The translations under genes were made by a program, and so were the position numbers. Positions 1 through 40,101 of a stretch of 40,101 nucleotides of DNA are shown here, one piece after another. Origin of the DNA: a virus; the IMG/VR virus record IMGVR_UViG_3300025029_000035, positions 1 to 40,101 of that record; one strand, written 5' to 3'. The notes under the pieces were generated by a model. It worked only from the letters and a program-made list of their open reading frames with translations, ran no database searches and was not told the origin of the DNA. Positions within the stretch are counted from its first letter, which is position 1. The number at the start of each line of letters is the position of its first letter.

Positions 1-432
1 CTCGAACCGGACTATGAGTTGGAAGGCTGGTGGACCAGCCTGGACGAGGCGCCGGAGGCGGTGATCAAACGCTACCAGGCGCATGCCACCCACGAGCAAT
101 TCCACAGTGAGATCAAGACCGATCTCGACCTGGAGCGGCTGCCGTCGGGCAAGTTCGCCACCAACGATCTGATCCTGCACCTCGCCCAGCTGGCCTACAA
201 CATCCTGCGGCTGATGGGGCAGCTGGGCATGACCGGCGAGCTGAGCCCGGTGCGCCATCCCGCCAAGCGGCGCCGGATCCGCACCGTGCTACAAGAGCTG
301 GTGCATCGTGCGGCGCTCGTGATTCACAAGGCGCGGCAGATCATCCTCGACTTCGGGCAGGACATCGGACGCATGACGGTATTGAACACCTTGCGAAGCC
401 GCCTGCGCTATCCCCGAGGCACGCCATGCTGA
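1..432 (+). CDS. IS1380-family transposase, C-terminal part
   Basis: The reading frame is open from base 1, so this is the last 143 residues of a longer protein; the first visible codon is not a start. The segment with YQAHATHEQFHSEIKTDLDLERLPSGKF, followed by a helical stretch NDLILHLAQLAYNILRLMGQLG, is typical of the C-terminal end of IS1380-group DDE transposases, where the E of HEQFHSEIK lies in the region of the catalytic glutamate. It would catalyse movement of the element. Whether the full gene is intact cannot be told because its 5' part is outside the window. Family assignment is from motif memory. Confidence 0.75.
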   Translation, partial: LEPDYELEGWWTSLDEAPEAVIKRYQAHATHEQFHSEIKTDLDLERLPSGKFATNDLILHLAQLAYNILRLMGQLGMTGELSPVRHPAKRRRIRTVLQELVHRAALVIHKARQIILDFGQDIGRMTVLNTLRSRLRYPRGTPC

Positions 433-661
433 TCGTCTGTCGGACAAAGGCACCACGCAGAGAGCTGACGGTCATCGGCAGCCAGTATCAGCGTGTCCGG
501 CGGGTAGAAATGCCTGTCAAAATGGGCTGCTCTCGTCGGTCAGCGTCGCCATGGTTGGTCCTCCCCGGGATGCGTTCAGCGGTTGAGACGGAATCGGCGG
601 TCAAAAAATGCTCGCTGAAGGTGATAGGGGAAGTGTCGGCGCTGGCTTCACGGAATCAGGA
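1..661 (+). mobile_element. 3' remnant of an IS1380-family insertion sequence
   Basis: The window opens inside a transposase of this type. After its stop codon there is about 230 bases of non-coding DNA, the usual layout of an IS 3' end. The right boundary is inferred from the neighbouring leftward gene: its reading frame is natural up to the residues DFCNLL and then hits a TGA in the CTCCTGATTCCGTGA sequence (about 648-662), which I take as the IS terminus. The other terminus lies off the window, so the inverted repeats could not be compared. Confidence 0.6.
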
Positions 662-1007
662 GATTGCAAAAGTCGTTATGGTCGTGGATATGACGGTAGA
701 ACTCATTGATCCGCTGATGAAGCGCTTGGCTACGCGGGTAGCTGCGTGCCGAAAGCCCTGTGTGGATAGATACACTTTCAACAGTGAACCGTTCTGGTTC
801 AGGTACCGGTAGATCTCCGTCACGGCTTAACCGCGACAACGCCATAGTGATGGCTGTCTTTTGAACGTCTTTCTTTGCCCGAGCAGCAACCATAGGCCTT
901 AGATAGGAAGCCAATTTCGTCAAGTTGAACAACCCATGCCGGAAACCAAATTCCAGCAGAGGATTGTCGCGAACGATCTGCTTAAGGGCATCTGCTATGG
1001 TGATCAT
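648..1007 (-). pseudogene. Conserved hypothetical protein truncated by the IS1380 element
   Basis: This encodes 119 residues beginning MITIADALKQIVRDNPLLEFG. The N-terminal half (LFNLTKLASYLRPMVAARAKKDVQKTAITMALSRLSRD) resembles a widespread family of small proteobacterial proteins of unknown function that start with a helix-rich, HTH-like region and often continue into an ACT-like domain. Here the last natural residues appear to be HDHNDFCNLL, and the next codons seem to come from the IS end, so the C-terminal domain is lost. It is divergent from the dapA-like gene. The family assignment is tentative; the truncation is inferred from the abrupt end and from the neighbouring element. Confidence 0.5.
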
Positions 1008-1039
1008 GTTATATTTGTAACACAGGCGGATACAAAAGA

Positions 1040-1060
1040 CAATTTTTATCGGAAAAATTG
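1040..1060. promoter_or_regulatory. Palindrome in the intergenic region between divergent host genes
   Basis: CAATTTTT and AAAAATTG form a perfect 8-bp inverted repeat around a 5-base centre. It lies in the AT-rich gap (1008-1146) between the leftward truncated gene and the rightward dapA-like gene, where both promoters should be. It could be an operator or a simple AT-rich hairpin; no clear promoter pair was picked out. Confidence 0.3.
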
Positions 1061-1146
1061 ATCGCTACCAAGACTCAGCCAGAATGCACGGATGTTCATT
1101 CGCACCAAGAGCATTGATTAAAGGTGCAACGGTGGGAGGTAGGGAT

Positions 1147-1659
1147 ATGGCATGGCAATTTTCTGGGGCTTACACGGCTCTAGTGACACCTTTTACACCA
1201 GAGGGCCAAATCGACTGGAGAGCTTTCGACCATTTGGTTGAAAAGCAGTTAGTCGCCAATATGGATGGGATCGTCTTGCTAGGCACTACGGGTGAGTCCC
1301 CTACTATCGACGAGGAAGAATTCAAATCTGTACTATGTCGTGCCCGAGACCTCGTGGGAAAATCTCTAGTAGTAATTGCTGGCGTTAGTGGAAACAACAC
1401 TTTATCGACTATGCGGCAAGCGAAAATCGCGGAGATTATGGGGGTGGATGGCATCCTTGTGACTTGCCCTCACTACAACAAGCCTTCACAGCAAGGGCTG
1501 ATACTACATTACCGGGCTGTGGCAGAAGCCGTAAAAACTCCTATTCTTCTCTACAATATCAAGGGGCGAACCGGTGTAAACATTGAGGTAGAAACAACTT
1601 TGCAGCTCGCCAAGGTTCCAAACATCGTTGGTATAAAATATAAAAGAAGCAAACAATGA
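1147..1659 (+). pseudogene. dapA: dapA-like gene (4-hydroxy-tetrahydrodipicolinate synthase family), truncated
   Basis: The protein matches the first two thirds of the DHDPS/N-acetylneuraminate lyase family, which condenses pyruvate with aspartate semialdehyde in lysine synthesis. Visible are the substrate loop GTTGES, the PHYNKPSQQGL segment carrying the catalytic tyrosine, and the Schiff-base lysine in NIVGIK. Directly after that lysine the frame becomes YKRSKQ and stops, about 100 residues short of the usual 290 or so. The start at 1147 is chosen for the GGGAGGTAGGG just upstream. The cut coincides with the IS5-family element, and a remnant that could be the continuation (EPSG) lies on the far side. 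Because the LYNIKGRTG segment departs from the usual LYNVPxRTG, it may have been a paralogue rather than the main dapA. Confidence 0.72.
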
Positions 1660-2772
1660 AATGGGCCATATTCTTCAATTGATGTCGGTTTTTCCGCCAT
1701 TTCGGCGGAAAACAGGCGCACTAATCCTACGTCGGCAGATATTTTCCACCGATCAGCAAGTTGCTGAAGGCGGCCAAAAGATGCAATCGATTGCTGTTCT
1801 TGGACAGCCCGCGATAGCGAACCTTGTTATACCCGAAGACTCGTTTGATGTACCGGAACGGGTGCTCAACCTTGGCCCGAATGCTGGCCTTGATCTTCTC
1901 GGCCTTCGCCTTGTTGGCATCCAGCTTGGCGCGCTCGCTTGGGCGAGGGGCAATAAACCAGTCAACGCCTTGTCGGTCCTTATGCTCCTCGCGCTTTTGG
2001 ATGCCGCGATAGCCCGCATCGCCAAACACCCGCGTCTCGTCACCATGAAGCAAGTTGCCAGAGGCGACGATGTCATGAGTATTGGCGGCGGTGGTGTCGA
2101 TGCTATGAATGAGACCCAGGGCATCGTCCACACCAATGTGCATCTTCATCCCGAAATGCCATTGGTTACCTTTGCGTGTCTGATGCATCTGCGGATCGCG
2201 CTGGCCTGCTTGGTTCTTGGTGGAACTCGGCGCAGCGATGATGGTGGCATCCACGATGCTCCCCTCACGCAGCATCAGACCGTTCTTCTCCAGGTGTTTG
2301 TTGACCTCGTTGAACAGCACCTTGCCGAGGTCATGGCGCTCCAGGAAATGCCGGAAGTGGAGAATCGTGGTCTCGTCGGGCAGCCGATCAACCAGACGCA
2401 ATCCGGCAAAGCGGCGCATGGATTCGATCTCATACAGCGCGTCCTCCATCGCCGGGTCGCTCAGATTGTAGAAGAGTTGCATGCAGTGAACACGCAGCAT
2501 GGCAGACAACGGATACGGTGGCCGGCCATTTTGGCCCTTGGGATAGTAGCGGGCGATCCTCTTCTCCAACCGCTGCCAGGAAATCAGCGTGTCCATCCGC
2601 TCCAGAAAGATCTCGCGGCGCGTCTTGCGCTTCTTGTGCTGGTACTCGGCTTCGGCGAAGGTCATCTGATCCATGGGGTGGCGAATCCTATGCAGTTGGC
2701 GGCCAGCGTATTATCGTCGATTTCGGCAAGTTGTTCAGAGATTCCCTAAATAAAACTTTAGTTTTGTTGTAC
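1651..2772 (-). mobile_element. IS5-family insertion sequence in a dapA-like gene, ends approximate
   Basis: A single intact IS5-type transposase gene sits between the two parts of the dapA-like gene. The boundaries are set by where dapA-like sequence stops (near 1650) and seems to resume (near 2773); AGC occurs at both junctions. A sequence like an IS5 left end, GGGAATCTCTGAACAA read on the minus strand, lies at about 2739-2754 and is followed by CTAA, but no matching inverted repeat was found at the other side. A palindrome, TTTTCCGCC-ATTTC-GGCGGAAAA (1690-1712), lies just past the transposase stop. The exact ends are therefore unresolved. Confidence 0.6.
1727..2674 (-). CDS. IS5-family transposase
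   Basis: This 315-residue DDE transposase closely follows the E. coli IS5 protein along its length: TFAEAEYQHKKRKTRREIFLERM, RPPYPLSAMLRVHCMQLFYNLSDPAMEDALYEI, GSIVDATIIAAPSSTKN (first catalytic Asp), MHQTRKGNQWHFGMKMHIGVD, VFGDAGYRG (second Asp), and IRAKVEHPFRYIKRVFG (catalytic Glu). The length is normal and the frame is unbroken, so the enzyme is probably active. It is transcribed leftward, against the dapA-like gene that it interrupts. The long rightward open frame over the same bases is its antisense shadow. Confidence 0.93.
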   Translation of the reverse strand: MDQMTFAEAEYQHKKRKTRREIFLERMDTLISWQRLEKRIARYYPKGQNGRPPYPLSAMLRVHCMQLFYNLSDPAMEDALYEIESMRRFAGLRLVDRLPDETTILHFRHFLERHDLGKVLFNEVNKHLEKNGLMLREGSIVDATIIAAPSSTKNQAGQRDPQMHQTRKGNQWHFGMKMHIGVDDALGLIHSIDTTAANTHDIVASGNLLHGDETRVFGDAGYRGIQKREEHKDRQGVDWFIAPRPSERAKLDANKAKAEKIKASIRAKVEHPFRYIKRVFGYNKVRYRGLSKNSNRLHLLAAFSNLLIGGKYLPT

Positions 2773-2874
2773 AGCGAGCCTTCTGGGATGTCCGAGTCCA
2801 GGCTCGTTTCTTCTCTTGAGCATTCCAATGCTTCCGTGTTGTGGGTTAGCAGGAGATATGGCACAGCGGCCTAA
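2773..2874 (+). pseudogene. Possible dapA-like remnant between the IS element and the prophage
   Basis: A short frame reads SEPSGMSESRLVSSLEHSNASVL, which resembles the segment that follows the Schiff-base lysine in DapA (typically EASGD...VLSGDD). A shift of one base then gives LAGDMAQ, again DapA-like. It stops at the TAA just before the proposed prophage end. If correct, the locus was hit by an IS and by a phage and has picked up a frameshift. The similarity is short, so this is tentative. Confidence 0.35.
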
Positions 2875-2928
2875 TGTGGGACTATAAACAACAAATAGGG
2901 ATAAGCTGGGATAAGAGGCGAAATTTAG
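2875..2928. other. Candidate prophage left end (attL) with transposase-type repeats
   Basis: Mu-type ends begin with TG. TGTGGGACTATAAACAAC starts at 2875, exactly where dapA-like sequence gives out. It is followed by two direct copies of GGGATAAG (2898-2905 and 2908-2915) 10 bp apart, on one face of the helix, as expected for transposase binding sites. Farther in, GCGAGCAAATTAG (2973) and GCGTGCAAATTG (3004) are similar repeats 31 bp apart. The stretch 2929-3016 shows no gene. The right end is not available for comparison. Confidence 0.45.
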
Positions 2929-3016
2929 AGCCTTAAATTCAGAAGGTTACGAACACAGCGCCAGTATATAGCGCGAGCAAATTAGACACCAGCAGTGCCA
3001 AAGGCGTGCAAATTGA

Positions 3017-3051
3017 AAAAGAGGCTGTCTCGCTTGGAAACAGCCTCTTTT
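3017..3051. terminator. Rho-independent terminator of the repressor operon
   Basis: AAAAGAGGCTGT (3017-3028) pairs perfectly with ACAGCCTCTTTT (3040-3051) around an 11-base loop. On the minus strand the stem ends in a run of T, right after the stop at 3071. The A and T tracts on both sides mean it may work in both directions and shield the repressor operon from outside transcription. Confidence 0.8.
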
Positions 3052-3070
3052 GCTAGTTATTTGGCATAGC

Positions 3071-3319
3071 CTAGATCTGGAGTAGACGCCTAGCCATTTG
3101 GTGTGAGCAGTCAGTGCCTTCGATGGATACGACCATCATCTCTTCATGAGTGACGTTGTATAGCTCAAAGCCTCCATCCTGGCGAAGGTCTCCCTGCATA
3201 ACATCACCAATCTCAATATCGCACCCGCCAATAAACTCGGCCACCGTGATGCTACCGTCCTCGACCTGTATAGCGCCCATGCCGTTCCTAGGATTATACG
3301 CAACTACCCTGCCTTTCAT
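3071..3319 (-). CDS. Small cold-shock/OB-fold-like protein in the repressor operon
   Basis: The 82-residue product begins MKGRVVAYNPRNGMGAIQVEDGSITVAEF, a pattern like the first strands of cold-shock or S1-like OB folds (KGxVxxYNxxxGxGxIxxxDG), so it may bind RNA or single-stranded DNA. The aromatic RNP motifs of true cold-shock proteins are not clear, so the activity is uncertain. The ATG at 3319 is chosen because AAGGAGGAG lies just upstream. It starts 10 bases after the repressor stop, is probably cotranscribed with it, and is followed by a terminator. It would therefore be expressed in the lysogen and could help maintain lysogeny or alter host gene expression. Confidence 0.7.
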   Translation of the reverse strand: MKGRVVAYNPRNGMGAIQVEDGSITVAEFIGGCDIEIGDVMQGDLRQDGGFELYNVTHEEMMVVSIEGTDCSHQMARRLLQI

Positions 3320-3329
3320 TTGCTCCTCC

Positions 3330-4034
3330 TTACAACCACCCAGCAGACCACACGGCGCGCCCAACGATCTCAAGCTCATGAAGTTGATCCTGGGGCACTA
3401 GTACTTTGTCATATTCCTTATTCGCGCTAATGATGGATACGCCGTTGAATTGGCGCTGCAGGCGCTTAGCGTAGAGATGTCCATCCAGCCGCAGTATATA
3501 GATACCCTCGCCCTCAATCGCCGTCCTGGTGTGGTCAATCAGCACCGTATCGCCGCTGTGAAGTACTGGCTCCATGCTGTCGCCATCAATGCGGATCGCT
3601 GAAAGGTGATCCGGCGTTAGCCCCTGCTTGCGCAGTGAGTAGCGCGTAAAACTGATGTGCGTAAGCACGCGGCAGTTCTCATTCCAGGCCCCGTCACCAG
3701 CGCTGCACTGCGCGTCATACAGCGGCACAAAGGCGTAATCCTCCATCCCCTTCACATCTATTGAATCAGCCTTCTCCTCGCCAAATGCGAGCCATTGCAT
3801 GTCCTTACCTAGCGCACTAGCGATTAGTTCAAGGCGATCCAGTGTGGGGTAAGTGTCTCCGCTCATATAACTGCGTATAGCACCTTCAGACAACCCGCAT
3901 CGGCGCGAAAATACGCGCGCACTCTCACCGGCTAGAGCATCTTTAAGCCTAGCGGGGAAACATCCGATTCCCCCAGCAGGAATAGGATGTTCTTTACCAT
4001 TGAGTTGCTCAGCATCCTTTTCTTCGTAACCCAC
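3330..4034 (-). CDS. Phage repressor, HTH plus S24 (LexA-like) peptidase
   Basis: The 234-residue protein has an XRE-type helix-turn-helix at about residues 36-60 (SARVFSRRCGLSEGAIRSYMSG) and a C-terminal S24 domain. The catalytic serine is Ser153 in IDGDSMEP and the lysine is Lys190 in LYAKRL. An Ala-Gly pair (112-113, in CSAGDG) sits where LexA-type repressors cut themselves. It should keep the early operon off in the lysogen and be inactivated by RecA-stimulated self-cleavage after DNA damage, unlike the classic Mu c repressor, which is Clp-controlled. The start is GTG at 4034 with GAGG about 10 bases upstream. It faces the early operon across the operator region. Confidence 0.9.
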   Translation of the reverse strand: MGYEEKDAEQLNGKEHPIPAGGIGCFPARLKDALAGESARVFSRRCGLSEGAIRSYMSGDTYPTLDRLELIASALGKDMQWLAFGEEKADSIDVKGMEDYAFVPLYDAQCSAGDGAWNENCRVLTHISFTRYSLRKQGLTPDHLSAIRIDGDSMEPVLHSGDTVLIDHTRTAIEGEGIYILRLDGHLYAKRLQRQFNGVSIISANKEYDKVLVPQDQLHELEIVGRAVWSAGWL

Positions 4035-4087
4035 TGTTTTACAACCTCATGCACAAAAAAAAGAGCGTATGGCGCAATAAAAAGAAA

Positions 4088-4135
4088 CGGATGCTCATTT
4101 ATCCGCTTGATATACACTTTTATCCGCGCTATGTT
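4088..4135 (+). promoter_or_regulatory. Early promoter overlapped by repressor/Ner operators
   Basis: A good sigma-70 promoter reads TTGATA (4107-4112), a 17-base spacer, and TATGTT (4130-4135), pointing to the Ner-like gene. Two exact copies of TTTATCCGC lie at 4098-4106 and 4119-4127, 21 bp or two helical turns apart; one borders the -35 box and the other lies in the spacer. The first is also half of an inverted repeat, CGGAT (4088-4092) with ATCCG (4101-4105). These are the likely binding sites for the repressor, the Ner-like protein or the transposase N-terminal domain. Confidence 0.65.
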
Positions 4136-4187
4136 TATGGGGAAAGACAGGTTAGACACCCCAAAAAAACGCCACCGAGGTGACGCC

Positions 4188-4541
4188 ATGAACCACGAAA
4201 TTCCTATCAATCCTTCCCAGCGCTGGGAGTGGTTGAAATACCAACTCCGCAGCCAAGGATGCAGCTTGCGCAAGTTAAGCGATGAGCTGGGTGTCACCGG
4301 CAACGCGGTACAGCTTGTTAAGTACACGCCTTACCCACGCATGGAGCGCGCTATCGCCAAAAAGCTTGGCTTCACACCACAAGCTATTTGGCCAGAGCGC
4401 TGGAACCATGACGGCACACCATGCCGCGAACGCCCCAACCGCGCAGAAAAACTCATCACAGCAAAAGCGCAAAACCGTTTATGCGACAAGGATAGCGGTT
4501 CTAACGCTATCGCGCATCGTCAAATGGCACAGGGAGCGTAG
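4188..4541 (+). CDS. ner: Ner-like early DNA-binding regulator
   Basis: The first rightward gene of the early operon encodes 117 residues. Its N-terminal 70 residues (WEWLKYQLRSQGCSLRKLSDELGVTGNAVQLVKYTPYPRMERAIAKKLGFTPQAIWPERW) match the Ner/Nlp family: a lambda-repressor-like HTH followed by the LGxxPxxIWPxRW ending. In Mu, Ner binds between the divergent promoters and turns down repressor and early transcription. The C-terminal tail of about 45 residues is basic and specific to this protein. ATG 4188 is chosen over an upstream frame because of GAGGTG eight bases before it and because family members start there. Confidence 0.85.
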   Translation: MNHEIPINPSQRWEWLKYQLRSQGCSLRKLSDELGVTGNAVQLVKYTPYPRMERAIAKKLGFTPQAIWPERWNHDGTPCRERPNRAEKLITAKAQNRLCDKDSGSNAIAHRQMAQGA

Positions 4542-4543
4542 CC

Positions 4544-4981
4544 ATGCGACGCGTCAAAGATACCCAAACATTAGACATCTTTGAGGTACCGGCGCCGGTC
4601 GTGCCTACACCAGGCAGCGGCAACTATGCCGCCCAGGTCAGCGAGCTAGTTGGGGCGGTGCTAAAGGATTGTCCTATAGACCGTTACGAAGTCGCCGCGC
4701 AGATGAGCCGTTACTCCGGTGATGACGTCTCCAAGCACATGCTGGATGCGTGGAGTTCGCCAGCACGCAGCGACCACAACATTCCTTTCTATCGTATTCC
4801 GCTTTTGGAAGAGGTCTGTCAGAGCCACGTTTTTACCGACTGGATCGTGCACCTGCGTGGTGGGCGCGTGGCCTATGGCCGTGAAGCCCTTGCTGCCGAA
4901 TACGGGAAGCTTTCCCGCATTCAGGAGCGGGTAAATGCGGATCTGCGAAAGCTGAAAAAGCTGATGGGAGAAGAGGAATGA
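4544..4981 (+). CDS. Early phage protein of unknown function, upstream of the transposase
   Basis: The 145-residue product lies between Ner and the transposase, and its stop overlaps the transposase start (ATGA). Residues 35-110 have a pattern seen in hypothetical proteins at this place in other Mu-like phages (IDRYEVAAQMSRYSGDDVSKHMLDAWSS...FYRIPLLEEV), which suggests an HTH-like helical domain. The C-terminus ends in a charged helix (RIQERVNADLRKLKKLMGEEE). No catalytic motif is visible. Tight coupling to the transposase suggests a role in early replication or its control, but this is only inference. Confidence 0.75.
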   Translation: MRRVKDTQTLDIFEVPAPVVPTPGSGNYAAQVSELVGAVLKDCPIDRYEVAAQMSRYSGDDVSKHMLDAWSSPARSDHNIPFYRIPLLEEVCQSHVFTDWIVHLRGGRVAYGREALAAEYGKLSRIQERVNADLRKLKKLMGEEE

Positions 4982-7023
4982 ACTGGTACACCGCCAAAGA
5001 GCTGGCCGGGTTACCAGGGCTCCCCGGCACAGAACGCAATGTGCGTGAACATGCCAAGCGTCACCGCTGGGAAGGCCAGCAGCGCCTAGGCAGTAAGGCT
5101 GTCGAATACGCCTTTGCCGTTCTACCCACCGAAACCCAAAACGCGCTGTTATTGGCCCAGGCAGATAACGCCGCGCCCACGCCTGTTAGCACTGTATTGC
5201 CCCAGCAGGAAGAGCAGCGCCCTGGCCAACAGCAGCTAACCGATGCCCAGCGCCAAGTGATGACTGCCCGTGTTGCCTTCGTTCGCGAGATCGAGCGCAT
5301 GAGCAAAATGGTCAGCCAGCAGCGCGCTATCGAAACGTTAGTTGCCCATGCGAAGGAAGACGATCTAACGCCTTACCTTAAAGAGCGCGTCGTGATGGCC
5401 AACGACCGCAAGACAATCACGCGCAACCTGAGTGAGCGCACCCTAAAGCGCTGGATCGCTGACTTCCGCAAGCACGGTGAGCGCGGCCTAGCCCCTAAGC
5501 GCCGCCAAGCGGATATGAGCATGCCCGACTGGGCCGGTGATTTTCTCAAGCGCTACCAGAAACCGCAGAAGCCATCGGTCGAAGCCGCCTACCAGTTGCT
5601 AGTCGAACAGACCCAACCGCCGCACCCCTCTATACACCAAGTGCGCCGCTGGCTTGCCAAGCTATCACCGGAAGCGCGGGAACGTGGCCGCATGGGCGCC
5701 CATGAGCTGAAAGCACTCCAGCCCTTCAAGCGCCGCACCAGTGCGGAGCTATGGCCGAACGATGTGTGGGTCGCGGATGGCCACACCTTTGACGCCGAGG
5801 TGATCAACCCGCTGACCGGTCAAGCCTTCCGGCCTGAAGTCACGCTGATAATTGACTGGGCAACGCGCCGCATCGTTGGCTTCGCTCTCAACCTTGCCGA
5901 ATCGACTGTAGCCACGCTGGACGCCCTACGCGATGCCGTTAGCCGCGTGGGCATGTTCAACCTGTTTTATGTCGATAACGGTAGCGGCTTTGACAACGCC
6001 ACTGTTTATGAAGTGGTCGACCGCCTGGGCGGCACCATCACCCACTCGCTGCCTTATAACTCACAGGCACGCGGTGTGATCGAGCGCGCCCACCAAAGCA
6101 CCTTGGTAAAGCTGGCTAAAACCATGGACAGCTATATCGGTGCGGACATGGATAAAGAGGCGTCTACCAAGGCGCACAAGCTAAGCCGTCGCGATATTAA
6201 ACAGGGGTTAAAGCCCGCGTTAATACCCACGTTTCAGGAGTTCTTTGATTCTTTAAACGAGGCGTTAAACGTCTATAACCACAGACCCCATAAAGGCCTT
6301 TCCAAAGTTCGCGATTTGGAGTCTGGAAGGCTGCGCAACCAAAGCCCGATGGAAGCCTGGAAGAGCGCCGAAGCCGAAGGCTTTGAAGCGCTAACCGCGC
6401 CTAGCGATGTGGTCGCCTCTCTCATGCGCCCACAAGAAGTACGCAAAACCAACCGTGGCGAAGTGCGCATCAACGGTGGCCTCTACTTCCTGGATGCCCT
6501 GCGCGATATGCACGGCGAAGAGATCCGCGTGGCCTGGGACTACCGCGATACCGGCAGCGTTGGCGTTTACACCCTGGAAGGCGAACACCTAGGCGATGCC
6601 ATCCTTGACGGCAACGCCACCCCCGCCATGCCTGCAACCATGATCCAGCGCGCCGCCGAGAAGCGCGAAAAAGGCCAGCTCAACCGCTTGGCACAAAAAG
6701 CCAAAACCATCACCGGCAGCGATGTCGAGATCCGCGCCATTACCCCCGCCGCCAGCTACTCAGACGAAAAGCAGGCAGCCGCAGGCCGCGCCTATGCCAA
6801 GCAGCTGGCGGATCAAGGCACACGCTTTCAGATACCCCAAAACAAGATGGAGCGTTATCGGCTTTGGAAAAAGCTGGATGCCCAACTTCAGCAAGAAGAG
6901 GAAGTGCCGGAAGCAGCACGCGACTGGTACGAACGTTACCAGCATCACAACGATTTTCGCGCTATCGCGAAAGTAATGGATGCGGACGGGCTGTCACCCG
7001 CCCGCAACCGACGGGCCGTCTAG
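4978..7023 (+). CDS. MuA-type DDE transposase
   Basis: The 681-residue protein has the domain order of MuA. The N-terminal Mu-type DNA-binding domain (WYTAKELAGLPGLPGTERNVREHAKRHRW) can bind operator or enhancer sites; a helical end-binding region follows; then an RNase-H-like integrase core with Asp267 (VADGHTFD), Asp333 (YVDNGSGFD) and Glu369 (GVIERAHQSTL); then a beta-barrel Mu C-terminal domain (about 460-550) and a basic tail. It cuts and joins the phage ends during integration and replicative transposition. The last two catalytic residues are 36 apart, closer than in MuA and like TnsB or retroviral integrases. It overlaps the previous gene by four bases and is followed by the MuB-like partner. 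Confidence 0.95.
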   Translation: MNWYTAKELAGLPGLPGTERNVREHAKRHRWEGQQRLGSKAVEYAFAVLPTETQNALLLAQADNAAPTPVSTVLPQQEEQRPGQQQLTDAQRQVMTARVAFVREIERMSKMVSQQRAIETLVAHAKEDDLTPYLKERVVMANDRKTITRNLSERTLKRWIADFRKHGERGLAPKRRQADMSMPDWAGDFLKRYQKPQKPSVEAAYQLLVEQTQPPHPSIHQVRRWLAKLSPEARERGRMGAHELKALQPFKRRTSAELWPNDVWVADGHTFDAEVINPLTGQAFRPEVTLIIDWATRRIVGFALNLAESTVATLDALRDAVSRVGMFNLFYVDNGSGFDNATVYEVVDRLGGTITHSLPYNSQARGVIERAHQSTLVKLAKTMDSYIGADMDKEASTKAHKLSRRDIKQGLKPALIPTFQEFFDSLNEALNVYNHRPHKGLSKVRDLESGRLRNQSPMEAWKSAEAEGFEALTAPSDVVASLMRPQEVRKTNRGEVRINGGLYFLDALRDMHGEEIRVAWDYRDTGSVGVYTLEGEHLGDAILDGNATPAMPATMIQRAAEKREKGQLNRLAQKAKTITGSDVEIRAITPAASYSDEKQAAAGRAYAKQLADQGTRFQIPQNKMERYRLWKKLDAQLQQEEEVPEAARDWYERYQHHNDFRAIAKVMDADGLSPARNRRAV

Positions 7024-7064
7024 ACCACGGCCCACGACACCCCAACCTTGGATAAGGAAGCACT

Positions 7065-7784
7065 ATGAGCGTCAACACCATTGTACCACTCACTAACGTC
7101 GGGCTACTCGCCGCTGCCGTTGAAAGCGCCGCCAACCGCCCGCCAGAACTGCCTGGCTTGGTGGTTATGTACGGCCCCAGCGGCTACGGCAAAAGCCTAG
7201 CAGCGGCCTATGCCGCCAACCTACACCGCGCCTACTACGTCGAGTGCCGCGAAAGCTGGACCAAGAAAGCGTTTGTGGTCGCCGTGCTGCGCGAGATGGG
7301 CATCATCCCCATGAAAACCCTGAGCGAGATGGTCGACCAGATCGCCGAGCAGCTTTCCCGCTCAGGCCGCCCGCTGATTGTGGATGACGTCCAGTACGTG
7401 ATTGACAAAGCCGCCGCCAACGTCCTCACCGACATCTATAACGCCAGCCAAGGCACCCTGATTCTGATCGGTGAAGAACGCGTGCCCGCCTCAATGGCCC
7501 GCCTAGAGCGCCTGCATAACCGCGTATTGGAATGGGTACCCGCACAGGCGGCAAGCCTAGACGATGTGCGCGCTCTGGCTGACAAGAGCTACCCCGATAT
7601 TGAAATTGACGACGACCTGCTGCAAGCCGTTAACGACCGCGTGAAAGGCTGCCTGCGACGCGTCGCCGTCAACCTCTACCAGATCCACTCAGAAGCTACC
7701 GCCAACGGCTGGCAAATGGTTGGCCTGCGGGAATGGGGCGAGCGCGAGATCCACACTGGCCAGCCACCGGCACGGAGGGGCTAA
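7065..7784 (+). CDS. MuB-type AAA+ ATPase, transposition target selection
   Basis: The 239-residue AAA+ protein has a Walker A motif GPSGYGKS (residues 37-44), Walker B LIVDD (104-108), and the sensor region TLILIGEERVP with an arginine-rich segment after it. MuB proteins coat target DNA and bring it to the transposase while protecting sites already near the element. It is shorter than Mu MuB (about 310 residues) because the N-terminal HTH domain is missing, as in the MuB-like proteins of B3/D3112-type phages. It directly follows the transposase, which fixes the assignment. Confidence 0.92.
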   Translation: MSVNTIVPLTNVGLLAAAVESAANRPPELPGLVVMYGPSGYGKSLAAAYAANLHRAYYVECRESWTKKAFVVAVLREMGIIPMKTLSEMVDQIAEQLSRSGRPLIVDDVQYVIDKAAANVLTDIYNASQGTLILIGEERVPASMARLERLHNRVLEWVPAQAASLDDVRALADKSYPDIEIDDDLLQAVNDRVKGCLRRVAVNLYQIHSEATANGWQMVGLREWGEREIHTGQPPARRG

Positions 7785-7786
7785 AC

Positions 7787-8422
7787 ATGCCGAAGCCTAA
7801 ACAAACCCTATCCGGCATGGCGGGTGATGTAACGCCCCGCCAACGCATTTGGGACGCCATCCGTCACCAACACGTTGAAGATGGCCTGATCACCATGCAG
7901 GGCATCCGCATTGCGCTAAAACGACAGCGTGACCTGACAGAAGGCCGTATCAGCGACTACCTCCGGGCGCTTATTGCAGGCGGGTTTCTAGTGCGCAGCA
8001 ATCCCGAGGCGCTGCCTGCTACGACGGCCATCTACTTCCTTAAGCGCGACGTGGGCGTGGAAGCCCCTCGCGTGCGTCGTGATGGCTCGTTGCCACCACC
8101 GCCAGGGCGAGAGCAGCTATGGCGCACGCTCAAGATCATCGGTACCTGCACCGGGCAAGAGCTGGCCGACGCTGCCAGCACGGCGGTGACGCCGGTTTCC
8201 CGCGCCGCTGCCGATGAGTACCTAACCATGCTCAGCCGTGCCGAGTACGTAAAAACCGTGCGGCAGGGAACGCCAGGCGTGCCCGCACGGTTCCAGCTGG
8301 TGCCCAGCTGCTGGACCGGCCCCATGGCGCCGCAAATTCGCCGCACCAAACAGCTCTACGACCCCAACACCGGCGAAGTCGTCTACTCGCGAGTGACCAA
8401 AACCGAAGGGGGTGAGCCATGA
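7787..8422 (+). CDS. Early phage protein with winged-helix-like repeats
   Basis: The 211-residue protein appears to hold two winged-helix-like units. The first (about 18-90) includes RQRIWDAIRHQ...ITMQGIRIALKRQRDLTEGRISDYLRALIAGGFLVR and the second (about 105-180) REQLWRTLKIIGTCTGQELADAAST...ADEYLTMLSRAEYVKTVRQG. Both follow the pattern helix, recognition helix, wing. It would bind DNA, possibly in early regulation or replication. ATG 7787 directly follows the MuB stop with GGAGGGG upstream. It overlaps the next gene by ATGA. Similar proteins are common after muB in Mu-like phages, but no defined function is known to me. Confidence 0.78.
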   Translation: MPKPKQTLSGMAGDVTPRQRIWDAIRHQHVEDGLITMQGIRIALKRQRDLTEGRISDYLRALIAGGFLVRSNPEALPATTAIYFLKRDVGVEAPRVRRDGSLPPPPGREQLWRTLKIIGTCTGQELADAASTAVTPVSRAAADEYLTMLSRAEYVKTVRQGTPGVPARFQLVPSCWTGPMAPQIRRTKQLYDPNTGEVVYSRVTKTEGGEP

Positions 8423-8814
8423 GCACGCCCTTAAACAACAGCATTCGTCGTACCCGTACCGTCGATATCACCAACTGGGGCGAAGAGCCGCCTCGCTGGA
8501 TATTGCTGCTGGCCGATGAAGTGCGTGCCACCAATCGCAAGATGGCGGGAGAGCGCATAGGCGTCTCGCGTAGCGCGGTCTCTTTGGCACTGGCTAACCG
8601 CTACCCGAGCCCCTCAACAGACAGCATCGAAAAGAAGGTGCTGCTAGCCCTGGATGGCCTCCAATGCCCCGCGCAGCAACTCACCATCAGCGTTGATCAG
8701 TGCCGCGACTACCGCGCACGCCCAGCGCCCACCCACAACCCCATGGCCATGCGCCTGTGGCGGCACTGCCAGTCATGCCCTCACAACCCCGACCGCCAGG
8801 GAGAAAACCAATGA
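8419..8814 (+). CDS. HTH protein with C-terminal cysteine cluster
   Basis: This is a 131-residue protein. Residues 29-62 form a helix-turn-helix of the XRE/LacI kind (LLADEVRATNRKMAGERIGVSRSAVSLALANRY). The C-terminal third has four cysteines (83, 95, 117, 120; the last two as CQSC), which could bind zinc or an iron-sulfur cluster. Proteins of this design recur in the early region of transposable phages and are usually called regulators without direct evidence. It lies in a run of overlapping genes, coupled to both neighbours by four-base overlaps. Confidence 0.75.
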   Translation: MSTPLNNSIRRTRTVDITNWGEEPPRWILLLADEVRATNRKMAGERIGVSRSAVSLALANRYPSPSTDSIEKKVLLALDGLQCPAQQLTISVDQCRDYRARPAPTHNPMAMRLWRHCQSCPHNPDRQGENQ

Positions 8815-9452
8815 CCCTTAAAGCCACCTGCCCCGAGTGCGGCATGAGCGGCGACATGGCCGCCTTCGTTACCCAGGGCGAGCACAACCAGGCGCTGGCC
8901 GCTGCGCTAGAGATGCCCGCCCTATTGAGCAGCCGCATCGTGCGCTATCTCGGCATGTTCCGGCCTGCCAGCCGTGCCCTGGCCAGCGCCAAAAGTGCCC
9001 GCCTGCTGACTGAACTGAAAGAGACCATCACCAGCGGCGTGATCGAGCGTAAAGGCATCACCCGTGAAGCGCCGCTAAAGGTCTGGATTGCCGCGCTTGA
9101 CCAGCTGCTGGAACGCCCACCCAGCAACCTACCGCTAAGCGGTCACGGCTACCTCTATGAAGTCGTCGCCAACTGTGCCGATCGCCACGCCGGTGACTTG
9201 GAAAAGCAGCGCGAAGAACAGGCACGCAGCGGTGCCAAACAGCCCGCAAACCGTGCCCCAGCAGCGGCGCTGCGCGAGCGTTCTACCGATGACGTGTTAG
9301 CTGAGCATGCCCGCATGGCCAACCGCCAAGCCACGGTGGCCAGCGGCAAAAAAGGCCCGCATCAAACCGCCAAAGCCGCTGAGCAAGCCAACGCACCCAA
9401 GCGCCTATCGGAGCTCCTGAAAGGTGCCGCCAACCAGGGAGACCAGCAATGA
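8811..9452 (+). CDS. Early phage protein, zinc-ribbon-like N-terminus
   Basis: The 213-residue product starts MTLKATCPECGMSGDMAAF, with one CxxC knuckle that resembles half a zinc ribbon. A helical middle region (about 28-125: ALLSSRIVRYLGMFRPASRALASAKSARLLTELKETI...VWIAALDQLLERP...LPLSGHGYLYEVVAN) is followed by a charged, Ala- and Gln-rich, probably disordered tail. The middle resembles conserved hypothetical proteins found beside replication genes in phages and integrative elements, so a DNA-replication role is possible but unproven. The start at 8811 is fixed by the ATGA overlap with the previous gene. Confidence 0.72.
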   Translation: MTLKATCPECGMSGDMAAFVTQGEHNQALAAALEMPALLSSRIVRYLGMFRPASRALASAKSARLLTELKETITSGVIERKGITREAPLKVWIAALDQLLERPPSNLPLSGHGYLYEVVANCADRHAGDLEKQREEQARSGAKQPANRAPAAALRERSTDDVLAEHARMANRQATVASGKKGPHQTAKAAEQANAPKRLSELLKGAANQGDQQ

Positions 9453-9898
9453 GAACCTACAGCGACGCCCACATCGAACACTACGCCGACCGCTTTATCG
9501 CCCTGCGCATGGCACGCCATGGCGTGAACCTAGCCCAGTACCTGATCAACCCGCATCAGTTCGAGCGCCTAGCGCTGGAACCTGAGCCACTGCTACCCGC
9601 GCAAGAAGCCGCCGTGCTGCGGATTTGGCAGCGCTGGGATACCGGTTTGGCTGAATTGAACGAACAGGCCGACCAGCCCAGCGAAGACAACGACATCGAA
9701 GCCCAAGCCGATGGGTGGAACTGGCGCGACCTGATCCAGCAGTGGCGTGATGAAGTGGCTCAGTCTGAGCGTGAAGTGTGCCAATTGAGCCAGCGCAACG
9801 GTGCCGCCTTTGAGCCGATGCGCCATCACCGTCACAACCGTGGAATGAATCGCGGCGCCTCCAATTTTGTACGCAAGCAAGCCCGTAAAGGAGCCTAA
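9449..9898 (+). CDS. Early phage protein of unknown function
   Basis: This 149-residue protein is coupled to its neighbour by ATGA. The N-terminal 60 residues are helical (SDAHIEHYADRFIALRMARHGVNLAQYLINP). The middle is acidic (QADQPSEDNDIEAQADGW), and the C-terminus is basic (HHRHNRGMNRGASNFVRKQARKGA) and could touch nucleic acid. I do not recognise a family. Its place in the early operon is the only clue to its role. Confidence 0.7.
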   Translation: MRTYSDAHIEHYADRFIALRMARHGVNLAQYLINPHQFERLALEPEPLLPAQEAAVLRIWQRWDTGLAELNEQADQPSEDNDIEAQADGWNWRDLIQQWRDEVAQSEREVCQLSQRNGAAFEPMRHHRHNRGMNRGASNFVRKQARKGA

Positions 9899-9900
9899 CC

Positions 9901-10533
9901 ATGAACACCCCAGCAACCGATACCCAACAGGTACCCGACGGCTTCCGCATGGACGCCAAGGGCCGCCTGATTCCCGAGTCGCAGATCAAGCCGATCGACC
10001 AAGTGCGCGATGAACTCGTGCTCTCGATTGTCGATCGCGCCACTGAGCTGCGCGACCAGCTCAAGGACTTCAAGGCCGATGTGTTTAGTGAGATCGCCGC
10101 ACTAGTCGAGACCTCCGCCCAGGAGTACGACGTTCAGATTGGCGGCAAGAAAGGCAACGTGCAGCTGGTGTCGTTCTGTGGTCGCTACAAGGTCCAGCGC
10201 GCCATCTCCGAAACCATCACTTTTGATGAGCGCTTACAGGCTGCCAAAGGCCTGATCGAAGACTGCCTGCGCGACTGGACAACTGACGCCCGCCCGGAAG
10301 TGGCCACCATCGTTCAAGACGCCTTCCGCGTCGATACAGCGGGCAACATCCGCACCGGCCAAGTGCTAGGCCTTCGCCGCCTGAACATCCAAGACAAACG
10401 CTGGCTGAAAGCCATGGACGCCATCTCTGACGCCGTGCAAGTCACCGGCTCCAAGAGCTACATCCGCATCTATGAGCGCGTCGGCAGCACCGACCAATAC
10501 CAGCCCATCAGCCTAGATATCGCGGGAGTTTAA
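9901..10533 (+). CDS. DUF3164 family phage protein
   Basis: The 210-residue protein fits DUF3164, a family found in the early region of nearly all Mu-like phages: G-F-RMDAKGRLIPESQIKPIDQVRDELV near the start, a coiled helical middle, GGKKGNVQLVSFCGRYKVQRAISETITFDERLQAAKGLIEDCL, and the ending DAISDAVQVTGSKSYIRIYERVG. The function is unknown; some databases carry an unsupported sulfate-transporter label. The start is the ATG at 9901 just after the previous stop. Confidence 0.88.
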   Translation: MNTPATDTQQVPDGFRMDAKGRLIPESQIKPIDQVRDELVLSIVDRATELRDQLKDFKADVFSEIAALVETSAQEYDVQIGGKKGNVQLVSFCGRYKVQRAISETITFDERLQAAKGLIEDCLRDWTTDARPEVATIVQDAFRVDTAGNIRTGQVLGLRRLNIQDKRWLKAMDAISDAVQVTGSKSYIRIYERVGSTDQYQPISLDIAGV

Positions 10534-10535
10534 CC

Positions 10536-10694
10536 ATGCCCAGCAAGTGCGCGTATTTCTACCAGCTACAAGAACGCGGCATCAGTGCCGCTCAGGCCAA
10601 GCAGTGGCTAAAGCAGAACCCGCCGCCGCGTAAGTGGAAGCACAGCGCCTGGCGTTGGGCTAGCGAGAACATGACCGATGAGGTGACCCAATGA
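10536..10694 (+). CDS. Small early phage protein, 52 residues
   Basis: This short gene fills the gap between DUF3164 and the next gene, with start and stop fitted to both (stop overlaps the following ATG as ATGA). The product, MPSKCAYFYQLQERGISAAQ and onward, is rich in aromatic and basic residues (KWKHSAWRWASEN). The pattern GISAAQAKQWLKQNPPP is helical. No family is recognised. Gene packing and codon use like the neighbours support it as real. Confidence 0.6.
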   Translation: MPSKCAYFYQLQERGISAAQAKQWLKQNPPPRKWKHSAWRWASENMTDEVTQ

Positions 10695-10927
10695 GCACCG
10701 TATTGAATGCCAGTTCAATCAGCGTCAGCCCTGCGATCGGCGGTTTTGTTGGCACCTTGCGCGGCAAGCGTGCCACGGGTACCACCCACCGCGACGCGGC
10801 CCTGAATGTAGCGCGCAAGGTATATGGCCCAAAAGTGAACGTCGTTAACGACTATCTGCGCGACTCCGATGTAGCGGCGGGCATCCAGTACCGCTACCAA
10901 ATTACTTACATGAGAGGTGCTGCATGA
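10691..10927 (+). CDS. Small early phage protein, 78 residues
   Basis: The gene is joined to both neighbours by ATGA overlaps. The product has an N-terminal segment with SSISVSPAIGGFVGTLRGKRATGTTHRDAALNVARKVYG and a tail ending in IQYRYQITYMRGAA. The mix of beta-like and helical segments gives no clear family. The position in the chain and the tight coupling make translation very likely. Confidence 0.62.
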   Translation: MSTVLNASSISVSPAIGGFVGTLRGKRATGTTHRDAALNVARKVYGPKVNVVNDYLRDSDVAAGIQYRYQITYMRGAA

Positions 10928-11160
10928 GCCACACACTCAAATACGGCGACCGCGTGAGCTATACGCGCACCGTTCGCAAAGGCAACCAGATCAGCATTTC
11001 AGCCCGTAAGGGAATGCTAGTCAGCATCAAGGGCGATGTGGCGTTTATCCGCGCCCAGAACGGGCGCCTGATTAACGTCAACGCCAGCAACGTTCGGCCT
11101 GCTGGTCAGCCCAACGCCCTCACCGAATCCATTAAAGCCATGCAGGAAGGTGCCCAATGA
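10924..11160 (+). CDS. Small SH3/KOW-like early protein
   Basis: The 78-residue product reads YGDRVSYTRTVRKGNQISISARKGMLVSIKGDVAFIRAQNGRLINVNASNVRP, a run of short strands with the spacing of a small beta-barrel (SH3- or KOW-like). Such folds often bind DNA, RNA or a partner protein. The rest is a short helix. It overlaps both neighbours by four bases. The fold call is by pattern only. Confidence 0.62.
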   Translation: MSHTLKYGDRVSYTRTVRKGNQISISARKGMLVSIKGDVAFIRAQNGRLINVNASNVRPAGQPNALTESIKAMQEGAQ

Positions 11161-11495
11161 GCAAGGTCGAGATCAACAGCATGGATGTCGCGGTGGATAA
11201 AAAAGCCATTGGCCAAGCCTTCGTCACGCTGGCGGCTCCAATCATTGCCGCAAAAGCACTGGCTGATCGTTATGGCGAAGAGAAAGCTAAAACAATGCTG
11301 GGCTTGGAGCCAAAGGAAGACCTCGATAAGGCAGGCCAAGTGGTGCTAGGCACCTACAACGGCCTGGTATGCCGTTTAGTGATTGAGCCAGAGAGCGGCA
11401 GTTGGATGGGGGGCAGCCTTACCCACGAGCCAATTAAAGGCATCTTCATTCAAAACATGGAAGTGAACGGCAAGAAGCTAAAGGTCGGAGCATAG
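11157..11495 (+). CDS. Early phage protein of unknown function
   Basis: This is a 112-residue protein. The first half is helical (AIGQAFVTLAAPIIAAKALADRYGEEKAKTMLGLEP) and the second half beta-rich (VVLGTYNGLVCRLVIEPESGSWMGGSLTHEPIKGIFIQNMEVNGKKLKV). It closes the first run of overlapping early genes; a palindrome follows directly. I do not recognise the family. Confidence 0.65.
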   Translation: MSKVEINSMDVAVDKKAIGQAFVTLAAPIIAAKALADRYGEEKAKTMLGLEPKEDLDKAGQVVLGTYNGLVCRLVIEPESGSWMGGSLTHEPIKGIFIQNMEVNGKKLKVGA

Positions 11496-11499
11496 CGAA

Positions 11500-11517
11500 A
11501 CGCCCCACGTGGGGCGT
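11500..11517. terminator. Perfect GC-rich palindrome, possible attenuator
   Basis: ACGCCCCACGTGGGGCGT is an 18-base perfect palindrome five bases after a stop codon, in the only real gap (11496-11566) of the early operon before gemA. It is not followed by a run of T, so it may slow or partly end transcription, stabilise the upstream message, or be a protein site. Confidence 0.35.
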
Positions 11518-11566
11518 CTGCTGGGCGTGGTGGCCCGGCACTGATGAGCAGCCAATGAGGTGAACA

Positions 11567-11971
11567 ATGGATAAGTGGAAAGATATCAAAGAGCGCTTAA
11601 ACCACCTGCACGGTTCAGTAGAGCTGCTGGCGGATGGGCACACGCTGTCAATGATCAAGGTGCATGACGGAAAGAAGATCTTTGTCCGCGTATACGTAGA
11701 CGGCTGTGTGGACTTCAAATGGACAAAAACCGAGGACGGTAAGCCAGTGCATGCCCAAGGGCGATTCTGGCGGCCATTGAAACGGGCGGCATATCCAAAA
11801 AAAGCTTACCCGAGCTTGAAACGTATATATGGCAAGAAAGAAGCCGATCGAATGGTAACGCCTCGGGTGATCGGCGTTGTGCCGGATTTTGGCACCGAAG
11901 GCGCTGCGGTGGCTCACCTCAAGAAGCACTTCCCTGATCTTGTGATCAAGGCGGATGAGGTAGCGTCATGA
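11567..11971 (+). CDS. Phage protein of unknown function before gemA
   Basis: The 134-residue product is basic and has a beta-rich start (GSVELLADGHTLSMIKVHDGKKIFVRVYVDGCVDFKWTK) and a helical end (EGAAVAHLKKHFPDLVIKADEVAS). No family is recognised. AATGAGGTGAACA precedes the ATG, giving an adequate ribosome-binding site. The stop overlaps the gemA start, so the two are probably translated together. Confidence 0.65.
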   Translation: MDKWKDIKERLNHLHGSVELLADGHTLSMIKVHDGKKIFVRVYVDGCVDFKWTKTEDGKPVHAQGRFWRPLKRAAYPKKAYPSLKRIYGKKEADRMVTPRVIGVVPDFGTEGAAVAHLKKHFPDLVIKADEVAS

Positions 11972-12390
11972 TCACCAAAGGCAAGCTCGCTCAAATCCAC
12001 ATCGCCAAGGCCCAATTGGGCCTAACCGATGAAGACTACCGCGCCATCCTGGCGCGCACTGCGGGCGTGAGCAGTGCCAAAGAACTCACAAATCGCACCG
12101 TTGGCGGTGTGATGTTTGAGTTCCGCCGCCTGGGTTTTGAGCCAAAGCCCGCCAAAAAGGCAGGCCGTAAGGCACCACGTACACCAGCGACACGCCAAGC
12201 GGAAATGAAAAAGGTCGAAGCACTCCTGGCGGAAGCGGGCCGCGCCTGGGCCTACGCCGATGGCATGGCCAAACACATGTTCAAAGTCGACCGCGTGGAC
12301 TTTCTCGACGATAGCCAACTGCACAAGCTGCTCCAGGCGTTGATCATCGACGCCAAGCGGCAAGGACGGTACCCCAATGACCTCGCATAA
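11968..12390 (+). CDS. gemA: GemA family regulator (DUF1018)
   Basis: The 140-residue protein opens with KGKLAQIHIAKAQLGLTDEDYRAILARTAGVSSAKELTNRTVGGVMFEFRRLGF, the hallmark of the GemA/gp16 family, then a basic linker and a helical C-terminal half. In Mu, GemA alters host gene expression and DNA topology late in the early phase. Here, as in Mu, it lies just before mor, and the two genes overlap by 14 bases. Confidence 0.92.
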   Translation: MITKGKLAQIHIAKAQLGLTDEDYRAILARTAGVSSAKELTNRTVGGVMFEFRRLGFEPKPAKKAGRKAPRTPATRQAEMKKVEALLAEAGRAWAYADGMAKHMFKVDRVDFLDDSQLHKLLQALIIDAKRQGRYPNDLA

Positions 12391-12805
12391 GCTGGACAAC
12401 CTAGATCTAGGCTTCGGCATCCCAGCCGATGCCCTGGACTACCTCGACCCCGAGATATTAAAAAAGTGGCCGCAAGGGTTAAGCGATATGCTCACAGTGG
12501 TCGAGAACGCCCATGTTCGCGCCGGTGATGACCCCAAAGTAGCACGCAGCCGCGCCTTTGCAGCTGTGCGTGCTATCAGCTCGTTTGCCGGTGGCCGTAG
12601 CCTCTACGTACCCCAGGGCCGCCAGCTAGATCGCGCCCTGCGAGACCGAGAAATATGGGAGCGCCACACCGGCGACAACATCCCCCAACTGGTCGAAGAC
12701 TACGACCTGACCGAAGCGCAGATCTATAGCATTCTCGGCGAGCAGCGCAAGCTTGCCCGCGCCCGTATGCAATCTGATCTTTTCGGTGAAAGCGCAAACG
12801 GCTAA
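12377..12805 (+). CDS. mor: Mor-type transcription activator
   Basis: The 142-residue protein ends in the Mor/C DNA-binding pattern: REIWERHTGDNIPQLVEDYDLTEAQIYSILGEQRKLARARMQSDLF, where the HTH is about residues 112-132. Mor proteins form dimers, bind dyad sites next to weak promoters, and recruit RNA polymerase to the middle and late genes. No separate C gene is visible downstream, so this single activator may switch on the late operons directly, perhaps through the element shared at 13718 and 23116. It overlaps gemA. Confidence 0.92.
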   Translation: MTSHKLDNLDLGFGIPADALDYLDPEILKKWPQGLSDMLTVVENAHVRAGDDPKVARSRAFAAVRAISSFAGGRSLYVPQGRQLDRALRDREIWERHTGDNIPQLVEDYDLTEAQIYSILGEQRKLARARMQSDLFGESANG

Positions 12806-12834
12806 GCTAGCCTCAAAAGAATTAGGGGAAGGAT

Positions 12835-13176
12835 ATGAAAGCACTCGCAGGGATCACTATTATCAGCGCCGCGTTACTGGCGGGCTGTGGAGAGAGCCAA
12901 GCAACCAGCAACGTCACTATCAATGAGGAAGCGATCAAGGCTGAAGTGATGGCTGGCAGTACTGCAAAAGACTTCCTAGTGACTGACGATGGCGCTATCT
13001 ATGTGGGCGTTCTGGACAATGGCAACAACCGCGACGGCTATGCGATGTCCGTCTGTGAGACTGTAAGAGTAAACGCCACCGGTGAAGGCAGCCGCCTAGT
13101 GCGCATCATTGACGTTGCAGCTGTGTCCAGAGGCGAGGGATTCAAGACGCTAGGACGACAGCAGTGTGAAATTTGA
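12835..13176 (+). CDS. Small predicted lipoprotein, possible moron
   Basis: The 113-residue product has a clear lipoprotein signal peptide (MKALAGITIISAALLAGCGE; lipobox LAGC, lipid cysteine at 19). The mature part of about 95 residues has a beta-rich pattern and two further cysteines (in SVCETVRV and RQQCEI) that could form a disulfide. AGGGGAAGG gives a strong ribosome-binding site. It lies between the regulatory and lysis genes and is not a standard Mu-like gene. A phage-encoded lipoprotein may change the lysogen surface or block superinfection, but no family is recognised. Confidence 0.68.
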   Translation: MKALAGITIISAALLAGCGESQATSNVTINEEAIKAEVMAGSTAKDFLVTDDGAIYVGVLDNGNNRDGYAMSVCETVRVNATGEGSRLVRIIDVAAVSRGEGFKTLGRQQCEI

Positions 13177-13208
13177 GCTAATAGTTTTGAGATATAAAAG
13201 GAAAAAAC

Positions 13209-13667
13209 ATGGATGACATTAGTAGCCTTGCGTCCACAGCGCTCGTAGCTCTATTCAGTGCTTGGGCTGGGGTATGGTTTTCGTTGAAAAGATTCAAAAG
13301 CGAGAAGAGATGGGAAAAAAAGACACAGGCTTACGAGAACATCATTGAAGCACTGCACTTTTCTAAAATTTATCTCGACTCTCATTTAGATGCGTTATAC
13401 GAGCAAAAAACCTTAAATCAGGAATACTCCGATAAGTTGCGAGATGATTCTATGAAGGCTTCGAAAGCACTACGCCGTATCGTGGATGTGGGCGCTTTGA
13501 TAATTTCTGATGAAGCAATTACTAGGCTGACGGTTCATCAAGAGGAATTGAGCAGTGCTTCTCGCAGTAATAATTTCTACGATTATTTAGACCACAGCCT
13601 AGCCGCTACAGCCTCCTGTTTAAAAGATTTGATCCCCATTGCAAAAAGAGATTTGAAGATAAAGTAG
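13209..13667 (+). CDS. Membrane-anchored helical protein, possible moron
   Basis: The 152-residue protein has one N-terminal transmembrane helix (about 5-27: SLASTALVALFSAWAGVWFSLKRF) and then a charged, all-helical cytoplasmic domain. Its base composition is visibly more AT-rich than that of the flanking phage genes, and it uses codons such as TTA and ATA more freely, which suggests recent acquisition. It follows the lipoprotein by about 30 bases with AAAGGAAAAAAC upstream. The function is unknown. The pairing with a lipoprotein suggests a lysogenic-conversion or exclusion unit. Confidence 0.65.
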   Translation: MDDISSLASTALVALFSAWAGVWFSLKRFKSEKRWEKKTQAYENIIEALHFSKIYLDSHLDALYEQKTLNQEYSDKLRDDSMKASKALRRIVDVGALIISDEAITRLTVHQEELSSASRSNNFYDYLDHSLAATASCLKDLIPIAKRDLKIK

Positions 13668-13717
13668 GTCTTCTACAATTTGATGGGCCAGTCTGCGCCC
13701 GCTTTTAGCAAGCTTTA

Positions 13718-13747
13718 AAACTCCTAAACCGCTTGATTCCCGACCCC
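13718..13747 (+). promoter_or_regulatory. Shared late-region element, copy 1 (before lysis genes)
   Basis: AAACTCCTAAACCGCTT followed by GATTCCCGACCCC lies 60-90 bases before the holin-like gene. The same element (AAACTCCTAAAGCGCTT, then ...ATCC...ACCCC) occurs at 23116 before the protease gene. Only one of the first 17 bases differs. It sits where an activator site for a Mor-dependent late promoter is expected; TAGCCT at 13762 is a possible -10 box. The gap 13668-13807 has no gene. Confidence 0.5.
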
Positions 13748-13807
13748 TAGCCAATCCCCTCTAGCCTAAACCTCACTGCACTGTGCTTACCGCTCACCAC
13801 GCACGCA

Positions 13808-14137
13808 ATGAGGCTACCGACCGTGAACCCCCAAACGCGCTATAACCTGCTCGATAAACTCCGCATTGGCCCCTGGCTGATTCTCGCGATTCTCACCACC
13901 ATCGTCGTTGCGTTGCTCTATCCGCACCAATTAGGCGTGCTGCTTTGGTCGCTCACAAAGCTTTGCTGGGGTGCCTACCTCGGTTACTGGATCGACCGCT
14001 CGATATTCCCCTACGCCCGCCCGGATAGCTTCAATCCAGATAAGCACACGAACGAAGTCACATCCTGGGAAGCGCTCATGCTTCGCCGTTCAATCATCAT
14101 CGCCGCCGCTATTCTGGCGCTCGGCCTAGGAGTCTGA
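13808..14137 (+). CDS. Holin-like membrane protein
   Basis: The 109-residue protein has hydrophobic segments at about 24-42 (WLILAILTTIVVALLY), 47-61 and 92-108 (SIIIAAAILALGLGV), with a conserved stretch LGYWIDRSIFPYARP between the second and third. This pattern recurs in putative holins at the head of the lysis block in transposable phages. It would open the inner membrane at the end of infection. A GTG at 13823 is an alternative start; ribosome-binding sites are weak for both. Confidence 0.65.
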   Translation: MRLPTVNPQTRYNLLDKLRIGPWLILAILTTIVVALLYPHQLGVLLWSLTKLCWGAYLGYWIDRSIFPYARPDSFNPDKHTNEVTSWEALMLRRSIIIAAAILALGLGV

Positions 14138-14138
14138 C

Positions 14139-14297
14139 ATGGGCGCCGATACCGCCGCTGAGCTGCTCGCGGAAGGTGAACGGCTAGTGGCCGTGATGGA
14201 CACCCTCACCGGTGGCCCACTGATGCTAGCCGCTTACTTCCGTCTGAAAGATGTGGTCGAGCGTGCGGAATCGGCGCTCCATGAGGAACGGTCATGA
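14139..14297 (+). CDS. Small protein in the lysis block, 52 residues
   Basis: The gene starts right after the holin-like stop and overlaps the transglycosylase start by ATGA. The product, with ADTAAELLAEGERLVAVMD and then GGPLMLAAYFRLKDVVERAES, is a helical, mostly acidic small protein. No family is recognised. Its tight packing suggests that it is expressed with the lysis genes. Confidence 0.6.
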   Translation: MGADTAAELLAEGERLVAVMDTLTGGPLMLAAYFRLKDVVERAESALHEERS

Positions 14298-14956
14298 AGG
14301 ATCTAAAAGCCTATCTAAAGGCCAATTTCACATGGCTGGCTATGAGTTTGGTGCTGGCCGCGCTGCTAGCGTTCGAGCTTTTCCAGCCTGCTCATGCCCA
14401 AATACCCAACGCCGCGCAGCGCTACCAGCGCGAGCTAACCCGCGTAGTGCAGCAGGAATGGGGCATGAATGGCCGTGTGGCCGTGCATGCCGCGCAGATC
14501 CACCAGGAGAGCGCCTGGCGTTCTAACGTCAACAGCCCGGTGGGTGCGCAGGGGCTTAGCCAATTTATGCCCAGCACCTCGGCATGGATGGCCGAGATCT
14601 ACCCCGACCTAGGCCGCGCCGCGCCGTACTCACCCACGTGGGCCATGCGCGCCCAAGCCCTTTATAACAAGTGGCACTGGCAACGCCTGGCGAGTGCCGC
14701 TGACGAATGCCAACGCTGGGCCATGGCGCTGAGTGCTTACAACGGTGGGTTGGGCTGGGTGAACAGAGACAGGCGCCTAGCCACCGCCGCCGGTGATGAT
14801 GCCGGTGTGTGGTTTGGCAGCGTTGAGAAATACACCAACCGCGCTGGCTGGGCCCTGCGGGAAAACCGACACTACGTGCGCCACATTCTGCTAACACTCA
14901 CCCCGCGCTATGCGGGTACTGGCTGGCAAGGGGGTGCGCCATGCTCCAGCGTGTAA
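14294..14956 (+). CDS. Lytic transglycosylase (SLT domain) endolysin
   Basis: The 220-residue protein has an N-terminal hydrophobic export segment (about 13-30) ending in AHA, then an SLT domain. The catalytic glutamate is Glu72 in IHQESAWRSNVNSPVGAQGLSQFMPST, and the second family motif MALSAYNGGLGWV follows. It would cleave peptidoglycan between MurNAc and GlcNAc. The export signal means it could reach the periplasm without a large holin hole, either as a secreted or as a membrane-tethered enzyme. It overlaps the i-spanin gene by 16 bases. Confidence 0.9.
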   Translation: MKDLKAYLKANFTWLAMSLVLAALLAFELFQPAHAQIPNAAQRYQRELTRVVQQEWGMNGRVAVHAAQIHQESAWRSNVNSPVGAQGLSQFMPSTSAWMAEIYPDLGRAAPYSPTWAMRAQALYNKWHWQRLASAADECQRWAMALSAYNGGLGWVNRDRRLATAAGDDAGVWFGSVEKYTNRAGWALRENRHYVRHILLTLTPRYAGTGWQGGAPCSSV

Positions 14957-15294
14957 TGGTCGCCGCGCTAGTTGGGCTATCTATCGCCCTATTTTGGAAA
15001 ACATGGCAGGCCGAAGATCTAGCCCACGACCTCGCCCTTGAGCGTTCTGCTTTATCCCAAATGGTGGATAAACGCGATGCCTTGCAGCAGAAAGCCACCG
15101 AGGCAACCAACCAGCTAGATGAAGCCGAGCGCCGCCGACGCCTCGCTGAAGCCGATATTAAAGCGCTTCAGGAAGAGATGGCCGAGCAAGCCGAGAACTA
15201 CGACGCCTTGCGTCAACGCATCCTACGCTCACCCGCCAGTGACGATGGCGAGGTAGCTCCAGTGCTGCGCTCAACGTTGGAGTCACTGCAATGA
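14941..15294 (+). CDS. Rz-like inner-membrane spanin
   Basis: The 117-residue protein has an N-terminal anchor helix (VMVAALVGLSIALFW, about 5-19) and then a long charged coiled coil (EDLAHDLALERSALSQMVDKRDALQQKATEATNQLDEAERRRRLAEADIKALQEEMAEQ). This is the design of an i-spanin, which joins with an outer-membrane lipoprotein to fuse the two membranes at lysis. It follows the endolysin and overlaps the Rz1-like gene by ATGA, confirming the call. Confidence 0.82.
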   Translation: MLQRVMVAALVGLSIALFWKTWQAEDLAHDLALERSALSQMVDKRDALQQKATEATNQLDEAERRRRLAEADIKALQEEMAEQAENYDALRQRILRSPASDDGEVAPVLRSTLESLQ

Positions 15295-15587
15295 CGTTAA
15301 GAGCCATCGTGATCATTGCCGCCAGTGCCGCATTGGTCGCCTGCGGCAGCACACCGCCAGAGCCGCCACCACCAATCAACGTTTACAGCTGTGCCACACC
15401 AGCGGGCATGACTGAGCCAGAGCGCAAACCGCTGGTGCCCATAGGCGATTACACCCAAAAGGAGGTAGCGCTCTACACCACGGCGCTACACCAATGGGGA
15501 ACGCGGGGTTGGCTGAAAGTGGCCCGAGCGCGTGAACACGCCGATAAGTGCGCGCAAAGCGCCGAAGACGACGACGAAAACGAGTAA
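15291..15587 (+). CDS. Rz1-like outer-membrane spanin lipoprotein
   Basis: The 98-residue product has a lipoprotein signal (IVIIAASAALVACGS; lipid cysteine at 19) followed by a proline-rich stretch (TPPEPPPPINV), both typical of o-spanins. The remaining 70 residues, with two cysteines and an acidic tail, are longer than in lambda Rz1. It follows the i-spanin as a separate overlapping gene rather than being nested inside it. Together they would complete lysis by breaking the outer membrane. Confidence 0.8.
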   Translation: MTLRAIVIIAASAALVACGSTPPEPPPPINVYSCATPAGMTEPERKPLVPIGDYTQKEVALYTTALHQWGTRGWLKVARAREHADKCAQSAEDDDENE

Positions 15588-15596
15588 GGGGACGAA

Positions 15597-15944
15597 ATGG
15601 AAATCATCAACTGGTCAGCCGCCAAGGTGCTATTTGACGTAATGCAGGCAGCACTGACAGCCCTCATGGCGGTGTACGTGTACTGGCTCAATAAGCACCG
15701 AGCCAGCCAAACCGCGATTAAAGGCACCCATGAACGCATCGATGGCGTTGAGAAAAAGGTGGTGAACCTGGAGCACAAAATGGAGCGCCTGCCGAATCAC
15801 GAAGACCTGGCCAAGCTGCAAGAGCAGATGACCCAAACCAATCTGCTGCTAGCTGAAATCAGTGCCAGTCAAAAAGCCATGGCGCGCCAGGTGAACCGCA
15901 TGGATGACTACTTAATGAATAACCAGCCGCGTGGAGGTCACTAA
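15597..15944 (+). CDS. DUF2730 family phage protein
   Basis: The 115-residue protein has an N-terminal membrane helix (about 12-28: MQAALTALMAVYVYWL) and a coiled coil (GTHERIDGVEKKVVNLEHKMERLPNHEDLAKLQEQMTQTNLLLAEISASQKAM). DUF2730 proteins (Mu gp25-like) always lie between the lysis and packaging genes in Mu-like phages; the function is unknown. The stop overlaps the next start. Confidence 0.85.
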   Translation: MEIINWSAAKVLFDVMQAALTALMAVYVYWLNKHRASQTAIKGTHERIDGVEKKVVNLEHKMERLPNHEDLAKLQEQMTQTNLLLAEISASQKAMARQVNRMDDYLMNNQPRGGH

Positions 15945-16249
15945 TGAGCCAGAGTTTTCAAGACTTCGAAACTGAAGGTCGCCGCCTGGTCATCCTGCGG
16001 ATTCTCTCGCGCCGCAATCAGTTCACTACCAACGAGTACTCGTTGAACGATGAGCTAAAAGGTGCTTATGCGCACAACATCAGCAGAGACAAGCTGCACG
16101 GTGATCTTGCCTGGCTTGAAGAGCAAGGCCTAGTGATTACCCAACAGCCGCGTGTGGGTTGGGTGGCCACCTTAACCTCACGCGGTGCTGACTGTGCCGA
16201 AGGCCTCGCTAACGTGCCTGGCGTATCTAAACCACGCCCAGGGCTTTAA
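15944..16249 (+). CDS. Mu gp26-like phage protein, winged-helix type
   Basis: The 101-residue protein has the form LVILRILSRRNQFTTNEYSLNDELKGAYAHNISRDKLHGDLAWLEEQGLVITQQPRVGWVATLTSRGADCAEG, a winged-helix fold. It matches the small family that sits before the small terminase in Mu-like phages (annotated VpaChn25_0724-type). The role is unknown; a DNA-binding part in packaging or late control is plausible. Confidence 0.82.
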   Translation: MSQSFQDFETEGRRLVILRILSRRNQFTTNEYSLNDELKGAYAHNISRDKLHGDLAWLEEQGLVITQQPRVGWVATLTSRGADCAEGLANVPGVSKPRPGL

Positions 16250-16251
16250 CC

Positions 16252-16800
16252 ATGCCGCCTCGCAACAAGGTATTCGACCTGCCCCAGGATGTGCGCGAAC
16301 AGCTAAACGAGCGCCTGGTCAGCAGCGGCTTTCAGGGCTACGGAGCGTTAGCCGGTTGGCTAAGCGAACGTGGTTATAACGTTTCGAAAAGCTCAGTGCA
16401 TCGCTATGGCCAGGACTTGCAGGAAGAGTTCGAGGAAGCCATGGGCGATGTGCGTAAAACCACCGAGCTAGCTCGCGCCATGGCCAGCGAAGGCGAAGAC
16501 GAAAGCGGCCACTTGATCGACGCAACCGCCAGGATCGTGCAAGACCAGTTGCTGCGTATCTCCATCGCCATGCGTAAAGCCGAGCATGAACCTGATGTGG
16601 CAGCTAAGCACCTTTCCAGCGTGACCAAAGCCCTGGCGGATATTGGCCGCGTTTCGCTAAGCCAGAAAAAGTGGGCCAAAGAGTTACGTGTGGAAGTCGC
16701 CAAAGAGGCAGCAGAGAAAGCCGAGACCAGCATGGCCACCCAAGGCATGAGCCGCGAAGCGATCGACTCAATCAAGCGCGACATACTGGGGATTGCCTAA
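16252..16800 (+). CDS. DUF3486 family protein, small terminase-like (Mu gp27)
   Basis: The 182-residue protein begins with an HTH region (LPQDVREQLNERLVSSGFQGYGALAGWLSERGYNVSKSSVHRYGQDL), then a long helical domain. DUF3486 proteins are taken to be the small terminase subunit of Mu-like phages, which recognise the phage left end and feed DNA to the motor. The stop overlaps the large terminase start by one base (TAATG). Confidence 0.88.
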   Translation: MPPRNKVFDLPQDVREQLNERLVSSGFQGYGALAGWLSERGYNVSKSSVHRYGQDLQEEFEEAMGDVRKTTELARAMASEGEDESGHLIDATARIVQDQLLRISIAMRKAEHEPDVAAKHLSSVTKALADIGRVSLSQKKWAKELRVEVAKEAAEKAETSMATQGMSREAIDSIKRDILGIA

Positions 16801-18314
16801 TGAGCGCTGCGCTACCTGAATCCGTTCTGCTGCCTTACCAAAAGGCATGGATCGAAGACACTTCCGATCTCAAGATCGCCGAGAAAAGCCGCCGTACCGG
16901 CTTGACCTGGGGCGAAGCTGCCGATGGCGTGCTAACGGCCAGCAGTGCCAAAGCCGCCGGTGGTACCAACCACTTCTATGTGGGCAGCAACAAGGACATG
17001 GCCATCGAATTTATCGATGCCTGCGCCATGTGGGCCAAGGCGTTCAATCGCGCTGCCTCGCACATCCAGGAAGAGCTTTACCAAGATGAGGATAAAGACA
17101 TCCTCACCTTCAATATCCACTTCTCCAGCGGCTTCAAGATCCAGGCGCTAAGCTCACGCCCCAGCAACATGCGTGGCCGCCAGGGTAACGTCACCATTGA
17201 CGAAGCCGCTTTCCACGACCAGCTTGCCGAAGTACTCAAAGCCGCGCTCGCACTCACCATGTGGGGCGCAAAGGTGCGCCTGATCAGCACCCACAATGGC
17301 GTCGAGAACGTTTTCAATGAGCTGATCCAAGACAGCCGAGCTAAAAAGAAGCGCTACAGCGTTCATCGCATCACGCTGGATGACGCTTGCGAGCAAGGGC
17401 TTTACCAGCGCATTTGCCAAGTGCGCGGCAAGATCTGGACGCCAGAGGCTGAGGAAGAGTGGAAAGCCAACCTCCTCAAGGACACCGCCACGCGGGAAGA
17501 CGCCTTAGAGGAGTACTACTGCGTACCCAAAGCAGGCGGTGGTGCCTACCTTTCACGCGCCATGATAGAAGCCCGCATGGTCGATGCGCCGGTGATTCGC
17601 TTTGAAGGCAGCGCCGAATTCAACGCAGTACCCGAGCACTACCGGGCACTGGAAATAAACGCCTGGTGTATTGAACACCTGCTGCCGTTGCTGGAAAAGC
17701 TCGACCCCAAGTTGGCTCACTGTTTTGGCGAAGACTTTGGCCGCAGCGGGGATTTAACCGTGATTGCCCCCATGGCTATCACCCAGCAGCTAGTGCGCCA
17801 GGTGCCGTTCTTAGTTGAGCTCCGCAACGTGCCGTTCAAGCAGCAAGAGCAAGTGCTGTTCTTTATTGCCGATCGCCTTCCGCGACTTCAAGGCGGCGCG
17901 CTGGATGGCCGGGGTAACGGCCAGTACTTAGCCGAGCAGGCAGCCGAGCGCTACGGCAGCATTGTCGAAGTGGTCATGCTTTCGCAGAGCTGGTACCTGA
18001 ACAACATGCCGCCCTTCAAAGCCGCGTTTGAAGACGAGCTGATTAGCCTTCCCCGCGACAGCAACGTGGTCGACGACCTACGCGCCCTGCAGGTGATCAA
18101 GGGCGTGCCCAAGCTGCCCGATGCTAAAACCGGCGACAGTAAAGACCGCCACGGCGATGCCGCCATCGCGTTGGCCATGGCCTACTACGCCAGCCTGATG
18201 GACGTGGTACCCATAGAATTCACCCCCGCGCCCCTGCCTGGTGTTCCTAGCCAGGACAACGACAGCGACGACATTGAACACACCGGATTCGGTATAGGAG
18301 GCGGCGCATGGTAA
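16800..18314 (+). CDS. Terminase large subunit (Mu gp28-like)
   Basis: The 504-residue protein has the ATPase and nuclease parts of a packaging motor. The ATPase has a modified Walker A region (EKSRRTGLTWGEA, 28-40), the segment SSRPSNMRGRQGNVTIDEAAF with Walker B Asp134-Glu135, and the coupling motif LISTHNG. The RNase-H-like nuclease has GEDFGRSGDLTVI and DRHGDAAIALAMA, with the metal-binding aspartates. It cuts headful lengths of DNA that include flanking host sequence. The start at 16800 overlaps the previous stop. Confidence 0.94.
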   Translation: MSAALPESVLLPYQKAWIEDTSDLKIAEKSRRTGLTWGEAADGVLTASSAKAAGGTNHFYVGSNKDMAIEFIDACAMWAKAFNRAASHIQEELYQDEDKDILTFNIHFSSGFKIQALSSRPSNMRGRQGNVTIDEAAFHDQLAEVLKAALALTMWGAKVRLISTHNGVENVFNELIQDSRAKKKRYSVHRITLDDACEQGLYQRICQVRGKIWTPEAEEEWKANLLKDTATREDALEEYYCVPKAGGGAYLSRAMIEARMVDAPVIRFEGSAEFNAVPEHYRALEINAWCIEHLLPLLEKLDPKLAHCFGEDFGRSGDLTVIAPMAITQQLVRQVPFLVELRNVPFKQQEQVLFFIADRLPRLQGGALDGRGNGQYLAEQAAERYGSIVEVVMLSQSWYLNNMPPFKAAFEDELISLPRDSNVVDDLRALQVIKGVPKLPDAKTGDSKDRHGDAAIALAMAYYASLMDVVPIEFTPAPLPGVPSQDNDSDDIEHTGFGIGGGAW

Positions 18315-19915
18315 GCCCTAAAGCACTCATCAAGCGGTTATTCGGCAGCGAAAGCAGCCAGGCGCTAGAGGAAGAACAAACCCAAGATGCCCGGATCGGC
18401 CAACTCAAAAGAGAGTTTGCCGAGCACCCCACCAAGGGGCTAACACCTGCGCGCTTGTACCAGATATTGGAAGCCGCTGAGCAAGGCGACCTGAAAGCGC
18501 AAAGCGAGCTGGGCGAAGACATGGAAGAAAAGGATGCTCAGATCGGTGCCGACCTAGGCAAGCGCCGCCAGCTCGCCGCTGAGCTGGAGTGGCAGATCGT
18601 ACCGCCGGATAACGCCACCGCTATAGAGAAGCGCGCAACAGAGCAAGCCATCGAAGTGTTCAGTGCGCTGGAAGTGGAAGACCTAATTCTTGATCTCGGT
18701 ACCGGCATCGGCCACGGCTGGGCCAACCTGGAACTGCCATGGAACCGTGATGGCGCGATGCGCTACATCGAACAACCCACGCTGCGGCCCCATAGCTGGT
18801 TCCGGCTCCACCCGGATGATCAGAACTGCATTACCCTGCGCGACATGAGCGCTACAGGTGCCGAGCTGTGGCCTTTGGGCTGGGTGCAACACCGTCACCG
18901 CGCCAAGAGTGGGTACGTGGCGCGCATGGGCCTGCACCGCATGCTGGCGTGGCCGTACCTTTTCCAGAACTATGCCCTGGGCGATCTAGCGCAGTTGCTG
19001 GAAATCTACGGCCTACCGGCACGCATCGGTAAGTATCCAAAGAACGCGACCGAGCGTGAAAAAGCCACGCTGCTGCGCGCTGTCGTCACGCTGGGCCAGA
19101 ACGCGGCAGGTATCATCCCCGAAGGGATGGCCATCGACTTTACCGAAGCGGCGGGCAAAGGCAGCTCTGCCGATATCTATAAGACAATGATGGACTGGTG
19201 CGAGCGCGCCAAAGCCAAGGCGATTCTAGGCGGCACGCTCACCAGCGGTACCGGCGAAGGCACCAACACCAATGCGCTGGGAAATGTGCATGAGCGTGGG
19301 CAAACCAGTCTGATTCGTTCCGACGTGCGCCAGTACGCAGGCAGCATCGGTAGGAGCATTTTATGGCCGATGGCGGCGCTGAACTTCGGTATTGATAAGG
19401 CAAGCCGCGCCCCGCGCTTCTATCTCGATACCGGCGAAACCGAGGATCTCGAACGCCTATCGAAGTCGCTGCCCACCTTCGTGGATATGGGCGCGAAGAT
19501 CCCCAGTTGGTGGTTCCATGAGAAATCTGGCATCCCCAAAGCTCAGGAAGGCGAAGAGGTGCTTATGCCAAAGGCAGCGCCAAGCCCGTTTGGGGCCCTA
19601 CGCCTGCCAGCATCTAAACCACCGCTGGCAGCACTGCGCCAGGCACCCACGCAACCGGGGCAGCCCAGCTATTACCGTGATGTGACGCTCGACCAGCTCG
19701 ACGACCAGGCGCAGCCAATCGTTGATAGCTGGGTGGCGCAGGTGCAGGAGTTGGCAGAGCAAGCGGAAAGCCTAGAGCAGCTGCAAGAGAAGATCGCCAG
19801 CGCCTTTGATGACCTGGACGAAACCGAGCTGGCCGATGTGATGGCCACCGCCTTTGAAGCCGCCGATCTGGCAGGCAGAGCAACGGTCGATGAGGAAACC
19901 GGCAATGCCGATTAG
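18308..19915 (+). CDS. Portal protein (DUF935, Mu gp29-like)
   Basis: The 535-residue protein follows the DUF935 family: LTPARLYQILEAAEQGDLKAQSELGEDMEEKDAQIGADLGKRRQLAAELEWQIVPP near the start, then LQLLEIYGLPARIGKYP-type and TLTSGTGEGTNTNALGNVHERG segments, with a coiled acidic C-terminus. Twelve copies should form the ring through which DNA enters. It overlaps the terminase by seven bases and MuF by eleven. Confidence 0.93.
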   Translation: MVSPKALIKRLFGSESSQALEEEQTQDARIGQLKREFAEHPTKGLTPARLYQILEAAEQGDLKAQSELGEDMEEKDAQIGADLGKRRQLAAELEWQIVPPDNATAIEKRATEQAIEVFSALEVEDLILDLGTGIGHGWANLELPWNRDGAMRYIEQPTLRPHSWFRLHPDDQNCITLRDMSATGAELWPLGWVQHRHRAKSGYVARMGLHRMLAWPYLFQNYALGDLAQLLEIYGLPARIGKYPKNATEREKATLLRAVVTLGQNAAGIIPEGMAIDFTEAAGKGSSADIYKTMMDWCERAKAKAILGGTLTSGTGEGTNTNALGNVHERGQTSLIRSDVRQYAGSIGRSILWPMAALNFGIDKASRAPRFYLDTGETEDLERLSKSLPTFVDMGAKIPSWWFHEKSGIPKAQEGEEVLMPKAAPSPFGALRLPASKPPLAALRQAPTQPGQPSYYRDVTLDQLDDQAQPIVDSWVAQVQELAEQAESLEQLQEKIASAFDDLDETELADVMATAFEAADLAGRATVDEETGNAD

Positions 19916-21041
19916 CGCAGAGTTCCGCCGGCCTTTTCCTGAGCAGGTCAGCTTCTTTCGTAACAAACTGAACCTGCCTACGACCCGCAGCGGCCAAATC
20001 ACCCGCGACCAAAACGACGCGGCATTCGTTGTTGCCGGTGCCACCAAGGCGGATCTTCTGGCGGATCTGCGCGGTGCAGTCGATGACGCCATTAGCAACG
20101 GCCAGAGCCTTGGCGAGTTCCGTGAGCAGTTCAATGAGATCGTATCGAAACGCGGCTGGACCGGCTGGACAGGTGAAGACACCAAAGCGGGCCGCGCATG
20201 GCGTACCCGCCTTATCTACAAGACGAATTTAGATACAAGCTACGCCGCTGGCCGCTGGGCCCAGATGACCGACCCAGATGTGGTGCGCCTACGCCCTTAC
20301 TGGCGCTACATCCACAACACCATCGAGAACCCCCGCCAGCAGCACCAGCGCTGGAACAACCTGGTACTGCGCGCAGATGACCCATGGTGGCAAACTCACT
20401 ACGCACCCAATGGCTTCGGCTGTAACTGCGGTGTGGAAACGCTTAATGAGCGCGGCCTGCGTCGACTGGGCAAAGACGGCCCGGACACTGCACCGAATGA
20501 CGGCACCTATGAGCACGTCGATAATATCACCGGCGAAGTGGTCAACGTGCCCAACGGCGTGCAGCCTGGATGGGATTACGCCCCAGGGCAAACCGCGACC
20601 GAGCGTGCGATCGCCGCACGGCTAGAGCGCCTGGGTAGCGTCGAGGTCAACATTGCCCGGCAGAACGTAGCGCAATTAGTGGAAGCACAATTATTCAACC
20701 GCGTTATAAATGGCGAGGTAAGTGGTGAGTTTCCGGTCGCGGTGGTACCCACCGCAGAACGCCAGGTGTTTGGTGGCGAATCCCCCGTGGTGTTGCTGTC
20801 TCAAGCGGCACGGCAGGCTAACCCGGAGATAAGCGCGAACGACTACCGGCGCATCCAGGAGGTGCTCGACGATGGCGAGGTTTACCAGCAGGCGGATTTC
20901 TCGCGCCTGGTGTATCTCATCGTCAATGGTCTGACGTACCGCGCAGAGCTGCGCCGCCAAGCGGAAGTAGGCAGCTACTATGTCACGCTGTTTAAATCCG
21001 AGATCGACACGCCACCGGCAGATGCCGTGCGGTTGCGATAG
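19905..21041 (+). CDS. MuF head morphogenesis protein with extra C-terminal domain
   Basis: The 378-residue protein has an N-terminal MuF/SPP1 gp7-type domain (about 1-185) that ends in the family signature HPYWRYIHNT-like RLRPYWRYIHNTIENPRQQHQRWNNLVLRADDPWWQTHYAPNGFGCNCGVETLNERGL. It is a minor head protein that attaches to the portal. The last 110 residues (VVLLSQAARQANPEISANDYRRIQEVLDDGEVYQQAD...YRAELRRQ...YYVTLFKSE) look like the nuclease-type (BECR/PBECR) domains often fused to MuF proteins. The start at 19905 is preferred because the longer frame overlaps the portal without a good ribosome site. Confidence 0.88.
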   Translation: MPISAEFRRPFPEQVSFFRNKLNLPTTRSGQITRDQNDAAFVVAGATKADLLADLRGAVDDAISNGQSLGEFREQFNEIVSKRGWTGWTGEDTKAGRAWRTRLIYKTNLDTSYAAGRWAQMTDPDVVRLRPYWRYIHNTIENPRQQHQRWNNLVLRADDPWWQTHYAPNGFGCNCGVETLNERGLRRLGKDGPDTAPNDGTYEHVDNITGEVVNVPNGVQPGWDYAPGQTATERAIAARLERLGSVEVNIARQNVAQLVEAQLFNRVINGEVSGEFPVAVVPTAERQVFGGESPVVLLSQAARQANPEISANDYRRIQEVLDDGEVYQQADFSRLVYLIVNGLTYRAELRRQAEVGSYYVTLFKSEIDTPPADAVRLR

Positions 21042-21049
21042 GAGGCTAA

Positions 21050-21490
21050 ATGTCCACCATCAATGTCAGCACTGACGAAGTTGAACGCGCTATCACAGAG
21101 CTACTGCAAAAAGGCGAAGACCTCACCGCGCCGATGAAGTCGATTGGTGAAGAGATGGTCAACCGCACCCAGCAACGGTTTAGAGATAAGGAAGCACCGG
21201 ACGGTACTCCCTGGGCAGATAACTCCCCCGTCACTGAAAAGCGCAAAGGCCATGGCCGAGTACTCGAAGGCGAAACCAATGAACTATCCAAACAGTTCAG
21301 CTACTCGGCTGCTAGCGATAGCGTCGAATGGGGCAGTTTGATGGTCTACGCCGCCATGCAAAACTTCGGCGGCACCAAAGCTGAGTTCCCGCACCTATGG
21401 GGCGACATACCAGGACGTGAATTTATCGGACTATCAGATGACGATGAAGACGAAGTGTTGGCCATCCTCGCCGACCATTTCAGCACATAA
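21050..21490 (+). CDS. Virion morphogenesis protein (Mu gpG-like)
   Basis: The 146-residue protein matches the phage_tail_S/virion morphogenesis family: LQKGEDLTAPMKSIGEEMVNRTQQRFRDKEAPDGTPWADNSPVT and MVYAAMQNFGGTKAEFPHLWGDIPGREFIGLSDDDEDEVLAILADHF. It acts in head-tail joining or tail completion. It is the last gene before the inserted XRE-ImmA cassette, which separates it from the capsid genes. Confidence 0.9.
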   Translation: MSTINVSTDEVERAITELLQKGEDLTAPMKSIGEEMVNRTQQRFRDKEAPDGTPWADNSPVTEKRKGHGRVLEGETNELSKQFSYSAASDSVEWGSLMVYAAMQNFGGTKAEFPHLWGDIPGREFIGLSDDDEDEVLAILADHFST

Positions 21491-21518
21491 CCCCGAATCG
21501 CCAGAAACGCCCTGTAAG

Positions 21519-21587
21519 CGCCGCAAGGCGATACCCCGCTACGTTGCCCCGTATTTCCCCCGCAAGGCGCGTTAGACCCGCGTTAGA
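21519..21587. repeat. Short repeats in the spacer before the XRE-ImmA cassette
   Basis: CGCC-GCAA-GGCG (21519-21530) is a small hairpin with a GNRA loop, and CCGCAAGG recurs near 21560. GCGTTAGA occurs twice (21569-21576 and 21580-21587), exactly 11 bp apart. The spacer 21491-21659 has no gene. Its left part is GC-rich like the phage, and its right part turns sharply AT-rich, marking the cassette edge near 21590. Confidence 0.4.
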
Positions 21588-21659
21588 TTTTCTAAATAAC
21601 ATGCTTAAAGCATCCCTCTGCTCAGGATGGTAAGAGCATATGAAGCGACACGAAAAAAA

Positions 21660-21749
21660 TTAACCGGATTTGGTTGATTTTTCAAAACGGCTTGGCTAAG
21701 ATAATTATTAACCAATCAAGGTTGAATTTTACCAACCTATGAAGGTTAA
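21660..21749 (+). promoter_or_regulatory. Promoter with three operator sites for the XRE-ImmA cassette
   Basis: Three inverted repeats share AACC-N6-GGTT: TTAACC/GGTTGA at 21660-21677, TTAACC/GGTTGA at 21708-21725, and CCAACC/GGTTAA at 21732-21749. Their starts are 48 and 24 bases apart. A promoter reads TTGATT (21674-21679), a 17-base spacer, and TAAGAT (21697-21702), so site 1 covers the -35 box and site 2 the transcription start. This is the layout of an autoregulated XRE repressor. A half-site GGTTAAC follows at 21766. From 21750 to the gene at 21849 no further site is clear apart from the ribosome site GAAGAGGAG. Confidence 0.72.
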
Positions 21750-21848
21750 TTTTTTTCAAGAGAACGGTTAACAACATAATAATTAGAATCATAATGGCGA
21801 CCGCCATTACTGCAAGGCAACCGCCCGGAAAGGGAAGAGGAGTTCAAC

Positions 21849-22205
21849 ATGGCAATTACAGCGCTCGGGAAAGAACTGAGAAGGCTTCGGCTGGAAAAAG
21901 GCGAAGTAATGAAAGACATGGCCAATGCTATCAATGTCAGCAGTGCTTACCTTTCAGCTGTAGAACGTGGAAAGAAAAGCCCATCAGAGAAAATGATCGC
22001 TGGAATCAAAAACCACTACCAGCTTTCCTCTGATGAAATTCAGTCCCTACACGAAGCAGTGGTGCTTTCACAAACCAACATCAGCATTGATCTACAAGAC
22101 AGCGATCAAGAGGACAGAATGCTTGCCACGGCATTCGCTAGAAAATTCAAGGGCCTCGAAGACGGGCAAAAAGAACAGATTTCTAAGCTGCTAAATGGAG
22201 TATAA
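21849..22205 (+). CDS. XRE-family transcription regulator of the moron cassette
   Basis: The 118-residue protein has an N-terminal XRE helix-turn-helix (about 6-60: LGKELRRLRLEKGEVMKDMANAINVSSAYLSAVERGKKSPSEKMIAGIKNHY) and a helical C-terminal part for dimerisation. It should bind the AACC-N6-GGTT sites upstream and repress its own operon. The next gene is an ImmA/IrrE peptidase, which in related pairs (ICEBs1 ImmR/ImmA, Deinococcus DdrO/IrrE) cleaves the regulator to release repression. GAAGAGGAG precedes the ATG. Base composition is lower in GC than in the flanking phage genes, which points to acquisition. Confidence 0.88.
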   Translation: MAITALGKELRRLRLEKGEVMKDMANAINVSSAYLSAVERGKKSPSEKMIAGIKNHYQLSSDEIQSLHEAVVLSQTNISIDLQDSDQEDRMLATAFARKFKGLEDGQKEQISKLLNGV

Positions 22206-22207
22206 GC

Positions 22208-22744
22208 ATGCATGCACGACAACTATCCGCAAAAGTTCGCCCACGTAGCAAAAAGAATATCCAAGAAGTAGCGCAATCTCTCAGAGATGCTCTAAGAATA
22301 ACAAGCTGTAAGCTTCCGGTAATGAATATGTATGAGGCCCTGCACCATATTGACGACCTCGATCTAGAGGTCGTCGAAGATCGACAGCTTCCTTCAGATG
22401 AAGCTGTCACTTACCCAGATCTCAAAATCATTCAAGTCCGTGAATCAATTTATGACGCTGCCTATGAGGGGGACCAGCGCTCAAGATTTACTCTGGCTCA
22501 TGAACTGGGGCATTACTTTCTTCACCGAAACCAGCCTCCTTCATATGCTCGTTCAAGCGGTGATTATAAAATTTATTTTGATTGTGAATGGCAAGCTGAT
22601 CGTTTCGCAAGTGAGCTACTCATTGATCGCAGAAGATTTTCAGGAGATTGGTCGGTTGAAGACATCATGGAGATATTCCAGGTCAGCCAGCCAGCTGCTG
22701 AAATTGCTTTGCGGGATAAGAAAAAAGAAGAGGGAGGCCAATGA
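22208..22744 (+). CDS. ImmA/IrrE family metallopeptidase
   Basis: The 178-residue protein carries the zinc site HELGH (98-102) in SRFTLAHELGHYFLH and a downstream glutamate in CEWQADRFASELLID (Glu127), the signature of the ImmA/IrrE family. It begins two bases after the XRE stop and is surely in the same operon. By analogy with ImmA and IrrE it would cut the neighbouring regulator when a signal arises, turning on cassette genes. The C-terminus (WSVEDIMEIFQVSQPAAEIALRDKKKEEGGQ) is a typical helical end. The stop lies inside a long hairpin. Confidence 0.9.
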   Translation: MHARQLSAKVRPRSKKNIQEVAQSLRDALRITSCKLPVMNMYEALHHIDDLDLEVVEDRQLPSDEAVTYPDLKIIQVRESIYDAAYEGDQRSRFTLAHELGHYFLHRNQPPSYARSSGDYKIYFDCEWQADRFASELLIDRRRFSGDWSVEDIMEIFQVSQPAAEIALRDKKKEEGGQ

Positions 22745-22773
22745 TGCAGGTGCATTCATTGCCTCCCTCTTCT
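22726..22773. other. Long inverted repeat over the end of the ImmA gene
   Basis: AGAAGAGGGAGGC (22726-22738) pairs with GCCTCCCTCTTCT (22761-22773), and the stem continues inward through AATGA/TCATT and TGCA/TGCA with single-base bulges at 22739 and 22755, giving about 22 pairs and a tiny loop. On the minus strand the stem is followed by TTTTTTCTTAT, so it reads as a strong Rho-independent terminator for leftward transcription. On the plus strand it would bury the GGGAGG ribosome site and ATGATG at 22741. A second perfect hairpin, GCTGATTC-GAAA-GAATCAGC, follows at 22774-22793. Confidence 0.65.
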
Positions 22774-22962
22774 GCTGATTCGAAAGAATCAGCTACCAAA
22801 CAAGGGCTTAATGCTGCCAGCTCTTGTACATGGTGGTTAAAGCTTTGCTTCATCTGTCTTGGCGGACGTTTGAAGTCTAGTCTTGGCCACCTTGTTCGTC
22901 AATGGCAGCGACGATCATGTAAAGGTGAACAACCATGTCGACTTCGACTAATACCATTGTAA
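22741..22962 (+). CDS. Doubtful small ORF after ImmA (73 residues)
   Basis: An open frame starts at ATGATG directly after GGGAGGCCA and overlaps the ImmA stop. The product is cationic with a hydrophobic core (SSCTWWLKLCFICLGGRLKSSLGHLV), which could fit a small membrane-active peptide. Against it: its start is buried in the long hairpin, it runs into the next small gene, and the same bases show paired segments (GCTGCCA with TGGCAGC, GGTGG with CCACC), so the stretch may be a structured RNA instead. Confidence 0.3.
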   Translation: MMQVHSLPPSSADSKESATKQGLNAASSCTWWLKLCFICLGGRLKSSLGHLVRQWQRRSCKGEQPCRLRLIPL

Positions 22963-23069
22963 TTTACCGTCCTTATATCACTCTGAAAGGAGGCAAGCGT
23001 CTTTACGCTTGGCAAAAGGGACTCAAAGCTTTCCGCATTGAGATTCCTGCAGATAAATATCGAGGGTAG
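22935..23069 (+). CDS. Conserved-looking small basic protein, 44 residues
   Basis: The frame reads MSTSTNTIVIYRPYITLKGG, then KRLYAWQKGLKAFRIEIPADKYRG. The pattern ITLKxGKRLYA...GLKAFRIEIP is one I associate with short hypothetical proteins in marine and halophilic gammaproteobacteria, but I cannot confirm this. AAAGGTG lies eight bases before the ATG. It is the last gene of the cassette and is followed by a strong terminator, so it may be the effector whose expression the XRE-ImmA pair controls. Confidence 0.55.
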   Translation: MSTSTNTIVIYRPYITLKGGKRLYAWQKGLKAFRIEIPADKYRG

Positions 23070-23083
23070 CGAAACGTCAATGA

Positions 23084-23108
23084 GCCGGGCCTAGCGCCCG
23101 GTTTTTTT
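23084..23108 (+). terminator. Rho-independent terminator ending the XRE-ImmA cassette
   Basis: GCCGGGC (23084-23090) pairs with GCCCGGT (23096-23102), with a G-T pair at the base and a 5-base loop CTAGC, and is followed by seven T. It would end both the cassette transcript and any read-through from the upstream late operon, so the capsid genes to the right need their own promoter. Confidence 0.88.
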
Positions 23109-23115
23109 GTACTCG

Positions 23116-23146
23116 AAACTCCTAAAGCGCTTTAAATCCACACCCC
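23116..23146 (+). promoter_or_regulatory. Shared late-region element, copy 2 (before capsid genes)
   Basis: AAACTCCTAAAGCGCTT, then TAAATCCACACCCC, matches the element at 13718 over about 30 bases. Here it contains a perfect dyad TAAAGCGCTTTA (23123-23134), as expected for a dimeric activator. It begins eight bases after the T run of a terminator and 56 bases before the protease gene, an ideal place for a new late promoter. CCTAAG at 23149-23154 could act as a weak -10 box. Confidence 0.52.
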
Positions 23147-23154
23147 GCCCTAAG

Positions 23155-23170
23155 CCCCCGATCATGGGGG
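23155..23170 (+). promoter_or_regulatory. GC hairpin directly before the protease start codon
   Basis: CCCCC (23155-23159) pairs with GGGGG (23166-23170) around GATCAT. The protease ATG follows after one base. There is no ordinary ribosome-binding site at the usual distance, so the hairpin may control translation; or, if transcription begins near 23161, the message would be almost leaderless. Confidence 0.4.
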
Positions 23171-23171
23171 C

Positions 23172-24272
23172 ATGACTACACACAGCCTTCACTCCAAGCC
23201 CCGCGTTGCTGTTTGCGCCCTCAGTGTGCAAACCACAAGCGACAAAACGCGCCTGATGCCTGCCGGCACCTTTCACGCACCGCGTGGGGCTGCTGAAGGC
23301 ACCGGCCCTTGGCACCTCACTTCCGAAGCGGCTCAAGCGATTATCCGCTTGGCCGCTGGGCGCAGCACTGATATTGCCCTCGACTACGAACACCAAACCC
23401 TTTACGCCGAAAAGAACGGCAAGCCCGCTCCTGCATCAGGCTGGCTAGACCCGCGCTCGCTTGAATGGCGGGACGATGGCCTTTACGGCTCCATTACCTG
23501 GACTGCTGCCGCCAGTGCTGCTATCGACGCCAACGAATACCGCTACCTCTCCCCCGTTTTCCCCTACGACGCCAACGGTGTGCCGTTAGACCTGCTGCAC
23601 TTGGCGTTAACCAACACCCCAGCCATTGATGAGGGCGCGGCGCAGCTTGCCGCTGCTCGGATGGCGATTACCCATGACGTCAATGATGACGACCAGGAGA
23701 TCGACACCGTGAAACGTGAACAACTGATTGCCACGCTCGGGCTGGCTTCCGAGGCCACCGACGAACAGATCGACACCGCCATTGCAGCACTGAAGGCTGC
23801 CCAGGCAGATGCCGACGCCTTCCGCACTGCACTAGGTGCCAAAGACTACGCGAAGCCAGAGGAAGCCGTTGCTGCCTTGAGAGCCACCAGCACGACTGCT
23901 GCCCCGGACATGACCCAGTTCGTGCCCGTCGCCGTGTACCAAGAAACCACCCAGCAGCTAGCGGCCCTGAAAGCTAACAGCAACACCGCTGAGCTAGATG
24001 CCCTGATCAAGGAAGGCTTGGAAGATGGCCGCATCCCCGGTCAAGCCACTGCCGATTGGTTGCGCGTACAAGGCATTGCTGCCTGTAAAGCCCACCTGGA
24101 TGGCGCGCCCAGCATCGCCGCACTGAAAACCACCCAGACCCAAGGCAAGCCGCCGGAAGGTAGCGAGGTGAAAGGCGACGGCAAGCTGACCGAGACAGAG
24201 CTGGCAGTGTGCAAAAGCATGGGCATCTCGCCCGAGAAGTACCGCGAAGCCAATCCCGTACCCGCTGAATAA
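23172..24272 (+). CDS. Prohead protease/scaffold (Mu gpI-like)
   Basis: The 366-residue protein follows Mu gpI. The N-terminal protease part (about 10-165) has LMPAGTFHAPRG, AAQAIIRLAAGRSTDIALDYEHQTLYAEKNGKPAPASGWLD, EYRYLSPVFPYDANG and LDLLHLALTNTPAIDEGA. The C-terminal half is a helical, Ala- and Glu-rich scaffold (as in the internal product Z of Mu) ending in a conserved segment LTETELAVCKSMGISPEKYREANP. It directs capsid assembly and then cuts scaffold and itself. It is the first gene after the inserted cassette. Confidence 0.92.
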   Translation: MTTHSLHSKPRVAVCALSVQTTSDKTRLMPAGTFHAPRGAAEGTGPWHLTSEAAQAIIRLAAGRSTDIALDYEHQTLYAEKNGKPAPASGWLDPRSLEWRDDGLYGSITWTAAASAAIDANEYRYLSPVFPYDANGVPLDLLHLALTNTPAIDEGAAQLAAARMAITHDVNDDDQEIDTVKREQLIATLGLASEATDEQIDTAIAALKAAQADADAFRTALGAKDYAKPEEAVAALRATSTTAAPDMTQFVPVAVYQETTQQLAALKANSNTAELDALIKEGLEDGRIPGQATADWLRVQGIAACKAHLDGAPSIAALKTTQTQGKPPEGSEVKGDGKLTETELAVCKSMGISPEKYREANPVPAE

Positions 24273-24315
24273 GCAGGCTGCTCAGCGCTAACCCAACAGG
24301 CAAGAGGATCACCCC

Positions 24316-24753
24316 GTGACCGCTGCAACCCAAAACCGAAACACCCCGCACCGCTTAGGGCTGTCTCGCGGCCATCTGGTCGCTGCGGCTACCGAGTGTT
24401 TCGCGGGCACTATCGCCGTCATTAATGCCGATGGCTTTACCGAGCCAGGCACTACCGCCACCGGCCTGACCGCTGCCGGTGTGTTTGAGCACTACCAGGA
24501 CAACACCGACGGTGCCGATGGCGACCAGGTCGTGGAAGTGAAGCGCGGCAATTTCCATTTCGCGAACTCCACCACTACCGATGCGATCACCGCCGCTGAC
24601 ATCGGCACGGTCTGCTACATCGTCGATAACCAGACCGTTGCCAAAACCGATGGCACCGCTACCCGCTCCCCCGCTGGCATTGTCGACGACGTCGACGATA
24701 ACGGCGTGTGGGTCAACATCGACCCGACTAACGGCGTCGCCGCTAGCGCCTGA
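24316..24753 (+). CDS. Capsid decoration-like protein
   Basis: The 145-residue product is acidic, rich in Thr, Ala and Asp, and beta-patterned (YQDNTDGADGDQVVEVKRGNFHFANSTTTDAITAADIGTVCYIVDNQTVAKTDGTATRSPAGIVDDVDDNGVWVNID). This is the usual form of head decoration proteins that sit between protease and major capsid genes in siphovirus-type transposable phages. It would stabilise the capsid from the outside. GTG 24316 is chosen with AAGAGG upstream, in keeping with the GTG starts of several structural genes here. Confidence 0.75.
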   Translation: MTAATQNRNTPHRLGLSRGHLVAAATECFAGTIAVINADGFTEPGTTATGLTAAGVFEHYQDNTDGADGDQVVEVKRGNFHFANSTTTDAITAADIGTVCYIVDNQTVAKTDGTATRSPAGIVDDVDDNGVWVNIDPTNGVAASA

Positions 24754-24767
24754 TAAGGACTGATTTC

Positions 24768-25670
24768 ATGAATCTTACTTCCGCCAATTTGAAGGTGCTG
24801 TTCCAGGCCTACAACACCAACTTCCAGCAGGGCTTTAGCTCGATGGGTGAACAGGGCGCGCTCTATGAGCAGTTCTGCACCATGGTGCCCAGCACCACCG
24901 CTGTTGAGGTTTACCCGTTCCTGAAATCACTCCCGCGCATGCGTGAGTGGCTAGGCGATCGCGTTGTCCATTCGCTGGAAGGTGCCGCGTTCAGCCTGAA
25001 GAACCGCAAGTTCGAGCTGACCGAAGGTGTTTCCCGTGACGTTATCGAAGATGACACCTACGGCCTCTATGGCCCTGTCTTTGAGGAGTTTGGTCGCTCC
25101 AGCCGCGAACACCCCAACGAACTCAGCGTTGAGGTACTGGAATCCAATCCAGAGTGCTACGACGGCCAGCCGCTGTTTGATGCCGATCACCCTGTGCTGA
25201 ATGCAGCCGGTAGTGAAGTCTCGGTTTCCAACGACATGGGCGGTAGCGGTGATGCGTGGTACGTGATGGATCTTACCCGCGTGATCAAGCCGATCGTTTT
25301 CCAGCGCCGCCGCGATTACAACTTCCGCGCCATTACAGACCTGAACGACACGCAAGTGTTCATGAGTGACAACTTCATGTTCGGTGTGGATGCCCGTGTG
25401 AATGCTGGCCCTGGTTTGTGGCAGCTCGCGGTGCGCTCTCGCCAGCCGTTTAACGCCGAAAACTATGAACTGGCACGCCAGGCCTTACAGAAGATGAAAG
25501 GCGACCATGGCCGCCCGCTGGCACTGCGTCACAGCCACACCATGGTGCCGAACTCCATGGAAGGTGCTGCCCGTGCCGTGCTGCAAAACCAGCTCACCAC
25601 TGGCGGTGAAACCAACAAATGGGCGAACACCTCGACACTGGTGCTTAACCCCTGGTTAACCAGCGCTTAA
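24768..25670 (+). CDS. Major capsid protein (Mu gpT-like)
   Basis: The 300-residue protein matches the Mu gpT family: NLKVLFQAYNTNFQQGFSSMGEQ at the start, PFLKSLPRMREWLGDRVVHSLEGAAFSLKNRKFELTEGVSRDVIEDDTYGLYGPVFEEFGRSS, and NPECYDGQPLFDADHPV. It has the HK97 fold and forms the icosahedral shell. As expected for a product needed in many copies, the gene has a clear start after GATAAGGAC. The last codons lie within an 11-bp TTAA array, and a strong hairpin follows. Confidence 0.94.
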   Translation: MNLTSANLKVLFQAYNTNFQQGFSSMGEQGALYEQFCTMVPSTTAVEVYPFLKSLPRMREWLGDRVVHSLEGAAFSLKNRKFELTEGVSRDVIEDDTYGLYGPVFEEFGRSSREHPNELSVEVLESNPECYDGQPLFDADHPVLNAAGSEVSVSNDMGGSGDAWYVMDLTRVIKPIVFQRRRDYNFRAITDLNDTQVFMSDNFMFGVDARVNAGPGLWQLAVRSRQPFNAENYELARQALQKMKGDHGRPLALRHSHTMVPNSMEGAARAVLQNQLTTGGETNKWANTSTLVLNPWLTSA

Positions 25671-25696
25671 CGGCACGTTAAAAGCGGATTTGTTAA
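25645..25696. repeat. 11-bp phased TTAA repeats at the end of the capsid gene
   Basis: TTAA occurs at 25645, 25656, 25667 and 25678, exactly 11 bases apart, with a further copy at 25693. The unit TTAACCAGCG (25656-25665) occurs again in the spacer after the tail tube gene. GTTAAAAGCG is repeated at 25677 and 25692. Because 11 is not a multiple of three and the array crosses the stop codon, codon choice does not explain it. Confidence 0.6.
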
Positions 25697-25706
25697 AAGC
25701 GCATTC

Positions 25707-25732
25707 GCAGTGCCTGCCCCGGCGGGCACTGC
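25707..25732 (+). ncRNA. Strong hairpin downstream of the capsid gene
   Basis: GCAGTGCCTGCC (25707-25718) pairs with GGCGGGCACTGC (25721-25732) with one G-U pair; there is no run of T after it, so it is not a simple terminator. A conserved RNA motif downstream of Mu-like gpT genes has been described under the name Mu-gpT-DE, to my memory; this hairpin is at the right place but I cannot check the match. It may stabilise or process the capsid message. Confidence 0.45.
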
Positions 25733-25750
25733 GCAACGGAGAGCACCACC

Positions 25751-26236
25751 ATGACCACACGTAGCAAACAGAGCGCTGCTGCCAAAGCCAAGAAGGAAGC
25801 CCAGGTGAGCGCAGAAGCGACTGAGGCCAAAGACGCGGCGGTAACGGAAGCGAAAGCCGATGCAGTAGCGCCTAACGCTGAGCAGGAAGCCCAGACGAGC
25901 GCAGAAGCGGCAACAACAGCGGTAGCGCCTGAGGCCAAAGCCGAGCCGGTACCGAAATCGACCCAGCCGACCGAGATCAAGGGCGACACCGTCACGGGCG
26001 ATGGCACCGGCAAAGCACTACCACCGATGGATGAACTCCCTGGTGTTTTCGTGCGTACAAAGCGCCGGATTAAAAGCCGCCGCCGCGCAGGCTTCCGCTT
26101 CAATCGGGAAGGTACCGGTATTGCGCTGGAGCTGCTGAGCGAAGAGCAGCTGAAGCAACTGCGCGAAGACCCGGCATTGGAAGTTAAAGACTGCACCTTC
26201 CCGCTGAATGAAGCGACCAGCGAGCCGGAGGCCTAA
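25751..26236 (+). CDS. HI1506/gp35-like phage protein
   Basis: The 161-residue product has an Ala- and Glu-rich low-complexity first half (about 1-95) and a conserved C-terminal part: GVFVRTKRRIKSRRRAGFRFNREGTGIALELLSEEQLKQLREDPALEVKDC. The latter is the Mu gp35/HI1506 pattern found just after the capsid gene in Mu-like phages. Its function is unknown, probably in head completion. The stop at 26236 is followed at once by the DUF1320 gene. Confidence 0.78.
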   Translation: MTTRSKQSAAAKAKKEAQVSAEATEAKDAAVTEAKADAVAPNAEQEAQTSAEAATTAVAPEAKAEPVPKSTQPTEIKGDTVTGDGTGKALPPMDELPGVFVRTKRRIKSRRRAGFRFNREGTGIALELLSEEQLKQLREDPALEVKDCTFPLNEATSEPEA

Positions 26237-26239
26237 CCG

Positions 26240-26650
26240 ATGCCGTATTGCACGCAAGCGGATCTCATCGAGCGGTTTGGTGAAGCCGAGCTGCTCGCGC
26301 TCGCCCGCGATGAAACGGGCACGGCCATTGATACCGCTGTTGTTGAGCGTGCCTGTGACGACGCCAGCGGCGAGATCGACGGCTATGTGAGCGCAGCCGG
26401 TTACACCGTGCCGCTCGCGAACGTAACTCGCATCATCACAGCCTATGCGTGCGATATCGCCCGGTACCGACTCTATGACGAACACGCCAGTGAGCAGGTA
26501 CAGAAGCGCTACGACGATGCGGTGAAGTTTCTGGTTCGCGTTGCCAACGGCACCGTCAAGCTCGGCATATCGACCGGCTCAGCAGCAAGCAGCGTCGGTA
26601 ACGTGCAGATGAACGTAAGTCGTCGTGTGTTTTCCGGCGGCGGTTTTTAA
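26240..26650 (+). CDS. Head-tail connector (DUF1320, Mu gp36-like)
   Basis: The 136-residue protein reads MPYCTQADLIERFGEAELLALA, then TAIDTAVVERACDDASGEIDGYVSAAGYTVPLANVTRIITAYACDIARYRLYDEHASEQVQKRYDDAVKFLVRVANGTVKLG. This is a full match to the DUF1320 pattern. It is thought to be an adaptor ring between portal and tail. It is encoded three bases after the previous gene. Confidence 0.92.
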   Translation: MPYCTQADLIERFGEAELLALARDETGTAIDTAVVERACDDASGEIDGYVSAAGYTVPLANVTRIITAYACDIARYRLYDEHASEQVQKRYDDAVKFLVRVANGTVKLGISTGSAASSVGNVQMNVSRRVFSGGGF

Positions 26651-26660
26651 GGAGATGGCC

Positions 26661-26951
26661 ATGAGTGCCAAACAGACCACTAAAGCAGCGGCTGAGAAAA
26701 GCGCTGATAAAGACGCGCCACCACCACGGCCCCGTGAGGCAGTGCCGGTGCGCGTGAAGACCAAATCACCAGGCGTAAAGCGCCAGGTGTGCGGGGTCAT
26801 TTTCGAGAACGCCTGGAAGTACCTAACGCTAGATGATCGCGGCAGCGCTTACAAAGCCATTACCCGCGACCCCGCGATGGTGATGGAGAAGGCAACACCG
26901 CCACCGAAGGCAGTGGTCACTGAAGAGCCGACAGGCAAAGAGGCCAAGTAA
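26661..26951 (+). CDS. Small structural-region protein of unknown function
   Basis: The 96-residue product has a charged, Lys-, Ala- and Pro-rich start and a conserved-looking middle (KSPGVKRQVCGVIFENAWKYLTLDDRGSAYKAITRDPAMVMEKA). ATG 26661 is chosen for AAGGAG six bases before it; an in-frame ATG at 26655 overlaps that site. It overlaps the next gene by one base (TAATG). The place, between connector and tail terminator, suggests a head-tail junction role. Confidence 0.65.
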   Translation: MSAKQTTKAAAEKSADKDAPPPRPREAVPVRVKTKSPGVKRQVCGVIFENAWKYLTLDDRGSAYKAITRDPAMVMEKATPPPKAVVTEEPTGKEAK

Positions 26952-27352
26952 TGCTCTCGCTCACGCCATGGCTTGAACGGTTAAACGCTCTGGGCGGCCC
27001 GGTGGTGCAGCTAGCCGCCGATGTGGACGCTGCCCAAAACGCCAAGCAGAACCCGAGCCGAATGCTGGTGCTAGGGCGTGACACCGTCACACACCATGAC
27101 ATGAGCAACGGCGCCGACCACGTGGTGAAGCCCGAGGTGCTGCTCGTCACCGGTATTCAACGTCGCAACTTGCCGCTGGGCAATACCGACGATGAGCTGA
27201 CGCTACTGCGCAAGCCAATGCTGAACAGCTTGATCAACTGGTTACCAGAAGACTGCGATAGCGCCATTAAGTGGCAGCGCGGCCAAATTCTAGCCCTCAA
27301 ATCACACGCCCTTTTCTGGGTCGACGTATTTACCACTGAATACCGGTGGTAG
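26951..27352 (+). CDS. Tail terminator-like protein
   Basis: The 133-residue protein has the alpha/beta pattern of small tail completion proteins, with LMVLGRDTV...DHVVKPEVLLVTGIQRRNLPLGNTDDELTLLRKPMLNSLINWLPED and the ending ILALKSHALFWVDVFTTEYRW. It sits between the head connector genes and the tail tube gene, where the tail terminator is normally found. The assignment rests on position and size more than on sequence. Confidence 0.65.
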   Translation: MLSLTPWLERLNALGGPVVQLAADVDAAQNAKQNPSRMLVLGRDTVTHHDMSNGADHVVKPEVLLVTGIQRRNLPLGNTDDELTLLRKPMLNSLINWLPEDCDSAIKWQRGQILALKSHALFWVDVFTTEYRW

Positions 27353-27363
27353 GAGAACGAACC

Positions 27364-28329
27364 GTGAGCATGAAAGAAAACCGCCGGGCGCTCATCGTCG
27401 CCCTGGAATCTGAATACAACGACGGCACCACCACACCGGCAGCGGCCAGTGATGCTGTTCTGGCGCGTGAAATTACCACCACCCCACTGGCCGGTAACAA
27501 CATCGAGCGCAACTTCGTGCGTCCTTACTACGGCAACTCACCTCAAGCCCCTGGTGAAAAGCATATTCAAGTGGTGGTTGAAGTTGAGCTGAACACCAGT
27601 GGTGAGCTTGGCACCCCGCCGCCGTGGGGCAAGATGCTGCGCGCTTGTGGCTGGAGTGAAGTGATTGAAGTGGATGAGCGGGTTATCTATAGCCCGGTCT
27701 CCGATGACGAAGACTCGTGTGTGTTCTTCGCCCACATGGACGGCAACCTCCATAAAGGGCGCGGCGCCCATGGCACGCCAGAGTTCACGCTCAACGGTAA
27801 CGGCATTCCGGTGATTCGCTTCACGCTTTATGGCTTGGTTAGCCCGGTCACCGCAGCGGAGTTGCCGAGCGTCACGTTGACCCAGTGGCGTAAAGCCCTG
27901 GTGGTTAACAGCACGAATACCGAGAACATGAGCCTCTATGGTGTCACCGCTCCTTTCAGCCAATTCTCTCTAAACATGAGTGGCCAAGTGGAGCACATGT
28001 CCGAGGTCGTTGGAGGCGCAGATATCGAGATCACGGGTCGTGGCCCGTCAGGCACCGTGCAGATCGAAGATCCCGGCGTCGGCGTGAAGGATTACTTTGC
28101 GATTCACCAGAACGCTGAAACCGGCGCACTCAAGCTGACCCACGGCAAAGCGCCCGCCGACCCTGCTGAAATGATCACGTTTTACATGCCAGCCATCGGT
28201 ATCGAACAGCCGACGTATAGCGCGGTGAAAGGCAAGCAAATGCTGACGATCAACTACATGCCCGAGCCGATCGACGGTAACGATGAAGTGAAAATCGTTG
28301 TTGGTACGCCGTTAGTCGAAACCCCTTAG
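27364..28329 (+). CDS. Major tail tube protein
   Basis: The 321-residue product is beta-rich (IQVVVEVELNTSGELGTPPPWGKMLRACGW; FTLNGNGIPVIRFTLYGLVSPVTAAELPSVTLTQWRK; VEHMSEVVGGADIEITGRGPSGTVQIED) and resembles the tail tube proteins of siphovirus-type transposable phages. It is followed by the chaperone pair and the tape measure, the fixed order of tail genes. GTG 27364 is chosen with AGGAG upstream; ATG 27370 is the alternative. Its stop codon lies in an 11-bp TTA array. Confidence 0.82.
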   Translation: MSMKENRRALIVALESEYNDGTTTPAAASDAVLAREITTTPLAGNNIERNFVRPYYGNSPQAPGEKHIQVVVEVELNTSGELGTPPPWGKMLRACGWSEVIEVDERVIYSPVSDDEDSCVFFAHMDGNLHKGRGAHGTPEFTLNGNGIPVIRFTLYGLVSPVTAAELPSVTLTQWRKALVVNSTNTENMSLYGVTAPFSQFSLNMSGQVEHMSEVVGGADIEITGRGPSGTVQIEDPGVGVKDYFAIHQNAETGALKLTHGKAPADPAEMITFYMPAIGIEQPTYSAVKGKQMLTINYMPEPIDGNDEVKIVVGTPLVETP

Positions 28330-28373
28330 CCAGCAATTAACCAGCGGTTAAACAGCCTTTAACGAACCGTTAT
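28326..28373. repeat. 11-bp phased TTAA repeats after the tail tube gene
   Basis: TTAG at 28326, TTAA at 28337, 28348 and 28359, and TTAT at 28370 are each exactly 11 bases apart, forming a degenerate tandem repeat of the type TTAACCAGCGG. The segment TTAACCAGCG (28337-28346) is identical to one in the array after the capsid gene. The stop codon of the tail tube gene is part of the first unit. Confidence 0.65.
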
Positions 28374-28390
28374 CACTAGGAGAACTACCC

Positions 28391-28723
28391 GTGTCCACCA
28401 TGTATACCGTCAACGTAAAACGCACTTACAAATATCCCGTCCCACTCACCGTGTATGACGAAAACGGCAAAGAGAACAGCGGTAAATTCAAGGCCACCTT
28501 CAAAGTGAAGCCGCAGGATGAGCTGAACAGCTTGCCTGCTGGCACGCTGCTGCTCGATGAAGTGTTGAAAGGCGTAGAAGACATTTGCCTAACCGATGAC
28601 GAAGGCAATGAGCTGAAAGGTGATGACTTGCTGCACGCCGCCAAAAACGATCCGGCGATCAGCGTCGCACTGATCTCTGCTTATAACGAGTCCATCTCAA
28701 AAAAGAACCGTCCGCGAATCTGA
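28391..28723 (+). CDS. Tail assembly chaperone, short form (lambda G-like)
   Basis: The 110-residue protein starts with GTG after AGGAGAACTACCC. Its sequence (TVNVKRTYKYPVPLTVYDENGKENSGKFKATFKVKPQDELNS...LLLDEVLKGVEDICLTDDEGNELKGDDLLHAAKNDPAISVALISAYNES) is of the phage tail assembly chaperone type found between the tube and tape measure genes. It is followed by a -1 open frame, and its last codons carry a slippery heptamer, so most ribosomes make this form and some make the longer fusion. Confidence 0.85.
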   Translation: MSTMYTVNVKRTYKYPVPLTVYDENGKENSGKFKATFKVKPQDELNSLPAGTLLLDEVLKGVEDICLTDDEGNELKGDDLLHAAKNDPAISVALISAYNESISKKNRPRI

Positions 28724-29088
28724 TCGAAGCCGGTAAATGGTGGGCGGGTGCCTGTTACAGCAAGCCCAGCCTGGTCAAGGAAGACCTAGCTGCCCTGGGT
28801 ATCAACTTAGGCGGAGAGCTTGCCGAAGAGGCCGAGGCAGCCGAAGCAGTGCCGGATCTGTTCGATGTACTGCCAGAGAACTGGGACGCCGTGCAGATCT
28901 TCCTGCGTTGCTGCTGCCAGTGGCGATACAGGGCCATGGATGGCCAACGTGAGGCCCTAGATGTGCAAGCAGTGATCAGCGTCATCAGCCTCTATCAGCT
29001 TCCCCCAGAGCAACAGCTTGAGCGGCTGGATCAAGTGCAGCTTATCGAACTTGGCGCGATTAACTTCATGAACCAACCCCGCAACTAA
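28391..29088 (+). CDS. Tail assembly chaperone, frameshifted long form (GT-like, DUF1799 extension)
   Basis: A -1 shift at A-AAA-AAG (28699-28705) joins the chaperone to the next frame, adding about 128 residues: EPSANLIEAGKWWAGACYSKPSLVKEDLAALGI, then PDLFDVLPENWDAVQIFLRCCCQWRYRAMDGQREALDVQAVISVI. The latter is of the DUF1799 type. The extension frame has no ATG or GTG until 28849, inside the conserved part, so it is most simply made by frameshifting. As in lambda G/GT, the long form should bridge the tape measure and the tube protein during tail assembly. Confidence 0.75.
28699..28705 (+). promoter_or_regulatory. Programmed -1 ribosomal frameshift site
   Basis: The zero-frame codons TCA AAA AAG present the heptamer A-AAA-AAG, one of the most efficient bacterial -1 slippery sites (also used in dnaX). 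It lies six codons before the zero-frame stop at 28721. ACCG (28707-28710) and CGGT (28732-28735) could form a downstream stem. Confidence 0.78.
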
Positions 29089-29106
29089 ACGTTAGAAGGA
29101 AACACC

Positions 29107-32100
29107 GTGGCGAACAATCTAACGCTTAGCGTCACCCTCACTGGCGATAACCGCCAGCTTTCGGGCACCCTTAAGGATGCCCAGGGTGACGTGCGGGAAT
29201 TCAGCACCACGACGGAGCGTGAAAGCAAAAAGGCCGAAACCGCATTAGAAAAGCCGGGGCGCCAGGCTGCCACCGTTTCTGATCACCTCCGCGACACCCA
29301 GCGTGAAGCGCGCACCTTTGGTACCGAAACAGACCGCAGTAGCCGCCAAGCCAGCCGTGCATTGGCTCAGACCGGCGAGCAAGCACAAACGGTCACTGGT
29401 CACCTGGATCAAATGCGTGGTGTCGCAGTTGCTGTTGGCGTTGCAATGGCCACCATGGGTGTTCGTGAATTTGTCGCAGACACCTATGCGGCTGTTAGCA
29501 GCTCACAACAGCTTCAGGCATCACTTAAAACCGTCACGGGCTCTATTGAGAACGCCTCGACGGCTTGGAATACGCTGTTAGGCTTTGCCGCAGAAACACC
29601 CTTCACGCTGGATCAATCGGTTCAAGCATTTATCCGTATGCAGTCACTAGGGTTAAACCCTAGCCTGGAAGCGCTGCGATCTTACGGCAACACCGCCTCT
29701 GCCATGGGCAAAGACATGATGCAGATGGTCGAGGCTGTAGCGGATGCCACGACAGGAGAATTTGAACGCCTTAAAGAGTTTGGTATTCGTGCCAGCAAAG
29801 AAGGTGAACAAATATCGTTCACCTTCCAGGGCGTGACGACCACCGTAGCCAATAGCGCTAACGCCATCAGCCAGTACCTGCAACAGATCGGTGAAAACCA
29901 GTTCGCGGGTGCCATGGGCGACCAGATGGACACGCTTAGCGGCAAGGCATCCAACCTGGAAGATACCGTCTACCAGTTCTATCTGGCCATTGGTGAAGCC
30001 GGGGCTACCGAAGTATTTGAGAGCACCCTCGCCAACGCCAGTAATACCGTTCAGTTCCTGACCGACAACATCGACACGCTGGCGTCTGGTGCAGAAATCA
30101 TGGCGGTGCTGATTGGTGGGCGCGTAGTTGTTGCCCTGGCCAACGTCACCGCTGCCAAGTTAGCAGCTACACAACAGACGATTGCGTACCAGCTCGCGTT
30201 GGCACGCATGGCAGGTGTATCTGGTACCGCTGCCGCCGCGCAAACGGCATTGGCAGGGGCTACTCGCGCTGCCTCTGGCGCCATGACGTTGCTTGGCGGG
30301 CCAGTTGGTCTATTGGTAGGTGCTGGTGGATTGATGTACATGTTCCGCGAGGAACTGGGCTTGGTGCGCGACGCCGCCGAGCCAACCACCCAACGTATCG
30401 ACAACCTTACCGATGCCCTTAATCGCAATAGCGTTGCCGCTGTTGAAGCGGGCATCGTTAACATGGCATCCGAGTACTTTGTGCTTGGGCAGCGCGCAGC
30501 AGCCGCCACCGCTGAAATTGAGAAGCTAACCACCGCCCAGGACAATGATCGCCAAGGCGCTCAGGCACGTTTGCAGAACAATATGCGCTTGCGTGATATG
30601 CGCGAAGAGTTGGCACAGATTACAACTGAGCAGGAAGCGGCGGGTAAAGGCGCTGATGAGCTGCGCCAGGTGCTTAGTGGTCTGGGTGAAACAGTTGTCG
30701 AAACCACCAATTCCACCACTGAATTAGGCACCACCAGTGAGACAACAGCGGCTAAAGCCAGCGAGCTGACTAAGGCCACCGAAGCACAAGCCGACGCCCT
30801 AGAGGAACTCCACAACCGCCTGCGCCCTGGCCGCCGCGAAGTGGTCCAGCTAGCCGACGACATGCGCACGCTAACGCTGGCCATCGCTACCGGCACCGGC
30901 AACGTCGGCCAAAATATTCAGATGATGGGCTTGCTACAGCAGCAGTACATCGAAGCCCAGAACGATACCGACGACCTTGCCGCTAAGACGGTAGACGCCG
31001 CCTTCACCATGGAAGGCGCCTTTGATGAGCTACGCCTTAACGGCCTGCGTCGCCTTGACGACGGCTTTGCGGATCTTTGGCAGTCAGCCATAGATGGCAG
31101 TCAGAACGCTGGCGACATCATGAAGCGTGCGTTGGATCAAACGCTGGCCGAAATGGCCCACATGGCCATCACCCGCCCGATCATCGTAGAGCTGCAAGGC
31201 ATGATGGGCATGGGCGGCGGCACTGCCGCCAATGGCCAGCAATCCGGCATGTCGCTCCAAAGCATCAACCCTCAAACACTGCAAAGCGGTTGGGATACTG
31301 TAAGCGGCTGGTTCAAAGGCGGCGCTTCCGCTGGCAGTGCCCCTGTTAGCTACGGTGGTACGGGGTTCGCCTCTCAAGTGTCGACCGGCGGTTATAGCGG
31401 CTGGGCGGGTAATGCTTCAGGCGCTGCCGCCCAGGGCACCGGCTTTATGGCCAACGCTGGCAGCATGATGCAGACAGCGGGCGTTACCTACGCGGGCTAT
31501 CAATTCGGGAACATGGCAGGCGACGCAATAAGTGGGGCCTTAACAGACAAACAGGCGCAATCAAGCTGGGGTCAAGACATCGGCGCTGCGGTTGGCACTT
31601 ACTTTTTGCCCGGAATAGGCACAGGCATTGGCGCGGCTATCGGTAACGTGGTCGATAGCGTCTTTGGGTCTAATTCAGCGGTCTACAAGGGCAAAGTAGC
31701 CACGGTCGATGAGTCCATCCTCAATGTCGATAACGTAAACCAAAAAATAGCCGAGCTTGGTGATGCCGCCGCCGGTGATTTTTTTGGCATTACGGATACC
31801 GGGTCAAACCTACGGAAAGACCTCGGCCGTGCGCGGGAAGGAAGTTACTTCGAGGGCGGCAATAATGAGGAGTACTACGAGCTAAGCGCGTTTGGAGCTG
31901 TCGGGTTTAAAGACCGGCACACCCGCGATCTGGGCAAAGGTGGCGAGGACGGCTGGTGGGATGAGGTTACCCAAGGCGCCGCCCAGATCGACAACATGGT
32001 AGCCGCCCTGGCTCGTGGCGAAGATGAATTTGAAGCCATGAAAACGGCGGTTCAGGCCGTCGAGGTCTACAGCGAAAACGCCCAAGATCTGGTCGATGCG

Positions 32101-34398
32101 TTCACGCAAACCCGCCCAATGGCGGCCATCGACGCCATGACCAGTGAGTACGGCCAATTCGTGCAAGCGCTGGACGGATCCGTTGAGGAGATCGTCACCC
32201 GCGCCCAGCAAGGCGCGAGTATCTTGGCGCAGGCGGAAAGCATTAATGACCTGATCGGTGATGAAGTCATGGGCCGTCTGCAAGGCATTTCCGGCAGCGG
32301 TGAGTTTGATCAAATCGCCGCCGGTCTGGAAATGTCGGTGCAGTCCGTCTCGCTGCTGATGGGCAGTATTGACCGCTTAAATCTACAATTCGACGAAACC
32401 GCCGAAGGTGCGTTAGATGCAGCGGGCAATATCGCCCAATGGGTGGGTGGCGTACAAAACCTAGCCGCGATCAATCAGAGCTACTACGAAGCCGCCTTCT
32501 CAGAAACTGAGCGCCTCTCAAACGCGCAAACGGACCTACTCGCCTCGCTTTCCAGTGTGACCGACGAAGCCCCTCGCACCGTGGCAGAGCTGCGGGCGAT
32601 TGTTGAAGCGCAAAGCCTGAATGGCGAAGCGTCACAGCAGCTCGCCTATGACCTGATGGCCCTTGCTCCGGCGTTAAAAGAAACCAACGCCGCCGTGCGC
32701 GATGCAATCGAGCAGCAGTACCAAGAAAGCCTAGGCCGTACCCCTGAAAGCGGCGGTATGGATTACTGGTTTAATCAAGTCGCAAGCGGATCAGCAACGT
32801 TAGAGCGTGCCCTATCAGCGATCGCCGCCAGTTCAGAAGCCGCCTCATTTGCCGCTGATGACGCCGCTGATAGCGTGGATACCATGGCGGATGCACTGCG
32901 AGCCCAAGAGCAACTAGAAAAGCAACTGCTGCAGGCGCAGGGCAATACGGACGCGCTACGTCAGCTCGAAATTGACCGGCTGAGTGAGCTGGAAAATGCC
33001 GAGATCGACAATCTCACTGCCTTGCAAACACGTGTCTGGAATATTGATTACGAAAAAGACGCCATGCAAGCGGCTGAGCAAGCCCAGCAAGCGCGCATCA
33101 GTGCTCTGCAGCAAGAAACCCGCGCCATGATGAGTGCCGGGCAAAATATCCGGCAGTTTGTCGAAGATTTGCAGAATACCGGCGGTGCGGGCGTCTCCCC
33201 GGAAACGGCGTATCAGAATGCTGAAGAGTCGTTCTTAGCGGCCATCTCCACCATCTATACGTCAGACGACGACGCCTTGGTGCAAGACACCATCAGTGGC
33301 ATTACCGGCATCGCCCAACAGTACCTGGCAGCGGCAGAGAGTTACGGCGCAAGCGGTGATGTTTACCAGCAAGCGCTGGGGTTGGTAGAAGGCAGCTTGG
33401 ATGATCTCGCAGGCCGTTTGGGCAGCGATGAGCTAACCGATATCGATCCGCAGCTGCAAGCGATGATTGATCAGCTCCAAACCGTGGCAGGAAATACCGG
33501 CCTGTCAGGCCCGCTTGCCAAGCAGGTGCCCTTGGCACAGACATTTAGCGAGTTCTTCGGCGGCAATGGCTCGCAGAACTATATGTACCGGCAGCTGGGC
33601 GCGCTCGCGGGCATTGAGGCGGCTATCCGTGAAACCGTCGCGCAGCAAGTTGAAGAGAGCACACCGCAAGGTAGAACTATCTCCGTCAGCCAAGCGGCGT
33701 CCGCGTTACGGGGCACCGGTAACGATCAACTGGAATATCTGTTTAGAAGCTCAGCGGGGGCTGCTACGTGGGCGGGCAATATGGAGGTCAACCTCGGCGA
33801 GACATTGAACGGTGAGCAGAATAGCCTCACCAGCACTGTTACAGCGAGCATGATCGCGAATGCCCTGGATTTTGATGAAGAACGCTACTTCACCCTGAAT
33901 GAAGACGTTGCCGCTGCCGTGGCACGCGGGGAATTTAAATCAGGACTACATCACTTTGTAAGCCACGGCTTGCAGGAAGGGCGCCAGTTCTATGAGGGCG
34001 GCTACACCGGCCCCGGTGGCAAGTACGAACCGGCGGGCATCGTTCACGCGGGCGAGGTCGTTTGGAGTCAGGACGACATTTCCCGCTTCGGTGGTGTGGG
34101 CGCTGTTGAGTCGCTGCGTACCGGCTCGCGTCAGCTCCCCATGCCCAACCGACCCCTACCGCAATTCCCTGCCTTGGGGCAAAACGACGTGGCCGAAGTG
34201 CTGCGGGATCTCAAGCGCGAAGTGTCCGAGCTGCGCAAAGAAAACGCTCGCCTGCTGGGGGATAGCAACAGGCACCTGACCGCAGCCAACGTTCAGCGCG
34301 GCGCGGCGGCCACTCAGCAGATCGCGGCCATCGATCGTAGCAATAAGTTCCTAAAACGCATGGAAGACGACAAGCGATTGGAGGCGGCCAAACAATGA
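29107..34398 (+). CDS. Tail tape measure protein with DUF4214-like insert
   Basis: The 1763-residue protein sets tail length; at about 0.15 nm per residue it predicts a tail near 260 nm. Residues 95-320 are the tape-measure N-terminal domain (MGVREFVADTYAAVSSSQQLQASLKTVTGS...AETPFTLDQSVQAFIRMQSLGL...NQFAGAMGDQMDTLSGKASNLEDTVYQF). Hydrophobic helices follow at about 335-410. A DUF4214-like unit lies near 1200-1245 (QYQESLGRTPESGGMDYWFNQVASG), a YFTLNEDVAAAVARGEF...SHGLQEGR unit at about 1590-1627, and the usual YEGGYTGPGGKYEPAGIVHAGEVV near the end. It starts with GTG after AGAAGGAAACACC. Confidence 0.93.
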   Translation: MANNLTLSVTLTGDNRQLSGTLKDAQGDVREFSTTTERESKKAETALEKPGRQAATVSDHLRDTQREARTFGTETDRSSRQASRALAQTGEQAQTVTGHLDQMRGVAVAVGVAMATMGVREFVADTYAAVSSSQQLQASLKTVTGSIENASTAWNTLLGFAAETPFTLDQSVQAFIRMQSLGLNPSLEALRSYGNTASAMGKDMMQMVEAVADATTGEFERLKEFGIRASKEGEQISFTFQGVTTTVANSANAISQYLQQIGENQFAGAMGDQMDTLSGKASNLEDTVYQFYLAIGEAGATEVFESTLANASNTVQFLTDNIDTLASGAEIMAVLIGGRVVVALANVTAAKLAATQQTIAYQLALARMAGVSGTAAAAQTALAGATRAASGAMTLLGGPVGLLVGAGGLMYMFREELGLVRDAAEPTTQRIDNLTDALNRNSVAAVEAGIVNMASEYFVLGQRAAAATAEIEKLTTAQDNDRQGAQARLQNNMRLRDMREELAQITTEQEAAGKGADELRQVLSGLGETVVETTNSTTELGTTSETTAAKASELTKATEAQADALEELHNRLRPGRREVVQLADDMRTLTLAIATGTGNVGQNIQMMGLLQQQYIEAQNDTDDLAAKTVDAAFTMEGAFDELRLNGLRRLDDGFADLWQSAIDGSQNAGDIMKRALDQTLAEMAHMAITRPIIVELQGMMGMGGGTAANGQQSGMSLQSINPQTLQSGWDTVSGWFKGGASAGSAPVSYGGTGFASQVSTGGYSGWAGNASGAAAQGTGFMANAGSMMQTAGVTYAGYQFGNMAGDAISGALTDKQAQSSWGQDIGAAVGTYFLPGIGTGIGAAIGNVVDSVFGSNSAVYKGKVATVDESILNVDNVNQKIAELGDAAAGDFFGITDTGSNLRKDLGRAREGSYFEGGNNEEYYELSAFGAVGFKDRHTRDLGKGGEDGWWDEVTQGAAQIDNMVAALARGEDEFEAMKTAVQAVEVYSENAQDLVDAFTQTRPMAAIDAMTSEYGQFVQALDGSVEEIVTRAQQGASILAQAESINDLIGDEVMGRLQGISGSGEFDQIAAGLEMSVQSVSLLMGSIDRLNLQFDETAEGALDAAGNIAQWVGGVQNLAAINQSYYEAAFSETERLSNAQTDLLASLSSVTDEAPRTVAELRAIVEAQSLNGEASQQLAYDLMALAPALKETNAAVRDAIEQQYQESLGRTPESGGMDYWFNQVASGSATLERALSAIAASSEAASFAADDAADSVDTMADALRAQEQLEKQLLQAQGNTDALRQLEIDRLSELENAEIDNLTALQTRVWNIDYEKDAMQAAEQAQQARISALQQETRAMMSAGQNIRQFVEDLQNTGGAGVSPETAYQNAEESFLAAISTIYTSDDDALVQDTISGITGIAQQYLAAAESYGASGDVYQQALGLVEGSLDDLAGRLGSDELTDIDPQLQAMIDQLQTVAGNTGLSGPLAKQVPLAQTFSEFFGGNGSQNYMYRQLGALAGIEAAIRETVAQQVEESTPQGRTISVSQAASALRGTGNDQLEYLFRSSAGAATWAGNMEVNLGETLNGEQNSLTSTVTASMIANALDFDEERYFTLNEDVAAAVARGEFKSGLHHFVSHGLQEGRQFYEGGYTGPGGKYEPAGIVHAGEVVWSQDDISRFGGVGAVESLRTGSRQLPMPNRPLPQFPALGQNDVAEVLRDLKREVSELRKENARLLGDSNRHLTAANVQRGAAATQQIAAIDRSNKFLKRMEDDKRLEAAKQ

Positions 34399-35828
34399 CA
34401 TGGACGCTGACGATTCAAGCTCGCGACGAAGAGAACCAGCCGCAAACGCTGCGCTTTAGCCAGGGTATTTATCTGGACGAAGACGACAACTTCTATAACC
34501 CCTGCATTCAGCAGCCGGGGCTCTATGAGGCGGGTCTCTACGCTGGCCAGCTGCTCAACCAAAGCCGATCAGGGTTCGGTGAAACCACGCTGCTGAACGA
34601 TGACGGCAGGCTGGACTACCTGGCTGACTACGCGGTGGATGGCCGTGAGATGGTGCTGGCGTTTAACGGCGTGCCGCAAGTCATCGGCACGGTGGCACGC
34701 CTGGCGTTTTCTGACACTGAGGTATCGGTGGTACTTCGCGACCCGCTGGAGCCGATGCGTTCCCCCCACCCCATGGGCACCTATGCAGGCGATAATGTCC
34801 TGCCCAATGGGCTAGAAGGCACGCAAGACGACATCGCAGGCGAGCCTAAGCCTTTGGTGTTTGGCCAAGCGCGCAACGCTCAGCCCGTGCAAGTCAATAC
34901 ATCGCTACTCATCTACCAGGTGTCGTCGCTGGCGGACTGCACTATTCAAGCGGTTTACGACAGAGGCGTGGCGCTAACGGATGGCGGCACCTACGCCAGC
35001 CTGGCTGAGCTACAAAGCACCGCACCTGCTGCTGGCCAATGGCGCGCCTACCAGGGTTATTTCCGCCTGGGCAGCACAGCCACCGGCACCGTTACGGTGG
35101 ATGCCGAGCAAAGCGACCCGCGTGCCGGGGCCGTTGCCCAGGCGCTGGCAACGGCGCGGGGTTACACCCTGCATGAAGACGACGTGGACACCCTCAACGC
35201 CTACGGTGCGGTGCGCTTCTACCTCACCAGTGAAACCAACACGCTGGATCTGCTCGACCGCATCGCAGAAAGCATTGGCGGTTGGCTAGCGGTACAAGCA
35301 GACCAGGTGTTGCGCCTAGGGGATTGGGAAGCACCCGAACCTACCGACGTTGCGATTCGAGACAACGCAATCGAAACCGTGACCCGCAGTGCCACTGGTG
35401 CTGGCCCCGGCGGATTGCCGGTGTGGCGCGTCACTGTTGAGTGTGACCGTATCGAGACGGTGCAAGACGACCTGGCCGGTAACGTCGACAACGCCCGTCG
35501 TGCGCGGCTGGCGAAACAGACGCGGCGCGTGGTGGCCACCGATGAAACCGTGCGAGAACGCCATCCATTGGCAGGTGAAATAACGATTAACAGCGTGCTC
35601 GCCAGTTACGCCCAAAGCCAAGCCGTGGCAGATCGCGTACTGCAACTGCTCAGCGTGCGCCGCGATAGCGTGAAGGTAGAAGCCTTGGAGGCATTGCTGC
35701 CGACAGTGGGCGGCAATCTAACGCTAATTACCCCACGCCAGGGTTATGGCAGTGGGCGTGCGACGCGCGTGACAGGCTACCGGTTGAATGCCCAAACCAA
35801 CGAACTATCACTCAACCTGTGGGGCTAA
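34395..35828 (+). CDS. Tail tip/hub-like protein
   Basis: The 477-residue protein overlaps the tape measure stop by ATGA. It is beta-rich (LRFSQGIYLDEDDNFYNPCIQQPGLYEAGLYAGQLLNQSRSGFGETTLLNDDGRLDYLADYAVDGREMVLAF), with a later hub-like part (GAVRFYLTSETNTLDLLDRIAESIGGWLAVQADQVLRLGDW) and an ending VGGNLTLITPRQGYGSGRATRVTGYRLNAQTNELSLNLWG that recalls tail hub proteins. Its place just after the tape measure fits the distal tail or tail-tip hub of a B3/D3112-like tail. The exact role is not established. Confidence 0.7.
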   Translation: MTWTLTIQARDEENQPQTLRFSQGIYLDEDDNFYNPCIQQPGLYEAGLYAGQLLNQSRSGFGETTLLNDDGRLDYLADYAVDGREMVLAFNGVPQVIGTVARLAFSDTEVSVVLRDPLEPMRSPHPMGTYAGDNVLPNGLEGTQDDIAGEPKPLVFGQARNAQPVQVNTSLLIYQVSSLADCTIQAVYDRGVALTDGGTYASLAELQSTAPAAGQWRAYQGYFRLGSTATGTVTVDAEQSDPRAGAVAQALATARGYTLHEDDVDTLNAYGAVRFYLTSETNTLDLLDRIAESIGGWLAVQADQVLRLGDWEAPEPTDVAIRDNAIETVTRSATGAGPGGLPVWRVTVECDRIETVQDDLAGNVDNARRARLAKQTRRVVATDETVRERHPLAGEITINSVLASYAQSQAVADRVLQLLSVRRDSVKVEALEALLPTVGGNLTLITPRQGYGSGRATRVTGYRLNAQTNELSLNLWG

Positions 35829-35830
35829 TC

Positions 35831-36706
35831 ATGGCACTTGATCCCAATAAAATAGCCCTCTGCTGGCCTAACTATATCGATGACGCGGTGGTGAGTGGCG
35901 GCGCGTGGGTGCCCACGTTGCCCCTTGAGCACGTTCAAGATGACCGGTTTTCCGTCGTCGCGAAAACGGCATCGTTAGAGCCTGCTGATACGCAGTATTC
36001 GATCACGCTGCCGAAGCGGCAACGTCTACATGCCTTAGCCATTGCCGCTCACAATATGACCTCTACAGCCACTGTGCGGGCGCGGGCCTACCGCGATCCT
36101 GAGCAAACAGACCTCATCGCGGACACCGGCTGGCAGAACGTCTGGCCCGTTTTGTATGGGCTGGATGATGTGGTGTGGGGTGACGACAACTTCTGGAACC
36201 GTCGCTTATCAGAAGATGACCGCAATAACTACACCCCCTTGATGACGCTGTTTTTCGCCGAGCGGCTTATCGCTACCAGTGTGCATGTAGAGCTGCTCGA
36301 CCCCGGCAACCCCGCCGGTGCCATCATCCTGGGGCGCGTGATGCTCACCGATGTTTGGCAGCCCCGAAAAAACCTCAGTCATGGAGTGCAGCACGGCTAC
36401 GACACCGGTACCCAAATCACCCGTGCAGGCGACCCGGCCCGCACCGGCTACGCACGCCGAGTCACGCCCAAGCGCACCGTGATGTTCGACCTTAACAACT
36501 TAACGGAAGACGAAGCGTTTCTGCGCGTCCATCGGTTACAGCGCACGCAAGACGTGGTGGGCGAGATCCTCTACCTCTGGTCGCCGGTGCAATCACCCAC
36601 CAACTTTGCGCGCACCATGATTGCCCAGCAAACCTCGCTGAACGGCATCAACTACCCGTACTACGCAAACTTTGAAAATTCCATGTCACTGCTGGAGATC
36701 CTATAA
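35831..36706 (+). CDS. Distal tail protein of unknown function
   Basis: The 291-residue protein (ALDPNKIALCWPNYIDDAVVSGGAWVPTLPLEHVQDDRFSVVAKT...PKRQRLHALAIAAHNMTSTATVRARAYRDPEQTDLIADTGWQNVWP) has the beta-sandwich look of a tail protein that binds a neighbour in the tip. It includes a hydrophobic segment on ligand-like discoidin-type strands (NPAGAIILGRVMLTDVWQP). Similar proteins follow the hub gene in siphovirus-type transposable phages. ATG 35831 is preferred to the GTG at 35819. Confidence 0.68.
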   Translation: MALDPNKIALCWPNYIDDAVVSGGAWVPTLPLEHVQDDRFSVVAKTASLEPADTQYSITLPKRQRLHALAIAAHNMTSTATVRARAYRDPEQTDLIADTGWQNVWPVLYGLDDVVWGDDNFWNRRLSEDDRNNYTPLMTLFFAERLIATSVHVELLDPGNPAGAIILGRVMLTDVWQPRKNLSHGVQHGYDTGTQITRAGDPARTGYARRVTPKRTVMFDLNNLTEDEAFLRVHRLQRTQDVVGEILYLWSPVQSPTNFARTMIAQQTSLNGINYPYYANFENSMSLLEIL

Positions 36707-38608
36707 ATGGCCTCAGTTACGTTCCCTGAAGAGCTAGGCGGCAACGGCCAGACCTACACGGATGATGCAGACCCCACTACCGGCCTCGACGGTCTGGGCT
36801 ACACCATTCGCTTCATACCGTGCTTGCAACAAGCGGTAGCGATGGGGCTATCGGCAAAGAATGATGCCGCCGCCGCTGCCAGCTTTAAACAGCAGTGCCA
36901 AACACTGCGCCAAGAAGTAGGCGAAGACCGCCAGGCCGTAGCCGAAGACCGTGCCGCTGTCGAAGAGCACCTGCAAGACGCCCAGGCACGCATCGGCACC
37001 ACCCAAGCGCTGATCGACGCCCGCGACACCGCCCTAGGCGCTCAAGCCGGGGCCGAAGATGCCGAAACAGGCGCCGTGACTGCCCAAGCCGGTGCCGAAG
37101 CTGCTCGCGATGCCGCCGTGGTCAGTGGACAGGTCTATCCGGATACCAGCACTGGCCTGGCAGCCACCAGCGACGAGCAGTACTTCAAAACCGTGGCCGC
37201 CAACCAAGAAGGCTTTCTCACCCTATGGCGCAATAACGCCGGTGTCGCCACGGAAATCGAGACCTACCCCAGCCTCACCGGCATCGCCCAAGCGCTACAG
37301 CAAGCCAACCGCAAACAAACCCGCCTAGCGCGCTCGCTCCAGCGCCTAGGCGACCACGGCCAAACCCTCCACTCTGATTTTGACCTAGACGCCCACGGCT
37401 TAGGCACCGCCCTGGTAGGCGGCGTGCAGGATGCGTTGGACAGTGGTGAGATGTGGACGACGGTTCGCGAAACGCCCACGTTGGCGTATCAGCACACCGT
37501 CGATGGCTCTCTGAAATACGTTGAAGCACCACCGAATGTGCTGGCCAGAGAGTGGAATTCTGTGGCTGGGCGTTATCAGATGCAGTCGCCTTTAGGGGCA
37601 ACGAATGAGTTTCGGTGGGCTACGAAATTTGACAATGCCGTATGGGAAGTTTCCAGAGGGTATGTCAGTAATACTGGCCTTGAATCACCGATTGATGGAG
37701 AGATGGTTTTCCAATACACCGAGGATGAGACGTTAGAACTACATGGTTTCGCGCAATACGCATACATACTCGCAGGAGAGCGACGCACGGTTTCTGCGGT
37801 AATAGACAAAAATTCTGTCGATTTTATTCAGATCGCCATTACTGGATCAGAAGCATTGGGGGGCAATTACAGAGCAGGTTTTGACATAAAAAACGTAGCT
37901 TCATCGTCTGTCTTAGATGCCAAAATTATTGACTTAAATAATGGTTTTGTAAGGTTATGGGTTGTTACTCCTATAGCTAGTAGTGACGGAAACGTAGGCT
38001 TTTTCACGCTAAGGGCATTATCAGACTCGCCAACTCTCAGTGCAGCTAGATTCGAAGGGGACGGTGTTTCTGGCTTTGCCGTCGCCCACGAACAGTTAGT
38101 AAAAGGTGATAAGCCAGGGCTGATTATCATCACAGAAGACGCGCCCGTTACCCGCGCGCCGGATCAGATTAACCGAACGCTGGGGCCGGAGTTTAATAAT
38201 ACTAGGGGTACCATAATGGCTACGTGGCAAGGAGAAATCCCCCCGGGTTCAAACTCCACAATCATCAGTTTAAATAACGGAACAACAGGTAAGCTTATCG
38301 CTCTTACGCTGAACGCTGCCGGTAATGCGAGAGGTTGGGTGCTGAATAGCGGCACTACTTATTCAAAGGAAGTGCCTGCCAATCCTGGTATCAATAAGAC
38401 CGCAATCGCATGGGACTCTGATGCTGGAATAGTGAGATTTGCAGCTAACGGGGAAGTTTTTGAAGGAAACGGCGAAATACCACAAGGCTTGACGCAAATG
38501 CAGATCAGCGACGGTGTAGGGACGCTGCCATTAGACGGCAATATTTATGTAAATACCATTGATGCAGACATGCTTTCCGTAGCTGAGCTACAGGAGATAA
38601 CCTCATGA
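36707..38608 (+). CDS. Tail fibre/receptor-binding protein
   Basis: The 633-residue protein has a short conserved N-terminal attachment part (ASVTFPEELGGNGQTYTDDADPTTGLDGLGYTIRFIPCLQQAV), an Ala-rich coiled coil (about 50-145), a linker, and from about residue 280 two beta-sandwich regions: WEVSRGYVSNTG...TEDETLELHGFAQYAYILAGERRTVSAVID (carbohydrate-binding-like) and a LamG-like C-terminus (MATWQGEIPPGSNSTIISLNNGTTGKLIALTLN...GNIYVNTIDADMLSVAELQEI). The DNA for the last 340 residues is visibly more AT-rich than the N-terminal part, which fits exchange of the receptor-binding end. It should decide host range. Confidence 0.82.
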   Translation: MASVTFPEELGGNGQTYTDDADPTTGLDGLGYTIRFIPCLQQAVAMGLSAKNDAAAAASFKQQCQTLRQEVGEDRQAVAEDRAAVEEHLQDAQARIGTTQALIDARDTALGAQAGAEDAETGAVTAQAGAEAARDAAVVSGQVYPDTSTGLAATSDEQYFKTVAANQEGFLTLWRNNAGVATEIETYPSLTGIAQALQQANRKQTRLARSLQRLGDHGQTLHSDFDLDAHGLGTALVGGVQDALDSGEMWTTVRETPTLAYQHTVDGSLKYVEAPPNVLAREWNSVAGRYQMQSPLGATNEFRWATKFDNAVWEVSRGYVSNTGLESPIDGEMVFQYTEDETLELHGFAQYAYILAGERRTVSAVIDKNSVDFIQIAITGSEALGGNYRAGFDIKNVASSSVLDAKIIDLNNGFVRLWVVTPIASSDGNVGFFTLRALSDSPTLSAARFEGDGVSGFAVAHEQLVKGDKPGLIIITEDAPVTRAPDQINRTLGPEFNNTRGTIMATWQGEIPPGSNSTIISLNNGTTGKLIALTLNAAGNARGWVLNSGTTYSKEVPANPGINKTAIAWDSDAGIVRFAANGEVFEGNGEIPQGLTQMQISDGVGTLPLDGNIYVNTIDADMLSVAELQEITS

Positions 38609-39021
38609 TCGACGCAATCCTATTCGTATCCAGTATGCCCGCCTTGGTCACAGAGTTGGATGCGTCTCACCCAGCCATGCTTCAACGAAACGAAACCGGC
38701 GCAATCACAATACCCCCTGTCGTCACCGGCTTTGCACGAACCCCCGCCGCGATCCGTGATGACCGCGTGCTGGTCTATGCACGCCTAAACGAAACCGACG
38801 CAGCGCAATACCGCAGCATTCAGCAAATGGAAGTGCTCGCGGAAACGGAGTACACAGGCAAAGGCACGGCAGACCGGCTATACCAGATCGTCTTCGATGA
38901 CCCTGAAAAATTAGCGAAGTACAACAGCGTCCATCAACGCGTGCGCACCATCACCGACCCCGAGACCGGAGAAGAGCAGCAGATCAGGCAAGACAAATTC
39001 GGCATCTTAGCCGGAGCATAG
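38605..39021 (+). CDS. Fibre-associated small protein
   Basis: The 138-residue protein overlaps the fibre stop by ATGA with GGAGATAACCTC upstream. Its pattern (MIDAILFVSSMPALVTELDASHPAML...VTGFARTPAAIRDDRVLVYARLNETDAAQYRSIQQMEVLAETEYTGKGTADRLYQIVFDDPEKLAKYNSVHQRV...IRQDKFGILAG) matches no family I can name. It is translationally coupled to the fibre, and returns to the GC-rich phage codon use, so it is probably a conserved chaperone or tip protein. Confidence 0.65.
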   Translation: MIDAILFVSSMPALVTELDASHPAMLQRNETGAITIPPVVTGFARTPAAIRDDRVLVYARLNETDAAQYRSIQQMEVLAETEYTGKGTADRLYQIVFDDPEKLAKYNSVHQRVRTITDPETGEEQQIRQDKFGILAGA

Positions 39022-39023
39022 AA

Positions 39024-39126
39024 GGGAGTGACCACCGAAGGTGCGGGAACACCAGCGGTGGCCACCAACAAGCAGCACACACCTGCAAGTCGGCCAAGAC
39101 TCCCCTGCCTAGCTAGGCAAAGGCAG
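39024..39126 (+). ncRNA. Candidate structured RNA upstream of com
   Basis: Visible pairings form a closed multibranch structure. P1 is GGGAGT (39024-39029) with ACTCCC (39099-39104). P2 is CCACCG (39032-39037) with CGGTGG (39056-39061), enclosing P3 GGTG (39040-39043) with CACC (39050-39053), loop CGGGAA. P4 is GCAG (39072-39075) with CTGC (39083-39086). After P1 comes the palindrome TGCCTAGCTAGGCA (39106-39119), which competes with CTGCC/GGCAG (39105-39109 with 39122-39126). No reading frame covers 39022-39161. It could be a leader controlling com, or an independent phage RNA. Direct repeats ACGTTAGA follow at 39137-39152. Confidence 0.5.
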
Positions 39127-39161
39127 TCTAAGCCAAACGTTAGAACGTTAGAAGGCTTGAC

Positions 39162-39359
39162 ATGGTGTTAATAGAAATCCGTTGTAAGCAGTGCAATCGC
39201 AAGCTGGCCAACGTCAGCGACTACCAGTTCATAGAAATAAAGTGTCCGCGCTGCAGGCACCTAAACCAGCAGAGAGCCACGAGCTCCAAACCCCAACAGG
39301 AGATGCCTCGTGGCTACCCCAATCATTCCCTGGATGGGCGGCAAGCGCCGCCTAGCTGA
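39162..39359 (+). CDS. com: Com-like zinc-finger translational activator
   Basis: The 65-residue protein has the Com pattern: IRCKQCNRKLANVSDYQFIEIKCPRCRHLNQ, with two CxxC knuckles (Cys8, Cys11, Cys28, Cys31) that bind one zinc. In Mu, Com binds the com-mom message and opens an inhibitory stem-loop so that mom is translated. Here the overlapping downstream gene is an adenine methyltransferase instead. AGAAGG is the ribosome site. The gene ends 50 bases inside the methyltransferase frame, and its last 25 residues are likely shaped by that overlap. Confidence 0.88.
   Translation: MVLIEIRCKQCNRKLANVSDYQFIEIKCPRCRHLNQQRATSSKPQQEMPRGYPNHSLDGRQAPPS
39275..39315 (+). promoter_or_regulatory. Translation-inhibiting stem-loop over the methyltransferase start
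   Basis: AGCCACGAG (39275-39283) pairs perfectly with CTCGTGGCT (39307-39315), which contains the GTG start (39310-39312). Inside it, CTCC (39284-39287) pairs with GGAG (39299-39302), the ribosome-binding site. Both signals are thus buried in one stem with a 4-base bulge. This matches the role of the Mu mom inhibitory structure that Com opens. Confidence 0.75.
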
Positions 39360-40101
39360 CCGCATATTTCCGCTGATGCCGCCGCACCAGTGCTACGTAG
39401 AGCCCTTCGCAGGAGGGGCCGCGCTGTTCTTTCTGCGCCCATCGCCAGCCGATGTCGAGGTGCTTAACGACGTTAACGGCGACCTAGTGAACCTCTACCG
39501 TGTTGTCCAGAACCATCTAGAAGAGTTCGTCAGGCAGTTTAAGTGGGCGCTCTCCAGCCGCCAGGTGTTTGAGTGGCTCAAGATAACACGCCCAGAAACG
39601 CTCACTGATATACAGCGGGCCGCCCGCTTCTATTACCTCCAGCAGAATGCCTTTGGTGCCCGCATTGAAGGCCAAACGTTTGGCACTGCCACCACCACAC
39701 CACCAGGCTTGAACCTGCTGCGTTTAGAGGAGACGCTATCAGCGGCTCACCTGCGTTTATCGAGCACCTTTATAGAACACCTAAGCTGGCAGGACTGCAT
39801 TGAGCGATATGACCGCCCGCATACCCTCTTCTATATGGACCCTCCCTACTGGCAGACAGAAGGATATGGGGTACCCTTTGGCATAGAACAGTACGAGGAA
39901 ATGGCGTGCATGTTGGCCAAGCTCAAAGGCAAAGCCATCATCAGCCTCAACGACCACCCAGACATCCGCAGGATCTTCGCGGACTACCACATCGAAACCA
40001 CCGACATACGCTACACCGTCGGCGGCGGCAAAGGCTCAGACGCCATAGAGGTGCTGATCTTTAGCTGGGATGTGGATGCGGAACCAGCGGGTTTGTTTTA
40101 A
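39310..40101 (+). CDS. DNA adenine methyltransferase, D12 class (Dam-like)
   Basis: The 263-residue protein is complete and stops at the last base of the window. It has the N-terminal PWMGGKRRLADRI motif (7-19), the SAM-binding motif I YVEPFAGGAALFF (29-41), DVNGDLVNLYR, and catalytic motif IV DPPYW (177-181), all typical of D12-class N6-adenine methyltransferases. It probably modifies phage DNA to evade host restriction, taking the place of Mu mom. The GTG start overlaps com in another frame and is hidden in a stem-loop, so its synthesis should depend on Com. The recognition site cannot be told from sequence. Confidence 0.93.
   Translation: MATPIIPWMGGKRRLADRIFPLMPPHQCYVEPFAGGAALFFLRPSPADVEVLNDVNGDLVNLYRVVQNHLEEFVRQFKWALSSRQVFEWLKITRPETLTDIQRAARFYYLQQNAFGARIEGQTFGTATTTPPGLNLLRLEETLSAAHLRLSSTFIEHLSWQDCIERYDRPHTLFYMDPPYWQTEGYGVPFGIEQYEEMACMLAKLKGKAIISLNDHPDIRRIFADYHIETTDIRYTVGGGKGSDAIEVLIFSWDVDAEPAGLF

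Follow-up and report, generated by a model that had tools for sequence, protein, structure and literature searches.

The window analysed here, a stretch of 40,101 nucleotides from a viral record (IMG/VR IMGVR_UViG_3300025029_000035), is a Mu-like prophage with a transposase that contains Mu domains. A gap at positions 39022-39161 is bordered by an ORF of the tail region on one side and by com on the other. The genes next to the gap and the elements predicted within and around it are as follows, each with the evidence on which it was placed:

39162-39359, plus strand: com, Zn_ribbon_Com protein (PF10122); domain match
39310-40101, plus strand: dam, D12 class N6-adenine DNA methyltransferase (PF02086); domain match
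39150-39168, plus strand: com Shine-Dalgarno sequence AGAAGG, spacer GGCUUGAC and start codon (ATG 39162); sequence and fold
39079-39089, plus strand: segment that could pair with the com start when read-through proceeds rightwards; minimum free energy (MFE) fold of 39014-39180 (plus) and comparison of own with swapped leaders
39017-39119, minus strand: predicted small RNA of about 103 nt, ends approximate (5′ ~39119, 3′ ~39017); MFE fold and anchoring on promoter and tail in relatives
39106-39119, minus strand: H0, 5′ hairpin UGCC-UAGCUA-GGCA, a perfect DNA palindrome; palindrome counts across loci
39024-39104, minus strand: three-way junction closed by P1 (39099-39104 with 39024-39029); P1 covaries
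39064-39094, minus strand: P3 hairpin (39083-39094 with 39064-39075), similar in its 5′ arm to the spacer between ribosome-binding site (RBS) and start in the neighbouring operon
39030-39063, minus strand: P2 hairpin (39050-39063 with 39030-39043), apical GGUG-UUNNNG-CACC; sequence varies, structure is kept
39125-39130, minus strand: -10 box TAGACT of the small-RNA promoter; family-level TAnnnT box
39148-39153, minus strand: -35-like position TTCTAA; weak T signal at -35 spacing in 77 loci
39016-39023, minus strand: U-rich, terminator-like stretch after P1; T in ~60-75% of loci over about six positions

A preliminary description of the gap had pointed to a compact structured RNA, denser in complementary segments than a chance spacer, and all of its helices could be located: the closing stem GGGAGT/ACTCCC (39024-39029 with 39099-39104), a two-part hairpin at 39030-39063 with a 2x2 internal loop and, in the plus-strand reading, a CGGGAA loop, a GCAG/CTGC hairpin, and the palindrome TGCCTAGCTAGGCA at 39106-39119. 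Compared with shuffled sequence, the gap folds with z = -2.78 on the plus strand and z = -4.89 on the minus strand, which bears out the unusual density. The predicted minus-strand transcript 39119-39014 alone has z = -4.04, with none of 200 shuffles equally stable, and its MFE structure consists of exactly H0 and the three-way junction. The gap had also been said to hold no ORF; a 47-aa GTG frame at 39028-39171 (plus) does exist mechanically, but insertions and deletions in the homologues argue against its being a gene.

Strand and fold of the predicted RNA

A Com-guided search recovered contigs of 14 related IMG/VR phages that retain the element as far as com despite a different upstream gene. 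An alignment of 18 homologous gap sequences was then used to compare a minus-strand model with its mirrored plus-strand counterpart. On the plus strand nearly all non-Watson-Crick pairs are A·C, which are G·U on the minus strand (89 versus 2, with 36 of the 89 G·U cells stemming from two invariant columns), and among 46 diverse sequences G·U outnumbers A·C on the minus strand by 206 to 21. The minus-strand model has 90.6% of the cells paired, 29 extra pair types and a covariation of 0.184, versus 75.5%, 14 and 0.090 for the mirrored model, and conserved structure on the com-sense strand was accordingly not favoured. Because of the wobble asymmetry and the better pairing and covariation of the minus model, the functional strand is taken to be the minus strand, opposite to com. 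Judged by sequence comparison, the strand, the structure and the linkage to cargo genes described below are firmly established.

In the 46-member alignment, which was fitted to the model and hence leans towards the structure, P1 is 97.8% paired and both sides have changed in five of its six pairs, double-sided changes occur in 23 of 32 pairs overall, and the covariation is 0.366 versus 0.160 in shuffled alignments; structures slid along the same alignment collapse. Homologous gaps thus covary and retain the element, and the structured RNA of the preliminary description is real. The conserved unpaired bases are those of the junction, CUUnG (CUUGG), together with the U that opens the P2 loop (UUNNNG), and they are common to loci with different types of cargo. 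A purely local antisense role leaves their conservation unexplained.

At the H0 position 114 of 137 loci have a perfect palindrome in their DNA, 8 bp or longer, versus approximately 10-16% by chance. Hairpin formation accounts for part of these palindromes, not for the palindromic loop, which could possibly mediate kissing dimers or be bound by a dyad-recognizing protein. Across 151 oriented loci the palindromes just 5′ of P1, at the predicted RNA start, vary in sequence (CTCGCGCGAG, GTGCAC, GTCGAC, CCCGGG and others).

Transcription signals

A TAnnnT box is present about -26 from P1, upstream of H0, in 144 of 152 loci. When 77 less redundant loci were anchored on the box, an extended -10 element (TGnTAGnCT), a weak -35 signal and T-rich positions directly after P1 became apparent. 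The window's own -10 box is without the TG of the extended element, its U-tail is weak and becomes stronger in relatives, and a simple sigma-70 promoter scan of the window found no promoter at the small RNA. A conserved promoter at a fixed distance and a terminator-like 3′ end, as expected for an independent transcription unit, are therefore present at the level of the family and both weak in the window's copy. Taken together, the element probably represents a self-contained small RNA, bounded by promoter-like and terminator-like signals, rather than a leader of com.

In 16 of 139 loci, versus 0.4 expected, a LexA-type box (CTGT-N8-ACAG) lies between the -35 and -10 positions, always at -45 to -47; these loci are probably kin to one another, which leaves fewer than 16 independent events. 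Loci with the box include L202, L246, L288, L321, L322, L326, L355, L362, L387 and L402. In the Halomonas group the promoter spacer contains CTAACGTT as a direct repeat, with two copies in the window (39136-39149) and three in L056 (~2095-2150). The AACGTT direct repeats of the window sit within its -35/-10 spacer, and such repeats possibly represent an operator with a variable copy number.

The preliminary description had read the element on the plus strand, as a leader or riboswitch ahead of com. The plus strand does fold beyond chance, pairing between leader and start is favoured (see below), and in L102, a distant relative, com is preceded on this strand by a terminator-like hairpin, which prompted a riboswitch-like leader as a candidate that was then ruled out by the wobble asymmetry. 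Since this asymmetry and the covariation strongly favour the minus strand, and the promoter-like and terminator-like signals likewise point there, divergently from com, we consider a plus-strand leader very improbable. The accompanying idea of a switch between the palindrome and CTGCC/GGCAG was rejected, as the partner sits in the promoter: the pairing uses minus-strand promoter bases, and GGCAG (39122-39126), which falls at the -10 box of the minus strand and ahead of the predicted 5′ end, is probably absent from the small RNA. Equally improbable is a DNA element with no RNA function, such as a recombination or protein-binding site for cargo exchange. Its location at the border of the variable late genes and the cargo and the perfect, sequence-changing palindromes at H0 would suit such a role, but the strand-specific tolerance of G·U pairs and the promoter and terminator signals indicate transcription.

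The family and its cargo operons

Searches with two covariance models, R1 and R2, found more than 150 relatives in Pseudomonadota and viral contigs, with the viral contigs numbering at least well over 100. Members are present in 18 of 201 genomes from the family of Halomonas llamarensis (G001), in 8 of 369 genomes of its class and in 13 of 398 of its phylum, and the genome records of the closest relatives name Halomonas and Vreelandella as hosts. The RNA is also carried by the culturable Pseudomonas aeruginosa phages PAN70, UMP151 and Komp_PAO1_1. Scanning the window and the relatives against Rfam 15 at gathering cut-offs gave no family match to the RNA, c4 included, in line with the earlier impression that the RNA belongs to no known class, and permissive scans gave only chance matches far below the cut-off. 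Comparing the window with phage records at the DNA level returned nothing useful, the relatives having surfaced via the covariance model, and many pattern matches in sequence collections were discarded as chance. In a search of mostly open literature no description of such an RNA was found. It is therefore regarded as a new, previously uncatalogued family, for which the working mode set out below is a proposal.

Of the 152 loci, 146 have a gene for Com, Dam, Mom, an N4/N6 methyltransferase or, once, an RHS protein on the 5′ side of the RNA, all of them divergent, and the start of the cargo is usually 40-80 bases from P1. Three of the six loci without recognised divergent cargo are contig ends, and the cargo of L434 is homologous to that of L343 and L423, which brings the back-to-back total to 147 of 152. 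The same arrangement holds for loci that were not selected for cargo: all seven new loci of the class scan (L442-L448) and nine of ten from the phylum scan (L457-L465) fit, the tenth (L466) being a near-identical copy at a contig end. The most eroded matches of the Halomonadaceae scan (for instance L268-L270, L272 and L274) lie outside the pattern or at decayed sites.

The cargo comprises com-dam, dam alone, com-mom, com with another methyltransferase, and com with bacteriocin-like genes; 39 loci have Com with no match to the modification queries, and several of these carry B_lectin bacteriocin-like, Colicin_M-like or AAA/ABC proteins. Given these varied neighbours, the RNA follows cargo operons, chiefly those for DNA modification, and not com itself. 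The tie to com suggested in the preliminary description thus holds insofar as a Com homologue adjoins the element in the window, but relatives lie equally beside dam alone, mom and bacteriocin-like genes. Conversely, the RNA stands beside com in two of three above-cut-off matches of a PF10122 genome scan and is absent at the third, L454, which means that com can occur without it. As the RNA lies back-to-back with cargo genes in many phages, it probably controls the time at which they are switched on. The RNA could serve as a genomic marker for cargo (moron) loci, with leads to unrecognised cargo such as ABC/AAA-type and formyltransferase-like proteins.

Several loci illustrate the range of the cargo. 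In L276, L286, L306, L284, L292, L317, L330, L346, L350, L351, L354, L368 and L380 com precedes genes of the Colicin_M-like or B_lectin (lectin-like bacteriocin) kind, and control by Com may extend beyond DNA modification. The cargo protein in L343, L423 and L434 has an AAA/ABC-type ATPase part and follows com in two of the loci, while L434 is apparently without com. In L115, L146 and L185 the RNA is located beside a 1523-aa RHS-repeat protein with a TIR-domain protein downstream, without com or dam. In locus L451 (PQ287647.1, Pseudomonas phage Komp_PAO1_1, 776-2651) com precedes a function-unassigned gene of 1.1 kb and another that is annotated as phosphoribosylglycinamide formyltransferase; this may be a case of unrecognised DNA-modification cargo.

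Possible control of the divergent operon

Read in the same direction, the bases that separate the Shine-Dalgarno sequence from the start of the neighbouring operon recur in the 5′ arm of P3, in variants matched to the locus (GGCTTGCA, GGCTCAC(A/G), GTTCGCA, GAACGCA, TCGGAGG and others). Tiled sharing with own versus swapped start regions is strongest in this arm (0 of 5000 permutations, in statistics that ignore kinship), and the P3 loop and 3′ arm give a weaker signal of complementarity to the own start (3 of 5000). Some loci show no such coupling, the small RNA as a whole is no more complementary to its own RBS region than to swapped ones, and the G·U bias in mismatches between P3 and the RBS region was uninformative. 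The small RNA overlaps the coding start of neither com nor dam. In the plus-strand MFE fold of 39014-39180, the segment 39079-39089 pairs with the com start at ~39156-39168, in the region of the ribosome-binding site, and across the family leaders pair with their own starts above swapped ones (0.29 versus 0.23; 64 of 93 loci; Wilcoxon p 2.7e-6, ignoring kinship). Translational control of the divergent operon is favoured because of the P3/RBS similarity and this pairing of leaders with their own starts.

With moderate confidence, we therefore read the element as a minus-strand small RNA of about 103 nt, a member of a large unnamed family that accompanies cargo operons, which most likely regulates the operon's translation. 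Read-through from the late genes would yield a transcript with the antisense of the RNA gene and, within it, a segment able to close over the com or dam start, since the P3 arm repeats the RBS-to-start spacer. The small RNA, which is complementary to the leader and bears an RBS-like arm, would determine if the start is accessible, and both activation and repression of the operon are compatible with the scheme. The CUUGG junction and the UUNNNG loop belong to a constant scaffold to which a host factor probably binds, and in the LexA-box subset synthesis of the small RNA would rise on prophage induction. We infer transcription, operon regulation, host-factor binding and SOS induction of this subset from sequence patterns. 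More tentatively, the family may constitute a widespread, hitherto undescribed class of phage riboregulators (some of them SOS-linked) in which a divergent RNA with a copy of the RBS spacer and a constant three-way junction gates the translation of moron cargo for DNA modification or bacteriocins and is retargeted for each cargo by one hairpin arm; if such arm-swapping is true, it would provide a natural retargetable translation controller.

Two other minus-strand readings were weighed against translational control, and both appear unlikely, to a similar degree. The leftward promoter might act through cis-antisense or transcriptional interference, opposing late transcription and keeping the prophage cargo silent, with the structured RNA mainly a terminated by-product. 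The promoter does face the late genes, the RNA lies within the spacer crossed by read-through, and the mom promoter region of Mu has leftward transcription; however, interference has no need for a three-way junction, for conserved unpaired CUUGG and UUNNNG or for covariation in P3 and P2. Alternatively, the RNA could act in trans on the host, for instance on defence, restriction or stress genes, and be co-inherited with the cargo as part of a moron module instead of regulating its neighbour, in agreement with the conservation of unpaired sequence across cargo types, the SOS-type promoter of the subset and the linkage to anti-restriction and bacteriocin-like cargo. The near-constant divergent position relative to the cargo start and the locus-matched similarity between P3 and the RBS region point instead to the neighbouring operon.

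Control of phage DNA modification, with mom of Mu as the classic case, is understood through proteins, including Dam and OxyR. In Mu, mom is controlled by C, which acts at the late promoter, and by Com, which activates translation (PMC4461284). The Com of the window is homologous (PF10122) and adjoins a DNA-modification gene (PF02086), and relatives of the RNA lie beside true com-mom operons (L102 with PF25680, and PAN70), but also, in contrast to Mu, beside dam-only operons without com. Mu itself (AF083977 34500-36717, gin-com region) gave no match to the RNA. With a conserved small RNA at the sister operons, across phages of many hosts, modification control would gain a level based on RNA, a prospect that PAN70, UMP151 and Komp_PAO1_1 make immediately testable. 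Short phage RNAs that act on translation of a neighbouring gene are known in c4 of P1/P7 and sar of P22 (PMC12197685); the presumed action of the present RNA is similar, whereas it has no Rfam match, c4 included, is encoded divergently from its presumed target and occurs with diverse types of cargo. AgvB, a small RNA of an E. coli prophage, mimics the targets of a host small RNA (PMC12197685) and likewise carries a copy of an mRNA site, although the site copied in the putative mimicry here is the RBS spacer of a divergent phage operon.

Elsewhere in the window, a Type II hammerhead ribozyme (RF02276, 75.6 bits, cut-off 37) is found at 11493-11557 on the plus strand, just upstream of an ORF at 11567-11971, and a fragment of the Dihydrodipicolinate-synthase family (PF00701) at 1084-1659, also on the plus strand, is probably host DNA at the left border of the prophage.
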